Shown here in pieces: positions 1 through 63,402 of a DNA stretch of 63,402 nucleotides. Origin of the DNA: Candidatus Zixiibacteriota bacterium. Its GTDB lineage: Bacteria; Zixibacteria; MSB-5A5; GN15; PGXB01. The notes below the pieces were generated by a model. That model saw only the letters and a list, made by a program, of their open reading frames with translations, had not been told where the DNA came from and made no database searches. The DNA is taken from the NCBI GenBank assembly GCA_900498245.1, contig LS998015.1, positions 1,762,343 to 1,825,744 of the forward strand, in the 5' to 3' direction. Both the position numbers and the translations under genes were made by a program. Every line of letters begins with the position of its first letter. Positions within the stretch are counted from its first letter, which is position 1.

Positions 1-875
1 ATCTCATTGCCTTTGAAGTCGGTTTTGCCGAAATAATAACGGGGCCCTTCATAGATGTCGAGATATATGGTCATGCGGTTGCGGCTGGTATCGATTTGAA
101 AGGAGTCAGATTTCAGATAGGAATCGATAAAGCCCTTCTTATGCATATATTCGACGATCTTCTCTTTATCTTCGGGATATTTTTCTTTGTCGAAATCGGA
201 TGATTTCAAGAAGCCCCTCTTCCGGTTGCGCATATTTCCGACGATATCCGATGCTTTCACCCGGGAATTCCCCGTCACGACCACATTCTCAACCTTTATT
301 TTCGATTCTTCGTCGATTTTGTAGGTCAGAAGGACTTCCGATGAATCAGCGGAATAGGTCAACTCCGGAGTGACTCGGGCCAGGAAGTATCCTTTCTCGG
401 CGTACAGTTTTTCGATTTCAATCTTTTTTTCAAAAATTAGGCTGGGAAGCGCGTAGGAGCCGGCCCCAATTTTTATCTTTTCCAAGAGATCCTTGCTCTT
501 GAATTTGGTATTGCCTTTGAATTCGATCCCGGTCAATTTGGGCAACTCCACGACTTTTATCAGGACTCTGATACCCCCGGTGACTTCTTCCGCCTCAATG
601 GAGACATCTTTAAAGAATCCCAACCCATAAAGTCTCCTGATGGCGTCCTGAGTAGTAGCCGAAGTCAATTGATCGCCCTTTTTGATATTGGCGACCGACA
701 GAATCAAATTGGTTGAGGCTTCCTTATTCCCCTCGACACCCACGTCAACGACATTAAAAGATTGCGCCCGAGGCGATGGAATATATCCGACGAAAAGGAT
801 TGCAAGCAATATTAAAGACCGGAAAAGAAACCTTCCCGGTCTTAAAATTCCCGAATTGTAACCGCGATCGTTCAA
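1..875 (-). CDS. bamA: BamA, outer-membrane protein assembly factor (N-terminal part, cut by window edge)
   Basis: About 290 residues are visible on the minus strand before the gene leaves the window. They begin with a basic N-terminus, a hydrophobic stretch (SLILLAILFVGY) and a cleavage-like PRAQS, which looks like a signal peptide. Successive POTRA repeats follow, for example NVVDVGVEGNKEAS, VVELPKLTGIEFKGNTKF and ENVVVTGNSRVKASDIV. BamA inserts beta-barrel proteins into the outer membrane, and its POTRA domains lie in the periplasm. The chosen start is a TTG at 875 that overlaps the rplU stop codon as TTGA, implying translational coupling; no ATG precedes the signal peptide in frame. The beta-barrel part lies outside the window. 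A second, shorter Omp85 gene occurs at 44537, and this one is judged to be BamA because of its longer POTRA series. Confidence 0.88.
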   Translation of the reverse strand, partial: MNDRGYNSGILRPGRFLFRSLILLAILFVGYIPSPRAQSFNVVDVGVEGNKEASTNLILSVANIKKGDQLTSATTQDAIRRLYGLGFFKDVSIEAEEVTGGIRVLIKVVELPKLTGIEFKGNTKFKSKDLLEKIKIGAGSYALPSLIFEKKIEIEKLYAEKGYFLARVTPELTYSADSSEVLLTYKIDEESKIKVENVVVTGNSRVKASDIVGNMRNRKRGFLKSSDFDKEKYPEDKEKIVEYMHKKGFIDSYLKSDSFQIDTSRNRMTIYLDIYEGPRYYFGKTDFKGNE

Positions 876-1192
876 TTTTCAGGAGTAATTATCTTATTTA
901 TTTTGATTTCTGTATATTTCTGGCGATGCCCGTTGTGGCGACGGTTCTTGGTGCGGCGCTTAAACTTATAAACGTCCACCTTTTCCGCCAATCCTTCGCC
1001 CAACACTTCGGCTTCAACCCGGGCCGATGCCAGATAGGGATTCCCGACGATTGAATTTTCGCCGCTCTTTACCAGAAGAACTTTTTCCAGGGCAATTGTT
1101 TCGCCCGGCTTAATTGCCAAAAAAGGAATTTTCAGAATCGTACCGACTTCCGCATTGAATTGCAGGCCACCGGATTCAAAAACAGCATACAT
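872..1192 (-). CDS. rplU: 50S ribosomal protein L21
   Basis: The 106-residue product starts MYAVFESGGLQF and carries the L21 core KVDVYKFKRRTKNRRHNGHRQ, which contacts 23S rRNA. Length is normal for the family. A strong ribosome-binding site (GAGGAGG) precedes the ATG. A TTGACA hexamer on the minus strand at 1271-1266 is a possible -35 element, but no good -10 follows it. In most bacteria rplU is followed directly by rpmA (L27); here the next gene is bamA, overlapping by four bases, and rpmA is absent from the visible sequence. Confidence 0.96.
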   Translation of the reverse strand: MYAVFESGGLQFNAEVGTILKIPFLAIKPGETIALEKVLLVKSGENSIVGNPYLASARVEAEVLGEGLAEKVDVYKFKRRTKNRRHNGHRQKYTEIKINKIITPEN

Positions 1193-1449
1193 TACCTGAC
1201 TCCTCCTCTATATTTCCGCATTCTGAGTAGTTTCAAAAGGCTTAACTTAAGGCTTTTCGCCCGACTGTCAAGAAAAAATTTAACCTTTTACCATTTATAA
1301 AGTTATCAGAAGATTCATATATATTAAACGTTCTATTATACCGACGGTTCCACAACTTGCTTAAGTTAATTGTATTCATGCGATTTTTATTATTATGTGA
1401 TAGAAAAGGGGCTTCTTCGTTTATAATTTGATGAGTATATTAGGAACCT

Positions 1450-3501
1450 ATGAATAACGGCAGATTACATCGCCTTCAAAAAAGTGAAGAGATACCGGCA
1501 AGCGGCGGCTATCGGCTGATTTCAAGCTACTCTCCAAGAGGGGATCAGCCACAGGCCATAGCGGAATTGGTCGATGGTCTGGAACGGGGTCAGAAATTTC
1601 AGACCCTTCTGGGCGTGACCGGTTCCGGCAAGACTTTTACGGTCGCCAATGTGATCGAGAGATTTAAACGGCCGACACTGGTCATTTCTCACAATAAGAC
1701 CCTGGCGGCTCAACTTTACGGGGAACTTAAGGCCTTTTTCCCCCACAATGCGGTCGAATTCTTCATAAGTTATTACGACTATTACCAGCCGGAAGCATAT
1801 CTGCCGACCACTGACACCTATATTGAAAAAGATACTTCGATGAATGATGACATCGACCGTCTCCGCCTGAGAGCGACCGCCTCTCTGCTGGAGCGCGAGG
1901 ATGTTATAATTGTGGCGTCGGTTTCCTGCATTTATGGATTGGGTTCGCCGCAAGATTACCGGGATCTGCTGCTATTTTTGGAAGCCGGTCAGCATTATGA
2001 TAGAGACGAAATTATACGCACTCTGATTGATATTCATTATAACCGCAACGATATCGATTTTTCCCGGGGCAATTTTCGGGTCCGAGGCGATACGATTGAA
2101 CTGATCCCGGCCTATCAGGAAACTGCGCTTAGAATTGAATTATTCGGGGATGATATTGACAGGATTAGCGAGATCAATCCTTTGACCGGGGAGATAATCG
2201 GGGAACGCTCCAAAGTGGCGATTTATCCCGCCAAACATTTTGTCACGACCGAGCCCAAGATGGAAAAAGCGGTGGCGGCCATCACGGAAGAACTGGATGA
2301 AAGATTGGTGCAATTGCGAAATGCGGGAAAACTTTTGGAGGCCCAGCGGCTGGAATCACGCACCAGATACGATCTGGAGATGATGAAGGAAATCGGCTAT
2401 TGCAGCGGGATCGAGAACTATTCCCGTCATTTGACAGGTAGACAACAGGGAGAGAGACCATCGACACTCCTCGATTTCTTTCCGAAAGACTTTCTGCTTA
2501 TTATTGATGAATCCCACCAGACGGTTCCTCAATTACGCGGGATGTATGCTGGTGACAGGTCCCGAAAAGAGGTCCTGGTGGAGCATGGATTCAGATTGCC
2601 CTCGGCGCTGGATAACCGGCCGCTTTTCTTTGACGAATTTGAGTCCTTGATAAATAAAGTAATTTTTGTTTCCGCGACTCCGGCCGAATATGAACTGGAG
2701 AGGTCGGGCGGGGTAATCGTGGAGCAAGTCATACGGCCGACAGGTTTGTGTGATCCCAAAATTACTATCAGGCCCCTGGCACATCAGGTGGATGATTTAA
2801 TGGAGGAGGTGCGGCGCCGGGCGGGAGCGGGCGAAAGAGTTTTGGTCACCACTCTCACCAAGCGCATGGCGGAGGATTTGACCGACTATTTGGCCAAATT
2901 GGGCATCAGGGTTCGCTACCTGCACAGCGAAATCGATGCCATTGATCGGACCGAAATCATCCGGGATTTGCGTTTGGCGCAATTTGATGTTCTGGTCGGA
3001 ATAAATTTATTGCGGGAAGGTTTGGATCTTCCGGAAGTCTCATTGGTCGCGATTCTCGACGCCGATAAAGAGGGTTTTTTGCGTTCGGAGCGATCCCTGA
3101 TTCAAACCGCGGGTCGTGCCGCCAGAAATAAGAATGGCGAAGTCATCTTTTATGCCGATAAAATCACCGATTCCATGCGCAAGGCGATTGATGAGACGGA
3201 GCGGCGCCGGCAAAAACAACTGGAGTACAATCGAGTCAATAATATTAATCCTGAAACCATATTTAAGACACGAGAAGAGATTCTTCAGGCAACCAGGTTT
3301 GCCGATTCCAAGACGGCCGAGCCGGAAGCTGTCGAAAAACCCGACTACTTCGCCGAAATGACCGCCGAGGGGAAAATCGCGTTTCTTCTGAAGGCGATGA
3401 AAAAGGCGGCCGACAATCTGGAGTTTGAAACGGCCGCGGCGATTCGTGACGAACTGACAAATCTGAAAGAGGGGCTGAAGAAGAAGCGGAGTCGAAAATG
3501 A
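1450..3501 (+). CDS. uvrB: UvrB, excinuclease ABC subunit B
   Basis: The 683-residue protein is a complete UvrB, the damage-verifying helicase-like subunit of nucleotide excision repair in the cytoplasm. Visible landmarks are the Walker A loop GVTGSGKT near residue 55, the beta-hairpin region with [12 protein letters not shown] near 110, the DESH box ([11 protein letters not shown]) near 353, helicase motif VI (QTAGRAARN) near 552 and a C-terminal UVR domain (about 635-675) that binds UvrC. Length matches E. coli UvrB within ten residues. The ATG follows AGGAACCT. It is transcribed divergently from rplU across a 257-base gap, and its stop overlaps the next gene as ATGA. No uvrA or uvrC is nearby. 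Confidence 0.97.
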
Positions 3502-4397
3502 AGATGAGTAGAAAATTGCTTATATGGCCGTCGGTAATTCTGGTTATTATGATCATATTCTGGGGTTGTAAAAAGAGGACATTTACCGTTGAGAGCACCT
3601 ATGCGGAAGAAATGCAGCGATTCATTGTCGATTCCGACGATGGCCGCGAACTTTATCGACAAGATATATTTTCCGATCGACCCTTCTATGCTTATTATGA
3701 TTCACTGCATTTGTATTTCTATTCCATTGATTCCTCTCACAGGCGTATAAGGATCAATATCGGCTCACACGTGACCGACGTTTATCCCTATGAATCCATT
3801 TATAATGCTTTAGGGACCGTTTGGGATGTCTATTATGGCCATTTGAATCGAATTGACGGGGCGGACACTGTTCCGGCCTATATATTAGTGGACACACTGA
3901 TTCGATATGCTTATTTCTTGAAGTTGTATGATGATTCCTATGACTATCATGGCTGGCGTTTTTGGGGATTTATCGGCGGCAAATATAATCCGGTGGCCAG
4001 TCAGGGAGGAAGGGTTTTTGGAACGGCCGGTAATGTTTCCTGGCCGGCAACACCTCCGGGAATCCCGCCGGTTCCGGGTGATAGCGGAGGATACTATATC
4101 AATGATGACTTCATTCCCAAGTTTTCCCTGGCCGATTCGCTTACCCTTTTAACCAATATCCCGGATATCATATTTGTCGAGAAGGGTGACTCCGGGGTCG
4201 CACCGATCAAGGCCGCGACGTACAGTACTCGCTTTAGGGCCGGCTGGCGATTGCCCTCGCAAACGACCGAATTATATCACCTGATATTTTTTGATATTCC
4301 GGGTCGGTTCAAGGTCGATACCCTTCAGGATAACAGCGTGGAATCGACTCTTATTAAAACCTATGACTATATAATTCCCTTTAAGGCCGATATTTGA
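3498..4397 (+). CDS. Predicted lipoprotein of unknown function
   Basis: The 299-residue product has a basic start, a long hydrophobic segment and a lipobox-like end (IIFWGC, Cys24), so it is probably a lipid-anchored envelope protein. The rest is rich in Tyr, Asp and aromatic residues, with a Gly/Pro-rich middle ([16 protein letters not shown] near residue 185). It has no motif I can assign. Start ATG overlaps the uvrB stop as ATGA, so it is co-translated with uvrB although a link to DNA repair is not evident. I do not recognise the family. The coding call rests on the intact frame, the signal sequence and the overlap geometry. Confidence 0.75.
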
Positions 4398-4789
4398 AAA
4401 AGCCGGAAAATAGATGACAAAAATGCCTGCAATCGGCTGCATATAAATTGAAAAAAATCTCCAAATCATTCCGCCATGGATGGACATACCGGCCGCCCAT
4501 GCGCGCAATCTGCCGGGGCACGACCTCCGTATTCTCGCCAAAATAGATTAACTTACTGCCTGAAAATGTCTTGGGCTACACATAAGGCCGTTTGTTTCTT
4601 GCCTCAGCGCTAAAACCTTCTGAGAAGTAAATTTCAAAACTTTGGGCCAGCGGGGCAAGGAAATTGCGTCGAGAGGGGCTGGCTAAATGGCTTTAGTGAA
4701 AAAGGGACAATATCTTTGGTCTGAATTTCGGGAAGTAATAGAGGTCTGATTTGAATAATTACTGGGCGCATGTACAGGGCAAAAATGAC

Positions 4790-4817
4790 TTGACAGTATT
4801 GGCGTTAACAATATATT
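4790..4817 (+). promoter_or_regulatory. Sigma-70-type promoter for the 5001 gene
   Basis: TTGACA (4790-4795) is separated by 16 bases from TATATT (4812-4817), a full -35 match and a five-of-six -10 match. The predicted transcript starts near 4824, giving a leader of roughly 177 bases before the ATG at 5001. Confidence 0.6.
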
Positions 4818-4871
4818 ACTATTGGTTTTTGAGCACCTTACTTCTTGTTCAAAAAACCGCTTGGCAAAATG

Positions 4872-4891
4872 ACCTATTGGAACCGATAGGT
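4872..4891 (+). promoter_or_regulatory. Imperfect hairpin in the leader of the 5001 gene
   Basis: ACCTATT (4872-4878) pairs with GATAGGT (4885-4891) around the loop GGAACC, with one G-U pair. A run of nine T follows 14 bases later (4906-4914). The distance is too long for a standard intrinsic terminator, so this could be an attenuator, an operator or chance. Confidence 0.3.
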
Positions 4892-5000
4892 TGGGATAAT
4901 TTTACTTTTTTTTTACTTGCCCAAGGGGATAGGTTCTTTCTACATACTTCGCCGCCGGTAGTAGGTGCCTCAGGTTCAATGGTGATATTTTGGAGGAAAG

Positions 5001-8000
5001 ATGGTTAGATTGAAACTGCTTGTGACGGGTGCGGTTTCGTTTTTATTTATATTATTTGCCGCTTCTTCAGTGTTTGGCGCGGGATCGGTGTTTCCAGCCG
5101 GTTCTGAGTCAAACCTTACCGGTGCCGAAAGTGGTATTGAACCTACCAGTCTTTGGCCCCCTCAGTTCGATTCCCTCGATACAAATGATAGTTTTTTTGT
5201 TTGCACTGGTTCGACGATTTATGACACGATTAAGGCCGTTTCCACGGCCTTGGTTTCAGGAAAGCTTTTGACTCTGACCAAAATATCCGGCCCGGGCGAT
5301 TTTTCATCGACACCTTCTCCTGATACAGTATATGGTTATTTCAGTTACCGGACAAACCGCTCCGAGAGTTTTCAAGTAACTTATAAAGTTGAGACCCAGG
5401 ATGGCTACACGGCCACGGCTACGAAAACCTATAACATATTTGTCAACGGTGCCCCCGTCATCACCACCGGCGACAGCTCATTTTATAGTTGTTGGGTGGG
5501 CGAAATATTCGACTATCAAATAAGAGCATCGGATCCTGAAAATGACCCCTTGACGTATATACTCCTATCCGGAGACGGGACGATTAATCCCCAAAGCGGA
5601 GTGTTGTCATTCCGGGCCGATACGTCCGGCCAATATTGTTTCCGGGTCTGGGTTTCGGATTCCTGCGCGGCCGATACCGCCAAAATTTGCCTTAATGTAA
5701 AACTGAATACCCCTCCCTTTGTTACCGGATTTGAAAAGAAGATATTATTGTGTGCAGTAGATACCGTCTGCTTTTCTGTTTCTGGCGGCGACCCGGACCC
5801 GGGTGATTCTATTGAGATTTTCCAATTAGACGGCCCGGGGATATTTGAAATGGTTGATAGCATCTCTGGTAGAACCTGCTTCCTGCCTGATAATGTCGAC
5901 TCCGCCACTTATACTTTCATCTATGGCGTAACCGACCGTTGTGCCCGAGGTGAGGGGGGAAAAGCGCTGGCGACGCCGCCGCTTTCGACCGACACGGTAA
6001 CCATTACGGTTATTATTACGCCGGGACCGCAGGTGACTTGCCCGCAGGACACATCGATTTTCCTCTGCGCTCCCGATACCATTTGTCTTCCAATCGAAGG
6101 ATTGCCGGAAAATTTGGAAGGGGTTACGATATTTCCCGGTGCTGTCTGGTATGATCAGATCAAGCATTCTCTCTGTTTTTATGCGGACAAAAATGAGGAC
6201 AAGCAGATTGGCGTGGTTGTCTCCAGCAACTGCGGGGTGGACAGCTGCCTTACAAATATATCCGTTCGCATTAATTCGGCCCCGATCGTTAAACTGGGTT
6301 CGGATACAACCGTGCTGGGTTGTACGCCGGCGCCGATATGTCTTCCGGTAATGATTTCCGATTCCGACCGCAACATTTCATCGGTTTCAACCAATCTGGG
6401 AGATTATTCGGACGGGCAAATTTGCTTTACGCCTCCAGATGCCGGCAAGTATACGTTAGTGGTTACGGCGACTGATTCCTGCGGTGCCGTCGGGCTTGAT
6501 AGTTTGATAATTACTTACAATCGTTCCGAGACGGTTTCACTGCAATGCCCTGAAGATACTTCGATATTTCTATGTGCCCCCGATACAATTTGCCTGCCCT
6601 TGGGCGGAGTTCCCGAGGGAGCGGCGGTCTCGGTGTCTCCGGCGTCCGCTTGGTATGACAAAGCCGCCGGAACGATTTGCTTCTATACGAACTGCTCCGT
6701 TGTGAAGAATATCAAGGCGGTTGTCGCCACGGAGTGCGGAAAAGACAGCTGCGGTTTTGCCGTCAACGTAACCATGAATACCCGCCCATTGGTGCTGCTC
6801 GGCCCGGATACGACGGTAAATCTCTGTGTTCCGACAGAAATATGCCTGCCGGCGGCAGTGAGCGATGTCGATGGCAATATCACAAATATAATGACCTCAA
6901 AAGGCGCCCGTTATGATTCCGCCACCGGACGTGTGTGCGTCACTCCCACTATAGAAGGAACAAACACGGTTCAGTTGTGGGCCGTGGATGCCTGCGGGGC
7001 GCATGGCGTGGCCAGTGCCAAGATTACGGTAAAATTCAATAAACCGCCGGTGGTCAAATCGGCCCCGGACATGGATGTCAAACAGTGCGGCCTTTCCGAA
7101 ATCTGCTTCCCGGTGAGTATTTCGGATGTGGAAAATGACATAACCAGCATTCAGGTCAGTCCCCTCGGCCGATATGACGCCGGTCGCGGTGTGATCTGTT
7201 TTACACCGCCCGGGGGAGGAACGTATAGCATAATTACCACTGCCATCGACAAGTGCGGCCTTGTGGGGCGGGACACGACGGTAGTGAGGGTTCATCAAAA
7301 TATGCCGCCGCAGGTTAAAGCGGCCGATACCTCGGTATTTCTATGCGAGCCCGAGACGATATGTGTCCCGGTACAAATCAGTGATACCGATACTAATATT
7401 CAAACCGTCAATGTCAGCGGCGGGGCCGTTTACTCCGACGGCTTCCTTTGCTTTGTCCCGGGTGGCACCGGCCAGTTTGCTTTTACCATAGCGGCAATCG
7501 ATTCCTGCGGAGCGGTGGGCGCCGATACCGCCCATATTAATGTTGTAATAAATTCCGCGCCGGTGCTTTCGAGCGCCGATGATTTCTCGATTATAAGGTG
7601 CGATACGAGCGCCGTTTGCTTTGATATAACGGTTGCGGATATTGACGCCAATTTAATGAGTATCGGGGCAAATTTCGGCTCATATGATTCCGAGAAGCAT
7701 CAAATCTGCTTTAGCCCGCACGGACCGGGAACATATAGCGTGATCATCACAGCCGTTGATTCCTGCTATGCCGCCTCTGTCGATACTACTTTCATTACCG
7801 TGGAGAAGGGTCCGGTGCCGGTAATCTCCTGCCCGGATACACTTTTGAATGTCGAAGGGTGTGTCGGAATCGATTCGCTTTGCCTGAATGTTCCTGTGGA
7901 AGGGGCCGATTCGGTGTTCGTTCCGGATGCGATCTGGCATAACGGGCAAATTTGTTTTGCGGCACCGAAAACGGCTCTTGAAAAAGACACGGCCTTTATG

Positions 8001-11000
8001 CTGATTGCCGCTAATGAATGCGGCCGGGATACGTGCATTGTCAACGCCCATATGAAGATCCAGGACAAACCGGTCATCGTTTCAGTCGACAGTGTGAAAG
8101 CCACGGCATGTGCCGGTGAAACGGTCTGCACCGATTTAGCAGTCTCCGGTGCGGATAGCGTGACGGTAAGTGGCGGCGCTACGTATATCGGAGGTAAACT
8201 CTGCGTTACCGCCCAATCTCCCGGACGCTTTGTGATAGGAGTGACTGCATATGGTACGTGCGGGGTTGTCACAAAGAATGTTATTTTTAAGATCAATATT
8301 GATTATGGTCCGATAATTTCCTGCCCGACTTCGCCGATTCCGGTGACTATCTGCGATCCGGGCAATATCTGTGTCGATTTGCCTATAAGCAATTATACCA
8401 ATGTCAGGGTTGACGGCGGCACCTGGTCGAACGGAAAACTCTGTTTCAACGCCGATAAAAGCGGCGATTATATATTACATGTCACGGCCGACGGCCGATG
8501 CAAGAGTTCGACGTGCGACGTCAAGGTCACGGTTACGATTCCGCCACGACCCGCGATTACTTGTCCTACGGCCGTAATAGATATACCCTTCTGCGCACCG
8601 ATGAACAGCTGTATCGATTTACCCATTGCCAATTATGATTCGGTGCACGTTGTCGGGGGGACCTGGGCGAACGGCAAATTGTGCTTTGATATAAATCAGG
8701 CCGGAGCGATTGCGATCAATGTCATGGCATTCAATCAATGCGGCGCCGATACCTGTACGGTAAATTTGAATGCCGTCCAGCTGCCCAAGCCGGAGATAAC
8801 CTGTCCGGAGTCGCCGATCAATCTGGCCCTCTGCCAGGTGGGACAGGTCTGTACCGATATTGCGATTGCCAATGCCGATAGCGTCGTAACCGATGGCGGC
8901 AGTTGGCTCGACGGCAAATTGTGTTTCACCCCGGAAGGCTCCGGAACGCATATCGTGAAAATCCGTTCCTATAATCAATGCGGTGTCGATTCCTGTCAGA
9001 TTACTTACAATATAAGCGTGGCCGAGCCGCTGGTGATGAACTGCCCTGTTGATACGACTATCAATCTCTGCGCCCCGAGCGAGATTTGTCGGCCGGTATC
9101 GGTTTCACCCGCCGGTACAGAAATTTTTGTATCGCCAATCGGAGAATATAGAGACGGCAATGTTTGCTTTGTTCCGGATACGGCCGGATCATATGAATTT
9201 ACAGTCAAAGGGATGACCGGATGTGCCGAGGACTCCTGCCAATTCAAAGTTCGCGTATTATTCAATGAAAAGCCGGTCATTGCGGCAAGGGATAGCTCAT
9301 ATTTTATTTGCCGTCCCGGCGATTCGCTGGAGTACCCAGTAAAAGTCAGTGATTACGAGGGCGATCTTATTACATTCCGACTTCTTACCGGATACGGTTC
9401 GATAAATGCTGAGGGTATTATTACCTTTGCGGGAGATACGACCGGAAATTACTGCTTTACTGTTGAGGCCCGGGATAAATGCGCCGCCGATACAGCACAG
9501 ATTTGCCTCAGTGTCACCAGCAATAAAGCGCCACAGGTGATTTCTGCACCCGATACGACTGTAAACGGCTGTTCACTCGGGACCGTGTGTATTTCAGTGG
9601 AAGTCAATGATCCTGATAATAATATTACTTCAGTTGTCTCCAATCTGGGATCTTATAGCGACGGACAGGTCTGCTTTACCCCTTCGGAAGCCGGCAATTA
9701 TTCAATCATAACGACCGCGACCGACGCCTGCGGGGCAAGTGATATCGATACCACAATCGTCAGCGTAACGACGCCTCAGCCCCTTACTCTGGAGTGTCCG
9801 CGAGATACCTCGATGTTCATTTGTAGTCCGGACACTCTTTGCTTCCCGATTGGCGGAATTCCGACCTCTGCCACGGTAACAGTTTCACCGCCTTCGGCGT
9901 GGTATGATAGGGCGGCGGGTTCGGTCTGCTTCTATACTAATTGCTCCGTCAAGAAGGACATTAAGATTGTAGTTGGGACCGATTGTGGTGCGGATAGTTG
10001 CCTCTTCAGCGTGAATGTCACCATGAACACCAGACCCCTGGTTTTGCTGGGCCCCGATACTACGATATTTATGTGCCAGTTGGGTGAAATTTGTATTCCG
10101 GCGGCGATAAGTGATGTTGATAATAATATAAGTTCCATCCTGCCGTCGCGCGGCGCCCGCTTTGACCAGGCCACGGGCCGTCTTTGTTTCACTCCTGCAG
10201 CGGAAGGAATTAGCACGGTTCAATTGCGGGCCATTGATTCCTGCGGTGGTTTCGGCCTGGCTTCGGCCAAAATAAATGTCATCCTTAACAAGCCTCCCAT
10301 TGTCAAGACTTCTTCGGATCTTGATTTGTTGCAGTGCACATTAAGTGAGGTTTGTTTCCCGGCAGAAATAAGCGACAGCAACAATAATATCACTTCAATT
10401 ACTGTTTCTCCGCTCGGGCATTATGATTCTCAGAAAAAGATGATTTGTTTCACGCCATCATCGGCAGGAACGTATTCAATCATAACGACGGCGGTGGATA
10501 CTTGCGGTTTGACGGCCAGTGATACTACAACGGTCAAAATCCTGCTTAATACCGCACCGGCCGTGGTCTCGGCCGCCGATAGCACCATAACTTTATGTAG
10601 TCTGGAGCCGGTCTGTTTTCCCGTCACGATCACTGACGCGGATAATAATGTTTCGCGGGTTGAAGTCAGTAATGGCGGTACATACAGCAACGGCCAGGTT
10701 TGTTTCACCCCTTCGGCGGCCGGTGATTACAGCATTATCATCATCGCCTATGATTCATGCGGGGCCTCCGCAACCGATACCACCAAGCGAAAAATAATTC
10801 TCAACAGCCGCCCCGTGGTGATCGGACCGGACGACTTTACGGTTATGCAGTGCTCCCTCAGCCAGATTTGTTTCAATGTGGCGGTCTCGGATATTGACGG
10901 CAATATAACTTCGGTTATAACCAGCCTGGGAACCTATAACGCTCAGAGCGGACAAGTCTGTTTCACGCCGACGGGATCGGGGTCGTATGGCGCTGTCATA

Positions 11001-13598
11001 ACGGCCACTGATAAATGCGGTCTTGCCGCGGTCGATACGGTAAATATCACCGTTAATGTGGGACAGCGGGCGGATATTGTCTGTCCTTCAGGACCGATTA
11101 ATATAAATCTATGTCAGCCCGACACTATCTGTCAGCCACTGACAATAACTCCGATCAATGCCTTGATTGCTCTTTCTTACGGGGCGTACAGCAACGGGAC
11201 TTTATGTTTCCGCGCGGATACGTCCGGTCATTATAATATTCGAGTGATAGCCGGGGCCGAATGCGGGGCCGATACCTGCAATATCCAGTTCAATGTTTTC
11301 ATAGATCAGGCGCCGGAAATTACCTGCCCAAGCCTGCCGACAACCGCTTCTCTGTGCCGGGCGGATTCCGTTAGGATTATACTGCCGATAACTCCAGCGA
11401 ATGCTACGGTAACAGTATTACCGAAAGGGCGCTACAGTTTCTCGACTCATATGGTATCTTTCCTGGCCGACACCGCCGGAACATATAATTTAACGGTTAT
11501 AGCGTCCACCACCTGCGGGGCCGATACCTGCCACTTGAAGGCAATCGTAACAATGGAGCAAGTTCCGCAGTTGACCTGTCCCGGAAGTATTGATACGACA
11601 ATCTGTCTGACGCAAATATCCGAAATCTGCTTCCCGGTGACACTGGTGGGCGCCAATGCCGCGGTAGTGGTCACTCCCAGCGGTCATTACAGCGGGGGAA
11701 TGGTATGTGTGCCGATAACCGGAGCGGGAACCTATCCGGTGAAGATAATTGCATCGACCCTGTGCGGATCCGATACCTGTATCACAAATTTGACGGTCCA
11801 CGGCAATAATGCTCCCGTTTTGACCGTCCACGCCGACACAACAGTCTTGGCTTGTGACGATGATTTGAAGGAAATCTGTCTGGATGGGATTTTTGCCATA
11901 GACGCCGAGCATAATTCGCTGTCAATTACAAAGACCTGTGGTCCGGGCGCATATAATGCGATTCGCTCCGACAGCGGGCAGATCTGCTTCACGCCGACAA
12001 GGACGGATACCACATATACATTCTGCTTTGAAGCTACTGACGGCTGTCAAACAGTTTCCAAGAATCTGGCGATAACAGTCAATCAGGCGCCGGATTGCAA
12101 TGTCTGCGTCGATCTGGCGATTCAAACCGATTCCTGTGTGGTCGTGGGCTCAACAGTGCCGGTAAGATTGAAAATCAAAACGCGGGACCAGATTGGCGGC
12201 TTTGATCTTCTTATTAGCTATGATGCCTCGGTCTTGTCAATTTTGAATGCCTCGCGCGGCACTGATATCAGCGGCTGGGAGTATTTCACTTACCGCTTGG
12301 GCACGGAATCCGGGTGCGGCTCAGGTTGTCCCACGGGTTTGGTGCGGGTGGTAGGCATTGCCGATATCAATAACGGTTCGGCTCATCCGCCGCAGGAGCA
12401 ATTACTGCCGGACGGCATTTTGGCCGTTTTGATGATGAAAGTGGCCAACGATCAGAATCTGGGCGGACAATTCCTTCCGATTGGATTTTATTGGAACGAT
12501 TGCGGTGATAACGCCTTCTCGGATCCCAGTGGTTCGGGCTTATATGTTGATGCCAGAATATATGGACCCTTTGGCGACACGCTTTGGGACGAATATAACG
12601 ACATAAAATACCCCGAAACGGGCCGGATCACCGGTCTTGGCGCTCCGGACACCTGCGTTACGGGCGATAAGAACATCCCTGTTCGATGTATAGATTTCCA
12701 CTTTGGCGGTATTTGTGTCAAGCATCCGGATTCAATCGATGCTCGCGGCGATGTGAATCTTAATGGTATCGCCTATGAGATTGGTGACGCCGTTGTCTAC
12801 ACCAACTACTTCTTATTTGGTTTGAAGGCCTTTACGGTCAATGTGGACGGTCAGATTGCGGCCTCGGATGTCAACGCTGACGGATTGACCTTAACGGTCG
12901 CTGATCTAGTATATCTCGTTCGGGTAATTACGGGTGATGCCGTAAAAGTGGAGAAGTTGACGCCAAATGAAGCCGCGGTCGAATTATTGAGCCGCATTGA
13001 TGGTCATTCCATGGCGGTTTCCGTGAAAAATGAACTACCCATCGGCGGCGGTTTCCTGCGTTTCCGTTTCGAGGGCATTATCCCCAGCGAGCCGGTTCTG
13101 GCCGGGAGCTGTGAGGGAATGGATTATAAGTGTGTCATTTCCGGAAATGAAATCAGGATCCTTCTGTACAGTTTTGATTTGGGACACAAGATCGCTAAAA
13201 ATGCCGGCGAGCTGTTCACGATTAATTTTGGAGGAACAGGTAAAATCGAGTTAGCGGAGGCTTCTTTCGCGGGATACTACGGGGAAACGCTTGCCTCCCG
13301 GTTCGGGTCGGCCCAACTGCCCAGCGAATTTGCCCTTTCCCAGAATTATCCGAATCCATTCAACCCCATTACCTCGATCGATCTGAGCCTTCCGACGGCC
13401 TGTCAGTGGCATTTGACCATCTATAATGTCAGCGGTCAGGTAGTGCGCCGTATGAGCGGTGACGCCGATGCCGGGCGGGTGACCGTTACTTGGGATGGTC
13501 GGAGTGATTCCGGGCAACAGGCGACATCCGGCATTTATCTGTACAAAGTCAATGCAGGAACCTTCTCTGCCACTAAGAAGATGATGCTTTTGAAATAA
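5001..13598 (+). CDS. Giant secreted modular protein: about 27 Cys-rich Ig-like repeats, cohesin-like, dockerin-like and C-terminal sorting domain
   Basis: The 2865-residue product begins with a clear signal peptide (hydrophobic core VSFLFILFAAS, then SVFGAG). Residues 149-2360 are a train of about 26 modules of 80-105 residues, preceded by one divergent module. A typical unit reads PxV...C..(E/D)ICFPV.ISD.D.NI, then GxYD...G.(V/I)CFTP, then AGTYSIITTA.D.CG, with about four cysteines each. A cohesin-like domain (about 2361-2520) follows, then two dockerin-like calcium loops (DVNLNG at 2584, DVNADG near 2624). The protein ends in an NYPNPFNP-type FlgD-like/type IX-sorting-like domain (about 2780-2865). 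I infer a cell-surface or extracellular adhesin or scaffold whose export goes beyond the Sec system; the ligand is unknown. It is monocistronic, with its own promoter and a terminator at 13627. GGAGG lies just before the ATG. Confidence 0.9.
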   Translation: MVRLKLLVTGAVSFLFILFAASSVFGAGSVFPAGSESNLTGAESGIEPTSLWPPQFDSLDTNDSFFVCTGSTIYDTIKAVSTALVSGKLLTLTKISGPGDFSSTPSPDTVYGYFSYRTNRSESFQVTYKVETQDGYTATATKTYNIFVNGAPVITTGDSSFYSCWVGEIFDYQIRASDPENDPLTYILLSGDGTINPQSGVLSFRADTSGQYCFRVWVSDSCAADTAKICLNVKLNTPPFVTGFEKKILLCAVDTVCFSVSGGDPDPGDSIEIFQLDGPGIFEMVDSISGRTCFLPDNVDSATYTFIYGVTDRCARGEGGKALATPPLSTDTVTITVIITPGPQVTCPQDTSIFLCAPDTICLPIEGLPENLEGVTIFPGAVWYDQIKHSLCFYADKNEDKQIGVVVSSNCGVDSCLTNISVRINSAPIVKLGSDTTVLGCTPAPICLPVMISDSDRNISSVSTNLGDYSDGQICFTPPDAGKYTLVVTATDSCGAVGLDSLIITYNRSETVSLQCPEDTSIFLCAPDTICLPLGGVPEGAAVSVSPASAWYDKAAGTICFYTNCSVVKNIKAVVATECGKDSCGFAVNVTMNTRPLVLLGPDTTVNLCVPTEICLPAAVSDVDGNITNIMTSKGARYDSATGRVCVTPTIEGTNTVQLWAVDACGAHGVASAKITVKFNKPPVVKSAPDMDVKQCGLSEICFPVSISDVENDITSIQVSPLGRYDAGRGVICFTPPGGGTYSIITTAIDKCGLVGRDTTVVRVHQNMPPQVKAADTSVFLCEPETICVPVQISDTDTNIQTVNVSGGAVYSDGFLCFVPGGTGQFAFTIAAIDSCGAVGADTAHINVVINSAPVLSSADDFSIIRCDTSAVCFDITVADIDANLMSIGANFGSYDSEKHQICFSPHGPGTYSVIITAVDSCYAASVDTTFITVEKGPVPVISCPDTLLNVEGCVGIDSLCLNVPVEGADSVFVPDAIWHNGQICFAAPKTALEKDTAFMLIAANECGRDTCIVNAHMKIQDKPVIVSVDSVKATACAGETVCTDLAVSGADSVTVSGGATYIGGKLCVTAQSPGRFVIGVTAYGTCGVVTKNVIFKINIDYGPIISCPTSPIPVTICDPGNICVDLPISNYTNVRVDGGTWSNGKLCFNADKSGDYILHVTADGRCKSSTCDVKVTVTIPPRPAITCPTAVIDIPFCAPMNSCIDLPIANYDSVHVVGGTWANGKLCFDINQAGAIAINVMAFNQCGADTCTVNLNAVQLPKPEITCPESPINLALCQVGQVCTDIAIANADSVVTDGGSWLDGKLCFTPEGSGTHIVKIRSYNQCGVDSCQITYNISVAEPLVMNCPVDTTINLCAPSEICRPVSVSPAGTEIFVSPIGEYRDGNVCFVPDTAGSYEFTVKGMTGCAEDSCQFKVRVLFNEKPVIAARDSSYFICRPGDSLEYPVKVSDYEGDLITFRLLTGYGSINAEGIITFAGDTTGNYCFTVEARDKCAADTAQICLSVTSNKAPQVISAPDTTVNGCSLGTVCISVEVNDPDNNITSVVSNLGSYSDGQVCFTPSEAGNYSIITTATDACGASDIDTTIVSVTTPQPLTLECPRDTSMFICSPDTLCFPIGGIPTSATVTVSPPSAWYDRAAGSVCFYTNCSVKKDIKIVVGTDCGADSCLFSVNVTMNTRPLVLLGPDTTIFMCQLGEICIPAAISDVDNNISSILPSRGARFDQATGRLCFTPAAEGISTVQLRAIDSCGGFGLASAKINVILNKPPIVKTSSDLDLLQCTLSEVCFPAEISDSNNNITSITVSPLGHYDSQKKMICFTPSSAGTYSIITTAVDTCGLTASDTTTVKILLNTAPAVVSAADSTITLCSLEPVCFPVTITDADNNVSRVEVSNGGTYSNGQVCFTPSAAGDYSIIIIAYDSCGASATDTTKRKIILNSRPVVIGPDDFTVMQCSLSQICFNVAVSDIDGNITSVITSLGTYNAQSGQVCFTPTGSGSYGAVITATDKCGLAAVDTVNITVNVGQRADIVCPSGPININLCQPDTICQPLTITPINALIALSYGAYSNGTLCFRADTSGHYNIRVIAGAECGADTCNIQFNVFIDQAPEITCPSLPTTASLCRADSVRIILPITPANATVTVLPKGRYSFSTHMVSFLADTAGTYNLTVIASTTCGADTCHLKAIVTMEQVPQLTCPGSIDTTICLTQISEICFPVTLVGANAAVVVTPSGHYSGGMVCVPITGAGTYPVKIIASTLCGSDTCITNLTVHGNNAPVLTVHADTTVLACDDDLKEICLDGIFAIDAEHNSLSITKTCGPGAYNAIRSDSGQICFTPTRTDTTYTFCFEATDGCQTVSKNLAITVNQAPDCNVCVDLAIQTDSCVVVGSTVPVRLKIKTRDQIGGFDLLISYDASVLSILNASRGTDISGWEYFTYRLGTESGCGSGCPTGLVRVVGIADINNGSAHPPQEQLLPDGILAVLMMKVANDQNLGGQFLPIGFYWNDCGDNAFSDPSGSGLYVDARIYGPFGDTLWDEYNDIKYPETGRITGLGAPDTCVTGDKNIPVRCIDFHFGGICVKHPDSIDARGDVNLNGIAYEIGDAVVYTNYFLFGLKAFTVNVDGQIAASDVNADGLTLTVADLVYLVRVITGDAVKVEKLTPNEAAVELLSRIDGHSMAVSVKNELPIGGGFLRFRFEGIIPSEPVLAGSCEGMDYKCVISGNEIRILLYSFDLGHKIAKNAGELFTINFGGTGKIELAEASFAGYYGETLASRFGSAQLPSEFALSQNYPNPFNPITSIDLSLPTACQWHLTIYNVSGQVVRRMSGDADAGRVTVTWDGRSDSGQQATSGIYLYKVNAGTFSATKKMMLLK
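6273..7808 (+). repeat. Six-module block, copy A of an internal duplication
   Basis: Residues 425-936 (512 residues) match residues 1508-2020 module for module in the same order. Examples are AWYDKAAGTICFYTNCSV against AWYDRAAGSVCFYTNCSV and VTMNTRPLVLLGPDTT, which is identical in both. The order of module sub-types is preserved across all six units. Confidence 0.85.
9522..11060 (+). repeat. Six-module block, copy B of an internal duplication
   Basis: Residues 1508-2020 (513 residues) are the partner of residues 425-936. The module immediately before this block (9264-9521, SSYFICRPGD...CAADTAQICLSV) also resembles the one at 5445-5705 (SSFYSCWVGE...CAADTAKICLNV). Copy A has two extra modules between that element and the block. 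Confidence 0.85.
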
Positions 13599-13626
13599 AT
13601 AGAAACGCCTCTTTCCTTCATCATAT

Positions 13627-13659
13627 CGAGTCGGTCTTATCCCGGGCCGGCTCGTTTTT
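13627..13659 (+). terminator. Rho-independent terminator after the giant gene
   Basis: CGAGTCGG (13627-13634) pairs with CCGGCTCG (13647-13654) with one G-U pair, followed by five T. It ends at the converging rlmH stop codon. Confidence 0.75.
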
Positions 13660-14125
13660 ATTTATGGTAATTTCCGCCCGAGATGATGGAAAAGGCGCGA
13701 TATATCTGTTCCAATAAAACGGGGCGGATGAGCCGGTGGGACATGGTCATAGGGGAGAGGGAGATTATTTCCCGGGATGTTTTTAGAATTGATTCATCCA
13801 GACCATAAATGCCGCCGATTAAAAAATCGCATCCGGGGCTCCGGGTCATAAGCACCTGCAGAAAATCGGCGAATTCCTCGGAAGTCATAAGGCGCCCGCG
13901 ATCGGATAGGGCGATGATAAAATCGGACTTTAAATGTTTGCGAAACGAATTTGCCTCGGCCTTGCGCAGTTCCTGCGGAGATAGATTCCCGGCGCTCTTA
14001 ACATCCGGAATCACCGCCAGATTTACTTGCGCCGACTTCCTTAGTAACTTAAGGTAGTGGTCGATGCCGAGTTCAATCCAGGCATCTTTATTTCTGCCGA
14101 TGGCTATAATATTTATCCGAAACAT
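13658..14125 (-). CDS. rlmH: RlmH, 23S rRNA (pseudouridine1915-N3)-methyltransferase
   Basis: The 155-residue protein is a complete SPOUT-class RlmH, which uses S-adenosylmethionine to methylate pseudouridine 1915 in helix 69 of 23S rRNA. Visible family features are the N-terminal INIIAIGRNKDAWIELGIDHY, the SAM-loop FLIGGIYGLDES (residues about 100-111) and the C-terminal EQIYRAFSIISGGNYHK, whose YH-basic end is typical. The family usually has GGPYG; here Pro is replaced by Ile. Its ATG overlaps the yjbQ stop by one base (TGATG), placing it last in the minus-strand operon. Confidence 0.95.
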   Translation of the reverse strand: MFRINIIAIGRNKDAWIELGIDHYLKLLRKSAQVNLAVIPDVKSAGNLSPQELRKAEANSFRKHLKSDFIIALSDRGRLMTSEEFADFLQVLMTRSPGCDFLIGGIYGLDESILKTSREIISLSPMTMSHRLIRPVLLEQIYRAFSIISGGNYHK

Positions 14126-14526
14126 CAGCCGGGAATGACTTTTAGATGAACGTATCGGGTGCGGGGGCCGTCAAATTCACAGAAATAGATGCCCTGCCAG
14201 GTTCCCAGAAGCAATTCTCCCCGGTCAATAATTACTTGAAGCGACGGACCAATAAGAGACGATTTCAAGTGGGCATCGGAATTTCCCTCGTTGTGCCGGT
14301 ATGAATCGATCTTTGGAAATTCCCTATTCAATTTCTGAATGATATCATGCGTGACATCGGGATCGGCATTTTCGTTGATAGTGTCGGCCGCCGTCGTATG
14401 GGGGACAAAAATAGATATGAGGCCATTCTCGATGCCGGAATCCTTTGCATATTTCTTTATTGCAGAGGTGATATCTATAAATTCTTCGCGCTGGTGTGAG
14501 CTGATTTTCAAAGAATCAACTTTCAA
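14125..14526 (-). CDS. yjbQ: YjbQ/UPF0047 family protein
   Basis: The 133-residue product belongs to the YjbQ/UPF0047 family, a small trimeric fold in which some members show weak thiamine-phosphate synthase activity. Motifs seen are ISIFVPHTTAADTINENADPDV (residues about 38-59), SDAHLKSSLIGPS, GTWQGIYFCEFDGPR and a terminal HLKVIPG; the conserved His and Asp residues are present. An open frame extends further upstream to 14625, but the extension overlaps ftsY. The TTG at 14526 has GGAGG seven bases upstream and gives the normal family length, so I place the start there, inside the last codons of ftsY. Confidence 0.9.
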   Translation of the reverse strand: MKVDSLKISSHQREEFIDITSAIKKYAKDSGIENGLISIFVPHTTAADTINENADPDVTHDIIQKLNREFPKIDSYRHNEGNSDAHLKSSLIGPSLQVIIDRGELLLGTWQGIYFCEFDGPRTRYVHLKVIPG

Positions 14527-15433
14527 ATAGAGCCTCCACGTAACTTCCGGCCTCAAAAGGCTGGAGGTCCTCCATTTTTTCCCCGATTCCGATAAAATCA
14601 ACCGGTACCGATAACTCTTCGGCAATGGCCACCATTATGCCGCCACGAGCCGTTCCGTCCAGTTTGGTGATAATCAAGCCGTCACAGCCGACGGCCTCGG
14701 CGAATATTTTTACCTGGGACAGAGCATTTTGGCCGGTGGTGCCATCGATGATCAATTTCGATTTTATTTGCTCCGGAGGAATGACCTTCTCCGTTACTCG
14801 TCTGATCTTTTTCAATTCTTCCATCAAATTGGCCTTGGTGTGCAATCGGCCGGCGGTGTCGATAAGAAGGTAGTCCATATTTTTGGATTTGGCCGACACG
14901 GCGGCGTCGAATGCAACCGATGCCGGATCCGCCCCCGCTTGGGCTTTCATAAACGCCACGCCGGAACGCTCCGCCCAGATCGTCAGTTGTTCCACGGCCG
15001 CGGCGCGGAATGTATCGCAGGCAGCAATCATGACACTCTTATTATTGCTTTTGAAATAATGGGCCAGTTTTCCGACAGTAGTTGTCTTGCCTGTACCATT
15101 GACGCCGGTTATCAACCAGACAATCGGTCCGGCGCCATGATGCGAATCGGCGTTCACTTTCTGCCGTGTAAGTATATCGGTAATCTCACCTTTCAGAAGG
15201 TCATAAATTTCATGGCTGTCGCCGATATTTTGTTCCGTCGCTTTGATGCGTAATTTCTGAATTATTCTATCGGTAGCGGCTATGCCGATATCAGATTTAA
15301 TCAGGACTTCCTCAATTTCATCGATGAGGTCATCATCGATTTTCCGCCCCGTCACAATCTGTCCGATTTTCCCCAAAAGGGAATCCCGAGTTTTAGACAG
15401 GGAATCTTTCAGTTTTTTTAATTTTGAGAACAT
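14516..15433 (-). CDS. ftsY: FtsY, signal recognition particle receptor
   Basis: The 305-residue SRP GTPase docks SRP-ribosome complexes at the inner membrane and delivers nascent membrane proteins to Sec. The N domain (1-95) is followed by the NG GTPase. G1 is GVNGTGKTTTVGKL near residue 109, then DTFRAAAVEQL, the DTAGR box, TKLDGTARGG and GIGEKMEDLQPF close to the end. The acidic A domain of E. coli FtsY is missing, as is usual outside the enterics. It lies 14 bases downstream of smc, a common pairing, and overlaps yjbQ. Confidence 0.96.
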   Translation of the reverse strand: MFSKLKKLKDSLSKTRDSLLGKIGQIVTGRKIDDDLIDEIEEVLIKSDIGIAATDRIIQKLRIKATEQNIGDSHEIYDLLKGEITDILTRQKVNADSHHGAGPIVWLITGVNGTGKTTTVGKLAHYFKSNNKSVMIAACDTFRAAAVEQLTIWAERSGVAFMKAQAGADPASVAFDAAVSAKSKNMDYLLIDTAGRLHTKANLMEELKKIRRVTEKVIPPEQIKSKLIIDGTTGQNALSQVKIFAEAVGCDGLIITKLDGTARGGIMVAIAEELSVPVDFIGIGEKMEDLQPFEAGSYVEALFES

Positions 15434-15447
15434 GGCGGCCGAGTGTG

Positions 15448-18400
15448 TCAGGAGTCAAATTCATCATCGCCGCCGGAATCGATCTTGACGTGCGAAGTCA
15501 GCCGTTCCCTGATGGCGGCCGGAAGTTCAATTTCGCGGGCGGGTTCACTGTCGATGAGGGCGGTGTTAACCAGCGGTTCATCGGCATCGCGGTTAAAGCG
15601 GACCGAGACGACTTTGGAAATTCCCGGCGTCTCCATGGTGACACCGTAAAGCACATCGGCCGCTTCCATTGTAATTTTATTGTGAGTAATAATAATAAAT
15701 TGCGTGGTGTCGGAAAATGTCCGGATCATTTTCAAGAAGCGGTGAATATTGGCGTCATCGAGAGGTGCGTCAATTTCGTCAAAAATGCAGAACGGCGACG
15801 GCTTGACCAGATAGATGGCGAAAAGGAGCGATATCGCGGTCATGGCCCTTTCACCGCCGGACATTTGGGCGATAGAAAGGAGTTTCTTGCCGCGGGGCCG
15901 GACAATGATTTCAATCGGCGATTCCAGAGGATCTTCGGGGTCGACCAGACGGATATCCGATTCGCCGCCGGAGAATAATTCCTGAAAGACCTTTTGAAAA
16001 TTCTCGCGAACCTTGCCAAAAGTCTCGATGAAAAGATTCTTGGCCGTAACATTTATTTTTGTGATGGTCGATTGCAGTGTGGACTTGGCGTTGAGCAAAT
16101 CATTCAGCTGCGCACCCAGAAATTCTTGACGTTCCTTGGCGGAATGATATTCCTCTATCGCCAACAGGTTCACGCCGCCGAAATTCTTCATCGCCTCTTT
16201 CAGTTCATGCACCCTCTCTTGACGCCGGTCCTCGGTTATGGAATCGTCGGGAATCGGAGCGGCCGCCTGTTCCAGGTCAAGATCATATTCGTCCCGGATT
16301 TTTTCCAGCAGGTTCTTCGTTTCGGCTTCAATCTCGGTCAGCCGCAGTTCAGTCGTATGAAGTTTATTCAGGACCTCTTCGCGGGCGGTTCTGATTGATT
16401 TGATTTCTTTTTCCCGACCGTCCAGATGCCCAGAAATTTCGGAGTGAATCTGGCGCATGGCCAATTGCTTTTCATCAATAACAGTGCGGGCTTCAAACAT
16501 ACCTTTCAAATCGACTTCGAGAGCCTTGATTTTATCGACGGCTTCCGCGATTTCGAGTTCGGATACGGCGATCTCCCGGGTTTTGCGCTCGGCGTTGATA
16601 TCTATTTCTGAAATCAGTTCCCGCGTATGGCGGATTTGGCTTTCGGCCTGCTGTTTCTGGCTTTTCAGTTCGATTTGCCCGATCTGAAGCTCTGAAATCC
16701 GCGACTGCAATTCCTCAGATTTGCGCTCCTTTTCTTGAATTAATTGATTCTGATTCTCCAGCCGCTTCAGTAATTCCTCTTTTTCCTGGGTCAACGAATC
16801 ATAATTTAGAGTCAGATTGTACTGGCGATTTCGCAAAAGATCCAGTTTATCCTGATAGGTCCCTTTTTCCTTTTCTATCCTGTGAATTTCGGATACAACG
16901 GTCTGAATTTCGTAGTGCTTTGAGGTAAGTTCCTTGTCTATGTTCTCAAGTTGAACTTCGAATTTTTCAATTTCGGCAATGGCATCCCGCAGGGCGCCCT
17001 GGATCGACGCCAAACGAGTGGTCACTTCCGTTCTATCGACTTTCGCCTTCTCAATTTGCCGATTCAGTTCCGAGATTATCTTTTCCTGCTCGGCGATTTT
17101 TTCTTTGCGTCCGAAAAGCGAGAAACCCTCGGTTGATCCTCCGGAAATTATTGCCTGGCTGTGGAAAAGCTGTCCTTCGAGTGTCACGGCAGAAAAGTAG
17201 AGCGGCAGATGCCTGACGACTTCAGGCGCAGCCTCAGCCTTCACGACGGCGGTTCGCGAAAGAAGCAGCTTGACCAATGGAGCCAATTCCGCATTGACGG
17301 TGACATATTCATCGGCCCATCCCTGCACAGATTCCGGCTGAAATTCGGGCCGATTAACGGTTTCTTCGGAACGGCATTCATCAAGAATTACCAGGCCGGC
17401 CTTGCCTTTTTTCTCGGCTCGCAAGTAATTAATTATGTCGCCGGCGGTTTCTCTGTCGCGGCAGATCATAAATCCGGCAATTTCTCCCAGAGCGGACTCA
17501 ATGGCATTTTCAAAACCACTGACGGGAGTCAGACTGTCGGCGATAGTCCCGATCAATCCGGGCCACTTTTGACTTTCGGCCAAGGTTGCGGCGGCCCCCG
17601 GGCTGTAGCCTTCATAATGAATCATCATTTCCTGCAGGAGATGGCGTCGTGCTTCCGCGGCCTCGAACGATGCCGTGCTTTCAAATATCTCGCCCGATAA
17701 TTCCTCGGAACGGGCCAATAGTGCGGTAATTTCTGCCTCCATGGCGGATCGATTTTCCCGCGCCATTTCCAATTGCGATAAAAAGGCACCGCGGGAGTCT
17801 TCACTGTCTTTCAAATGCTTTTCAAGTTCACTTCTTTTGACCGACATTCCGGCCAGCGACTCTTCCTGTCGGGTGAGAGCATCAGTAATATCGATTTCCT
17901 GCTCTTTTAAATTACTGTCGCTGCTTTTGTCGGCGGAAAGCCGGCCTTCCAGAGCCAGCATCTGCTGATTCAATTCCTCGCGGGAGCGTCGGGCAACCAG
18001 GACTTCCTCGTCCGCGTCAACTTGATAAGTCGCACTGTGCGAAAGCTGTTCCGTAATGCCGCTCAATTGCTCTTCCAAAGCAACCAGGGCCCTTTCGGAT
18101 TCGCCGATTTGCTCGAAGAGGTTTTCTTTGCGCCGCTTAAAGGCCTCGATATCCAGGAGATTGCGATCTTTTAGTTGCCGCGAATTCTCCCGCTTTTGCT
18201 GAAGAACGCTGATTTCCTTTTCGAGTTCGTGCGCTTGCTCCGAGTGTTCAAAAAGACGCGCGGCGATTTCGGCCAATTGCTTGTCGATATCGGTCAGGCG
18301 ATTTCTTTCCTCTTCCTGACGGGCCGATAAACTGTCGATATCGGTATCATGCTTTTGCCTGATGTCCAGAAGTGATTCTCTTTCAGCAAGGCAGTCTTTC

Positions 18401-19122
18401 CGCTCATGTTTCAATTCCGTGAAAGCGCCTTTACTCAAAAATATCTCCCAGGCCTTTAACTCTTCCGCCATTTTCTGGTAGCGTTCGGCCTTTTTCATCT
18501 GGCGATTGAGGGAATTAACCTGAGTATTAACTTCGGCGACAATATCCTTCAGGCGAAGCAAATCCTGCTCGGTTGCCTCCAATTTGCGTATAGCCGCTTT
18601 CTTGCGGCTCTTATATTTCGAAATTCCGGCCGCTTCCTCGAAAAGAAAGCGGCGGTCATCGGCCCGATCGGAAAGAATGGCATCAATCATATCCTGCTGG
18701 ATCACCGAATAAACATGCGCCCCGATCCCGGTATCCATCAATAGATCGGCGATATCTTTCAGGCGGCAGGGAATTTTGTTAAGCAGGTATTCGGAATCGC
18801 CGGATCGAAAAAGGCGGCGCGTGATCTGGACTTCGCCGTATTCGGTGGGAAGAACTCCGCGGTCATTTTGTATCACCAGCGTTACTTCGGCCATGCCGAG
18901 AGGTTTGATATCGCGAGTGCCGTTGAAAATAATTTCTTCCATTTTGCTGCCGCGCAGGAGGGAGACCTTTTGTTCACCGAGGACCCAGCGGATAGAGTCA
19001 AGTATATTGGTTTTGCCGCATCCGTTTGGACCGACAATCGATATGATACCCTTGGTCAATTTGATGATGGTTTTATCGGGAAAGGATTTGAATCCAAGTA
19101 GCTCCAAGCGCTTGAGATACAC
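15448..19122 (-). CDS. smc: SMC, chromosome segregation ATPase
   Basis: The 1224-residue protein is a full-length bacterial condensin subunit. Walker A (GPNGCGKTNI) lies at residues 31-40, coiled coils at about 170-500 and 660-1000, a hinge at about 520-640 (WPGLIGTIADSL...ALGEIAGFMI), the ABC signature (QMSGGERAMTAISLLFAI) near 1085 and Walker B with D-loop (FCIFDEIDAPLDD) near 1110. It loops and organises DNA for segregation. The signature has Met where the family usually has Leu (LSGGE). ATG follows GGAGGAACCGT. No scpA or scpB is in the window. Confidence 0.97.
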   Translation of the reverse strand: MYLKRLELLGFKSFPDKTIIKLTKGIISIVGPNGCGKTNILDSIRWVLGEQKVSLLRGSKMEEIIFNGTRDIKPLGMAEVTLVIQNDRGVLPTEYGEVQITRRLFRSGDSEYLLNKIPCRLKDIADLLMDTGIGAHVYSVIQQDMIDAILSDRADDRRFLFEEAAGISKYKSRKKAAIRKLEATEQDLLRLKDIVAEVNTQVNSLNRQMKKAERYQKMAEELKAWEIFLSKGAFTELKHERKDCLAERESLLDIRQKHDTDIDSLSARQEEERNRLTDIDKQLAEIAARLFEHSEQAHELEKEISVLQQKRENSRQLKDRNLLDIEAFKRRKENLFEQIGESERALVALEEQLSGITEQLSHSATYQVDADEEVLVARRSREELNQQMLALEGRLSADKSSDSNLKEQEIDITDALTRQEESLAGMSVKRSELEKHLKDSEDSRGAFLSQLEMARENRSAMEAEITALLARSEELSGEIFESTASFEAAEARRHLLQEMMIHYEGYSPGAAATLAESQKWPGLIGTIADSLTPVSGFENAIESALGEIAGFMICRDRETAGDIINYLRAEKKGKAGLVILDECRSEETVNRPEFQPESVQGWADEYVTVNAELAPLVKLLLSRTAVVKAEAAPEVVRHLPLYFSAVTLEGQLFHSQAIISGGSTEGFSLFGRKEKIAEQEKIISELNRQIEKAKVDRTEVTTRLASIQGALRDAIAEIEKFEVQLENIDKELTSKHYEIQTVVSEIHRIEKEKGTYQDKLDLLRNRQYNLTLNYDSLTQEKEELLKRLENQNQLIQEKERKSEELQSRISELQIGQIELKSQKQQAESQIRHTRELISEIDINAERKTREIAVSELEIAEAVDKIKALEVDLKGMFEARTVIDEKQLAMRQIHSEISGHLDGREKEIKSIRTAREEVLNKLHTTELRLTEIEAETKNLLEKIRDEYDLDLEQAAAPIPDDSITEDRRQERVHELKEAMKNFGGVNLLAIEEYHSAKERQEFLGAQLNDLLNAKSTLQSTITKINVTAKNLFIETFGKVRENFQKVFQELFSGGESDIRLVDPEDPLESPIEIIVRPRGKKLLSIAQMSGGERAMTAISLLFAIYLVKPSPFCIFDEIDAPLDDANIHRFLKMIRTFSDTTQFIIITHNKITMEAADVLYGVTMETPGISKVVSVRFNRDADEPLVNTALIDSEPAREIELPAAIRERLTSHVKIDSGGDDEFDS

Positions 19123-19137
19123 GGTTCCTCCGGAACT

Positions 19138-19716
19138 CTAATTGAGATTGCTATCGGTTTTTGTTGGCATTTGCACCTTCAGCGAGCCGAGCATTTCAAT
19201 AATGGATCGATAAATGCTTTTTTCGTCACGAAGGTAGCGGCTTTTTATTTCAAAATTGTAGTATGGTGCCCCCAGATTTCCGGCGCTACCCACGCGGATA
19301 GCACGAGGAAAGGAGAGAAGCACGGATTTCACGAAATTGCTGGAATCGAGATTTAAATCAAGAATCAAGTCATACTTGTTCTGGTGCAGAACCCCCAGAT
19401 ATTTTCGGCGGGCGAGGCCGCTCCAGGTCAAATGATCTTTTGATGGGGTCAGTATGCGAAAGCCCTTGTGCGGAAAGATACCATGGACCGAGCTGCCCGG
19501 GCTGGCCATCAAATAAATCTCCGCGTCACCGAAGACCTGTGACAAATCGGGCAAAACCTGTTTTACCACGGTCAATTCCCTCTGACCCGGTGGCAGGCAG
19601 ACCAAAATATTCCTCGTATTCTGCATATCATAAGGGATACGAATTTCGGCGGGTTGATATTTTTTGAGAGAAAGGCGCAGTTTCAGGCCGGCTGCAAATT
19701 TCTTAATGCCCACCAT
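19138..19716 (-). CDS. GT9-like N-terminal half-protein (glycosyltransferase fold), function unknown
   Basis: The 192-residue product resembles only the N-terminal Rossmann-like half of glycosyltransferase family 9 (heptosyltransferase-like) proteins. It has NILVCLPPGQRELTVVKQVLPDL, a middle segment FGDAEIYLMASPG, then KYDLILDLNLDSSNF and PRAIRVGSAGN. The nucleotide-sugar-binding C-terminal half is absent and the stop is followed directly by smc, so either it is a genuine half-size family or an old truncation. Its start overlaps rodZ by 14 bases, so it is part of the operon. The frame is intact and composition matches its neighbours. The GT9 relation is a pattern judgement; no activity should be assumed. 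Confidence 0.6.
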   Translation of the reverse strand: MVGIKKFAAGLKLRLSLKKYQPAEIRIPYDMQNTRNILVCLPPGQRELTVVKQVLPDLSQVFGDAEIYLMASPGSSVHGIFPHKGFRILTPSKDHLTWSGLARRKYLGVLHQNKYDLILDLNLDSSNFVKSVLLSFPRAIRVGSAGNLGAPYYNFEIKSRYLRDEKSIYRSIIEMLGSLKVQMPTKTDSNLN

Positions 19717-20560
19717 TTCCTGAGTCCTTAGGGATCAAATAATAATTACCCTTGTTGGCCTGAGTGATCTCCAGACCGCGAATGGGCCGACCGCCGGGCG
19801 AGAGAGGTTTCAACAAAGCATCATTTAATTTGAATTCTACCCCGGCCGGATTGCCGGCCGCAATTATAAATTTATCCTGAGCCGTAATTTCCCGATTGGT
19901 TCCGGGGGAAAGCGTTCCAAAGACGGCCGTATCATTGTCGGCTACGATAAGAAACCAGCACGTCTGCTGCACGGAAATGTCCAGTTTCATTTTGCCGCCT
20001 CCAATGTTTGTGTTCGGAGCCGAAGAGATGAGGGGTGTAGAATCAATCATGCCAATAGGAGAAGTGACGGAGTCGAAAGCAAATTCCGCAGAATCTATAG
20101 GCGGGTTCGATTCATTGGCAGCTCTTTCGGTTTCTTGAGGAGTCTTTCCGTTGAAAATTATGACCAAAATGATGCCGACCGCAATAACCACAATTGCGGC
20201 CAGTGAGAATACGGCTCGAAAGGGGGAACGCCCCGAGGGCTTTGCATCCGGCTTTTTATCAGGAATTTTCGTCTCTTCAATTTTGGGAGGACCGGTAATC
20301 GGCTTCGGAATTAGAGTCGGTTCCGGTTCGGAGGCCTGCTCAAAGATCTCATCGGCATCAAGACCCATTTCACGGGCATAGGAATGGGCGAAGAGTTCGT
20401 AATAGACAACTGACGGAAATTCCTTCGGGTCGCCGGCTTCAATTGCCGCCAGATATCTTTCAATTATTTTGGTATCTTCGGCCAGTCCGCTTAAGTCTTT
20501 GCCCAGTTCCATCCTTCGTTTTTTCAGGATTTCACCGATTTGCTTGTAATTATATTTCAT
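19703..20560 (-). CDS. rodZ: RodZ-like cytoskeleton-associated membrane protein
   Basis: The 285-residue protein has the RodZ layout. There is a cytoplasmic helix-turn-helix of the Xre type (IGEILKKRRMELGKDLSGLAEDTKI, about 6-70), a Pro/Lys-rich linker, one transmembrane helix (AVFSLAAIVVIAVGIILVIIF, about 118-138) and a periplasmic DUF4115-like beta domain (LDISVQQTCWFLIVADNDTAVF to RGLEITQANKGNYYLI). RodZ links MreB to the cell-wall elongation machinery, implying a rod or curved shape; mreB is not visible here. It lies six bases downstream of maf. Confidence 0.85.
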   Translation of the reverse strand: MKYNYKQIGEILKKRRMELGKDLSGLAEDTKIIERYLAAIEAGDPKEFPSVVYYELFAHSYAREMGLDADEIFEQASEPEPTLIPKPITGPPKIEETKIPDKKPDAKPSGRSPFRAVFSLAAIVVIAVGIILVIIFNGKTPQETERAANESNPPIDSAEFAFDSVTSPIGMIDSTPLISSAPNTNIGGGKMKLDISVQQTCWFLIVADNDTAVFGTLSPGTNREITAQDKFIIAAGNPAGVEFKLNDALLKPLSPGGRPIRGLEITQANKGNYYLIPKDSGNGGH

Positions 20561-20566
20561 TCAGAC

Positions 20567-21172
20567 TCAATTCTTCTGCCACTTGCCTGCCAGACTATCA
20601 AGCAGGGTCATCGGCAAACCGGTTACATTATCAATATTTCCCACGATTCTGTCAACTAAAAAACCGCCTTTTCCCTGTATTCCATAGGCGCCGGCCTTAT
20701 CCATCGGCTCCCCCGTATCAATGTACTCCCGAATCGCTTCCGCGCTGACTTCATTGAAATAAACCTTCGTGGTTTCAAAACCGGCAACTGTTTTGCCGCC
20801 GGAATCCACCAGAGCTATGGCCGAGCAGACAGTATGTTCAGCGCCGGATAGGGCTGTCAGCATTTGGGATGCCTGCCGGGCCGAACGGGGCTTTCCCAAA
20901 ATCCTTCCGTTCAAAATCACAATTGTGTCGCATCCGAGGACAATTTCATTTTTTTTTGCCTGATTCATAACACAGTGGGCCTTGGCTTCGGCCAAAATCG
21001 TAGACAACCGGCAGGGGTCAGGATCTACATCATCCTTTTCGTCCAAATTGGGAATAATCTGGCGGAATGCAATGCCGGCTTTATTGAGAATATCGACTCG
21101 GCGGGGAGAACCGGAGGCAAGTACTAAGCCATATATTTTCAGGAGGCGCTCGATATTTTTATATTTCGTCAT
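20567..21172 (-). CDS. maf: Maf family nucleoside triphosphate pyrophosphatase
   Basis: The 201-residue protein carries the Maf signature [19 protein letters not shown] (about 16-34), the substrate loop [20 protein letters not shown] and the C-terminal [25 protein letters not shown]. Maf proteins hydrolyse non-canonical or methylated nucleoside triphosphates such as dTTP/UTP or m7GTP. The YhdE-type (dTTP/UTP) subgroup is likely from GIQGKGG, but I cannot prove the subgroup. It overlaps the 3' end of dtd by 14 bases. Confidence 0.93.
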
Positions 21173-21605
21173 TTTCCAGCATGATAGTTACGGGTCCGTC
21201 ATTGATCAATTCTACATCCATTTTGGCGGCAAATACTCCCTCGGCAACATCAAGTTTCGATTTGCGAAATTCCGCCACCAGGGAATTATAGAATATTTCG
21301 GCCTCGGCAGGTGGCATCGTTTGGTCAAAACTGGGGCGCCGGCCCTTACGGCAGTCGGCATAAAGGGTAAACTGGGATATAATGAGCAGACCGCCTTTAA
21401 TATCAAGAAGAGAAAGATTCATTTTCCCTTGATCATCTTCGAAAATGCGCAGATTAAGGCATTTTTCCGCCATTTTAGGGATATCAACTATATTATCGCC
21501 TTTCCGAAAACCGCACAGGATAAGAAGACCGCATCCTATTTGTCCCCGAACTGCGCCATCGACTGCCACGGAGGCCCGACTGACTCTTTGAATTAACATT
21601 CTCAT
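21159..21605 (-). CDS. dtd: D-aminoacyl-tRNA deacylase
   Basis: The 148-residue DTD hydrolyses D-amino acids (and glycine) mischarged on tRNA. The start [17 protein letters not shown] is typical. The catalytic [17 protein letters not shown] lies near residue 77, and [11 protein letters not shown] near the C-terminus stands in for the family's NxGPVT cross-subunit motif. Length is normal. It is the first gene of the dtd-maf-rodZ-GT9-smc-ftsY-yjbQ-rlmH operon and diverges from the activase gene across a 116-base gap. Confidence 0.95.
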
Positions 21606-21653
21606 AAGACAGGGGAATATATTAAATGGACAATATCCTGCAAAGGATTATGA

Positions 21654-21682
21654 TTGCAACGACATAAAATAAATGTTATGTT
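21654..21682 (+). promoter_or_regulatory. Candidate promoter for the activase fusion gene
   Basis: TTGCAA (21654-21659), 17 bases, then TATGTT (21677-21682). Both hexamers are four-of-six matches; position and spacing fit a promoter for the ATG at 21722, with a leader of about 33 bases. Confidence 0.4.
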
Positions 21683-21721
21683 AGATGCCAACACTATCCT
21701 GAGAGTTTTATAGGGTGCTAA

Positions 21722-24700
21722 ATGGATTTAAGCAATTGCTCTATTGGAATTGACATCGGATCGGTATCGGTAAAGGCGGCGGTTCTAAATGCTGATAAGG
21801 AGGTTGTCAAGACCGCCTACCGTCGGTTTCATGGACGCCCGTATCAGACCCTGAAAGAATTGTTAGATACGGAATTTTCTTACTATTTAGATTCACCAGC
21901 CCGGTTGGGCATGACCGGCATTGGGGGCAAAACCGGGATAGGTATCCTGGGCGGGCTGTTTTTCGGGGAAATTGCGGCTCTGGCGGCGGCCAATTTTCAT
22001 TTGCTGCCTCAGGTCCGAACCGCCATAGAAATGGGGGGAGAAGATTCGAAATTCCTGCAATTGGATGCCGCCAAACAGACGGTCTCCGATTTCAGCATGA
22101 ATAATCTTTGTGCTGCCGGCACCGGATCATTTTTGGACCAGCAGGCCGGACGACTCAAGATTTCAATAGACGAAGAATTCGGCCGGCTGGCCTTGAAATC
22201 GAAAAATCCTCCCCGTATTGCGGGACGATGTTCGGTCTTTGCCAAGTCCGATATGATTCATCTTCAACAGATAGCCACTCCCGACTATGATATTGTGGCC
22301 GGATTGTGTTACGCAGTGGCGAGAAATTTTAAAAGCGCCATCGCCCGCGGGAAGAAATTTGTTCCACCCGTCGCCTTTGAAGGCGGGGTGGCCTCCAACC
22401 CCGGTGTCGTCAAAGCCTTTGCCGACATTCTTGAAATCAGCGAGGACGAATTAATTATTCCTCCCGAACACAATGTCATGGGGGCAATCGGTGCGGGGCT
22501 CCTGGCGCTTAAAGCCGGGGACGGCAGTACCGCCAAAATTGAGACGGACAAAATATCGGCCTATTTGAAATTCCGTGATATCCCTAAGAGTGGTCGGGAA
22601 AAATTAACTTTCGATTATCCCGATTCTAAATTTTATTCGGTGACCACGGCCGCCTACAAAGGTCCGGTCGAGAATCTGGAAGTATATTTGGGGATTGATG
22701 TCGGCTCCCTTTCCACGAATCTTGTCCTGATTGATAAGGATAAAAATGTCGTCGCCCGCCGGTATCTTATGACGGAGGGCCGGCCGATTGAGGCCGTTCG
22801 CAGGGGATTGGCCGAAATCGGTGCCGAGGTCGGAGATAGAGTGAAAGTTATCGGGGTGGGAACGACCGGTTCAGGGCGATATTTGACCGGGGATTTCGTT
22901 GGCGCCGATATAATAAAAAATGAAATAACGGCTCAGGCTACCGCGGCCATAAATATTGACCCGACCGTCGACACCATCTTCGAAATCGGGGGACAGGACT
23001 CCAAGTATATATCTCTGCAAAATAGAACGGTCATTGATTTTGAAATGAATAAGGCCTGCGCTGCCGGCACCGGTTCGTTCCTTCAGGAACAGGCCGAGAA
23101 ATTAAACATCAATATCGAAAGGGAATTCGGTGACCGGGCTCTTTCGGCTGATTGCCCTGTTGGATGTGGCGAACGATGTACAGTTTTTATGGAGTCCGAC
23201 CTGGTCAGTCACCAGCGTGCCGGGGCCGGAACCGACGATTTAATTGCCGGACTCGCTTATTCTATTGCTTCAAATTATCTTACTAAAGTAGTGGGAGACA
23301 GAAAGATAGGCGATAATATCTTCTTTCAGGGAGGGGTGGCATGGAATAAAGGAGTGGTCGCGGCGTTTGAAAAATTGACCGGCAAAAATGTAACTGTCCC
23401 TCCTCATCACGATGTCACCGGTGCGATCGGGGCGGCCATATTGGCCATGGAATCCGATTCCGGCAAAGGGTCCTCTTTCAAGGGATTTGACCTATCGCAG
23501 AAAAAATATGCCCTCAGCACTTTCACCTGTCAGGACTGCTCCAATATGTGCGAAATACGGACTGTCACGGTTGAGGGCGAAGAACCGCTGTATTATGGCA
23601 GCCGTTGTGAGAAGTATGATGTCAAAAGGCGTTCGGAGCGAATTGAATCCGCGGATTATTTCACTCTTCGCCAGCAGCTGCTGTTGAAAAGATATATAAG
23701 TGTCGATCCGGCTCGTTCGGTGCGAGGGCGGGTGGGTATGCCTCGGATCCTGCACTTCTTCGAATTTTATCCGTTCTGGAGGGCCTTCTTCGAAGCGCTG
23801 GGATATGAAGTAATAAACAGCGATCTGTCCAATCAAAATATTGTGGAATCGGCCCTGGAAAAATTCGAAGCGGAGACCTGTTTCCCGGTCAAAATGGCTT
23901 TCGGGCACATCGATAATTTGATGCACAAAAATGTCGACTATATCTTTCTGCCGGGTATAATCAAATTCACTCTCAACGATTACGACGATTATGGAAGCTA
24001 TATATGTCCTTATGTGCAATCGATCGCGAACACAGTCTCGACCAAATTCGATTTCGCTTCGGCCGGGGTTAAATTTATCGGCTATCCCATCCGGCTGCAC
24101 CGTGATGCGTCCCGAACGATGATGCAATTGCAGCAATTAATGCGGGCGATGGATCTAAACGAAAGCGAAGTGCGGAAAGCGATCGACTGCGGTATGAAGG
24201 CTTACGAATTATTCCGCAAGGGATTGCTCGAGGAAGGCCGCAGGATACTCGAGTCAATCGCAGAAAACGAAAAGTGCCTGGTCGTGGTCAGCCGACCGTA
24301 TAACGGATTTGACCGGCGCCTGTCGCTCGATATTCCGGATAAAATGAGAAAAATAGGTATTAAAACGATTCATATCGATTTTCTGCCTTTGGATACCGAC
24401 AGCGATGATCTGGCGGCGATGTATTGGCATTATGGAAGGAAAATTTTGTCTGCGGCCAATTTTATCCGCAGGCACCGGAATTTGTACGCCGTTTATCTTA
24501 CTTCTTTCGGATGCGGACCGGATTCTTTCATAACCCACTTTTTCCGGCGCAATATGTCGGGGAAGCCGTATCTGCAGCTTGAAATGGATGAGCATTCGGC
24601 GGACGCCGGTATGATCACCAGGGTTGAGGCTTTTCTGGATTCGTTGAGATTCTATGAATTCCGACCGCCTATAACCGAATTCACTCCCGCCGAAAAGAAT

Positions 24701-25909
24701 TTTTCCCCGGAAAAGAAGACCATATTTTTACCCAATATGTGCGATCATGCTTACGCGGTCCGGGCCGCATTTGTACGGTGCGGTATCAAGGCTGAAGTTA
24801 TGGCGGAGCCCGATGAGGAGAGTCTCGGTTACGGCAAGAAATTCACTTCGGGAAAAGAATGTTTTCCTTGTGTGGTGACGACGGGTGATATGCTCCGTAA
24901 AATCAATTCCCAAGGTTTCGATCAGGAAAAAGCGGTATTTTTCATGCCGGGTGCCGACGGCCCCTGCCGATTCGGACTTTACAGTCAATATCATAGAGTC
25001 ATTCTTGATGAATTGGGCTATAAAAATATTCCTATTTACTCGCCCAATTCCCGAACCTCATATACGGACTTTGGCCTCGGCAAGACCCCCTTCCGCCGTC
25101 TGGGATGGCGAGGTATGGTCATGGTTGATTGCCTGACGAAGGCCCTCTTGAGTTCCCGGCCCTTCGAAAAGGAACAGGGATCGTCAGAAAGAGTCTATTA
25201 TCGGTATCTCTCCGAAATGCAGGACACGGTCATTAACGACGGTGATCTAAGGAAATTGGCCGAGCGAGCCGGGTACGACTTCGCCGCCATTCCGCGGAAG
25301 TCGCAGAAGAAGCCGATAATCGGTCTGGTCGGAGAAATTTATCTCCGGAACAATCGGTTTTCCAATAATCATCTCATAACGAAATTGGAGAGACTTGGGA
25401 TCGAAGTGCAGTTGGCGTCTTTTGCCGAATGGATTAATTACACTTCTTATACCTTCAAACTTGATTCGCTTTACAAACGGAATTGGAAGGCCGTTCTGAA
25501 TGCCATCCTTCAATCCTATTATCAGCACCGCGATGAAAAAGGCATTGAAAACGCCTTTCGCAAGCACTATCCCATAGATCCGGAACCTCATGTTGCCCTG
25601 GTACTCAAGTATGCGGCGCCGTATCTGCCGGTCGATGTTAGGGGAGAAGCGGTTCTTTCTATCGGTCGGGCTATCGATTTTGTCCGACGGGGCGCTTCGG
25701 GAATAGTTAATTGCATGCCTTTTAACTGCATGCCCGGAACGATCGTATCGTCGCTTTCGCGCAAAGTGTCCCGGGATCTGGATGATATCCCGTGGCTCAA
25801 TATCAGCTATGAAGGTCTTCAGGATACCGGAGAAGAAACTCGCCTCGAAGCCTTTGTTGATCAGGTAAGAAATTTCCATGTTCTCGCCCAAGAAAAGACT
25901 AAGGTGTAG
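21722..25909 (+). CDS. Double acyl-CoA dehydratase activase fused to HgdB/DUF2229-like domains
   Basis: The 1395-residue protein begins with two complete BadF/HgdC-type ATPase domains. The first (about 1-285) has GIDIGSVSVKAAVL, CAAGTGSFLDQQAGRL and GRCSVFAKSD; the second (about 320-590) has GIDVGSLSTNLVL, CAAGTGSFLQEQAEKL and GCGERCTVFMESD. In HgdC homologues these cysteines hold a shared [4Fe-4S] cluster and ATP drives one-electron transfer to a dehydratase. A Cys-rich region follows (CQDCSNMCEI near 605), then DUF2229/HgdB-like parts (HFFEFYPFWRAFFEALGYEV; FTSGKECFPCVVTTGDML). This large architecture is known as acyl-CoA dehydratase activase-related; its substrate is undefined. No hgdAB-type dehydratase genes adjoin it, so it may act alone. 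An anaerobic or microaerobic lifestyle is implied. Confidence 0.88.
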   Translation: MDLSNCSIGIDIGSVSVKAAVLNADKEVVKTAYRRFHGRPYQTLKELLDTEFSYYLDSPARLGMTGIGGKTGIGILGGLFFGEIAALAAANFHLLPQVRTAIEMGGEDSKFLQLDAAKQTVSDFSMNNLCAAGTGSFLDQQAGRLKISIDEEFGRLALKSKNPPRIAGRCSVFAKSDMIHLQQIATPDYDIVAGLCYAVARNFKSAIARGKKFVPPVAFEGGVASNPGVVKAFADILEISEDELIIPPEHNVMGAIGAGLLALKAGDGSTAKIETDKISAYLKFRDIPKSGREKLTFDYPDSKFYSVTTAAYKGPVENLEVYLGIDVGSLSTNLVLIDKDKNVVARRYLMTEGRPIEAVRRGLAEIGAEVGDRVKVIGVGTTGSGRYLTGDFVGADIIKNEITAQATAAINIDPTVDTIFEIGGQDSKYISLQNRTVIDFEMNKACAAGTGSFLQEQAEKLNINIEREFGDRALSADCPVGCGERCTVFMESDLVSHQRAGAGTDDLIAGLAYSIASNYLTKVVGDRKIGDNIFFQGGVAWNKGVVAAFEKLTGKNVTVPPHHDVTGAIGAAILAMESDSGKGSSFKGFDLSQKKYALSTFTCQDCSNMCEIRTVTVEGEEPLYYGSRCEKYDVKRRSERIESADYFTLRQQLLLKRYISVDPARSVRGRVGMPRILHFFEFYPFWRAFFEALGYEVINSDLSNQNIVESALEKFEAETCFPVKMAFGHIDNLMHKNVDYIFLPGIIKFTLNDYDDYGSYICPYVQSIANTVSTKFDFASAGVKFIGYPIRLHRDASRTMMQLQQLMRAMDLNESEVRKAIDCGMKAYELFRKGLLEEGRRILESIAENEKCLVVVSRPYNGFDRRLSLDIPDKMRKIGIKTIHIDFLPLDTDSDDLAAMYWHYGRKILSAANFIRRHRNLYAVYLTSFGCGPDSFITHFFRRNMSGKPYLQLEMDEHSADAGMITRVEAFLDSLRFYEFRPPITEFTPAEKNFSPEKKTIFLPNMCDHAYAVRAAFVRCGIKAEVMAEPDEESLGYGKKFTSGKECFPCVVTTGDMLRKINSQGFDQEKAVFFMPGADGPCRFGLYSQYHRVILDELGYKNIPIYSPNSRTSYTDFGLGKTPFRRLGWRGMVMVDCLTKALLSSRPFEKEQGSSERVYYRYLSEMQDTVINDGDLRKLAERAGYDFAAIPRKSQKKPIIGLVGEIYLRNNRFSNNHLITKLERLGIEVQLASFAEWINYTSYTFKLDSLYKRNWKAVLNAILQSYYQHRDEKGIENAFRKHYPIDPEPHVALVLKYAAPYLPVDVRGEAVLSIGRAIDFVRRGASGIVNCMPFNCMPGTIVSSLSRKVSRDLDDIPWLNISYEGLQDTGEETRLEAFVDQVRNFHVLAQEKTKV

Positions 25910-25912
25910 GCA

Positions 25913-27556
25913 ATGTCTGTTCCAGGCAATCAGGAGCTGAATTCCCTCATTGATAAAGTTCTAGAGGAAAGCTGGCGCTTTTCTCCCTCGCAGGCGACTC
26001 TGGCCGGAATTCATAAGTATGATCGCGAAATGGATCATGTGGACGGGGCCTCCCGAAAGACCTTTCTATCGCTTCAAAAAGAATGGCTGGCGAAACTTGA
26101 CGAAATTGAAGCCGGAAATGATCTCGATTTCGAAAGCAAACTCGATCTCAAGGTGCTGAAAGCCGAACTGAAGAAGAATATTTTATCCGAAGAAATGCTC
26201 TGCCGCGCCGAGCGCGAACCTTCGCAATACCCCGGGACGGCCGTTTTTTCCTGTATGATATTTACCATGCGGGATTTTCTCAGCCCGGAAGAAAGATATC
26301 TTTCGATGATAGCCCGGCTGAAGGAAATACCGCGGTATCTAATCGAAGCCAAGGAAAATTTGCGGCGGGCCGAATTTATTCCGCGCCTATGGCTCCAGAT
26401 GGCGTGCGATATCACCAGCGCCGGACAAAGTTTTTTCACCCAATTGATAACTCATAATGCCAACCATATTCCCCTTTTAAGAAATGACCTTCTGGCGGCA
26501 GCGACATTGGCATCCAAGGGATTTGATGATTATTTGAAATTCCTTAATAATGAGTTGTCCAAAAAGCCGGATGGCTCCTGGGCGACCGGGGAAAAATACA
26601 TTGAGGCGCTGCTTAAGGACTATCATTTGTTGCCGTATGATTCCGGGCAGTTGGAAGAAATCGGCCTTGACTACATTCGCTTGACCGAGACCGCTCTGGA
26701 GAAAGTGGCCAGGGAAATTTCTCCGGGGAAGAAATGGGCAGAACTGATCGATGAGATCAAGTCCGACACCCCCTCCGCCGGAAAACTTCTTGAATATTAT
26801 CGGGAAGAAATACTAAGATCGAGGGATTTCGTAATGACCAGGGACCTTGTCACTATTCCCGATAATGAGAATCTCGAGGTGATTGAAACTCCGGTTACGG
26901 AGCGCGCGGCCTTGCCCTATGCCGCCTATATGCCTCCGGCCCCTTTTGAAGAGCCCCAGAAGGGTTTTTTCTGGGTCACCCCGGTCAACCCCCGTGAATT
27001 GAACGCCAAAGAGCAGTTATCGGGACACAGCAAATGTGCCATTGAGGTCAGGACCTTACATGAAGGATACCCCGGGCACCATCTGCAACTTTGTGTGGCC
27101 AATCGGCTGAAATCCAGAGTGCGCCGCCTATATGGTACGGCTGTCTTCGTCGAGGGCTGGGCCCTTTACTGCGAAGAATTGATGAAAAGGGAAGGATTTT
27201 ATACGGGAAAAGGCACCGAACTGATTCAGTTAAAAGATCAACTGTGGCGGGCTTGCCGGGTCGTTATCGATATGCGTCTTCATAGCGGGCGATTCGGTTT
27301 TGAGGAAGCCGTCGATATGCTGGTGAAGACCGCTCGGCTGGAGCGAATCAGCGCCGAAGCCGAGGTCAGAAGATATTCCCAGACGCCGACTCAGCCCATG
27401 AGCTATCTCATCGGCAAAATTGAAATCCAACGGCTGGCCGAAGATTTCCGGAAGCGCTATCCGGACGAATCGCTCAGGAGTTTTCACGATCGCTTGTTGT
27501 CGTTTGGGTCCGTCCCGATTTCCCTGGCCCGGCAAGGTCTTATGGGAACAATGTAA
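25913..27556 (+). CDS. DUF885 family metallopeptidase-like protein
   Basis: The 547-residue protein is a DUF885 member. The helical family carries a zinc-type motif, here RTLHEGYPGHHLQL near residue 381, followed by VEGWALYCEELM near 420, which supplies the third ligand glutamate. Members are probable carboxypeptidase- or dipeptidase-like enzymes, many of them secreted; this one has no signal peptide, so it should be cytoplasmic. ATG lies three bases after the activase stop, so the two are probably co-transcribed. The substrate is unknown. Confidence 0.85.
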   Translation: MSVPGNQELNSLIDKVLEESWRFSPSQATLAGIHKYDREMDHVDGASRKTFLSLQKEWLAKLDEIEAGNDLDFESKLDLKVLKAELKKNILSEEMLCRAEREPSQYPGTAVFSCMIFTMRDFLSPEERYLSMIARLKEIPRYLIEAKENLRRAEFIPRLWLQMACDITSAGQSFFTQLITHNANHIPLLRNDLLAAATLASKGFDDYLKFLNNELSKKPDGSWATGEKYIEALLKDYHLLPYDSGQLEEIGLDYIRLTETALEKVAREISPGKKWAELIDEIKSDTPSAGKLLEYYREEILRSRDFVMTRDLVTIPDNENLEVIETPVTERAALPYAAYMPPAPFEEPQKGFFWVTPVNPRELNAKEQLSGHSKCAIEVRTLHEGYPGHHLQLCVANRLKSRVRRLYGTAVFVEGWALYCEELMKREGFYTGKGTELIQLKDQLWRACRVVIDMRLHSGRFGFEEAVDMLVKTARLERISAEAEVRRYSQTPTQPMSYLIGKIEIQRLAEDFRKRYPDESLRSFHDRLLSFGSVPISLARQGLMGTM

Positions 27557-27608
27557 ATTTGCTTTTGTTACACAGACACGAATTGCTTAATTATTTTTGG
27601 AGAAAGGT

Positions 27609-27935
27609 ATGAGTAAACCAGTTGTAATAACTGACAGCACATTTGAACAGGAAGTGGTTAAATCAAACATACCGGTGGTAGTGGACTTTTGGGCCACCTG
27701 GTGCGGGCCATGTAAAATGATCGCTCCCATTCTTGAGGAAGTGGCGAATGAATATGACGGCAAATTGAAGGTCGCCAAACTTGATGTCGATTCCAATACG
27801 GCGGTGGCTTCCAAATTTGGAATAATGTCGATCCCGACTCTTCTTTTTATAAAAGAGGGGAAAGTCGTGGATCAGGTTATTGGGGCGATTCCGAAGGCGC
27901 AGCTTTTGAATCGCTTGACCAAACTTCTGGGGTAA
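27609..27935 (+). CDS. trxA: Thioredoxin
   Basis: The 108-residue protein has the thioredoxin active site ATWCGPCKMIAPIL near residue 30 and the cis-Pro loop MSIPTLLFIKEGK near 73. It reduces cytoplasmic disulfides. An upstream in-frame TTG at 27597 would add four residues, but GGAGAAAGG sits immediately before the ATG at 27609, which I take as the start. CcdA, which passes reducing power from thioredoxin across the membrane, is encoded 3 kb downstream. Confidence 0.95.
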   Translation: MSKPVVITDSTFEQEVVKSNIPVVVDFWATWCGPCKMIAPILEEVANEYDGKLKVAKLDVDSNTAVASKFGIMSIPTLLFIKEGKVVDQVIGAIPKAQLLNRLTKLLG

Positions 27936-27937
27936 TA

Positions 27938-28378
27938 ATGCCGACATACGGAAATTCCGGAGGGGGGTGGAAAAATCCCTCTCCCGATGAAATAAAGAAT
28001 TTTCTCAAAAGCATTAGGACCATAGCCGTTGTCGGATTGTCATCAAATCCGGCTCGGGCCAGTCACAACATTGGCGTCTATCTGAAGAAAAAAGGGTACA
28101 AGGTAGTCCCGGTTAATCCGAACGAGACTGAGGTCCTGGGCGAAAAGTCATATCCGGATTTGAAATCTATCCCCGACAAGATCGATTTGGTCGACGTCTT
28201 TCGTAAGGGCGACGCGGCCCCGGGCATTACGGAAGAGGCCATTGCCATCGGAGTAAAAGGCATCTGGCTGCAGGAAACCGTGGTTTCCCCCGAAGCGTTC
28301 AAAAGGGGGGAAGAGGCCGGATTATTTATGGTTATGGATCGGTGTATTTTCAAGGAGCACGCCCGTCTTTTGGGGTGA
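27938..28378 (+). CDS. CoA-binding domain protein (YccU-like)
   Basis: The 146-residue single-domain protein has the CoA-binding Rossmann fold. TIAVVGLSSNPARASHNIGVYLKKKGY (about 28-54) carries the nucleotide loop, and VVPVNPNETEVLGEKSYPDL and VFRKGDAAPGITEEAI follow as in YccU and succinyl-CoA synthetase alpha N-domains. It lies two bases after trxA. The specific role of these stand-alone proteins is not established. Confidence 0.88.
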   Translation: MPTYGNSGGGWKNPSPDEIKNFLKSIRTIAVVGLSSNPARASHNIGVYLKKKGYKVVPVNPNETEVLGEKSYPDLKSIPDKIDLVDVFRKGDAAPGITEEAIAIGVKGIWLQETVVSPEAFKRGEEAGLFMVMDRCIFKEHARLLG

Positions 28379-28382
28379 GGGA

Positions 28383-28484
28383 ATGGCGATGGATATATAC
28401 GATTTGATATCGGTTATAATTTTTCTGGGCATATGGCTGCTTCTGGTCCGGGTAGTATTTCCGCGGATCGGAGCCCCGACCTGA
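28383..28484 (+). CDS. Putative 33-residue single-pass membrane microprotein
   Basis: A short frame starts at the ATG at 28383, four bases after the CoA-binding gene's stop, with GTGAGGG as a possible ribosome-binding site. It encodes MAMDIYDLISVIIFLGIWLL followed by LVRVVFPRIGAPT. Residues 7-25 would form one transmembrane helix, followed by a basic-proline tail. Support is limited to position, start signal and the hydrophobic pattern; conservation is unknown. Confidence 0.45.
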   Translation: MAMDIYDLISVIIFLGIWLLLVRVVFPRIGAPT

Positions 28485-28584
28485 ACGGCCTCCGGCTGTG
28501 ACCCCCGGTTGGGTGGTGTGAAAAAGAAAAAGGATGAATTTTCGCCTTCTGACGAATCGCACTGATTTTCCGCTCTTTAATTTG

Positions 28585-28590
28585 TATAAT
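28585..28590 (+). promoter_or_regulatory. TATAAT -10 element upstream of the rhomboid gene
   Basis: A perfect TATAAT with only a weak -35 (CTGATT at 28562-28567, 17 bases upstream). A TTGACA at 28594-28599 overlaps the predicted start of transcription and has no good -10 at the right distance. The inverted repeats at 28603-28636 would lie in the first bases of the leader. Confidence 0.45.
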
Positions 28591-28602
28591 CTGTTGACAA
28601 TG

Positions 28603-28636
28603 GTTGGCTTAAGCCTTAATTATTAAGGCGTCCAAC
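28603..28636 (+). promoter_or_regulatory. Nested inverted repeats between promoter and rhomboid start
   Basis: CCTTAAT-T-ATTAAGG (28614-28628) is a perfect 7-1-7 inverted repeat, enclosed by GTTGG (28603-28607) and CCAAC (28632-28636). A separate perfect palindrome GGCTTAAGCC (28606-28615) overlaps its left arm. The two cannot fold together, so the element could be an operator or a switchable leader structure. Confidence 0.5.
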
Positions 28637-28659
28637 GCTTGTGCCGATAGAATGATAAA

Positions 28660-29481
28660 ATGAGCTACTCAAACCGAAATTATCAAAGTTATGGCGGCGG
28701 GCTGCAAATCGGTCCGGGAGCCATTAGCCCGGTCATAAAATATATTATCATTGCATCAGCCGGCGTTTTCATCCTTCAAAAATTAGTATCATATCCGATT
28801 GAAGTGATATTCGGCCTGACGCCGGCCCTTTTCATTCACGAATTTCCCCGCTATATCTTTCAGCCGGTCACATATATTTTCCTGCATGCCGGCTTCTTTC
28901 ATATTTTCTTTAATATGTTTGCACTATGGATGTTTGGAACTGAAATTGAATACAGCTGGGGTTCGCGTTCTTTTCTGAAGTTCTTTCTGCTTTGTGGAGT
29001 AAGCGGAGCGATTCTTTCTCTCCTGGTTAATTTCAATTCTACGATCCCCATAATTGGGGCCTCCGGAGCCATATATGGAATATTGGTAGCATATTGGCTG
29101 ATGTTTCCGGATCGTTACCTTTTGATATTCTTCCTTTTTCCGATGAAGGTCCGCTGGGCCATTCCTCTTTTTGCGGTGCTCAATTTTGTGGCGTCCGGGC
29201 CGAATGTGGCCCATTTGGCTCATCTGGGCGGGGCCGTGGCGGGTTTCGCCTATCTTAAACTGGATTGGCGGCTTACGGGTCTCGGCCAGTGGTTCCGAGG
29301 GATTAAATATAGAAGAAAAACAAATAAACTGCAGAAAAACCGCCAAAAAGCCGAAGAAATAATGAGACGGGTAGATGCGATACTGGACAAGATAAATGAG
29401 GTCGGCATCGAGAATATCTCCAAGGAAGACAGAAAGTTTCTCGAGCAGGCCAGTCACATTTTGTCCCGCAATGATAAATAA
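28660..29481 (+). CDS. Rhomboid-family intramembrane serine protease
   Basis: The 273-residue protein has about six membrane helices and the rhomboid catalytic elements. These are the HIFFNMFALW helix (oxyanion Asn85), GASGAIYG with nucleophile Ser135, and AHLAHLGGAVAG with catalytic His188. It would cleave membrane proteins within the bilayer. A charged cytoplasmic tail after residue 205 (RRKTNKLQKNRQKAEEIMRR, possible coiled coil) is longer than in minimal rhomboids and occurs in many FCB homologues. It is preceded by the inverted-repeat element at 28603 and followed by a receiver-domain gene 19 bases on. Confidence 0.92.
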   Translation: MSYSNRNYQSYGGGLQIGPGAISPVIKYIIIASAGVFILQKLVSYPIEVIFGLTPALFIHEFPRYIFQPVTYIFLHAGFFHIFFNMFALWMFGTEIEYSWGSRSFLKFFLLCGVSGAILSLLVNFNSTIPIIGASGAIYGILVAYWLMFPDRYLLIFFLFPMKVRWAIPLFAVLNFVASGPNVAHLAHLGGAVAGFAYLKLDWRLTGLGQWFRGIKYRRKTNKLQKNRQKAEEIMRRVDAILDKINEVGIENISKEDRKFLEQASHILSRNDK

Positions 29482-29500
29482 GCGATAAAGGGTTATCCTT

Positions 29501-30721
29501 ATGTCCAAAAAGATTCTCCTGGCCGACAAATCGGATGCTATCAGGAATATCGCCGAATCGCTACTTCTGCAAAATGGCTATGATGTCATATCGGCGGCCT
29601 CCGTGGAAAAGGCCAAGGAACTGGTTATCACTTCCCAACCCAATATGGTCGTTGTGGGTGCCGACCTGAAGGATCCCGACGGGAAATTTCTTTACGACGC
29701 CCTCGAGGATAACCCGATGACGGCGGCAATCCCCATATTGATAATCGCCGATCCCGAAGGTCATGCCGTGCCCTTTCCTGAAGAGGTCATTCTACCGCGT
29801 CCCTTCGATCCCAAGGAATTTTTGGAGAAGATTCGCCTCTTTGTGGGCGGCGGGATAGAAAAAAAGACGGAAGAAAAAATTACATCCACAGACCCCTTTG
29901 CCGCGGGAACAATCGATGATGAATTTCTGGATGCGGCCCTGGGGATCGATAATATCGATGTGGAATCGTCGACTGTCATGGACAAGTCCTATATGACCGG
30001 CAAGATCAAAATTCCGCCCGAACTGCAGGATAAAACCGGAGGATTCGGAATTTTACAGCATGGCAATGAGGATTCCAAGAAGAACGAATCGCAGCGCGTG
30101 GAATCACTTATGATTCGAGATGAGGCATCCTCCGCCACACCGCCCAAGTCCCCCGCGACTCCCTCGGGAACATCGAAAATTGAAATCGCTTCCGACCAGT
30201 ATGGTCTTATTAGTGCGGATAAACCGCATGAAGTTGAAGTTAAGTCCGGGACTCATGATTACAACTGGTTTATTAAGGAAATGCAGAAAGACGCGGCCGG
30301 ATTTGAACCGAAAGCCGTCCCGAATGTGGACGCCGACGATATAAAATTTTCCTCATCAACGGATTCCGTTGAGCCGATTTTGTCACCTTCGGGAAAAAAT
30401 GCTTCCAAGCGCGAGAAGAGTGGTTTGGAGACTCCCGCAATCAAGCCCGGCGGGGTCGATAAATTCGTCGCTGATTTTAAGGAAGAAATGTCCGCCATGA
30501 ATGAAGCTCCGGAAGCACCCTCGGAGGCGCCTGCAGCCGTTTCCGAAGCCGTTCCTGAGGCAGGCGGAATCAATGAGGCCGAGATCCGGCATTTTGCCAA
30601 CTATATTGCCGAACTTTTGGCGGAAAGGATCGCCAAAGCGATTGTCGATAAGATCGATTCCGAAGAAATCTATCGGCTTGTTCGGGATGACTTCATAAAT
30701 ATTATCGCCGCCAAAAAATAA
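29501..30721 (+). CDS. Receiver-domain protein with long linker and C-terminal helical domain
   Basis: The 406-residue protein starts with a CheY-like domain (1-118). ILLADKSDAIRNIAESLL supplies the acidic pocket and VVVGADLKDPDG the phospho-acceptor Asp55. The usual Lys of the KPF motif is Arg here (LPRPFDP near 102), which may alter switching. A 235-residue low-complexity acidic/Pro linker follows, then a conserved-looking helical tail (EAEIRHFANYIAELLAERIA to FINIIAAKK, about 358-406). There is no DNA-binding output domain, so it may act through protein contacts. No histidine kinase is adjacent. Confidence 0.8.
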   Translation: MSKKILLADKSDAIRNIAESLLLQNGYDVISAASVEKAKELVITSQPNMVVVGADLKDPDGKFLYDALEDNPMTAAIPILIIADPEGHAVPFPEEVILPRPFDPKEFLEKIRLFVGGGIEKKTEEKITSTDPFAAGTIDDEFLDAALGIDNIDVESSTVMDKSYMTGKIKIPPELQDKTGGFGILQHGNEDSKKNESQRVESLMIRDEASSATPPKSPATPSGTSKIEIASDQYGLISADKPHEVEVKSGTHDYNWFIKEMQKDAAGFEPKAVPNVDADDIKFSSSTDSVEPILSPSGKNASKREKSGLETPAIKPGGVDKFVADFKEEMSAMNEAPEAPSEAPAAVSEAVPEAGGINEAEIRHFANYIAELLAERIAKAIVDKIDSEEIYRLVRDDFINIIAAKK

Positions 30722-30781
30722 TCTTTCCATTCCGGAACTATCCCATATATTAACGGTTCATTAGGACTTTAAGGAGCCGTT

Positions 30782-31519
30782 ATGTTTGAGACTTCTGTCG
30801 GATATTTTAGTGCCTTGCTTGCCGGGGGGCTGTCATTTGTATCTCCCTGCGTGTTGCCGTTAATTCCCGGTTATATTTCCTTCATATCCGGCGTTTCGCT
30901 GGAGGAATTGACGGATCGTGAGAAGGCTTCCAAGCACCTGGCGCGTGTTGCCATAAATACAATATTTTTTGTCATTGGCTTCTCGCTGGTATTTGTGGCG
31001 CTCGGGGCTTCAGCATCATTTATCGGCAAATGGCTATTCCAGAACCTCGCCCTTTTCAACAAGATTGCCGGGGTTTTGATTTTTGTCTTCGGACTGCACG
31101 TGGCCGGGGTGTTCCGAATCAGGGCTCTCAATTATGAAAAGCGCATTCACGCCGGATCCAAAAAATTCGGTATCTGGGGTTCGGTGCTGATCGGGATGGC
31201 GTTTGCATTCGGATGGACCCCGTGCATCGGCCCGATACTCGGTTCGATTCTAACGATGGCCGCCAATCAGGAAACCGTTTCGCAGGGGATTTTGCTTTTG
31301 GGTTTCTATTCGGCGGGACTGGGCATACCTTTCATCCTGACAGCGCTGCTTTTCAATTGGCTTATCGGATTTTTCGGATTTATCAAGCGTCATTTCCGAG
31401 CGGTCGAAATTATTTCCGGCGGACTTCTCATGGCTATCGGCGTCCTGATATTTTTTAATCTTCTTCAGGTAATCGCCAATAAACTTCTGGACATTTTCCC
31501 GGCCATGAAAGTCGGTTAG
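30782..31519 (+). CDS. ccdA: CcdA-type thiol:disulfide interchange membrane protein
   Basis: The 245-residue, six-helix protein carries the two redox cysteines of the CcdA/DsbD-beta family: SFVSPCVLPLIPGY near residue 23 and GWTPCIGPILG near residue 145. It passes electrons from cytoplasmic thioredoxin to periplasmic partners used in cytochrome c maturation or disulfide reduction. AAGGAG precedes the ATG. No other cytochrome c maturation genes are adjacent, but a CxxCH lipoprotein is encoded about 4 kb away. It ends at a strong terminator. Confidence 0.93.
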   Translation: MFETSVGYFSALLAGGLSFVSPCVLPLIPGYISFISGVSLEELTDREKASKHLARVAINTIFFVIGFSLVFVALGASASFIGKWLFQNLALFNKIAGVLIFVFGLHVAGVFRIRALNYEKRIHAGSKKFGIWGSVLIGMAFAFGWTPCIGPILGSILTMAANQETVSQGILLLGFYSAGLGIPFILTALLFNWLIGFFGFIKRHFRAVEIISGGLLMAIGVLIFFNLLQVIANKLLDIFPAMKVG

Positions 31520-31533
31520 TAAATTTGCAGGAT

Positions 31534-31573
31534 AAAAGCCCTCCGACCCTTGACTCGCTCGGAGGGCTTTTTT
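31534..31573 (+). terminator. Rho-independent terminator after ccdA
   Basis: AAAAGCCCTCCGA (31534-31546) pairs perfectly with TCGGAGGGCTTTT (31559-31571), a 12-base loop, ending in six T. Confidence 0.92.
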
Positions 31574-31619
31574 ATATTTGAAAAAAATTGAACCATATGC
31601 GGCAGTTACATCATCTGTT

Positions 31620-32363
31620 ATGAGCGGAACAAAAAATAATGACACCGTCCTGGCGGTCTGCATTCAGGAAGTAGCCGAAGACGGCTCGGAATTATTCATC
31701 GGCGATTCCTTTTCGCCGGAAGAAATAAAGATATTACATCATGCATTCGTGGCCGACACCATCGTGAATATACTGGACATTAAAGGGATTGATTTGCATC
31801 TGTTTTACGGCGATTTCCCCGAAACCAGGAAATCGATCAGCACCATTCTCAATTACCTGACCAAGAAACTTAAGGGTAAGAGGGCGGACGTCCTCTCTAA
31901 CGGTTTGAAAGTCACCGCTCTTTCTGAGGAGAGATGGGGACAGAAAATGGATGCGGCGTTCAAGCGGTGTTTCGATGACGGTTATAAACATGTCTTGTTC
32001 ATTGGAAGCAGAACTCCGACGCTGAAGGAAAACCTGATTAAGATGGCCCTGAAACTATTGAAAAAATCCGACGCCGTGTTTGGGCCGACCGTCGAAGGCC
32101 GCTATTACTTGATTGGTATGTCGAAAAAGTATCAGGTGGAACTGGCCTCCTTTGACTGGCGCTCGCCCAATATCTATGCCGAGGTGGCCAATGCATTTCG
32201 GGAGCGGGGTCTCTCCTGGTCGGAAATGGAAATCTGGTACGCCGTGGAGCATCCCGAGGATATCGAATATCTGGTAAGGGACATAAATCAGTTCCGTCTG
32301 GAAGGGGACGAGCTGTCGGCGAAAGAAACCGAAATGGTACTGGAAAGAATTCTCAATCGATAG
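31620..32363 (+). CDS. DUF2064 (TIGR04282-like) glycosyltransferase-fold protein
   Basis: The 247-residue protein resembles the DUF2064 branch of GT-A-like proteins. It has LFIGSRTPTLKENLIKMALKLL, then DAVFGPTVEGRYYLIGMSK where family members have DGGYYLIGL-type loops. The N-terminal KTRL motif of typical members is not present, and the first Asp of the sugar-nucleotide motif is replaced in GSRTPTL, so catalysis is doubtful. The frame can be extended to a TTG at 31578, directly after the ccdA terminator; I prefer the ATG at 31620, though neither has a clear ribosome-binding site. It lies nine bases before the creatininase-family gene. Confidence 0.7.
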   Translation: MSGTKNNDTVLAVCIQEVAEDGSELFIGDSFSPEEIKILHHAFVADTIVNILDIKGIDLHLFYGDFPETRKSISTILNYLTKKLKGKRADVLSNGLKVTALSEERWGQKMDAAFKRCFDDGYKHVLFIGSRTPTLKENLIKMALKLLKKSDAVFGPTVEGRYYLIGMSKKYQVELASFDWRSPNIYAEVANAFRERGLSWSEMEIWYAVEHPEDIEYLVRDINQFRLEGDELSAKETEMVLERILNR

Positions 32364-32372
32364 GATCGCACA

Positions 32373-33101
32373 ATGGAACGTGAATTAAACAGACTGAATT
32401 GGAGGAATATCCGGGAGCTTGTTCCGGAAAAAATAGACACCCTCATTTTTCCGGTGGGAACAGTCGAGGCCCACGGTGCCATTGCCCTCGGAACCGATGA
32501 TCTAATTCCAGAGTCCATGGCCCGACATCTGGCCGATAAGATCAATGCCCTTATCGCGCCGACCGTCAATTACGGCATTACCCGCTCTCTCTATGGATAT
32601 CCCGGCTCGGTGACCGTCAGTGAATCTTCATTCAAGGCCTATATTAATGATATTCTTGTTTCCTTCTCGCATACGGGATTTAGGAGAATCATATTGTTGA
32701 ATGGCCATGGCGGCAATAACGCCTGCTTGAAGGAAGTCGCCCAGCAGTATTTTTATAATTATCACGTCAAAATCGCAATTATCCACTGGTGGGAATTGAA
32801 TCGGGATCTGGTAAAGGAATTCTATGGACAGGCCGGCGGGCACGCCGCGATCGATGAAACCGCTCTCGTTCAGGCCATCGACCCGGCTCTGGTGGACAAA
32901 AAATTATATGATGAAAAACTGGCCTATTTTGTCCGGCAGGGGGCCGATATATATCCTATCCCCGGGCCGATTCTGCTCTATACCAAAGGTGAAGGAGTTC
33001 CCGATTTCGATTTGGAAAAAGCCCGCAAGTTTCAGAAGAAGGTTTTTGAAGAGGTCGAATCCTTCGTCAAACTGATATTGAGCCAGTGGGATCAAATTTA
33101 A
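32373..33101 (+). CDS. Creatininase-family amidohydrolase
   Basis: The 242-residue protein has the creatininase fold's metal ligands. PVGTVEAHGAIALGTDDLIP (about 26-45) holds Glu, His and Asp, LLNGHGGNNACL (about 108-119) a second His, and GGHAAIDETAL (about 151-161) the last Glu. Members include creatinine amidohydrolase, MftE and FAPy deformylase; the substrate here cannot be assigned. It is followed at once by a bidirectional terminator. Confidence 0.9.
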   Translation: MERELNRLNWRNIRELVPEKIDTLIFPVGTVEAHGAIALGTDDLIPESMARHLADKINALIAPTVNYGITRSLYGYPGSVTVSESSFKAYINDILVSFSHTGFRRIILLNGHGGNNACLKEVAQQYFYNYHVKIAIIHWWELNRDLVKEFYGQAGGHAAIDETALVQAIDPALVDKKLYDEKLAYFVRQGADIYPIPGPILLYTKGEGVPDFDLEKARKFQKKVFEEVESFVKLILSQWDQI

Positions 33102-33130
33102 AAAAGGCGGCCCGGTCGGGCCGCCTTTTT
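33102..33130. terminator. Bidirectional terminator between converging genes
   Basis: AAAAGGCGGCCCG and CGGGCCGCCTTTT form a 13-pair perfect stem around GT, with A and T tracts on both sides. It serves both the creatininase-family gene (plus) and the FadL-like gene (minus). Confidence 0.93.
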
Positions 33131-33151
33131 CATTTACATAAATAGAGCAAT

Positions 33152-34531
33152 TTAGAATCTGTAGGCCGCAGTCAAATAGAGACGGTTGTATTTGATATTT
33201 TCGTCAATTATGAAATTGTGCAAGGTCTGACCGTCCAAAGATGACGCGTAGGTAAAATCGGAATTGCGTCCATAGGATCCGTGAAGATAAGCAAAATCAA
33301 TTGTCATAACCTGATCGACCAGAAGGCCGAAGCCAAGAGTGTATCCGTAGCGGCTGCGATTCTGGAACTCGGATTTAATCGGCAGAGGATCCGAAAAGAA
33401 ACCGCCTCGCAGGGAGAGACCTAATTCAGGAAAGACATACTCACCACCAAGGCGGAAACGAAGAGCGTCTTTATAATAGGTTTTGATCTTACTGTTTTCC
33501 GTCTCCATGTCGGCGTTATCACCATAGGCCAGTTGGCTCCAATCGGTATAGTCGATATCAAGGGCCAGAGTGGCGTCCTGGATTCGGGCCGTCATTCCCG
33601 CCGAAAAAACAAAAGGCCGCTTGACGTCATATTCGACATAATTTGTCCAGTAATCATCCGCTCTTCCGGAATCAGTGGGATATTGGCTTTCATTAGTCGA
33701 ATTCTCTTCAACATTCAAAACAACGGGCGATTCGACCGCCAGACCGAGGCCGATATATTGCGACAATTGCATGGCCAAGCCGATTTTCCCTCCGAATCCG
33801 AGATATTTGTCTTCAATATATTGCTGGAAATGATAATCGTAAACTCCAACTGAATCCAAAGCATATTCCCAATTGTACTCATGTTTTCCGGTATAAACAT
33901 ATGCCATCCCGCCGAATGAAACGCGAGGCGAGAGATCAAGGCCGAAACCGGCTCCCCATTGATATAGCCCCCCTGATTGAAATTCATGGCCGGCGCCGGT
34001 AATGTGACCGCCTGAAGCCGTGTCATCACGAAAGTACATATCAAAGACACGGTCAAAGTCGGCTGTTCGCACCACTCCCAGTCCTATCACAAGGGAACCG
34101 CGATAAGTAGGGTAGGGGATAGAAAGAATGGCGGAATTTATTCTGGTGTTGGTCTTGGAATTGTCGGCGCTACCTGCGACTGAAGTAAAACCGGCGAATC
34201 GTCCGCTCATAACCGTCGCCGTCGGAATGATGCCGTTTTCTACGATTCTTCTAACGGGACGAACCGTTGAGGCATCCTGATATTTCTGATTACTCAAGCC
34301 GAAATTGAACTCAATCCGGGGAATCCGGGCCAGATTTGCCGGATTATAGAAAAGCGCCGTGCCATCAATGGTCATCATCCCCGTTCCGCCCATAGCCATC
34401 TGACGGGCCCCGTAACCGAAGAAATTTCCGGCCGTGATTTCCTCCACACTTTCGATATAGGGATCAGCGGCCTGAATCGTTCCCGCGACTGCAATTGTAA
34501 AAAAAATCAGCGTCAGAAAAAATTTTCTCAT
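33152..34531 (-). CDS. FadL/OmpP1-like outer-membrane beta-barrel protein
   Basis: The 459-residue protein has a signal peptide (MRKFFLTLIFFTIAVAGTIQA) and the N-terminal hatch-like motif YGARQMAMGGTGMMTIDGTA followed by LFYNPANLARIP, typical of the FadL/TodX/PorV superfamily. Alternating beta strands follow, ending in the aromatic C-terminus YLTAAYRF expected for BAM substrates. FadL proteins take up hydrophobic compounds; the related PorV works with type IX secretion. I cannot decide between these from sequence. Its ATG overlaps the CxxCH lipoprotein stop (ATGA), so the two are translationally coupled. Confidence 0.85.
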   Translation of the reverse strand: MRKFFLTLIFFTIAVAGTIQAADPYIESVEEITAGNFFGYGARQMAMGGTGMMTIDGTALFYNPANLARIPRIEFNFGLSNQKYQDASTVRPVRRIVENGIIPTATVMSGRFAGFTSVAGSADNSKTNTRINSAILSIPYPTYRGSLVIGLGVVRTADFDRVFDMYFRDDTASGGHITGAGHEFQSGGLYQWGAGFGLDLSPRVSFGGMAYVYTGKHEYNWEYALDSVGVYDYHFQQYIEDKYLGFGGKIGLAMQLSQYIGLGLAVESPVVLNVEENSTNESQYPTDSGRADDYWTNYVEYDVKRPFVFSAGMTARIQDATLALDIDYTDWSQLAYGDNADMETENSKIKTYYKDALRFRLGGEYVFPELGLSLRGGFFSDPLPIKSEFQNRSRYGYTLGFGLLVDQVMTIDFAYLHGSYGRNSDFTYASSLDGQTLHNFIIDENIKYNRLYLTAAYRF

Positions 34532-35091
34532 CTGGGACCACCTCCCCGACGTTCCGCCTTCTTATTTTCTTCTTTTTTCTCTTCTGTCTTCTTGTTGCCG
34601 TCATCAGATTTATTCTTGCTGTTATCCGGCGTCGCCGGCTTATTGCCGGTGGACGATTGATCCGACGCTCCCGGAGCCGATTCACCTTCATGATATATGG
34701 CCCGGGTAGGGCCGCCGGTGTAAGGAGGACGAAGGGCGTCGCGCCGCACCGCTTTTTCTCCTTCCGGCCTTTCTGTTTCGTTATCACTACCATTATTCAT
34801 GTCACCGCGATCGCCCTGATTCCGGTAATCATACCAGTAATAGTCCCACCACCAGGGATAAGCGTAATAGTGCCCATACCGGGGAGTCGTCCACCAGTAA
34901 TCGGGATAGGTCCCGTAAAAATACCCGTATGGGTAATTATGATAATCCTGATGGCAACTGACACAGTCCTGCTGATAATCGGCGCTGGTGTAATTTTCGT
35001 TGACATCGGGATGTTTAAGAATTGTGTAACACCCGGCCGCACTGAGCAGGATTATACTTAAAGGTATCAGGAGGGTAATTGCTTTTCTCAT
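34528..35091 (-). CDS. Lipoprotein with one CxxCH motif and an extreme Tyr/Trp-rich segment
   Basis: The 187-residue product has a lipobox (LLSAAGC, Cys21). A single CVSCH (residues 43-47) follows, the signature for covalent c-type heme or possibly metal binding. Residues 50-89 hold 22 aromatic residues out of 40 (for example YAYPWWWDYYWYDY), and the tail is hydrophilic and Lys/Glu/Ser-rich. I place the start at the ATG at 35091 (MRKAITLL) rather than the ATG at 35109, because it gives a normal signal peptide. It is the middle gene of an operon with two outer-membrane barrel genes. I do not recognise the family; a heme-bearing surface lipoprotein is an inference from the motif. Confidence 0.75.
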   Translation of the reverse strand: MRKAITLLIPLSIILLSAAGCYTILKHPDVNENYTSADYQQDCVSCHQDYHNYPYGYFYGTYPDYWWTTPRYGHYYAYPWWWDYYWYDYRNQGDRGDMNNGSDNETERPEGEKAVRRDALRPPYTGGPTRAIYHEGESAPGASDQSSTGNKPATPDNSKNKSDDGNKKTEEKKEENKKAERRGGGPR

Positions 35092-35113
35092 AGGTCCTGT
35101 GACCTCCAATCAT

Positions 35114-35908
35114 CTAGAAAAATTCTATATATGTAAATCGTAAACCTCGTCCAAAGGAGTTCGCGTCGCGACGGTTATTCAACAGATTGTCGAAAATCGC
35201 CTCCAGTTCCAGATTTTCGGAGAAGAGCCAGCGGATGCTCATATTAAGATAGCCACGACCTCTTCCGAAAGGAGCCGATGAGGCATCGTCATTCAATCCG
35301 GCATCATATTCCATATTGAAAGCGATGTTATAGTTGATTTGAGTGTCAAAACCGAAAAAGAGATCCGGTGATTTATCGTTATCTTTTTCATTCTCGAATG
35401 AATAGTTCAAGCCGAAATGTCCGCCGAACGATGACCTGTAAAAGTAAAGAGTTCGGCTGATGACGCCATAAAACCCCTTCGATTTGTAAGTATATCTTTT
35501 CCATTCCTTATTGTAAGATCCCTGCCCCTGCGAGCAAAATCCGAGTGTAAAGGCGGGGAAATATGGCTGTTCTTCAATCAATTTCAATTTTACATTAAAC
35601 TCGATTCGGGGATTCCAGGTGGGATTATGCTCCGCAATGATTCCTTCGGCGCCATAGGAAAGCCCGACCATAAAGCGATTGGAAAGCCCGATATTGGTTC
35701 CGCTCAAGATTCCGCCGTTGGGATAAACCCTCAAAATTACATCAAAGCAACCGCGCGGCAGAGTATTAGCGGTCGGGCAATTGATCAGGGTCCTCGCGGG
35801 AATGTCAAAAAGAGACCGGGCCGGTGGCTCTTGCTGAGCCCCGGCAAGCGGCGAAATGAATAATGCCAGTCCGACAATGATAGAAACCGGCTTTAGCCAG
35901 AAATGCAT
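35114..35908 (-). CDS. Outer-membrane beta-barrel protein (YjbH-like), function unknown
   Basis: The 264-residue product has a signal peptide (SIIVGLALFISPLAGAQQ) and then PARTLINCPTANTLPRGCFDV. Strands such as FMVGLSYGAEGI, FYGVISRTLYFYRSSFGGHFGLNYSF and a final GRGLRFTYIEFF look like a barrel with an aromatic C-terminus. The overall pattern resembles YjbH-type barrels. An ATG at 35980 would add 24 residues; the ATG at 35908 has GGAGGGTAAA just upstream and starts a proper signal peptide. It is the first gene of the three-gene envelope operon, with a 225-base gap upstream. Confidence 0.75.
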   Translation of the reverse strand: MHFWLKPVSIIVGLALFISPLAGAQQEPPARSLFDIPARTLINCPTANTLPRGCFDVILRVYPNGGILSGTNIGLSNRFMVGLSYGAEGIIAEHNPTWNPRIEFNVKLKLIEEQPYFPAFTLGFCSQGQGSYNKEWKRYTYKSKGFYGVISRTLYFYRSSFGGHFGLNYSFENEKDNDKSPDLFFGFDTQINYNIAFNMEYDAGLNDDASSAPFGRGRGYLNMSIRWLFSENLELEAIFDNLLNNRRDANSFGRGLRFTYIEFF

Positions 35909-36133
35909 TTTACCCTCCATGATAAAATGGCATAAGTGTTTAGTACCGGCGATAATATCCTTTTGCCCATAAACAATCAATATAAAAGTGTTTACATCAT
36001 CTCAAGACGACACTGCAATTTTTGTTCCAATTTTATTCAGGCGGGGAAGTAATTGACAAGTAAAAGGTTGCCATGATGGTCGCAAAAGTGGGCGCACATT
36101 TTTTGTTCGAATACTAATATTTCTGCACTTTAT

Positions 36134-36652
36134 CTATTCAGCCCAGCGGTCGTAACAGACTATCTCCTCCATGCTTTTTCGTTCTTTGGGACCCGGAATT
36201 TCATCCGGATAGCCGACAGTGAGGAATCCGACCAGAGGATATTGATCCGGTATGCCGAGCAGTTTTTTGCATTCATCGGCCGAAAACGACCCGATCCAGC
36301 AGCATCCCAGCGATTCATTATTCGCGGTCAATGTCATGTGAGCAAAAGCCGTGGCAATATCAATTCGAAAGGCCTCTTGTCCCGAACCCATCCGATAATC
36401 GGGTCGGGTTGCCACCCCGGCGATGACGGCGGAGGCGTCGGCAATCCACATTCTGCCCTTACACAATTTGGCTATATCCGTTTTCAATCGGCTATCCCTG
36501 ATGATGATGAATTTCCAGGGCTGTAGATTGCTGGCCGAAGGCGCCAACCGGGCCGATTCCAATATTCGGAACAATATTTCGTCCGGGATGACCTTGCCAA
36601 CTTTGTAGGCGCGGATGGAGCGCCGTTTCTTTATGACCTCGAAAAACTCCAT
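36134..36652 (-). CDS. Nitroreductase-family FMN oxidoreductase
   Basis: The 172-residue flavoprotein has the nitroreductase start FFEVIKKRRSIRAYKVGKVI with the FMN-phosphate-binding RRSIR, then RLAPSASNLQPWKFIII (about 35-51), and NNESLGCCWIGSFSADECKKLLGIPDQYPLVGFLTVGYPDE for the second flavin-contact region. Members reduce nitro compounds, quinones or flavins with NAD(P)H. It lies three bases downstream of the aminotransferase gene. The physiological substrate is not evident. Confidence 0.92.
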   Translation of the reverse strand: MEFFEVIKKRRSIRAYKVGKVIPDEILFRILESARLAPSASNLQPWKFIIIRDSRLKTDIAKLCKGRMWIADASAVIAGVATRPDYRMGSGQEAFRIDIATAFAHMTLTANNESLGCCWIGSFSADECKKLLGIPDQYPLVGFLTVGYPDEIPGPKERKSMEEIVCYDRWAE

Positions 36653-36655
36653 AAT

Positions 36656-37498
36656 TCATTCTTCTCCAGAAAATATCATATGTTTAAGCAAACTTTGCAG
36701 TTTGAGAGTCAAACCGCCGATATCGTAATGGTGCATTTTATCGGCTTTGATTTTTGTGACCGGAACAATCAGTTTTAACGATGAGGAAATGAAAATTTCA
36801 TCGGCCTCTAAAACCTCGTTCAAATGCGCCTTCTTCTCGAGAGTTTTCAAACCCGTTTCACGCGCCAATTTCAAAATATGTCTCCGTGTCATCCCTTCCA
36901 GACATCCCGAGGAAAGGGGCGGAGTATATAGCCGGCCATTCTTCATCCAGAAAATATTCGCCGAGGTGGCTTCGGCCACATGGCCGGAGCGGTTAAGAAG
37001 AATGGCGTCATCGAATCCTTTCATGTATGCTGTTTTGCGGGAAGTCATTTCTATGATAAAAGCCAGGGTCTTGATATTGCGAAAAGGCAGTGTCTCGTCA
37101 ACCCTGAAAGGGGAGACGGTCAGAGAAAAGGATCCCGTCGGAATTTTATAGTCGGTGACGATTATTATTATTCTCGGCAAACTGGCACGGCTTCGCCAGA
37201 ATGCGGAATCGCCCGCGGTTACGGTCAGGCGAATTTTTGTCACCGGTGACGGATTCTTCCCGACTTCATGAATTATCCATGTGCTTATAGTCTCTGTGCT
37301 GACAGGCAGACGTAGACGAATCAATTTGGCCCCCTTTTCCAGGCGCTTGAGATGCTCGTTAAGAAAGACCACCCTGTTCTTTACTGCCAGAAGAGTCTCA
37401 AAAAGGCCGTCGGCATAAAAGAGCGAATTGTCAAATATCGGAATACTAGCCCTATTGGGGCTGATGGCCCGGCCATTGATGGAGCAGTTTATTTGCAT
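36656..37498 (-). CDS. Class IV aminotransferase (IlvE/Dat/PabC family)
   Basis: The 280-residue fold-type IV PLP enzyme has SLFYADGLFETL (about 26-37), the region RNIKTLAFIIEM with the PLP lysine, EATSANIFWMKNGRLYTPPL (about 184-203) and GCLEGMTRRHIL. Candidate activities are branched-chain or D-amino-acid transamination and 4-amino-4-deoxychorismate lyase. The short length and the N-terminal context fit Dat or PabC as well as IlvE, so no symbol is given. The ATG has no Shine-Dalgarno sequence and lies nine bases from a -10 hexamer, consistent with a leaderless mRNA. Confidence 0.88.
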   Translation of the reverse strand: MQINCSINGRAISPNRASIPIFDNSLFYADGLFETLLAVKNRVVFLNEHLKRLEKGAKLIRLRLPVSTETISTWIIHEVGKNPSPVTKIRLTVTAGDSAFWRSRASLPRIIIIVTDYKIPTGSFSLTVSPFRVDETLPFRNIKTLAFIIEMTSRKTAYMKGFDDAILLNRSGHVAEATSANIFWMKNGRLYTPPLSSGCLEGMTRRHILKLARETGLKTLEKKAHLNEVLEADEIFISSSLKLIVPVTKIKADKMHHYDIGGLTLKLQSLLKHMIFSGEE

Positions 37499-37507
37499 GC
37501 CAAAAAG

Positions 37508-37535
37508 AATATATCAAAAAAATCTTGAGATTCAA
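37508..37535 (-). promoter_or_regulatory. Promoter for the aminotransferase-nitroreductase pair, predicted leaderless
   Basis: Reading the minus strand: TTGAAT (37535-37530), 16 bases, TATATT (37513-37508), then nine bases to the ATG at 37498. Transcription starting six to eight bases after the -10 leaves a leader of zero to three bases. Confidence 0.55.
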
Positions 37536-37552
37536 TCCCGTCGGAAGAATTG

Positions 37553-37580
37553 TTGACACTAAGGCAAGGAATGATATATT
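37553..37580 (+). promoter_or_regulatory. Promoter for the DUF401 permease gene, predicted leaderless
   Basis: TTGACA (37553-37558), 16 bases, TATATT (37575-37580), then exactly nine bases to the ATG at 37590. The geometry mirrors the divergent promoter on the other strand, and neither gene has a ribosome-binding site. Confidence 0.65.
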
Positions 37581-37589
37581 CAGCGTTCT

Positions 37590-38810
37590 ATGGCCGATTT
37601 CATCAGACTTGGGCTAATTTTCATAGGAATTATCTATGCTATCCGGAGGAAGATATTTGTCGGCTATATCCTTTTCGTCGCCGCAATCGGGCTGGCAGCG
37701 CTGTACTTGATGCCGCTTGGCGCCGTAATTTCGGCGATCAAGGATACCGTGATTTCCGGCGAATTTCTGTATCTTTATGGGACGATTATTTTGATCACTT
37801 TTCTGGGCCGTTTACTCAAGGAAATTAACTATTTTAGTCGTCTGGTGGAAGCGGCTCGAAGACTGATTGGCGGACCAAGAACCGCAGCGGCCGTCCTGCC
37901 GGGGCTGGTTGGCCTGATGCCTATGCCGGGCGGAGCCCTTCTTTCCGCTCCTTTGGTGGCCGAAGTCCTGCCCAAGAATAAATACTCGCCCGAGTTTCTG
38001 ACGATTGTCAATTATTGGTCCCGACATGTGGTAGAGTTTTGCTGGCCCGTTTACCCCGGGCTGATTCTCAGCGCCGCTTTAACATCCCAACCGGTCGGTC
38101 GTATAGCCCTTTTGCAGATGCCGTTGACCATAATTATGATTCCCACGGGGATATTTTTCTTTATCCGAAAGATTGAAGAAAAAGGTGATGGAAGCGGCAC
38201 TATCATAATGCCATTCAAGAAGATATTATCGGCGATTTGGCCCATATTACTTGCCATTGCCGTATCGGCGGCTACCGGATTAAAGCTTTTTTATGCTGTC
38301 GGAATTGCCATATTGGTTTTGCTCATCAAAGAGAGGCCGTCACTGGGAAAAGTCAAACCGGTGGCGGCGGAAGCCTTTTCACCGAAGCTCTTCCTTCTGG
38401 TTTACAGCATAATATTATTTCAAAATATTCTGGAATTGACCGGAGCCGTAAGTTCGCTGCCATCGCTTACGGTGAAATATGGTTTGCCGCCTGCTCTGAT
38501 AATTTTCGCTTTGACATTTACGGTTGGCCTGTTGACAGGCATGGTCAATGCCTTTGTCGGGCTGGCGTATCCGCTATTGGCCGGATATCTGTATAAGCCG
38601 GACGTAAATCTATCCAACATTTTTTTGACGTTCCTTTCCGGGTATCTGGGGATGATATTGTCCCCGACGCATTTCTGTCTTGTCCTGACAAACGAATATT
38701 TCAAATCAAATTTGGGTAAAGTCTATCGGATGATCATTCCGCCCATTTTGATTCTATTTTTCGGGGGAGTGCTATTATATCTGGCCGGGTTTCCCTGGAA
38801 ATTATTTTGA
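37590..38810 (+). CDS. DUF401 family integral membrane protein
   Basis: The 406-residue protein has about ten hydrophobic helices and the DUF401 landmarks GLVGLMPMPGGALLSAPLV (about 105-123), NYWSRHVVEFCWPVYPGL (about 141-158) and TGMVNAFVGLAYPLLAGYL near residue 320. These resemble half-transporter folds of the ion-transporter superfamily and suggest a carrier of anions or small organic acids, but no substrate is known. It has its own promoter (37553) and no Shine-Dalgarno. The downstream sigma-factor promoter overlaps its stop codon. Confidence 0.88.
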   Translation: MADFIRLGLIFIGIIYAIRRKIFVGYILFVAAIGLAALYLMPLGAVISAIKDTVISGEFLYLYGTIILITFLGRLLKEINYFSRLVEAARRLIGGPRTAAAVLPGLVGLMPMPGGALLSAPLVAEVLPKNKYSPEFLTIVNYWSRHVVEFCWPVYPGLILSAALTSQPVGRIALLQMPLTIIMIPTGIFFFIRKIEEKGDGSGTIIMPFKKILSAIWPILLAIAVSAATGLKLFYAVGIAILVLLIKERPSLGKVKPVAAEAFSPKLFLLVYSIILFQNILELTGAVSSLPSLTVKYGLPPALIIFALTFTVGLLTGMVNAFVGLAYPLLAGYLYKPDVNLSNIFLTFLSGYLGMILSPTHFCLVLTNEYFKSNLGKVYRMIIPPILILFFGGVLLYLAGFPWKLF

Positions 38811-38836
38811 CATAATTTATTGTGTTGTCGTATATT
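38807..38836 (+). promoter_or_regulatory. Sigma-70-type promoter upstream of the ECF sigma gene
   Basis: TTGACA (38807-38812) overlaps the DUF401 stop codon and is followed after 18 bases by TATATT (38831-38836). Predicted leader is about 75 bases to the GTG at 38920. Confidence 0.55.
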
Positions 38837-38866
38837 AATTTATAGACAAAAATGACGGTTTTTTCT

Positions 38867-38894
38867 GGAACTTTCCGAACAACCGACGGTATAA
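38867..38894 (+). promoter_or_regulatory. Sigma-E-like (ECF) promoter, probably autoregulatory
   Basis: GGAACTT (38867-38873) matches the sigma-E -35 consensus exactly. Sixteen bases later lies TATAA (38890-38894), at the spacing of the sigma-E -10. The start of transcription would be near 38901 and the GTG is at 38920, leaving room for the GGAGCGGG ribosome-binding site. Confidence 0.55.
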
Positions 38895-38919
38895 ATTTTA
38901 AAATTGGAGCGGGTGACTC

Positions 38920-39522
38920 GTGGAGCAAGAAAACGAGAAGCAAACTGATTATGGACTGATGGAGCGTGTCAAAAATGGTGACATGCTGGCCTTCAATCAG
39001 ATTGTTGACAAGTATAAGAACCGCCTGATGAACGTGATTGTCAGGATGGTTCAAGAGACTGAACAGGCGGAAGATATAGTCCAGGAGACTTTTTTGAGAG
39101 TGTATCAGCACCGGGATTCGTTTGATTTTCGCCATTGCTTTTCGACCTGGCTGTATACGATTGCGTTGAATCTGGCTCGGAACGAATTGCGGAAGAGGAA
39201 GCGGTTCAAATTCTTTGACATTTTTGATCTTCAGGGGAAGGAAGCGGAGATTGCAGTGGAAATGGAACTTCCCAGCAATTTGCCTCAGGCGATAGAAAAA
39301 GCGCTGGAAAATCTCCCTGAAAAGTATAAGACCGCTTTCGTCTTGCGGGATATTCAAGAGTTGCCGTATGAGGAGGTTGCTCAAATTATGAACATTCCGC
39401 TGGGGACCGTTAAATCGCGGGTTAATCGGGCCCGGGCCATTTTGAAAGAGAAGTTGAAACCGAGAATGGAGGAAATAAATGCGTTGTCAAAAGGTACGCT
39501 ATTACCTGTCAGCCTATTGTAA
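38920..39522 (+). CDS. ECF-type RNA polymerase sigma factor
   Basis: The 200-residue protein has sigma region 2 (MLAFNQIVDKYKNRLMNVIVRM, then QAEDIVQETFLRVY and FSTWLYTIALNLARNELRKR, about 24-95) and region 4 (LENLPEKYKTAFVLRDIQELPYEEVAQIMNIPLGTVKSRVNRAR, about 128-172). Region 3 is absent, which defines the ECF group; the sequence is closest by eye to the RpoE type. The start is GTG with GGAGCGGG upstream. Its last 44 bases overlap the anti-sigma gene. Two promoters lie upstream, one of the sigma-E type. Confidence 0.95.
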   Translation: MEQENEKQTDYGLMERVKNGDMLAFNQIVDKYKNRLMNVIVRMVQETEQAEDIVQETFLRVYQHRDSFDFRHCFSTWLYTIALNLARNELRKRKRFKFFDIFDLQGKEAEIAVEMELPSNLPQAIEKALENLPEKYKTAFVLRDIQELPYEEVAQIMNIPLGTVKSRVNRARAILKEKLKPRMEEINALSKGTLLPVSLL

Positions 39523-40177
39523 AGGCGAAATGACAGGGGGACGGCGTAAGGCAGTCGCAGCGCATCTTGAAAGTTGCCCGGAGTGTCATCGGGAGGAAGT
39601 CGCCTTCCGCGAGATTCTCGGTGCAACCAGGGGTATGCCGGAATTTCAGGTGGGTGTTGACTTTAACAGTCGGCTTTTGAGCAGTATCGCTGAAGCGCGA
39701 TTCAAAGAAACGCGCAGCAAGGCTTATTTGCCCAAGAGAATACCGATTGTAACCTGGACCCGCGCTTTGCCGGCGGTCGCGGCGGCCTGCCTTGTGGTGG
39801 CATTTACTTTGTCGGGCGGCCTGAAATATTTCAAGATACAGAATGAGCCGGCGGCGTATGCGATTAATGCCCAAACGGGGGACCGGGACGATCGCTATTT
39901 GACGGTTCAGCCCCAACCTGACCATGTTTTGGCGCAACATGCTTCCCAAACGATTGCCGGCGCCAATTGGACCTTTTCCAAGCAGATGGCCAGAGCGAAT
40001 CGTTTTCGCGGTCTGATAAACAGCATGGTTGGCTACAGGACTGATGCCGGGTATATCCGATCGATGGACAATCCTTTTGCTCTTATCATGTTTAATCCCG
40101 GGCACGGTGTCTCCGTTTCAGTGATGCCGATGACGGGAAATAATGCCGAAACCAAAATGGTCAGGGAGGCCCGCTAA
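39479..40177 (+). CDS. Anti-sigma factor with zinc-finger (ZAS/zf-HC2) domain
   Basis: The 232-residue protein starts with a ZAS domain: Cys3, then AHLESCPECHREE supplying His and two Cys (about 28-40), which binds zinc and traps the sigma factor. One transmembrane helix follows (RALPAVAAACLVVAFTLSGGL, about 86-106) and then a 120-residue periplasmic region of unknown fold with FNPGHGVSVSVMPM near the end. It overlaps the sigma gene, the standard arrangement for co-produced sigma/anti-sigma pairs. The periplasmic part probably senses envelope stress. GGAGG precedes the ATG. Confidence 0.92.
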   Translation: MRCQKVRYYLSAYCKGEMTGGRRKAVAAHLESCPECHREEVAFREILGATRGMPEFQVGVDFNSRLLSSIAEARFKETRSKAYLPKRIPIVTWTRALPAVAAACLVVAFTLSGGLKYFKIQNEPAAYAINAQTGDRDDRYLTVQPQPDHVLAQHASQTIAGANWTFSKQMARANRFRGLINSMVGYRTDAGYIRSMDNPFALIMFNPGHGVSVSVMPMTGNNAETKMVREAR

Positions 40178-40207
40178 TAATCGAAATTTGATAATTTTTA
40201 TAAATAG

Positions 40208-40257
40208 AATGCCGTCGGAAGCCTGCATTTGACATTCCTTCCGGCGGCATTTTTATT
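40208..40257 (+). terminator. Rho-independent terminator after the anti-sigma gene
   Basis: AATGCCGTCGGAAG (40208-40221) pairs with CTTCCGGCGGCATT (40238-40251) with one G-U pair, then TTTTATTT. Confidence 0.85.
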
Positions 40258-40325
40258 TGGGAGAATTTGCGATAAGATAAGAATGCCATTGCCATTTAAG
40301 GGCTTGAAGGATTATAATTACAATC

Positions 40326-41006
40326 GTGAAAAATCTGCAAAAGACGGAAAACTCTCTTAAGACGTCCAATTTTGATGGAAAATTCCGTAGAGCGCGGTTA
40401 TTGGCAGTCCTCTCGGCGTCAATCGCCACAGGTCAATATGAATTAATATTGCTTGTGCTGAAACACCTCAAGCATGCGCAGATCGGCCGGCGATCCGTGT
40501 ACGAAACGATTATTCAGAGCTATCTGTTTCTTGGTTTCCCGCGGATGATTGAAGCGGCCTTTGCTTTTCATGAAATATATGGCCGACCTCCGGCCGCGCC
40601 TCTAAGCTTTAGGGCGGACGGCAATGGTGCCGATAAATGGAAAAGAGATGGACTAAGTCTCTGCCGAAAGATTTATGGAAAAAATTACGACCTGCTGGAA
40701 AAAAGAATTAGGAGTGTCGGCCCTGAAATATTTGAATGGATGGTTATGGAGGGATACGGTAAGGTTTTAAGCCGTCCCGGTTTGACCAAAATTGAAAGGG
40801 AACTGGCTGAAGTAGCCGCTCTTATAATTGAAAAGCGGGGACGGCAACTAATATCGCATCTGATTGGCAGTCTAAATGTGGGTGCCGATATCGAGCTTTT
40901 GCGGCGGATAAATCGAGATATTGCCGTTTTCTCAGGTTCCGTTAAATTCAAATGGGCAGATTCATTTATCTCAAAGATAGAAGGGCGCCGTGAAGCTCAG
41001 AACTAA
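40326..41006 (+). CDS. Carboxymuconolactone decarboxylase (CMD)-like protein
   Basis: The 226-residue protein shows two CMD-like helical halves. VYETIIQSYLFLGFPRMIEAAFAFHEIYG (about 59-87) is followed by the diagnostic RPGLTKIERELAEVAALII with QLISHLIGSLNVGAD (about 159-193). The AhpD-type CxxC redox pair is absent, so it is not a peroxidase reductant of that kind. Start is a GTG with a distant AAGGA; other starts are possible. Its stop overlaps tamB by 17 bases, so the two genes are co-translated, an unusual partner for an envelope protein. Function unknown. Confidence 0.65.
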   Translation: MKNLQKTENSLKTSNFDGKFRRARLLAVLSASIATGQYELILLVLKHLKHAQIGRRSVYETIIQSYLFLGFPRMIEAAFAFHEIYGRPPAAPLSFRADGNGADKWKRDGLSLCRKIYGKNYDLLEKRIRSVGPEIFEWMVMEGYGKVLSRPGLTKIERELAEVAALIIEKRGRQLISHLIGSLNVGADIELLRRINRDIAVFSGSVKFKWADSFISKIEGRREAQN

Positions 41007-44000
41007 ATTGCTTCTTATTCCTTTCGGAACCATCTTCGTAATCCTTCTCGGTCTTTATCTGGCCCTGTTTCAATTTGATCTGCTCGAATATCTGGTCAAC
41101 CGGAAAATTCGAGATCTTATCGGAAGTAATCTACCGCTGAAAGTCCGAATCGGGCATATCGGAGGCGATTATTTATCCTATCTAAATCTGACAGACGTCT
41201 ATGCCGAATACGATAACGGCAAAGATCGTTATGTCCTGGCCACCATACCGCGTCTATCGGCCCAATATTCAATCTCCAATCTCTGGCACGGAAAATTGAT
41301 TTTCAAGTCAATTGAAATAGACTCGGCGCAACTGTCACTGGCAGAATCGCCGGAAGGGAAATGGTTGATACCCGAGCCCAAAGAATCACGCGGCGGTTCA
41401 TCCGAAGGAATTGATCTTGAAATAGATCGTGTCCTCTTCAAAAATATTACTTTCAACTTATATTCGATTTCTGATACCCTCGTATTCAGCCGGCTTTTGC
41501 TTGACGGTCAGTTAAAAATTGCCGGTGAAACCTATGCGGCACAAATTGATACCGTCACCTTTGAATCATCCGACAACCGCCTGAATTTACAATCGGGCCG
41601 GGGGAAATTTACTTTTTCTAACGGTAATCTGGTTTATCAGGATGTCGCGATTTTCGTTGATTCCACGAATTTCATATCCAGCGGTCAGGTTCAACTTAAG
41701 GATAATATTGAAGCCAAAGCCACCATTGACGCGGCGCGATTGAACCTTCCCCAATTAAGTTCCCTTCTGGGGACCCGCTTATCGGGAAACCTGGCTGTCA
41801 GCGGCGATCTTAATTATGGCTCAAAATTGCTTTCAGGAAATTTGAGGGTCGCCGGGACATTCGAAAACAGGGAATTTGATTCTCTCCATGTCAGATTCCG
41901 CTATGCGGATAATATCCTCAACCTCGATTCCCTTGACGGCACCATATTGGCAGGTTGTCGAATTGAGGGTCATGGAGGAATCGATTTGGGGGCGAAGCCG
42001 GAAACATACAATTTGCTGGCGGAAATAAGGAATTTTAACTTGAACAATGTTGTTTCGGAGACTTTTAAGACAAATCTCAACGGTGATATCAGTCTCTCCG
42101 GACAGGGATTAACCGGCAGCACCCTCTCATTGAATATTTCTGCCGATCTGGACGAATCTTGGTTTGATGAATACCATGCTCACAAAGCCACCGGGGCTAT
42201 GATTGTCACCACCGGGGGCATAGATATCCTCGACAAATTTGCGGTTGAGTACGGCCAAAACACTTTCCTGATTTCGGGAAGTCTGGATTACAACGGTAGA
42301 GTCGATTTGAACGGCTCGACCCATTTTGATGATTTGGCCGCCTTTAACGGCCAGACTTTTATTGAGAAAATGGGCGGCCGAGGCGACTTGGAATTCAAGG
42401 TCTCCGGAGAACTCAAAAATCCCGATATATCGGGGAATCTCCGGTCAGATTCTCTGTGGATTTATGAGATTTATTCATCGCAGGCCATTATGGACTTCCA
42501 ATTGACGCATTTTTTGTACGATCGCAACGGCTCGGTCAATGTCCATTTATTTGATGGTGAGGCCTATAAACTTCCTTTTGATACCATTCTCGCCGATCTT
42601 AAGGTAGACTCTATCGATGTTAGATTTGATACATCTTATTTTCATAACAGCATTTCGTCGGCATCGGCCCGGGGGATGCTTGAATATGCCTCGTATCCCC
42701 AGAGATTGTCAATAGACAGTTTGACTCTTGATATCGTAGGATTGTCATTGAATAACGATAGTCTGATAATAATTTCCATTGATTCCTCCGGTTATAATAT
42801 CAAACGAGCCCGGCTGAAACGCTCCGACGGTTATCTTGCGGGGGAAGGGCGGGTAAATTACGACGAATCGCTGAAGCTCAAAATCGATCTGGATCGGATA
42901 AATATCGTACCTCTGGTCAAATTGCTCGACACCGCCATTGTCATAGGAGGAAGAATGTCGGGTGAGTTTTTATTAAATGGTAATTTTGAATCACCTTTAA
43001 TTGATTTTGCCGGACGGATCGATACTTTGACCTATGATGATTTCAATCTCGGTGATTTGACGGCCGATCTGAATTATGCGAACAAAGCTGTCAATGTCGA
43101 TTCCATTATAGTCGATAGCCACACCGGCCGATATGTCGCCAGGGGAATCTTTCCGATCGATCTTTCATTCCGAGTCGGTGGAAATCGCTTCACCGGGGTG
43201 GAACAAAATATCGATTTTACCGCTCAAGACACCCGGCTGGACGCCGTCGGATTGTTTCTGGAAGAAGTGGAAAAACTCGACGGCGACGTGACCGCCGATT
43301 TCAAATTGACGGGCACGCCGCAGAATCCGAAAGTTAATGGAAGGATCAATCTGAGAAAGGGCCGCCTAAAGATCGCCGATCTTGTCAATCCGCTGGAAAA
43401 TGTCATGATTAGCATGAGCATGAATAACCAGACCGTGACCGTGGACAGTATGGCCGCTACGTGCAGTGACGGCAAGAAGTTGGTTGGGGCTGTCAGCGGT
43501 TCAGGACAGATAATAATTAACAGCATCAATCAATTTGATTACAATCTGGCGATCAAATTGACCGATTTCCCCGGAAAATATGAGTTGGGGGATATCGAAG
43601 GCGTAATCAATGCGAATCTGAAGGTGAGGGGGCTGACCCCGCCGACAGTCTCGGGCGATGTGACCGTTCTGTCCGCCACCTATCGCGAAAATTTCGCCCG
43701 GGAAAGCGATGGCTGGATAATCCTGACATCCCTCGAGGGGGCTCAGTCCTGGGACCTGAATCTTGATGTCGAAATTCCCAATAAACTCTGGATAAAGAAT
43801 GATGATATCGATGCCGAATTTTCGGGGCGACTGAATTTTATCCGGGAAAAAGGCAACTACCGCTATATCGGTTCGCTTGAGATTTTGAGAGGCAAGGGAT
43901 ATTTGGCAGATCGTATATTTCAGATTGAATCCGGCGGAAGCATCAATTATGAAAATATCGAATCCCCCAATCCGACTCTCGATATATATGCATCCACAAA

Positions 44001-44532
44001 AGTCCGGGGGGCCGCCCCATCGACTCAGGGAAGCCCCACGGAAACTTCCAATTATGAGCTGCGCGTGCACATTACGGGGACACTGGAGGAACCGACAATT
44101 GAGGCCGCTCCGGCGCCGGAAGGTTCGCCACAGTTCACAACCGAAGAAATCATTCCTCTGATTTTCACCAATTACTACAATGAAAAATCGAATGCCGTCG
44201 GTACCTCGGAGCGATTCAGCGACCGCTTAACTTCGGGGATCTCCGGCTACCTCAGCACGCAGATGACCCAAATCGGTTCGCGGACCCTGGGAGTTGAAAC
44301 CTTTGAAATCGACCCGGTTTACGGAAATAAATTCGACCCGCTGGGAACCCGCCTGACGGTAGGATTCTATACGCACCCCAATCTCTATATATACGGTAGA
44401 AGCGCACTCTCCGGAGAAAGTGGAAGGGAAGTGGGATTCGAGTACAGAATAAAACGATTTCTGCTCTTGGAAGGCAGTCGGGACGATGCCAATCTGTATC
44501 ACTTGCTATTGAATCTCTATTGGGACTATTAA
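40990..44532 (+). CDS. tamB: TamB-like translocation and assembly module / AsmA-superfamily protein
   Basis: The 1180-residue protein has one N-terminal membrane anchor (KLLLIPFGTIFVILLGLYLAL, about 6-26), then a very long series of amphipathic strands typical of the bridge-like TamB/AsmA fold. The C-terminal DUF490 domain ends in YIYGRSALSGESGREVGFEY and a final NLYWDY. Such proteins span the periplasm and move phospholipids to, or help insert proteins in, the outer membrane. Start is GTG inside the CMD-like gene. A TamA-like gene follows after four bases, the expected partner. Confidence 0.88.
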   Translation: MKLRTKLLLIPFGTIFVILLGLYLALFQFDLLEYLVNRKIRDLIGSNLPLKVRIGHIGGDYLSYLNLTDVYAEYDNGKDRYVLATIPRLSAQYSISNLWHGKLIFKSIEIDSAQLSLAESPEGKWLIPEPKESRGGSSEGIDLEIDRVLFKNITFNLYSISDTLVFSRLLLDGQLKIAGETYAAQIDTVTFESSDNRLNLQSGRGKFTFSNGNLVYQDVAIFVDSTNFISSGQVQLKDNIEAKATIDAARLNLPQLSSLLGTRLSGNLAVSGDLNYGSKLLSGNLRVAGTFENREFDSLHVRFRYADNILNLDSLDGTILAGCRIEGHGGIDLGAKPETYNLLAEIRNFNLNNVVSETFKTNLNGDISLSGQGLTGSTLSLNISADLDESWFDEYHAHKATGAMIVTTGGIDILDKFAVEYGQNTFLISGSLDYNGRVDLNGSTHFDDLAAFNGQTFIEKMGGRGDLEFKVSGELKNPDISGNLRSDSLWIYEIYSSQAIMDFQLTHFLYDRNGSVNVHLFDGEAYKLPFDTILADLKVDSIDVRFDTSYFHNSISSASARGMLEYASYPQRLSIDSLTLDIVGLSLNNDSLIIISIDSSGYNIKRARLKRSDGYLAGEGRVNYDESLKLKIDLDRINIVPLVKLLDTAIVIGGRMSGEFLLNGNFESPLIDFAGRIDTLTYDDFNLGDLTADLNYANKAVNVDSIIVDSHTGRYVARGIFPIDLSFRVGGNRFTGVEQNIDFTAQDTRLDAVGLFLEEVEKLDGDVTADFKLTGTPQNPKVNGRINLRKGRLKIADLVNPLENVMISMSMNNQTVTVDSMAATCSDGKKLVGAVSGSGQIIINSINQFDYNLAIKLTDFPGKYELGDIEGVINANLKVRGLTPPTVSGDVTVLSATYRENFARESDGWIILTSLEGAQSWDLNLDVEIPNKLWIKNDDIDAEFSGRLNFIREKGNYRYIGSLEILRGKGYLADRIFQIESGGSINYENIESPNPTLDIYASTKVRGAAPSTQGSPTETSNYELRVHITGTLEEPTIEAAPAPEGSPQFTTEEIIPLIFTNYYNEKSNAVGTSERFSDRLTSGISGYLSTQMTQIGSRTLGVETFEIDPVYGNKFDPLGTRLTVGFYTHPNLYIYGRSALSGESGREVGFEYRIKRFLLLEGSRDDANLYHLLLNLYWDY

Positions 44533-44536
44533 GAAT

Positions 44537-46441
44537 ATGATTGTGAGACTCAACATATTATTCTCAATCATCGTTGGCGGTCTTATACTGAGCAGTTCGG
44601 CTTCCGCTCAGTTTTCCGCAAATTCACATCTCAATCGCTGGCTTCTCAAAAAACCGGTAATCGATTCCATAATTATAAAAGGTAACAAGTACTTTGATGA
44701 ATCGAAAGTTAGGGGCGTGATGTTTTCCCGCCGCGGCAACATCTTTCGCGCTATCAAATCCGAACGGCGGGGGCGGGTCCAGCGCGAAACCGTGATGCGG
44801 GACACGGCTGAGGTGAAATATCTATATTTGTCTTCCGGCTTTCTGGGAGTGCGTTTGAAAGAGGAATTCGAGCCGATTCCGCCCGATTCCAATGCCAAAG
44901 TCATTATGAATATAAACGAAGGGCGACAATTTTTCTATGACAGGTCAGTGGTAACAGGAACTTATGATACAACTTTCGCCCGGGATTTGGGCGGCATCGC
45001 TCTTCGATTCAAAAAGGGCAAACCGGTTAATCCCTTTGCCTTGAAACAGACGCTGTATGACTGCAAATCGGTCTTAGCCAACCGCGGTTACCCCTACGCA
45101 ACCGCCGATTATCAAATCGATACCAGTGAGACGAATGACCGTGCTGATATAAGATTTATCATAAGATCGGATTCCCTGGTTCACTTCGGAAACCTTCGCA
45201 TAATTGGCGTCAAATATTACGATTCCTCCATTGTCCGACGCGAAATCACTTTTCATAAGGGCGATATTTATCGCCGCAAAGATATTATCGATACTCAGAA
45301 ACGGTTGCTGAGTACGGGATATTATCTCACCCTCCAATTGTTCAGTGCTACCGGAGATTCCGTCAAAGCGGCCAATCGGTTGAATCCCGATTTTGTCCTT
45401 AATTTGAAAGAGAGAAAACCGCGATATGTATCGATAAAAACCGGTGCCGGACAGGATCCGTATAAGGATTTGATTTGGGATTTTTCGGCCTCTTGGGGAA
45501 AGAGGAATTTTCTTAAATCCCGCAATCTGGAATTGTCGGCCCAGACAAGGCTGGTGATATTCACGGAATGGCGAGTAATAAGCCACGGTTATAGTGTGAA
45601 ATTTACGGAGCCGAGATTTCTGGGGATCAGGATGCCGGCCGTTCTGACCGGGCAAATCGAACCGGGGGTGCGCTCGGCGGTTCAGCCCTACCGGATTCAG
45701 ACCTGGTCAGTTTCGCTCGAGACGAACTGGAATTATGACGAAAGACTCAAAATCATGTCGGGAACGTCCTATAAATCCGTTAATATTTACGGTCTGAGTG
45801 CCGCGGATGCCCTCAAATTAAGACAGGATCAGGGTATTAATATCAGGAGAAATATCTATTTCAATATCAACCGCGACTATCGTGATAATCCTTTCGTGCC
45901 GGCGGCCGGCTCCCTGACATCCCTGCGTCTTGAATATGCCGGTGGAATCATGGGCGGTGATGAGAATTTCATTTATGCCGATGCTTCCTGGTCTCGCTAC
46001 CAGCATATCTGGCCGGGGTGGATTTCCGCATCGCGCATTAAATTCGGCCGGGTCCAGGCTTTCTCAACTTCGGCCAATGTTCCGATTGATGTCCGTTTCT
46101 ATGCCGGAGGGGCAAATACGGTGCGCGGATTTCCGGAAAACGGACTCGGCCCCGCACTTCCTGATGGGACACCTGAAGGGGGTAATTATTTGGTGATCGG
46201 TAACCAGGAATTCCGCTATCCGATAATCGGCAAACTTTGGGGCTCGCTTTTCGCCGATATGGGCAATGTATTTCTGGCCGCTCAGGATATTAAATGGACC
46301 AATCTGGCCTGGTCTTATGGGGTCGGTATCCAATTCATTTCGCCGGCCGGACCGATTCGTTTTGACTACGCCCGAAGAATCCGCACCAAAACGATTCTGC
46401 CGGGTCACAGATTTCATTTTACAATTCTTTACGCATTTTAG
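44537..46441 (+). CDS. tamA: TamA-like Omp85 outer-membrane protein
   Basis: The 634-residue protein has a signal peptide (IIVGGLILSSSASAQ), about three POTRA-like domains (PVIDSIIIKGNKYFDESKVRG; HFGNLRIIGVKYYDSSIVRREI, where BamA-type units also start) and a 16-strand barrel region with the Omp85 motif ANTVRGFPENGLGP near residue 530, ending in FTILYAF. It is shorter than BamA and paired with TamB, so TamA is the best name. BamA of this genome is at the left edge of the window. Confidence 0.88.
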   Translation: MIVRLNILFSIIVGGLILSSSASAQFSANSHLNRWLLKKPVIDSIIIKGNKYFDESKVRGVMFSRRGNIFRAIKSERRGRVQRETVMRDTAEVKYLYLSSGFLGVRLKEEFEPIPPDSNAKVIMNINEGRQFFYDRSVVTGTYDTTFARDLGGIALRFKKGKPVNPFALKQTLYDCKSVLANRGYPYATADYQIDTSETNDRADIRFIIRSDSLVHFGNLRIIGVKYYDSSIVRREITFHKGDIYRRKDIIDTQKRLLSTGYYLTLQLFSATGDSVKAANRLNPDFVLNLKERKPRYVSIKTGAGQDPYKDLIWDFSASWGKRNFLKSRNLELSAQTRLVIFTEWRVISHGYSVKFTEPRFLGIRMPAVLTGQIEPGVRSAVQPYRIQTWSVSLETNWNYDERLKIMSGTSYKSVNIYGLSAADALKLRQDQGINIRRNIYFNINRDYRDNPFVPAAGSLTSLRLEYAGGIMGGDENFIYADASWSRYQHIWPGWISASRIKFGRVQAFSTSANVPIDVRFYAGGANTVRGFPENGLGPALPDGTPEGGNYLVIGNQEFRYPIIGKLWGSLFADMGNVFLAAQDIKWTNLAWSYGVGIQFISPAGPIRFDYARRIRTKTILPGHRFHFTILYAF

Positions 46442-46555
46442 AGCAACCACCGTATCATATTGATAAAGTTGGAGATAGAACCAATATTGACATCCATAAA
46501 TAATTGGCTATTTTGACAGTAATTGGAATTCATATCCGATAATGAGGTAAATAAA

Positions 46556-47728
46556 TTGAAGCAGATATATCTTGATTACAACAGTACGACGCCGCTCGAT
46601 GAGAGAGTTCTGGAAGCCATGCTTCCATATTTAAAAACGAAATTCGGCAATGCCAGTTCTCTGCATGGTTTCGGACGGGAAGCCAAAGCCGGTCTGGAAG
46701 AAGCAAGGGAAAAGGTAGCGGCGCTTCTCGGGGTGGAACCGTCGGAAATCTACTTTACCTCCGGCGGTACCGAATCGGACAACATGGCCCTAAAGGGCAT
46801 TGCCTATAACAGACAGGGAAAACGCAACCATATCATAACATCCGCCATTGAGCACCACGCGGTTCTGGAATCGGCAAAATTTATAGAGAAGAGCGGGCTC
46901 AGGGTCGATTATCTTGGTGTCGACAAGGAAGGTTTTGTTTCTCCGGCGTCGCTCAGGGAAAAGATCGATGATGAAACTTCAATTGTTTCTATCATGCAGG
47001 CCAACAATGAAGTCGGTACGATTCAGGATATAAAATCATTGGCACGGATTGCCCATGACAGAGGCGCTCTGTTCCATACCGATGCCGTTCAGGCGGTCGG
47101 TAAAATCGAAGTTAATATCAAAGAGCTTGATGTTGATCTGCTTTCTTTGTCCGCCCATAAATTTTATGGCCCCAAAGGTGTCGGCGCCATGTTTCTTCGC
47201 AAAGGGATTAAAATTTCCCCGCTTTCACATGGCGGACATCACGAAAAGGGTCGCCGCGCCGGGACTGAAAACGTTGCGGGCGTGGTGGGATTGGCCGCAG
47301 CGCTGGAATTGGCTGAAAAGAATCGTGAAGTCGAGCACCAGCGATTATCAAGTTTGGCGGATTTCTTCATCGGTGCCGTCCAATCACGGATTGAAGATGT
47401 TTACCTGAACGGGCCGAGGGAAAACGATCGGAGAGTGCCTTCGACTGTAAACCTGTCATTCCAGGCCGTCGAGGGGGAGTCGATCATCCTGTCGCTCGAT
47501 ATGAAGGGGATAGGGGTGGCTTCGGGCTCCGCCTGCACTTCCGGATCGCTGGAAGCTTCCCACGTATTGATGGCCATGGGGATTCCTCCGGAATTGGCCC
47601 AGGGATCGATCCGGTTCTCGATGGGACGGTTCACAACCAAAGATGATTTGGAATATACCGTTTCCGTTCTGCCGGAAATTATCGAGCGGTTAAGGGCCAT
47701 GTCGCCGCTTTACAATAAGGGCAAATAA
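46556..47728 (+). CDS. iscS: Cysteine desulfurase (NifS/IscS type)
   Basis: The 390-residue PLP enzyme removes sulfur from cysteine for Fe-S clusters and thionucleosides. It has YLDYNSTTPLD at the start, FGNASSLHGFG, FTSGGTESDNMALKG, SAIEHHAVLES, the PLP lysine in SLSAHKFYGPKGVGAMF and the catalytic Cys in VASGSACTSGS near residue 328. An open frame reaches back to a TTG at 46523, but GAGG (46544-46547) lies eight bases before the TTG at 46556, which gives the family's normal N-terminus. mnmA, a sulfur acceptor partner, follows 56 bases on, across a terminator-like hairpin. Confidence 0.93.
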   Translation: MKQIYLDYNSTTPLDERVLEAMLPYLKTKFGNASSLHGFGREAKAGLEEAREKVAALLGVEPSEIYFTSGGTESDNMALKGIAYNRQGKRNHIITSAIEHHAVLESAKFIEKSGLRVDYLGVDKEGFVSPASLREKIDDETSIVSIMQANNEVGTIQDIKSLARIAHDRGALFHTDAVQAVGKIEVNIKELDVDLLSLSAHKFYGPKGVGAMFLRKGIKISPLSHGGHHEKGRRAGTENVAGVVGLAAALELAEKNREVEHQRLSSLADFFIGAVQSRIEDVYLNGPRENDRRVPSTVNLSFQAVEGESIILSLDMKGIGVASGSACTSGSLEASHVLMAMGIPPELAQGSIRFSMGRFTTKDDLEYTVSVLPEIIERLRAMSPLYNKGK

Positions 47729-47751
47729 AAGGTTCTTGACCGAGCAAGATC

Positions 47752-47777
47752 TGGGATCGCTAAACCGATCCCTTTTT
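47752..47777 (+). terminator. Terminator or attenuator hairpin just before mnmA
   Basis: GGGATCG (47753-47759) pairs perfectly with CGATCCC (47766-47772), loop CTAAAC, then TTTTT. Only seven bases separate the T run from the mnmA ATG at 47785, and mnmA has no Shine-Dalgarno. Confidence 0.75.
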
Positions 47778-47784
47778 CATCTTT

Positions 47785-48876
47785 ATGGCAAAAAGAGTAT
47801 TGGTCGCAGTTTCGGGAGGAGTCGATTCCTCGGTAGCCATGCTGCTCCTTCGGGATGCCGGGTATGAAGTGGCCGCCGCCCATATGAAATTATGGGATTA
47901 TGCGGAGGTCGGGGGTGATAGTTATCAGGATGGCCGCTGTTGCTCTCTCGAGGCCATTAATGATCTCAGGCTGATATGCGAGCGGTTATCAATACCTTTT
48001 TACGTTTTGAACTTCTCGAAGCAGTTTCGGGAAATTGTGATTGAAAATTTCGTCTCCGAATATCGGGCCGGGCGGACCCCCAATCCTTGTGTTCTATGTA
48101 ATACTCACCTGAAATGGTCGGCCTTTCTTCAAAAGGCCCGCGAAACGGATTGTGATTTCATCGCCACGGGACATTATGCTATCGTGGAAAACGATTTGAA
48201 CCGCAATAGATATTGTGTCCGCAAGGGAGTGGATGATACCCGCGATCAGTCATATGCCCTCTGGGGGCTGACGCAGGAGGCGCTCTCTCGAACTCTTTTC
48301 CCCCTGGGTAAATACCATAAAACGGAAATCCGGGCCTTGGCTCGGCGTTACAATCTCAAGAATGCCGAAAAGCCGGAATCGCGCGAAATTTGTTTTGTCG
48401 CCGATGACAATTATCATAGATTCATAAAAGAGTGGGAGGAGAAACAGGGTCGCAAAATCGAACCCGGAAATATAGTCGATGAAAATGGCGCCAATATCGG
48501 GCGGCACTCTGGAACCCCGTTCTACACAATTGGACAGCGTAAGGGTCTGGGAATATCCAATCCGACTCCGCTGTATGTCCATAGGATTGATGCCAAAAAT
48601 AATGACGTCGTCGTGGGAGGGCAAGGTGGTCTTTTTAGATCAAACATGATCGTGAAAGATATTAATTGGGTCGCTTTAGATAATCCGCAGAAATCCTTCC
48701 CGGCCGAAATAAAAATACGTTATTTGCACAAGCCGTCACCGGGCACTGTCACCCCGGGAGAAAATAGCACGGCCGAGGTAAAATTCGACATCCCGCAGCG
48801 TGCTATTACCCCCGGACAGTCGGCGGTTTTCTATAACGGCGATCTGGTTTTGGGAGGCGGTTTTATTGAATCCTAA
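47785..48876 (+). CDS. mnmA: MnmA, tRNA-specific 2-thiouridylase
   Basis: The 363-residue protein makes 2-thiouridine at position 34 of Lys, Glu and Gln tRNAs. It has the PP-loop VAVSGGVDSSVAMLLL (about 7-22), the catalytic Cys in GRTPNPCVLCNTHLKW (about 97-112), the second Cys in SREICFVADD (about 194-203) and a C-terminal beta domain (AEIKIRYLHKP, QRAITPGQSAVFYNGDLVLGGG). Sulfur is supplied by a cysteine desulfurase, encoded directly upstream. The hairpin at 47752 separates the two genes. Confidence 0.96.
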   Translation: MAKRVLVAVSGGVDSSVAMLLLRDAGYEVAAAHMKLWDYAEVGGDSYQDGRCCSLEAINDLRLICERLSIPFYVLNFSKQFREIVIENFVSEYRAGRTPNPCVLCNTHLKWSAFLQKARETDCDFIATGHYAIVENDLNRNRYCVRKGVDDTRDQSYALWGLTQEALSRTLFPLGKYHKTEIRALARRYNLKNAEKPESREICFVADDNYHRFIKEWEEKQGRKIEPGNIVDENGANIGRHSGTPFYTIGQRKGLGISNPTPLYVHRIDAKNNDVVVGGQGGLFRSNMIVKDINWVALDNPQKSFPAEIKIRYLHKPSPGTVTPGENSTAEVKFDIPQRAITPGQSAVFYNGDLVLGGGFIES

Positions 48877-48944
48877 AAAAATAGTTGAATCGCCTTCGGA
48901 CGATTTATACCTTTGTAAGTAGAAATTATAAAAGCGAGGAATTA

Positions 48945-49625
48945 ATGTTTAAAGCCACATTTTTGGGACACAGTTGTGTCATGGCGACTGACGGCAAATA
49001 CAATATCATCATAGATCCTTTCCTCACCGGCAATCCCCTCGCAACCATAAAAGCCGATCAGGTCAAAGTTGATTATATTCTGGTTACCCATGGCCACGGC
49101 GACCATTTGGGCGATGCTGTTCCCATCGCCATGAAGAATGACGCCATCATTATCGCTCCGAACGAACTGGCCATCTATGTTCAGAAGCAGGGCGCCAGGG
49201 CACATAATATGCATATCGGGGGAGCTTATAATTTTCCTTTCGGGCGAGTCAAAATGACGATTGCCCACCACGGCTCCGGGGCCGGCGACGGTTTGGTGTA
49301 TACCGGCAATCCTTGCGGGTTCCTGATCAGCATGGGGGGGAAAACGATGTACCATGCCGGCGACACTGGTCTGTTCTATGATATGAAATTGATCGGCGAT
49401 ATGAATAAAATTGACCTGGCTTTTTTGCCGATTGGGGACAATTTTACCATGGGAATTGACGACGCCGTCAAGGCCGTGGAATTTCTGCATCCCGGAACCG
49501 TCATCCCCATGCATTATAAAACCTGGCCCGTAATCGATACGGAACCGGCTCAATTTGCGGCTCGCTTAAAAGAAAGTGCAACCAAAACCGTAATACTGAA
49601 ACCCGGTGAATCGATAGAAATATAA
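48945..49625 (+). CDS. UPF0173-type metallo-beta-lactamase-fold hydrolase
   Basis: The 226-residue protein has ATFLGHSCVMATDG, IIIDPFLTGNP, the zinc motif VTHGHGDHLGD (about 45-55), TMYHAGDTGLFYDMKLIG and HPGTVIPMHYKTWP, the set typical of UPF0173 hydrolases. An upstream in-frame start at 48885 would add 20 residues that do not match the family; the ATG at 48945 has GCGAGGA upstream. The substrate is unknown. Confidence 0.92.
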   Translation: MFKATFLGHSCVMATDGKYNIIIDPFLTGNPLATIKADQVKVDYILVTHGHGDHLGDAVPIAMKNDAIIIAPNELAIYVQKQGARAHNMHIGGAYNFPFGRVKMTIAHHGSGAGDGLVYTGNPCGFLISMGGKTMYHAGDTGLFYDMKLIGDMNKIDLAFLPIGDNFTMGIDDAVKAVEFLHPGTVIPMHYKTWPVIDTEPAQFAARLKESATKTVILKPGESIEI

Positions 49626-49663
49626 TGACCTGACCGGCGGATCAAGATGTAGGCATATAAGGC

Positions 49664-49684
49664 GGCGGTTGCATGCAAACCGCC
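49664..49684 (+). promoter_or_regulatory. Hairpin in the leader of the AsmA-family gene
   Basis: GGCGGTT (49664-49670) pairs perfectly with AACCGCC (49678-49684) around GCATGCA. No T run follows, so a terminator is unlikely; the stem ends seven bases before the GGAG ribosome-binding site. Confidence 0.4.
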
Positions 49685-49700
49685 TCTGGAAGGAGTGGAT

Positions 49701-52148
49701 ATGAAGCACCCGATAAAAATAACTATTTGGATAGCCGCAATCTTAGCTGCATTGGTTATTATCGGAATTGCCGGCCTGACCATATTTTTCCCCAAGGAGA
49801 AGGTGCGGGCAATGGCCGTCGACAAGATTTCGGCCGCCCTTGATCGCAAAGTCACAATCGATGGCATTTCCGTCTCATTCTGGGGAGGCATCGGGGCTTA
49901 TCTGGAAGGATTGAAGATTTCCAACCCTCAGAGATTCGGGGGGCCCGATTTTGTCAGCGCGAAAGCCCTTGATGTCAAAGTGGCCATTCTTCCATTGCTG
50001 AAAAAAGAAATTCAAATAACGCGGCTGATTCTGGTCGAGCCGGAAATAAATATGCACAAATTGTCCGACGGCCGCAGCAATTTCAAATTTGGAGCGGCTG
50101 CACCTGCCAACGACAACAAAACCTCCAAAGAAGAAATATCTGATGAAACCAAAGTCGCGGCGGCCGCCATTTCTTTCGATAATTTGCGCATCAAGGACGG
50201 GTCCATTCGATACTTAGATGATTCCGCAAGTTCAGAAGCGGGGGTGGACGGATTCAATTTGCAGTCGAAGATGGAGACGACTCCGGCCGGGGCATATCAC
50301 GCCAACGGCAATTTTAATGCTCAAACTATTAATTACAGCGCCCCCGGCATCAAATTGCCGCCATTGACGATTGCGGCCGATTACGATGTGACGGCTGACC
50401 TTAAAGCCAATACGCTTGTTCTATCCGACTCGAAAATCAGAATCAATGATATTGAACTGGCCCTTAAGGCCGGTATTCCCAATTTGCAGACGATGGCTTA
50501 TGCCAATGCCGAAGCGACCATTGGCAGATTTGAATTGCAGAATGTTATCAACCTGCTTCCGGAAACGATGAAAGCCAAATTAGCGGCATATAATCTGGCC
50601 GGAGAAACGGCATTGAAGGTGTCGGTAAAATATAATAAGAACTCGGTTCCGTCGCTGAATTATGACGGTCACGCGGATCTTACGAATATAAAGATTTCCA
50701 AAAAGGACATAAAGGGGGATCTTGAAATAAATTCGGCCGCTGCCGATTTCAAAACAGATTATTTGAAGTTGATAATTAACAAAGGGTCTTTCGACAATAA
50801 TCCTCTTGAAGGATATGTTACCGTCAATAGCTTCAATCGGCTCAATATCGATGCGAAATTCAAGGGGCAATTGAATTTGGCCCTTTTAAACGCCTTTCTA
50901 CCCAAGGCGGGAGAGCCAAAAATCGCCGGCGATATGACTTTTGACATCACTGCCAAAGGCTCGGTTAAAGATGCCGCCAATATGCAGGTTACCGGCTCAA
51001 TTGTCGTCAAAAACGGGTCATATAGCGCCACCACATTGCCGGAGCCGGTTCAGTCCTTTAACATTGATATGAAACTTGCGCCGGGCAGTTTGTCAATAAA
51101 TAGCCTCTCGGCCAGGTTTCCCTCTTCGGATATGAATCTCACCGGGACATTGACCGATCCTTTTCCATATCTGTTGCCGAAACATGCGGCCGATGCTAAA
51201 AAACCTAATTTGGCCTTCACTCTGAAATCGCAGCGGTTCGATACCGATAAATTGTTCCCTGAGGCGGTTCCCGGCTCCGGGGTGAACCCTACCGAGATAC
51301 CTGTTGACTCCTTGCCGGCGATAATACTGCCGGATATAAACGGCAAAGGGAAGGCCATCATCGATACACTCATCTATTCTAAGGTGGAATTCACGAGGAT
51401 TACCGGCGACGTGGACATAAGGGACAGGTCAATCTTCGTCACCAACGCCAACGGTAATGTATATACCGGCCGGGTTAAAGGAGAGACGACGGTTGACCTC
51501 AATGATTTCAACAACCCCCGCTATTCGGGAAAATTTGAGGCGACCCAGATTGAGGCCAATGATTTTATCACCCGTTTTTCCGGTTTCGGGGGGCACCTTT
51601 ACGGCAAAACCAATATGGATGGGACTTTTTCCTGTGTCGGCTGGGATCCCCAGCCAATCATACAGTCGTTAACCATGGACGGTCTTGCCGCTTTTGCCGA
51701 TGCGAAAATTGTCAATTTTGACCTTCTCAGCCAGTTGGCTCAAAATCTGAATTTGAAGATGCCGTCTGAAGAGCAACTTAAGGATTTCGCCACGGCTTTC
51801 AAAGTCAAGGACGGGCGGGTCATTTTTGATGGTATGAAATTTTTGTCATCTTTCGGGGATTGGAACATGTCCGGCTCGGTGGGATTTGACGGTTCTATCG
51901 AATACTCTGGCGATGTCCTTCTTTCGGATCAAATCACCGGCAACCTCATGTCTCAGTCGACCATGGTTTCCGGTCTCGCCTCATTGTTAAAAGACAGCCG
52001 CACCGGGCGGGTGAGAGTGCCGTTCCGCTTGGGCGGCAGTTACTCAAACCCTAAAATCAGTCTCGACCTTAATGCAAAGGAAAAAGCCAAAGATAATCTT
52101 AAGGGGAAAGTCGATTCCGCCCTGCAGGATTTGCTCAAAAAGAAGTAA
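49701..52148 (+). CDS. AsmA-family protein
   Basis: The 815-residue protein has one N-terminal anchor (ITIWIAAILAALVIIGIAGLTIFF, about 6-29), the AsmA opening KISAALDRKVTIDGISVSFW, then LEGLKISNPQRFGGPDFVSAK and, in the C-terminal AsmA-2 domain, YSGKFEATQIEANDFITRF near residue 610 and QNLNLKMPSEEQL near residue 680. AsmA proteins form lipid-conducting bridges from the inner membrane toward the outer membrane. A GTG two codons upstream (49695) overlaps the GGAG, so the ATG at 49701 is preferred. It is the second AsmA/TamB-superfamily gene in the window. Confidence 0.88.
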   Translation: MKHPIKITIWIAAILAALVIIGIAGLTIFFPKEKVRAMAVDKISAALDRKVTIDGISVSFWGGIGAYLEGLKISNPQRFGGPDFVSAKALDVKVAILPLLKKEIQITRLILVEPEINMHKLSDGRSNFKFGAAAPANDNKTSKEEISDETKVAAAAISFDNLRIKDGSIRYLDDSASSEAGVDGFNLQSKMETTPAGAYHANGNFNAQTINYSAPGIKLPPLTIAADYDVTADLKANTLVLSDSKIRINDIELALKAGIPNLQTMAYANAEATIGRFELQNVINLLPETMKAKLAAYNLAGETALKVSVKYNKNSVPSLNYDGHADLTNIKISKKDIKGDLEINSAAADFKTDYLKLIINKGSFDNNPLEGYVTVNSFNRLNIDAKFKGQLNLALLNAFLPKAGEPKIAGDMTFDITAKGSVKDAANMQVTGSIVVKNGSYSATTLPEPVQSFNIDMKLAPGSLSINSLSARFPSSDMNLTGTLTDPFPYLLPKHAADAKKPNLAFTLKSQRFDTDKLFPEAVPGSGVNPTEIPVDSLPAIILPDINGKGKAIIDTLIYSKVEFTRITGDVDIRDRSIFVTNANGNVYTGRVKGETTVDLNDFNNPRYSGKFEATQIEANDFITRFSGFGGHLYGKTNMDGTFSCVGWDPQPIIQSLTMDGLAAFADAKIVNFDLLSQLAQNLNLKMPSEEQLKDFATAFKVKDGRVIFDGMKFLSSFGDWNMSGSVGFDGSIEYSGDVLLSDQITGNLMSQSTMVSGLASLLKDSRTGRVRVPFRLGGSYSNPKISLDLNAKEKAKDNLKGKVDSALQDLLKKK

Positions 52149-52193
52149 TATAAATTAATCGCCCCACGTTGCCGATACGTATTGTATATCAGT

Positions 52194-52811
52194 ATGATTT
52201 TTAAGACCATATACGAAGACGTAAAGGCTATTTTCCGGAATGATCCGGCGGCCAAGAATATCGAATTCCTGCTCTACCCGGGATTTCATGCAACTCTGGC
52301 GCATCGTTTCATTCATCCGCTGTATAAAATCGGCATTCCTTTTTTCCCGCGATTATTTTCTCAAATTGTCCGATTTTTTACCATGGTTGAGATCCATCCC
52401 GGAGCGACTATCGGACGGGGATTCTTTATCGATCATGGCGCCGGCATTGTCATTGGTGAGACTGCCGAAATCGGCACTAATTGCGTTCTCTTTCATAACG
52501 TAACCCTGGGCGGAACAGGAAAGCATGCCGGGAAGCGCCATCCTACTATCGGCAATAATGTTATAATTGGTACCGGGGCCATCATTCTGGGTCCTGTCCG
52601 GGTGGGGAGCAATGTAAATATCGGCGCCAATACTTTCCTGTATATGGTCGATGTCCCGGATAACTGCACCGTTGTCGGAACACCCGGTGTTATTACCCGC
52701 CTCAATGGGCAACATGTCCATCTGAAGCCTGAAAAGTCGGTCCTTTCGGCAGATACGATAGTCGAAAAAGCTCCTGAGTTGGAGCGCCGGGTCGCGACTC
52801 CTGAAATCTGA
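52194..52811 (+). CDS. cysE: CysE, serine O-acetyltransferase
   Basis: The 205-residue protein begins with a shortened helical domain (IYEDVKAIFRNDPAAKNIEF) and then a left-handed beta-helix: VEIHPGATIGRGFFIDHGAGIVIGETAEIGTNC, LGGTGKHAGKRHPTIGNNVIIGTGA and SNVNIGANTFL. It transfers acetyl from acetyl-CoA to serine in cysteine synthesis. The N-terminus is short, like many non-enteric CysE proteins. Start ATG at 52194 is chosen over the TTG at 52182; neither has a clear ribosome-binding site. No cysK is adjacent. Confidence 0.92.
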   Translation: MIFKTIYEDVKAIFRNDPAAKNIEFLLYPGFHATLAHRFIHPLYKIGIPFFPRLFSQIVRFFTMVEIHPGATIGRGFFIDHGAGIVIGETAEIGTNCVLFHNVTLGGTGKHAGKRHPTIGNNVIIGTGAIILGPVRVGSNVNIGANTFLYMVDVPDNCTVVGTPGVITRLNGQHVHLKPEKSVLSADTIVEKAPELERRVATPEI

Positions 52812-52918
52812 AATAATTTCTCCACTTATCGTCCATTAAACCCCCAATCTTTTTGATTGACAAAAAGATATATATTCTTACCTTACGCGATTAATCTTTG
52901 AACGACTATGAGGGTTAG

Positions 52919-54637
52919 ATGCGCTGGACGCAAACATATATACCAACATTAAGGGAAGTCCCATCTGAAGCGGAACTGATTTCCCATCAATACCTGCTCA
53001 GGGGCGGTTTTATCCGAAAACTGGCCGCCGGAGTCTATATTTATCTTCCGTTAATGCAACGAGTTATAGACAAATTCGCCGCCATTGTGCGGGATGAGAT
53101 GAATAAATCCGGAGCGATAGAAATCACCATGCCGGTTCTGCATCCGGCCGAAATCTGGCAAATGTCGGGTCGATATGATACTGTTGGAAAAGAGCAGATG
53201 CGCCTCAAGGATCGTCATCTTCATGATCTTGTTCTGGGCGGCACCCATGAGGAAATTGTCACTTACCTTTTAAAGGGGGAAGTGAAAAGTTACAAGCAAC
53301 TGCCCCTTAATCTTTACCAGATTCAGGTTAAGTTTCGCGATGAAATTCGTCCCCGTTTCGGTCTGATGCGCGGACGGGAATTTATCATGAAAGATGCTTA
53401 TACTTTCGATACCGATGAAGAAGCATTCATGATCGCCTATCAGAAAATGCTCGACGCCTATTTTGCCATTTTTAAGCGCGCCGGGCTTGATACGCGAAAA
53501 GTCGAGTCCGACACCGGGGCGATGGGGGGAAAAGCGGCCCATGAATTCATGCTGATTGTCGATACCGACGGCGGCGAACAAACCCTCATTTTTTGCGACA
53601 ATTGCGACTATGCGGCCAACATCGAGAAAGCAACTTTCCGGGAAGCGAGTCCTCCAGCGGTCGACTCGGAGTTATTCGCCATTAAAGAAGTCGATACCCC
53701 AAATGCCTCAACTATCGAAGAGGTAACATCTTTTCTCAAGGTTGACGCCAAGCGGCTCGTGAAGACCCTTATCTATTTGGCGGACAATAAGCCGGTGGCG
53801 GCTCTTATACGAGGCGATAGGGAACTCAACCTCGTGAAGTTGAAAAATCATTTGGGGGCCAATGAAATTGATATGGCACCGGCATCGGTGGTTGAAGAGG
53901 TGACCAATTCGCCGGTCGGATTTGCGGGCCCCGTCGGGCTCAAGAATATACCAATAGTTGTTGATCCCGAAGTCGCCCGTCTGCGGAATGCTGTCACCGG
54001 AGCCAATAAGAACGAAAAACATATCCTGAACGTAAATATTGGACGTGATTATAAAGAAAGCGCCATCGTCGATATCGTCAACGCCGCCCCGGGCGAAGGT
54101 TGCCCCCACTGCCACGGCCATTTGATCGCTAAACGAGGCATTGAAGTCGGCAATACTTTTATGCTTGGCACCAAATACTCGGTTTCGATGCAAGCGCATT
54201 TTCTTGATGCTGAAGGAAAGGAACGGCCCTTCATAATGGGTTCTTATGGAATCGGTATCACCAGAACGCCGCAGGCCGCTATCGAACGATACCATGACGA
54301 CAAAGGAATTGTCTGGCCGAAGCATATCGCCCCTTATCTTGTTGAGATAATTCCACTTAACTATGAGAAGGACGAGCACCGAAAGGTCGCGGAACAAATC
54401 TATAATGAATTGGTTTTGAATGGGATTGATTGTTTGGTGGACGACCGGCTGGAAAGGGCCGGGGTCAAGTTCAACGATGCCGATCTGATCGGCATTCCGG
54501 TACGGCTGGTCATCGGAGATAAGTCGTTGAAGTTGGGTAAATTAGAAATGAAATACAGAGGTGCTGCCGAAGCGGAACAGGTTGACTTGAATAATGTCGT
54601 TTCGGCGGTAAAGGGGCTTTTGGAGCGAATTGACTGA
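52919..54637 (+). CDS. proS: Prolyl-tRNA synthetase (bacterial type)
   Basis: The 572-residue class II synthetase has the bacterial opening RWTQTYIPTLREVPSEAE, motif 1 region AGVYIYLPLMQRVIDKF, motif 2 (VLGGTHEEIVTYL; QVKFRDEIRPRFGLMRGREF), an inserted YbaK-type editing domain (about 220-400, VDAKRLVKTLIYLADNKPVAALIRGD) and motif 3 (GSYGIGITRTPQAAIE). GAGGG precedes the ATG. The TTGACA at 52857 lacks a convincing -10. It is placed just before the rimP-nusA operon. Confidence 0.96.
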   Translation: MRWTQTYIPTLREVPSEAELISHQYLLRGGFIRKLAAGVYIYLPLMQRVIDKFAAIVRDEMNKSGAIEITMPVLHPAEIWQMSGRYDTVGKEQMRLKDRHLHDLVLGGTHEEIVTYLLKGEVKSYKQLPLNLYQIQVKFRDEIRPRFGLMRGREFIMKDAYTFDTDEEAFMIAYQKMLDAYFAIFKRAGLDTRKVESDTGAMGGKAAHEFMLIVDTDGGEQTLIFCDNCDYAANIEKATFREASPPAVDSELFAIKEVDTPNASTIEEVTSFLKVDAKRLVKTLIYLADNKPVAALIRGDRELNLVKLKNHLGANEIDMAPASVVEEVTNSPVGFAGPVGLKNIPIVVDPEVARLRNAVTGANKNEKHILNVNIGRDYKESAIVDIVNAAPGEGCPHCHGHLIAKRGIEVGNTFMLGTKYSVSMQAHFLDAEGKERPFIMGSYGIGITRTPQAAIERYHDDKGIVWPKHIAPYLVEIIPLNYEKDEHRKVAEQIYNELVLNGIDCLVDDRLERAGVKFNDADLIGIPVRLVIGDKSLKLGKLEMKYRGAAEAEQVDLNNVVSAVKGLLERID

Positions 54638-54643
54638 AGTATT

Positions 54644-54672
54644 TTGAGTTGAAATTGCGGGGAGATTATGTT
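54644..54672 (+). promoter_or_regulatory. Candidate promoter of the rimP-nusA-infB operon
   Basis: TTGAGT (54644-54649), 17 bases, TATGTT (54667-54672). The same -10 hexamer and spacing occur at the activase promoter (21654). Predicted leader is about 50 bases. Confidence 0.4.
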
Positions 54673-54727
54673 ATATTTTAAGGTTATAGTGGAAAGGAAT
54701 AAATCTCCCTTTCGTGCTTAAGTTATT

Positions 54728-55171
54728 ATGGAGCTTAAAGCTAAAATAGAGGAGCTGATTACGGCATCGCTTACGGAAGAAGGATTCGAATTGGTGGAGA
54801 TTAAAATCGCCCAGTTCCGCAAGAGCAACCGTTTGCAGATATACGTGGCTTCGGATACCGGCGTCAAAATTGACGACTGTGCCCGAGTTTCGCGCACCAT
54901 CGGGCCTTTGATTGATGCCAGCGGGCTTTTTCCCCATGGATATTCGTTGGAAGTCTCATCGCCCGGCCTGGATCGCCCCTTAATGACAATTAAGGATTTT
55001 CGCCGTCGGATAGGCGAAAGGGTGCAAATTTCGTTCAATGATCCTGCCGCGGCGAATGTTGCGGGTGAGTTGACGGCGGTCGATGAAGACGGAACAATTG
55101 AACTGCGAATGGATAAAGATACACGGAAGTTTGCTCTGGATACGGTCAGGATGGGAAAAATTATTATATGA
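54728..55171 (+). CDS. rimP: RimP, ribosome maturation factor
   Basis: The 147-residue protein is a complete RimP, needed for 30S subunit assembly. It shows the N-terminal alpha/beta domain (GFELVEIKIAQFRKSNRLQIYV, then CARVSRTIGPLID) and YSLEVSSPGLDRPL followed by the SH3-like C-terminal domain. Length is normal and it stands directly before nusA, as in most bacteria. Confidence 0.95.
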   Translation: MELKAKIEELITASLTEEGFELVEIKIAQFRKSNRLQIYVASDTGVKIDDCARVSRTIGPLIDASGLFPHGYSLEVSSPGLDRPLMTIKDFRRRIGERVQISFNDPAAANVAGELTAVDEDGTIELRMDKDTRKFALDTVRMGKIII

Positions 55172-55185
55172 TGGAGAGAATATAA

Positions 55186-56556
55186 ATGGCTTACGACATA
55201 GTTGAAGCGCTGGCGATGATCGCCCGTGAAAAAAATATCGATCTCGATGTGGTAATAAGCAAAGTCGAGGAATCGCTACTGGCGGCGGCGAAAAAGAAAT
55301 ATCCTCTGGCAGAGAATCTCTCTATCAAGTTGAACCGCAAGACGGGCGAAATAACGATGATCGCCTTGAAAAAAGTGGTTAAAAAAGTATCCGACAAAAT
55401 GACCGAGATTTCTATAACCGAGGCCAAAGAACTGGATCCTTCGGCGGAAATTGATGATGAGATGGATATCTATCTTGAAGTCGACGAGGAGTTCGGCCGC
55501 AATGCTATCGGAACCGCCAAACAGGTGCTAATCCAAAAGGTCCGTGAGGCGGAGCGAGATAAAATCTATGACGAGTACATTACCCGTGTCGGCACACTTG
55601 TTTCGGGAACCGTTCAGCAGATCGATAAAGGCAACTTGATCATTAATCTCGGCAAGGCGGAGGCGATTTTGCCAATAAAGGAGCAGATTCCGCGGGAAAA
55701 GTACCGTCAGGGAGACCGTATCCGTGCCTTTATTCTCGATGTCCAAAAAATGACTGGTGGTCCGCAGATTATTCTTTCGCGGGTGAGTAATGATTTCCTG
55801 CGGGGTCTATTTGAATTGGAGGTTCCGGAAATTTTCGAGAAGGTCATTGAATTGAAAGCCATTGCCCGTGAACCCGGCGAGCGCTCCAAAGTGGCGGTCT
55901 ATTCGGCCGATGAACGAATTGATCCGGTCGGCGCCTGCGTCGGGATAAAGGGGGTGCGGGTGCAGTCAATCGTTCGCGAACTGAACAATGAGCGGATTGA
56001 TATTATTCCTTATAGCGGTAACCCTGAGATTTTCGTAACGCGCGCCCTGGCGCCTGCCAAAGTCGTCCATATCGACGTATTTGAAGATGAGAAGGGAATG
56101 ACGGTTGCGGTGGAAGATGATAAACTCTCTCTGGCCATCGGCAAAGCGGGCCAGAATGCCCGTTTGGCCTCCAAATTGACCGGCTGGAAAATAAACATAA
56201 TGTCGGAAACCGACTACAATGAAATGAGGCGCCGTGAGGCGGAGGAAATGGTGCAGGTGGGGAGCCTCGAGGGTATCGGTGAGAAGCTTGAGGAAAAATT
56301 GGTCAACGCCAATATTAATACGGTCCAGCAATTGGCAAAAGCTGAGGTCGAAGATCTGATTAAGATAGAAGGAATCGGTCAGAAGACCGCAGAGTCATTG
56401 CTGGAAAAGGCCCGCACTTTCTTGGCCGAATTGGAGGTTAAGCGGAAAGAAGCTGAATTGGCAAAGCAAGAGGAAGAAGCTGCCAGGGAAGCAGAGGAAG
56501 ATGCCGAGGACGGTGTCGCGGAAGGCACGGATGAAGCCGACTCCGAAACCAATTGA
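55186..56556 (+). CDS. nusA: NusA, transcription termination/antitermination factor
   Basis: The 456-residue protein has an N-terminal polymerase-binding domain (1-130), an S1 domain (GTLVSGTVQQIDKGNLIINLGKAEAILP, about 136-164), two KH domains (PVGACVGIKGVRVQSIVRELNNERIDII; DKLSLAIGKAGQNARLASKLTGWKI) and a helix-hairpin-helix region (SLEGIGEKLEEKLV; IEGIGQKTAESLLEKA, about 363-410). A charged Glu/Ala tail ends the protein. It binds RNA polymerase and nascent RNA. Confidence 0.97.
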   Translation: MAYDIVEALAMIAREKNIDLDVVISKVEESLLAAAKKKYPLAENLSIKLNRKTGEITMIALKKVVKKVSDKMTEISITEAKELDPSAEIDDEMDIYLEVDEEFGRNAIGTAKQVLIQKVREAERDKIYDEYITRVGTLVSGTVQQIDKGNLIINLGKAEAILPIKEQIPREKYRQGDRIRAFILDVQKMTGGPQIILSRVSNDFLRGLFELEVPEIFEKVIELKAIAREPGERSKVAVYSADERIDPVGACVGIKGVRVQSIVRELNNERIDIIPYSGNPEIFVTRALAPAKVVHIDVFEDEKGMTVAVEDDKLSLAIGKAGQNARLASKLTGWKINIMSETDYNEMRRREAEEMVQVGSLEGIGEKLEEKLVNANINTVQQLAKAEVEDLIKIEGIGQKTAESLLEKARTFLAELEVKRKEAELAKQEEEAAREAEEDAEDGVAEGTDEADSETN

Positions 56557-56625
56557 TATTAATATGCAAAGGCGCAGGAATTGACCGCTGAAAAATTAAA
56601 CATAAAGCGTGGGGAGGTAAAATAA

Positions 56626-58860
56626 ATGTCCAAGAAAAGAATTTACGAAATTGCCAAGGACTATAATATCTCGTCGCACGCGCTTCTCAATGTCCTTAAG
56701 GAATTGGGATTCGAGCCGAAATCGCACATGTCGGTTGCCGGTGATGATATGTTGCGGGCAATTCAGAGCAAATTCGAGGCGGAAAAAGAGGCCGTCAAAA
56801 AAGACATCGAACAGCGCAAAAAGCCGAAAATTGCGGCGCCCGCACCGGTAACGACCACTCCGGCTCCGGAGCCGACACGCACCGAGGAAGGTTTTGATGA
56901 AAGACTGGCGCGCCTTTCCGCGGCTCTAAAAAAGCACGATAAGAGGCGCAAAAAATTCGATAAAAGGAAAAAAGGTAAAGATGCCCATCAGGTTGACCGA
57001 AAAGCGGTCGTCAAAAGTTTCAAGGCCACGATGGCAACGCTGGGCGGTGTCAAGCGGACCAAAAAGTACAAACGGCGCTTCAAAGATGGAGCCACGGTCG
57101 AAATTCCTGAGGATAATCTAATCGAAGTCAATGAATTTATGACGGTGGCGGAATTGGCCCGGACGATGGAAATGAAGCCGGCCGAGTTGATTGCGGTTTG
57201 TTTCCGCCTGGGCATGATGGCTTCGATTAATCAGCGCCTTGACCTGGAGACTATTGAAACACTTGCCCTAGAATGTGGCTATGGGATCAAGGAAAAAGAG
57301 GAAATCGGTCTTGAAGCCAGGGAAGACGAAATTGAGGAGAATCTCTCGCCGCGCGCTCCCGTTGTAACTGTAATGGGGCATGTCGATCATGGGAAAACCT
57401 CACTTCTGGACTATATCCGTCAGACAAATGTGGCGGAGGGTGAAGCTGGCGCCATTACTCAGCATATCGGCGCCTATGAGGTGATACTTTCTTCCGGCAA
57501 AATTACATTTATCGACACGCCGGGCCATGAGGCCTTCACGGCAATGCGCGCCAGAGGCGCTCAGATTACCGATATTGTGGTTCTGGTGGTCGCCGCTGAC
57601 GACGCGGTAATGCCTCAGACGGTGGAAGCGATCGATCATGCCAGGGCGGCCGATGTTCCGATAATTGTCGCCATAAATAAAATGGACAAATCTACTGCCA
57701 ACGCTGATATGATTCGCCAGCAGTTGTCGAAGTATAATCTCCTTCCGGAAGAATGGGGCGGCAAAACCATCATGGTCGAAGTCTCCGCCAAGACCGGCAA
57801 AGGGATCGATCGCTTATTGGAAATGATTCTTCTCCAGGCGGAACTTCTGGATTTGCGAGCTGACGCTTCCATCCGCGGCCAGGGAGTTGTGGTGGAAGCA
57901 AAATTGGAGCGTGGTCGCGGTCCGGTAAGTACTGTCATTATTCAAAAGGGCACGATGAAAATCAGCGATCCGATAGTGGCCGGCACCTTTAGCGGCCGCG
58001 TCAGGGTTTTGTTGAGTGACCGTGACGAACAAATGGCCGAAATCGGCCCGTCGACTCCGGTCCGTGTGATTGGCTTGGGCGGTGTGCCTCAGGCCGGGGA
58101 TACTTTTATGGTTGTCCGCGATGACCAGGAAGCCCGCGAAATCTCATTGAAAAGGATGCAGGTCAAACGGGAACAGGAGATTCGCCGCGGCTTCGGGCGA
58201 GCCACCCTGGAAGGTATCTATGAGCAGATCAGGGAAGGGCAACTTAAGGAACTTCGTTTGATCATCAAGGCCGATGTTGACGGTTCGGCCGAAGTTCTAT
58301 CGGAGACACTGAGCAAGATATCTTCGACTGAGGCCCGGACAATTATTATACATAAAGGGGTAGGGGCCATAAGCGAGTCGGATGTTCTTTTGGCGGCCGC
58401 CTCCAATGCTATTATAATAGGATTTAATGTCAGCCCCGATGGGCGCGCCAGGGAAACGGCGGCACGCGAAAAGGTTGATATAAAACAATACAGTATTATT
58501 TATGATGTAGAAAATGCCGTGCGCAAGGCCCTGGAGGGCCTTCTCTCGCCCGAGATTAAGGAGGAATTCGGCGGGATTGCCGAAGTGCGTCAAATTTTCA
58601 AGGTGCCCAAAGTGGGAACGGTGGCCGGATGCATTGTGAAAGACGGAATCATCAGAAGGACCGATAAGGTGCACGTCGTCCGTGACGGACGGGTAGTTTA
58701 CACCGGCAATCTCAGTTCTCTGAAGCGGTTCAAAGATGACGCTCGGGAGGTACAGACCGGCTATGAATGCGGTATTGCCGTAGAGAACTATAATGATATT
58801 AAGGTCGGCGATGCCATAGAGGTGTTTCACCTGGTCGAGACGGCGAAGAAATTGGAATAA
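56626..58860 (+). CDS. infB: Translation initiation factor IF-2
   Basis: The 744-residue GTPase delivers initiator tRNA to the ribosome. It has an IF2-N domain (RIYEIAKDYNISSHALLNVLKELG, 5-28), a short basic linker, a second IF2-N-like domain (about 160-225), G1 VTVMGHVDHGKTSLLDYI near residue 248, the DTPG and NKMD boxes (TFIDTPGHEAFTAM; INKMDKSTAN) and C-terminal domains II-IV. The linker is short compared with E. coli. GGGGAGGT precedes the ATG. Confidence 0.97.
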   Translation: MSKKRIYEIAKDYNISSHALLNVLKELGFEPKSHMSVAGDDMLRAIQSKFEAEKEAVKKDIEQRKKPKIAAPAPVTTTPAPEPTRTEEGFDERLARLSAALKKHDKRRKKFDKRKKGKDAHQVDRKAVVKSFKATMATLGGVKRTKKYKRRFKDGATVEIPEDNLIEVNEFMTVAELARTMEMKPAELIAVCFRLGMMASINQRLDLETIETLALECGYGIKEKEEIGLEAREDEIEENLSPRAPVVTVMGHVDHGKTSLLDYIRQTNVAEGEAGAITQHIGAYEVILSSGKITFIDTPGHEAFTAMRARGAQITDIVVLVVAADDAVMPQTVEAIDHARAADVPIIVAINKMDKSTANADMIRQQLSKYNLLPEEWGGKTIMVEVSAKTGKGIDRLLEMILLQAELLDLRADASIRGQGVVVEAKLERGRGPVSTVIIQKGTMKISDPIVAGTFSGRVRVLLSDRDEQMAEIGPSTPVRVIGLGGVPQAGDTFMVVRDDQEAREISLKRMQVKREQEIRRGFGRATLEGIYEQIREGQLKELRLIIKADVDGSAEVLSETLSKISSTEARTIIIHKGVGAISESDVLLAAASNAIIIGFNVSPDGRARETAAREKVDIKQYSIIYDVENAVRKALEGLLSPEIKEEFGGIAEVRQIFKVPKVGTVAGCIVKDGIIRRTDKVHVVRDGRVVYTGNLSSLKRFKDDAREVQTGYECGIAVENYNDIKVGDAIEVFHLVETAKKLE

Positions 58861-58871
58861 AAGGGTGAAGG

Positions 58872-59153
58872 TTGTTTGTTGGTACGGCTGTAATTGATCT
58901 AAATCTTCCCGGCGTCACTTCCCTAAAAGAAAAAAGGCGAAGATTAAAATCGCTTCTGACCCGCCTTCAGAATCGTTTCAATATATCGGCCGCCGAGGTG
59001 GATTATAATGACGATTTACGGATGGCTCAGATTGGTGTCGCCGTAGTCAGTAATGACAGGGCCTTTGGAGATAGTGTCATTGCCAAGGTGATGGATATGG
59101 TTCGAGGAGAACCGGAAATTATTTTGATAGATTATCGAACCGAGATTTTGTGA
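58872..59153 (+). CDS. DUF503 family protein (YlxP-like)
   Basis: The 93-residue protein shows the DUF503 pattern VIDLNLPGVTSLKEKRRRLKSLLTRLQNRFNISAAEV (about 8-44) and a C-terminal EIILIDYRTEI. The start is TTG preceded by GGGTGAAGG. The family sits between infB and rbfA in many bacteria and is thought to act with the ribosome, but the mechanism is not known. Confidence 0.9.
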   Translation: MFVGTAVIDLNLPGVTSLKEKRRRLKSLLTRLQNRFNISAAEVDYNDDLRMAQIGVAVVSNDRAFGDSVIAKVMDMVRGEPEIILIDYRTEIL

Positions 59154-59154
59154 A

Positions 59155-59529
59155 ATGAAACGTTTTAATCGCGCCGACCGGGTAAAAAGCCAAATTTTGC
59201 GTGATATCCAGACCATGCTGGAACAGGAATTGGCGGCAAAGATCAAAGGTATGGTTACATTTACGGATGTTGAAATCAGCGGTGATTTGCGGTATGCCAC
59301 CGTTTATTACTCGGTGCTGGGACAGGAAGAACAGAAGAAACAGGCGGCGCAGTATCTCGGCGGTATTCAGAAACGGGTGCAATCGGATCTGGGGAGTCTT
59401 TTGCGTCTCAAGCATACGCCGGAGATCAAATTCGCTTTTGACCCCTCGATTGAGCGGGGGATGAGAATCGAACAACTGCTGAATGAAATCGAACAGGAAA
59501 AAAAGCAAAGTGGACTCGACCATTCCTAA
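59155..59529 (+). CDS. rbfA: RbfA, ribosome-binding factor A
   Basis: The 124-residue KH-like protein helps mature 16S rRNA. It has NRADRVKSQILRDIQTML near the start, VTFTDVEISGDLRYATVYYSVLG in the middle (about 35-57) and LRLKHTPEIKFAFDPSIERGMRIEQLLNEI near the end, all standard. ATG lies one base after the DUF503 stop, and its 3' end overlaps nrnA by 47 bases. Confidence 0.95.
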   Translation: MKRFNRADRVKSQILRDIQTMLEQELAAKIKGMVTFTDVEISGDLRYATVYYSVLGQEEQKKQAAQYLGGIQKRVQSDLGSLLRLKHTPEIKFAFDPSIERGMRIEQLLNEIEQEKKQSGLDHS

Positions 59530-60487
59530 TAAAATTGCCGATCTGATCAGACAATCCAAATCGGTTTTGATTACGTCCCATGAAGATCCCGATGGTGATT
59601 CCCTGGGGTCGCAACTGGCCGTGCGCCGGTTTTTGCGTGCCTATAAATTGGAAGGCAGTATTGTCAATCAGGGGAAAATCCCCTTTAAATATATGTTTCT
59701 TCCCGATATCGACCTTGTCAATGACGCCGCAAATTTCGAAAAGAGTGCGGAATTTGACCTCGCCGTAGTTTTAGAACGTCCCAATATCGAAAGAAACGGG
59801 AAGGTGAGCCGTTTGATTGGAAAAGCGACGAAAATAATAAATATAGATCATCATCCTGATAATTCAGGATTCGGCGATCTTATCTGGGTCGATCCCAAAG
59901 CATCGTCGGTGGGAGAAATGCTTTTTGAATTGTTCGACACGCTCGGCGCCGCTATTGATACCGAAATGGCGACGCAAATTTACACCGCCATCCTGACCGA
60001 TACGGGGCGGTTCCGATTTCGTTCCACTTCGCGGCGAACCATGGAAATCGCGGGGCGGTTAATCGAATTAGGCGCCAATTCGCGGGAAATCTGCGATCAG
60101 GTATATTATTCTTATCCGCCGTCGACCATAAAATTGATCGGTCATGTTCTATCGCGCGTAAATTTTTACGCCGACGGCAGGATATGTCTTCTTCAATTGG
60201 ATCGCAAGGCCCTGGAGGAAAGCCGGGCCGGATTGGGCGATGTCGATGGTCTGGCAGATTACACACTGTATGGTAAAGATGTCAAAGTCGGGGGTTTGTT
60301 GAAGGAGTTGGACGATAATTTGACGAAAGTATCATTGCGTTCTCGCGACCAAATTGACGTTTCGCGGCTGGCGCATAAGTACGGTGGCGGCGGACATTAT
60401 AATGCGGCCGGGTTTGCCGTGAAGTTGCCTATCATTGAGGCGGAACAGAAATTGCTGCAGGATTTGGAGGGGATGCTGAATGGCTGA
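59483..60487 (+). CDS. nrnA: NrnA-like DHH phosphoesterase (oligoribonuclease / pAp phosphatase)
   Basis: The 334-residue protein has motif I ITSHEDPDGDSLGS (about 30-43), motif III NIDHHPDNSGFGD (about 114-126) and the DHHA1 motif KYGGGGHYNAAGF near the C-terminus. It degrades short RNAs and pAp using Mn. In motif II the usual metal-binding Asp appears to be Glu98 (AVVLERPN). The ATG at 59483 overlaps rbfA by 47 bases; a GTG at 59510 with AGGA nine bases upstream is an equally plausible start. Confidence 0.9.
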   Translation: MKSNRKKSKVDSTIPNKIADLIRQSKSVLITSHEDPDGDSLGSQLAVRRFLRAYKLEGSIVNQGKIPFKYMFLPDIDLVNDAANFEKSAEFDLAVVLERPNIERNGKVSRLIGKATKIINIDHHPDNSGFGDLIWVDPKASSVGEMLFELFDTLGAAIDTEMATQIYTAILTDTGRFRFRSTSRRTMEIAGRLIELGANSREICDQVYYSYPPSTIKLIGHVLSRVNFYADGRICLLQLDRKALEESRAGLGDVDGLADYTLYGKDVKVGGLLKELDDNLTKVSLRSRDQIDVSRLAHKYGGGGHYNAAGFAVKLPIIEAEQKLLQDLEGMLNG

Positions 60488-61418
60488 TTACGAGGGCATT
60501 CTTCTCTGCAATAAGCCGTATGGTATATCCAGCCATGATGTCATGACCGGATTGAAAAGGATATTAAAACAGACCCGCGTCGGCCATACCGGCACGCTGG
60601 ATCCCCGGGCCACCGGTCTGCTCGTGGTATGCCTGGGCAGGGCGACGAAAATAGTTCAGTTCCTATCCGATTTGGACAAAACTTATGAGGCCGAAATCAC
60701 ACTGGGAATCTCTTCGCCCACATTTGACAGCGAAGGGGTCACGAACGAGAGCCTTGCCAGAGCCGTACCAAATATGACGGCTGAGGCGCTGAAAAATATC
60801 CTTTCGGAATTTCTCGGCATTTCAAAGCAGAGGGCCCCGATTTATTCCGCAGTCAAAGTTAAGGGTCAAAGACTCTATGATATGGCTCGGCGCGGCTTGA
60901 CGGTCGTACCCCCCGAACGGGAAATTGAAATCAAGAGAATTGAACTGCTTGACGTGAGCATGCCAAGGATTTCGTTCCAGGTCACATGTTCCAAGGGAAC
61001 CTATATTCGTTCTCTGGCCAATGACATTGGAGAGAAAATCGGATGCGGGGCATATCTCAGTCGCTTGATCCGAACGCAAGTTGGGAATTCCGATTTAAAA
61101 GACGCCCTAAATCCGAATGAAATAAAGTACAATATTGAAGCCGGAACCTTGAAGCGCCATCTTAAACCGATTGAGAGTGTTCTCAATTTCCCTGCAATAG
61201 AAGTTTATAAAGAATTCGCTCCTGCCATAATTTCGGGGAAAGCGCCGGAATTAAAAGATGTGGCCAATATTCTGGGTGATTTTAACGTGAATGAATATAT
61301 AAGTCTTATGGATCATATGGGGCGCATTATGGCGGTGGGGAAAGCCGGCGTTGATTCGGGCTCTCTCCGCCGACAGGATCAGCGGAATTTTTTCACGTAT
61401 GTCAGGGTGCTGAATTGA
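60480..61418 (+). CDS. truB: TruB, tRNA pseudouridine-55 synthase
   Basis: The 312-residue enzyme has the TruB signature KPYGISSHDVM followed by RVGHTGTLDPRATGLLVVCLGRATK (catalytic Asp at GTLDP), YEAEITLGISSPTFDSEG and SKGTYIRSLANDIGEKIGCGAYL. It makes pseudouridine in the T-loop of tRNAs. It overlaps nrnA by eight bases and its stop overlaps the next start as TTGA. Confidence 0.96.
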   Translation: MADYEGILLCNKPYGISSHDVMTGLKRILKQTRVGHTGTLDPRATGLLVVCLGRATKIVQFLSDLDKTYEAEITLGISSPTFDSEGVTNESLARAVPNMTAEALKNILSEFLGISKQRAPIYSAVKVKGQRLYDMARRGLTVVPPEREIEIKRIELLDVSMPRISFQVTCSKGTYIRSLANDIGEKIGCGAYLSRLIRTQVGNSDLKDALNPNEIKYNIEAGTLKRHLKPIESVLNFPAIEVYKEFAPAIISGKAPELKDVANILGDFNVNEYISLMDHMGRIMAVGKAGVDSGSLRRQDQRNFFTYVRVLN

Positions 61419-62344
61419 GTCTGAAAATAATTAGAGGCATGGAGCACTTCATCGGCTCCGAAGAAAACGGTGTCGTCACGATGGGCACTTTTGACGGCTT
61501 ACATCTGGGCCATCAGATGATTCTGAAAAGACTGATAGATTCATCGCTGAGGGAAAAATTGCACCCTTTGGCCATCACTTTCGAACCCCACCCCAGGGTG
61601 TTGGTAACTCCCGATTCGCCGCCTCCGCTGTTGACTACTTGGGATGAAAAGGTCGCGTTGTTCTCACGATATATGAGCGGGCATCTTTTGGTTCTGGAAT
61701 TCAACCGGGAATTAATGAATTTGACGGCCGAAGATTTTATCAGGAAATATCTGGTGGATAAAATCGGCCTGAAAAGACTGATTGTCGGCTATGACCATGC
61801 TTTCGGCAAAAACCGTTCGGGCACCATTAATGACCTGATGGAATTAAGCCACAAATACTCCTTCGCCCTGGAGATTGTCGATCCGATCCTGGTGGATGGC
61901 AAGCCGATTTCCTCGTCGCGGATAAGAAGGGCTTTTCAGGAGGGTAAATTTGCCGAAGGTATTGCCATGCTCGGGCACTCCTATTCTGTGGGTGGAACGG
62001 TCATTAGGGGGATCGGTCTGGGAAAAAAGCTGGGTTATCCGACCGCCAATCTGCGAATCGGGCCGCGCAAATTGCTTCCCCCGGAAGGAGTCTATGCCTG
62101 CCGTGTCGAAATTGATGGAAATAAATATGACGGGATGATGTTTATCGGGACCAATCATTTCAATCCCGGAGCGGGCGTTTCCGTAGAGGTGAATATTTTT
62201 GAATTTGAACGTGATATTTATGACCGGGAGATTATAATTTACCCGGAAAGATTTCTGCGGGAAAATCGCAAATTTAGCGGTCCCGAGGCCCTGGCGGCGC
62301 AGATTAAGTTGGATAAAGAACAAGCAATGAGTATTAAAAAATAA
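61415..62344 (+). CDS. ribF: RibF, bifunctional riboflavin kinase / FAD synthetase
   Basis: The 309-residue protein has the FAD synthetase domain ([19 protein letters not shown] near residue 22, [17 protein letters not shown] near residue 126, [13 protein letters not shown] near residue 168) and the flavokinase domain ([29 protein letters not shown] near residue 204, [11 protein letters not shown]). It converts riboflavin to FMN and FAD. The TTG start overlaps the truB stop (TTGA). Confidence 0.95.
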
Positions 62345-62358
62345 AGGAGAAGAAGAAA

Positions 62359-62628
62359 ATGCCAGTAAGCAAAGAGAAAAAGGCGGAGATTGTCGGCAAA
62401 TATCAGTTGCATAATGCCGATACCGGTTCCCCGGAAATTCAGATCGCCATTTTAACCGAGGACATTAATGCCCTTACGGAGCACTTGAAAATGCACTCGA
62501 AGGATTTTCACAGCCGCCGGGGTCTCTTAAAGAAGGTAGGTAAGCGGAGACGCCTGCTGGACTACCTTATGGATCGCGATGTCGAAAGTTATCGTCAGAT
62601 CATCGTGCAATTGAATATCAGACGTTAG
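62359..62628 (+). CDS. rpsO: 30S ribosomal protein S15
   Basis: The 89-residue protein has the S15 pattern [52 protein letters not shown], which packs on 16S helices 20-22. Normal length. AAAGGAGAAG precedes the ATG. The rpsO-pnp pair is the usual arrangement. Confidence 0.97.
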
Positions 62629-62647
62629 TTCTGAGAGAGGATTTTAA

Positions 62648-63402
62648 ATGGTACATAGCGTAGAATTGGATTTGGGCGGAAAAAGACTGTCTCTGGAAAC
62701 CGGCAAGATTGCATTACAGTCAAATGGTGCCGTCATGGTAAGATTAGGTGATACCGTGGTGCTCTCCGCGGTATGCGCTTCGGACAAGCCGATCGTGGGT
62801 CAGGATTTCTTCCCCCTCACGGTCGATTACAGAGAAAAGAGCTATGCCGCGGGAAAGATTCCCGGCGGCTTTTTCAAGCGGGAAGGGCGTCCTTCGGAGA
62901 AAGAAATATTATCGATGCGCATCATCGATCGGCCGATTCGCCCCCTGTTTCCGGAAGGATTTAAAAACGAAGTTCAGTGTCATAATCTCGTTCTTTCGGC
63001 CGATCAGGAAAACGACGCCGATATCCTCGGTGTTATCGGAACTTCGGCGGCTCTGACAATCTCTGATATTGCCTTCGCGACCACGATTGCGGCCGTCCGA
63101 GTCGGACGAATTGATGGGCAGTTGGTTGTCAACCCCGGTTTCAAGCAATTGGAGGAATCCGACATCAGCCTCACTCTGGCCGGATCCAAAGAATCAATCA
63201 CCATGGTTGAAGGCGGCGGCCGGGAGATTTCTGAAGCGGAAATGGTTGAGGCCCTGGCTTTCGGTCATGAACATATCAAAAATATCGTCGGCAAAATCGA
63301 GGAACTACAGCGCCTGGCCGGACGGCCCAAGGCATCATATACACCCGTCCTGCCCGATGAAACTTTGAAAAACAAAGTGATCGAAATGGTTCGCAGCCGC
63401 CT
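62648..63402 (+). CDS. pnp: Polynucleotide phosphorylase (N-terminal part, cut by window edge)
   Basis: About 251 residues are visible, starting MVHSVELDLGGKRLSLETGK. The first RNase PH domain is clear, with VDYREKSYAAGKIPGGFFKREGRPSEKEIL and MRIIDRPIRPLFPEGFKNEVQ, as in all PNPases. The enzyme degrades RNA by phosphorolysis and is part of the degradosome in many bacteria. GAGAGAGG precedes the ATG. The second PH, KH and S1 domains lie beyond the window. Confidence 0.95.
   Translation, partial: MVHSVELDLGGKRLSLETGKIALQSNGAVMVRLGDTVVLSAVCASDKPIVGQDFFPLTVDYREKSYAAGKIPGGFFKREGRPSEKEILSMRIIDRPIRPLFPEGFKNEVQCHNLVLSADQENDADILGVIGTSAALTISDIAFATTIAAVRVGRIDGQLVVNPGFKQLEESDISLTLAGSKESITMVEGGGREISEAEMVEALAFGHEHIKNIVGKIEELQRLAGRPKASYTPVLPDETLKNKVIEMVRSR

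What the first reader, a model, noticed from the sequence alone, without database searches (positions are those of the whole stretch)
5001..13598. A 2865-residue surface protein joining about 27 Cys-rich Ig-like modules to cohesin-like, dockerin-like and sorting domains
The sequence shows a signal peptide, a long train of modules each with about four cysteines at fixed places, a cohesin-like domain, two DxNxNG-type calcium loops and an NYPNPFNP C-terminal domain. Having cohesin-like and dockerin-like parts in the same chain, capped by a type IX-like sorting domain, suggests self-assembly or docking at the cell surface. More than one hundred regularly spaced cysteines imply a disulfide-stapled rod exported through an oxidising periplasm. 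I infer the assembly role; no ligand is apparent.
Basis: partly seen in the sequence, partly recalled or inferred. Interest (0 to 1): 0.62.

Follow-up and report, generated by a model that had tools for sequence, protein, structure and literature searches.

The report
Disulfide-stapled Ig rod with cohesin–dockerin cap
This is a real, very long surface protein of Zixibacteria: a rod of about 27 disulfide-locked immunoglobulin-like beads whose C-terminal end carries a cohesin, a dockerin and the tag that sends proteins out through the type IX secretion system; the gene family is found almost throughout the phylum, but what the rod binds is unknown.

Summary
Confirmed. ORF 5001-13598 (2865 aa, 141 Cys) is a Zixibacteria protein with a signal peptide, 26 profile-detectable Ig/PKD-like modules plus one divergent module, then a composite cap (about 500 aa): cohesin, dockerin, beta-module, type IX sorting domain. 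The predicted cohesin matches solved cohesins (Z 15.8, rmsd 2.0 A, 140 residues); the tail matches the PorU CTD (Z 11.1). The dockerin is a divergent relative of type I dockerins with two 13-residue loops. The genome encodes SprA and PorU above curated cut-offs and several PorV-family proteins. Cysteine co-occurrence over 881 modules indicates disulfides within modules (C1-C6 phi 0.97, C3-C4 phi 0.98), not between them. The gene keeps its place beside rlmH-yjbQ-ftsY across the order while module number varies widely. The cap occurs in 120 of 132 genomes of the phylum. 'Self-assembly or docking' is not shown: a cis cohesin-dockerin clasp and trans docking both remain open. In passing: about 60 secreted proteins of this genome end in a canonical dockerin and lack the CTD, while 12 of 13 cohesin-hit ORFs carry the CTD, a cellulosome-like division of labour already proposed for one Cloacimonadota genus. 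New variant of a known kind.

The parts
5001..13598 (+). whole gene, 2865 aa
   Evidence: orthologues beside rlmH-yjbQ-ftsY
5001..5081 (+). signal peptide (approx. residues 1-27)
   Evidence: by eye: MVRLKLLVTGAVSFLFILFAASSVFGAGS; no dedicated predictor run
5082..5450 (+). divergent N-terminal beta-rich, Cys-poor module (residues 28-150)
   Evidence: not found by the module profile; assignment by eye
5451..12086 (+). 26 Ig/PKD-like Cys modules M01-M26 (residues 151-2362)
   Evidence: fold of M21-M25
6273..7808 (+). block M04-M09, first copy of a multi-module segmental duplication
   Evidence: M05/M18 65%, M06/M19 64%, M07/M20 61% identical and each other's best partners
9522..11063 (+). block M17-M22, second copy of that duplication
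12105..12728 (+). cohesin domain with ~55-residue insertion (residues 2369-2576)
   Evidence: predicted structure vs 4uyq_A Z 15.8, rmsd 2.0, 140 aligned; nearly all of the 50 rows are cohesins; Foldseek TMt 0.74 to 5nrk_A
12732..12944 (+). dockerin-like domain with two 13-residue DxNxNG loops (residues 2578-2648)
   Evidence: profile hit to dockerin 3ul4_B E 2e-4; homology to the genome's terminal dockerins, hhalign E 5.6e-6, prob 86%; most conserved part of the cap
12945..13310 (+). beta-sandwich module between dockerin and CTD (residues 2649-2770), possibly a second, degenerate cohesin
   Evidence: predicted strands; weak links only
13329..13595 (+). type IX (type A) sorting domain, NYPNPFNP...KKMMLLK (residues 2777-2865)
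   Evidence: TIGR04183 45.1 bits; structure vs PorU CTD 6za2_A Z 11.1, rmsd 2.3, 90 aligned

Best explanation
It is a type IX-exported, C-terminally anchored surface rod. Shown or strongly indicated: about 27 Ig-type beads in a row, each locked by two or three internal disulfides, followed by a conserved cap of cohesin, dockerin, beta-module and sorting domain. Inferred: the chain enters the periplasm by Sec, folds and oxidises there, is passed by SprA/PorV, has its CTD removed by PorU and is fixed to the outer membrane by its cap, so that the rod (about 4 nm per bead, roughly 100 nm) stands out from the cell as an adhesive or spacer fibre whose reach is tuned by gain and loss of modules. Most likely, but not shown, the cohesin and the adjacent dockerin of the cap pack on each other in cis as a calcium-stabilised membrane-proximal clamp, rather than serving as an open docking site.
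For: Architecture and fold. Export machinery in the same genome: SprA 606.7 bits (cut-off 200), PorU 690.9 (cut-off 420), nine PorV-family matches over the cut-off. Intramodular disulfides. Orthologues next to rlmH-yjbQ-ftsY across the order, with 5-37 modules in genes not cut at their 5' end (the 5-module one, L097, may be a broken gene) and at least 38-40 modules in genes cut by the end of the locus. Cap at the very C-terminus of nearly every cap-bearing protein found, attached to rods or to other N-terminal parts, and found in 120/132 genomes of the phylum. For cis packing: cohesin and dockerin are directly adjacent, occur together in all aligned caps, the dockerin is the most conserved part of the cap (mean majority frequency 0.78, against 0.63 for the CTD and 0.58 for the cohesin strands), and caps persist (5-10 per genome) in family f4, whose genomes have only 3-22 canonical dockerins.
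Against: No inter-domain confidence (PAE) or coordinates were available, so cis packing is untested; pTM of the cap model is only 0.52. The caps were found with queries that span both domains, so their constant pairing is partly by selection. Cap copy number correlates with dockerin number across 20 good genomes (Spearman 0.68), as a trans partner would predict, though family membership confounds this. No ligand or adhesive domain was identified. Oxidising machinery is only weakly supported.
Confidence: 0.6

Rival explanations
1. Docking platform: the cap cohesin, anchored by the CTD, binds in trans the canonical dockerins that end about 60 other secreted proteins of the genome (peptidases, FG-GAP and beta-helix proteins), making a cellulosome-like surface display system of which this rod is one member.
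For: 72 PF00404 matches in the genome at E<=0.001, 62 of 72 within 25 residues of the stop codon, most with signal peptides and only one with a CTD; 13 of 14 cohesin matches lie on CTD-bearing ORFs; a 458-aa cohesin+dockerin ORF lies directly behind a 1511-aa cohesin+CTD ORF (L161); precedent proposed for Ca. Stygibacter (PMC8542988).
Against: Family f4 keeps caps with very few canonical dockerins. The cap cohesin has its own dockerin beside it. No binding-face analysis was possible; about ten caps to about 60 dockerins is not tested for specificity.
Confidence: 0.25
2. Self-assembly: the cohesin of one rod binds the dockerin of another, linking rods into fibres or a surface lattice.
For: Both partners are present in one chain and highly conserved; eight ORFs with such a unit in this genome.
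Against: Both lie at the membrane-proximal end, side by side, which favours cis contact and gives no head-to-tail geometry. No experimental or computed evidence for oligomers.
Confidence: 0.12
3. The cohesin and dockerin folds are purely structural spacers between rod and CTD that no longer bind anything.
For: Sequence divergence from cellulosomal partners (13-residue loops; sub-threshold Pfam cohesin); non-cellulosomal cohesins with the same fold are known (2xdh).
Against: The dockerin is the most conserved domain in the cap, including both calcium loops, which a passive spacer would not need.
Confidence: 0.2

Closest known systems
Cellulosomal cohesins, e.g. ScaC/ScaB cohesins (4uyq, 5nrk) and the anchoring scaffoldins OlpA/OlpC of Clostridium thermocellum (3ul4, 4dh2)
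   Same: Cohesin fold at Z about 15, rmsd about 2 A; as in OlpA/OlpC (from memory) a cohesin is joined to a surface-anchoring part
   Different: Anchor is a type IX CTD, not SLH or sortase; about 55-residue insertion; own dockerin directly behind; 27-module Ig rod; only about 20% identity
Type I dockerins (3ul4_B, 4fl4_A; PF00404)
   Same: Duplicated DxNxDG/NG loop-helix plan; profile E 2e-4 to 3ul4_B
   Different: Both loops 13 residues rather than 12, internal position, strongly conserved TNYF/LVYLIRV helices
Type IX cargo CTD (TIGR04183, PorU CTD in 6za2)
   Same: NYPNPFNP motif, fold Z 11.1 to PorU CTD, last residues KKMMLLK
   Different: No difference seen
GhpA grappling-hook protein of Aureispira (9fly, 9flv, 9flw)
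   Same: Giant bacterial protein built from strings of Ig-like domains; structural matches
   Different: Shared Ig topology only; no sequence link tested; the hook's mechanism was not tested here
Proposed cellulosome-like complex of Ca. Stygibacter, Cloacimonadota (PMC8542988)
   Same: C-terminal dockerins on secreted enzymes and a large cohesin protein with a CTD in an FCB-group phylum
   Different: There, tandem cohesins with CBMs in the scaffoldin; here one cohesin at the foot of an Ig rod, plus an internal dockerin

Membership tests
Type IX secretion type A cargo | C-terminal sorting domain above curated cut-off | tested here: met
   TIGR04183 45.1 bits vs 23, PF18962 28.7 vs 27; fold Z 11.1 to PorU CTD
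Type IX secretion type A cargo | SprA, PorU and PorV in the same genome | tested here: met
   SprA 606.7/200, PorU 690.9/420, PorV-family nine matches over 90 bits; the PorV equivalog model itself gave 179.9 vs 250 on the one protein scanned; PorK/L/M/N not tested
Type IX secretion type A cargo | N-terminal Sec signal peptide | tested here: inconclusive
   clear by eye; no predictor available
Cohesin | Cohesin nine-strand jelly-roll fold | tested here: met
   Z 15.8, rmsd 2.0, 140 aligned, on a predicted model
Cohesin | PF00963 above gathering score | tested here: not met
   19.5-22.7 bits vs 24.1; 37 of 79 relatives match at E<=1
Cohesin | Binds a dockerin | not testable with these tools
   needs a binding assay or complex prediction with PAE
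Dockerin type I | Two duplicated 12-residue calcium loops, each with F-helix | tested here: not met
   two loops present but 13 residues each; PF00404 no hit on the window protein at E<=1
Dockerin type I | Homology to dockerins | tested here: met
   profile to 3ul4_B E 2e-4; hhalign to own terminal dockerins E 5.6e-6
Cellulosome scaffoldin | Multiple cohesins or CBM binding dockerin enzymes | tested here: not met
   one cohesin by fold, no CBM by Pfam; a second degenerate cohesin in the beta-module is not excluded
Ig/PKD-like repeat proteins (Big_9, PKD) | Pfam Ig-type domain above cut-off | tested here: met
   PF17963 49.1 bits vs 23.6; fold

The most novel reading that the evidence does not exclude
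Zixibacteria use two C-terminal tags: type IX CTDs place cohesin-bearing proteins, including this rod, on the cell surface, and some 60 Sec-exported proteins with a terminal dockerin are carried or held there by those cohesins: a widespread cellulosome-like display (or T9SS piggy-back) system in bacteria not known as cellulose degraders.
Probability: 0.3. Interest if true: 0.8.

Novelty: new variant of a known kind. Interest (0 to 1): 0.5.

Why it matters
Almost every genome of an uncultured phylum carries this cap, and a length-variable giant rod sits at one conserved locus across the order, so it is probably central to how these cells meet their surroundings. It joins cellulosome parts to the type IX system in one chain and gives a testable rule (intramodular disulfides) and a testable partner set (terminal dockerins) for proteins with no assigned function.

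Tried and rejected
PDB by single sequence found nothing useful beyond FlgD-like and antibody noise. PHROGs and viral contigs: no relatives, so no sign of a phage origin. Inter-module disulfides: rejected on co-occurrence. A simple 'chance low-complexity repeat' reading: rejected by fold, synteny and conservation. Second cohesin in the beta-module: suggested by a weak profile hit to 2xdh (E 0.62), a dyad alignment with high rmsd (3l8q) and hhalign to another pre-CTD cohesin-like domain (prob 50%), but a profile of the module alone found no cohesin: left open. VIA-align showed no dockerin rows because cohesins filled the list: not evidence of absence. Paper searches for Zixibacteria with dockerin, cohesin, type IX secretion, sorting domain or giant proteins found nothing relevant; searches for 13-residue dockerin loops and for the grappling hook with type IX secretion found nothing.

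Full report
What is there. The ORF at 5001-13598 is intact and codes for 2865 residues with 141 cysteines, eight times the cysteine fraction of its neighbours. A profile made from ten of its modules finds 26 modules between residues 151 and 2355; a further divergent module precedes them. Aligning the modules shows 4-Cys and 6-Cys types and a segmental duplication: M05/M18, M06/M19 and M07/M20 are 61-65% identical and mutual best partners, within a run M04-M09 that lines up with M17-M22. The rod grew partly by copying blocks of modules.

Fold of the rod. Five modules (M21-M25) predicted with 58 related stretches gave mean pLDDT 96.1, all beta. The best structural matches are strings of Ig and cadherin domains (titin, Robo, protocadherin) and the bacterial Ig string GhpA. 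This shows an Ig-type fold, not a function.

Disulfides. In 999 modules from this protein and its relatives, six columns hold cysteine. Over the 881 modules with all six columns covered, the outer pair C1/C6 (347 with both, 522 with neither, 12 mixed; phi 0.97) and the inner pair C3/C4 (694, 182, 5; phi 0.98) come and go together; C2 and C5 are each present in 97-98%. C6 of one module against C1 of the next has phi 0.16. The plain reading is three disulfides within each 6-Cys module and two within each 4-Cys module. C2-C5 follows by elimination only.

The cap. Residues 2366-2865 were modelled with the preceding module and 78 relatives (mean pLDDT 85.4, pTM 0.52). Model residues 104-310 are a cohesin: Z 15.8, rmsd 2.0 over 140 residues to 4uyq, and nearly all of the 50 rows listed are cohesins. 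The tail matches the PorU CTD at Z 11.1. The dockerin part has loops of 13 residues, each with one residue more than the genome's canonical dockerins; its profile finds type I dockerin 3ul4_B at E 2e-4. It is the most conserved part of the cap. The beta-module behind it is unassigned; a second degenerate cohesin is possible but unproved.

Export. The same 3.51-Mb genome encodes SprA and PorU well above curated cut-offs and many PorV-family proteins, and about 50 CTD matches. One DsbA-family protein was found, no VKOR; DsbB was not tested.

Relatives. 56 of 60 genomes searched among relatives have module-train proteins. Named hits are almost all Candidatus Zixiibacteriota; a few records carry other names (Ignavibacterium, Calditrichaeota). 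At least 35 relatives lie 57-251 bases before a convergent rlmH, with yjbQ and ftsY beyond it as in the window in most of them: a vertically kept locus. Genes not cut at their 5' end have 5-37 modules (941-3678 aa); the shortest, L097, may be a broken gene. The cap profile finds 120 of 132 genomes of the phylum, often with 5-13 copies; some copies sit on rods, others on about 400-residue N-terminal parts.

A wider pattern. The genome has 72 canonical type I dockerins at E<=0.001; in 62 the dockerin is within 25 residues of the stop codon, with the motif GDxNxxGxVNILDVSYLINYLYKxGPAP. These ORFs mostly carry signal peptides (by a simple hydrophobicity rule) and only one has a CTD; six of 62 scanned match subtilases, others M28, M14, M1, C10 and M20 peptidases, FG-GAP and beta-helix folds. 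Of 14 cohesin matches, 13 lie on CTD-bearing ORFs and the last on a dockerin-ended ORF directly behind a cohesin-CTD gene. This is the division expected of anchors and passengers. It has been proposed for Ca. Stygibacter (PMC8542988); no paper for Zixibacteria was found in the library. It is a lead, not a result: several of those cohesin matches are weak.

Mechanism. I favour a type IX-exported, surface-fixed Ig rod whose cap cohesin and dockerin clamp each other in cis. Against an open docking role: family f4 keeps its caps (5-10) with only 3-22 dockerins. For it: cap and dockerin counts correlate over 20 good genomes (rho 0.68), confounded by family. Only a complex prediction with PAE, or binding experiments, can decide. 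Steps shown: fold (predicted), homology, genome content, synteny. Steps inferred: surface location, length (about 4 nm per Ig bead, general knowledge), cleavage by PorU, adhesion, cis clamp.

Noticed in passing
own genome, 72 places listed (loci L142-L198, L018): About 60 signal-peptide proteins end in a canonical type I dockerin (GDxNxxGxVNILDVSYLINYLYKxGPAP) about 10 residues before the stop and lack a CTD; most genomes of families f1-f3 have 38-149 dockerins (7 and 31 in two incomplete f1 genomes), five f4 genomes only 3-22.
   Followed up: partly
L161:1328-7296 (G000:C1:1213327-1219295): A 1508-aa protein with two cohesin matches and a CTD is followed by a 454-aa protein with a cohesin match and a terminal dockerin: anchor and adaptor side by side.
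   Followed up: partly
L201:759-1574 and L200:1112-2008: Small proteins (272 and 299 aa ORFs) made of signal peptide, cohesin-like domain (sub-threshold Pfam) and CTD, the plan of a single-cohesin anchoring scaffoldin.
   Followed up: partly
L016:4803-14431 (G000:C1:2900802-2910430): Second Ig-module rod with the same cap and a VWA-like N-terminal part (TIGR03436 78.9 bits, just under its cut-off); the sequence between its two ORFs contains a run of N.
   Followed up: partly
L021:4375-7098 (-): 907-aa PorV-family protein next to PorU whose profile match is split by roughly 570 residues (matches at residues 18-78 and 647-906).
   Followed up: no
window 12945-13310: The beta-module between dockerin and CTD may be a second, degenerate cohesin; a similar pre-CTD domain in L018 (G000:C1:1178-1453) passes the Pfam cohesin cut-off only together with its neighbours.
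   Followed up: partly
window 6273-7808 and 9522-11063: Multi-module block duplication inside the rod (M04-M09 versus M17-M22), preceded by the mutually related M01 and M16 (48% identical).
   Followed up: yes
L097:2006-11497: Relative apparently split in two ORFs (24 modules, then 5 modules plus cap): a broken gene or an assembly error.
   Followed up: no
window 3498-4397: Lipoprotein-like 299-aa ORF between uvrB and the rod gene, also found near the rod gene in several relatives; function unknown.
   Followed up: no
own genome, G000: No VKOR and only one weak DsbA-family match despite a 141-cysteine exported protein; source of oxidising power unresolved (DsbB not tested).
   Followed up: partly
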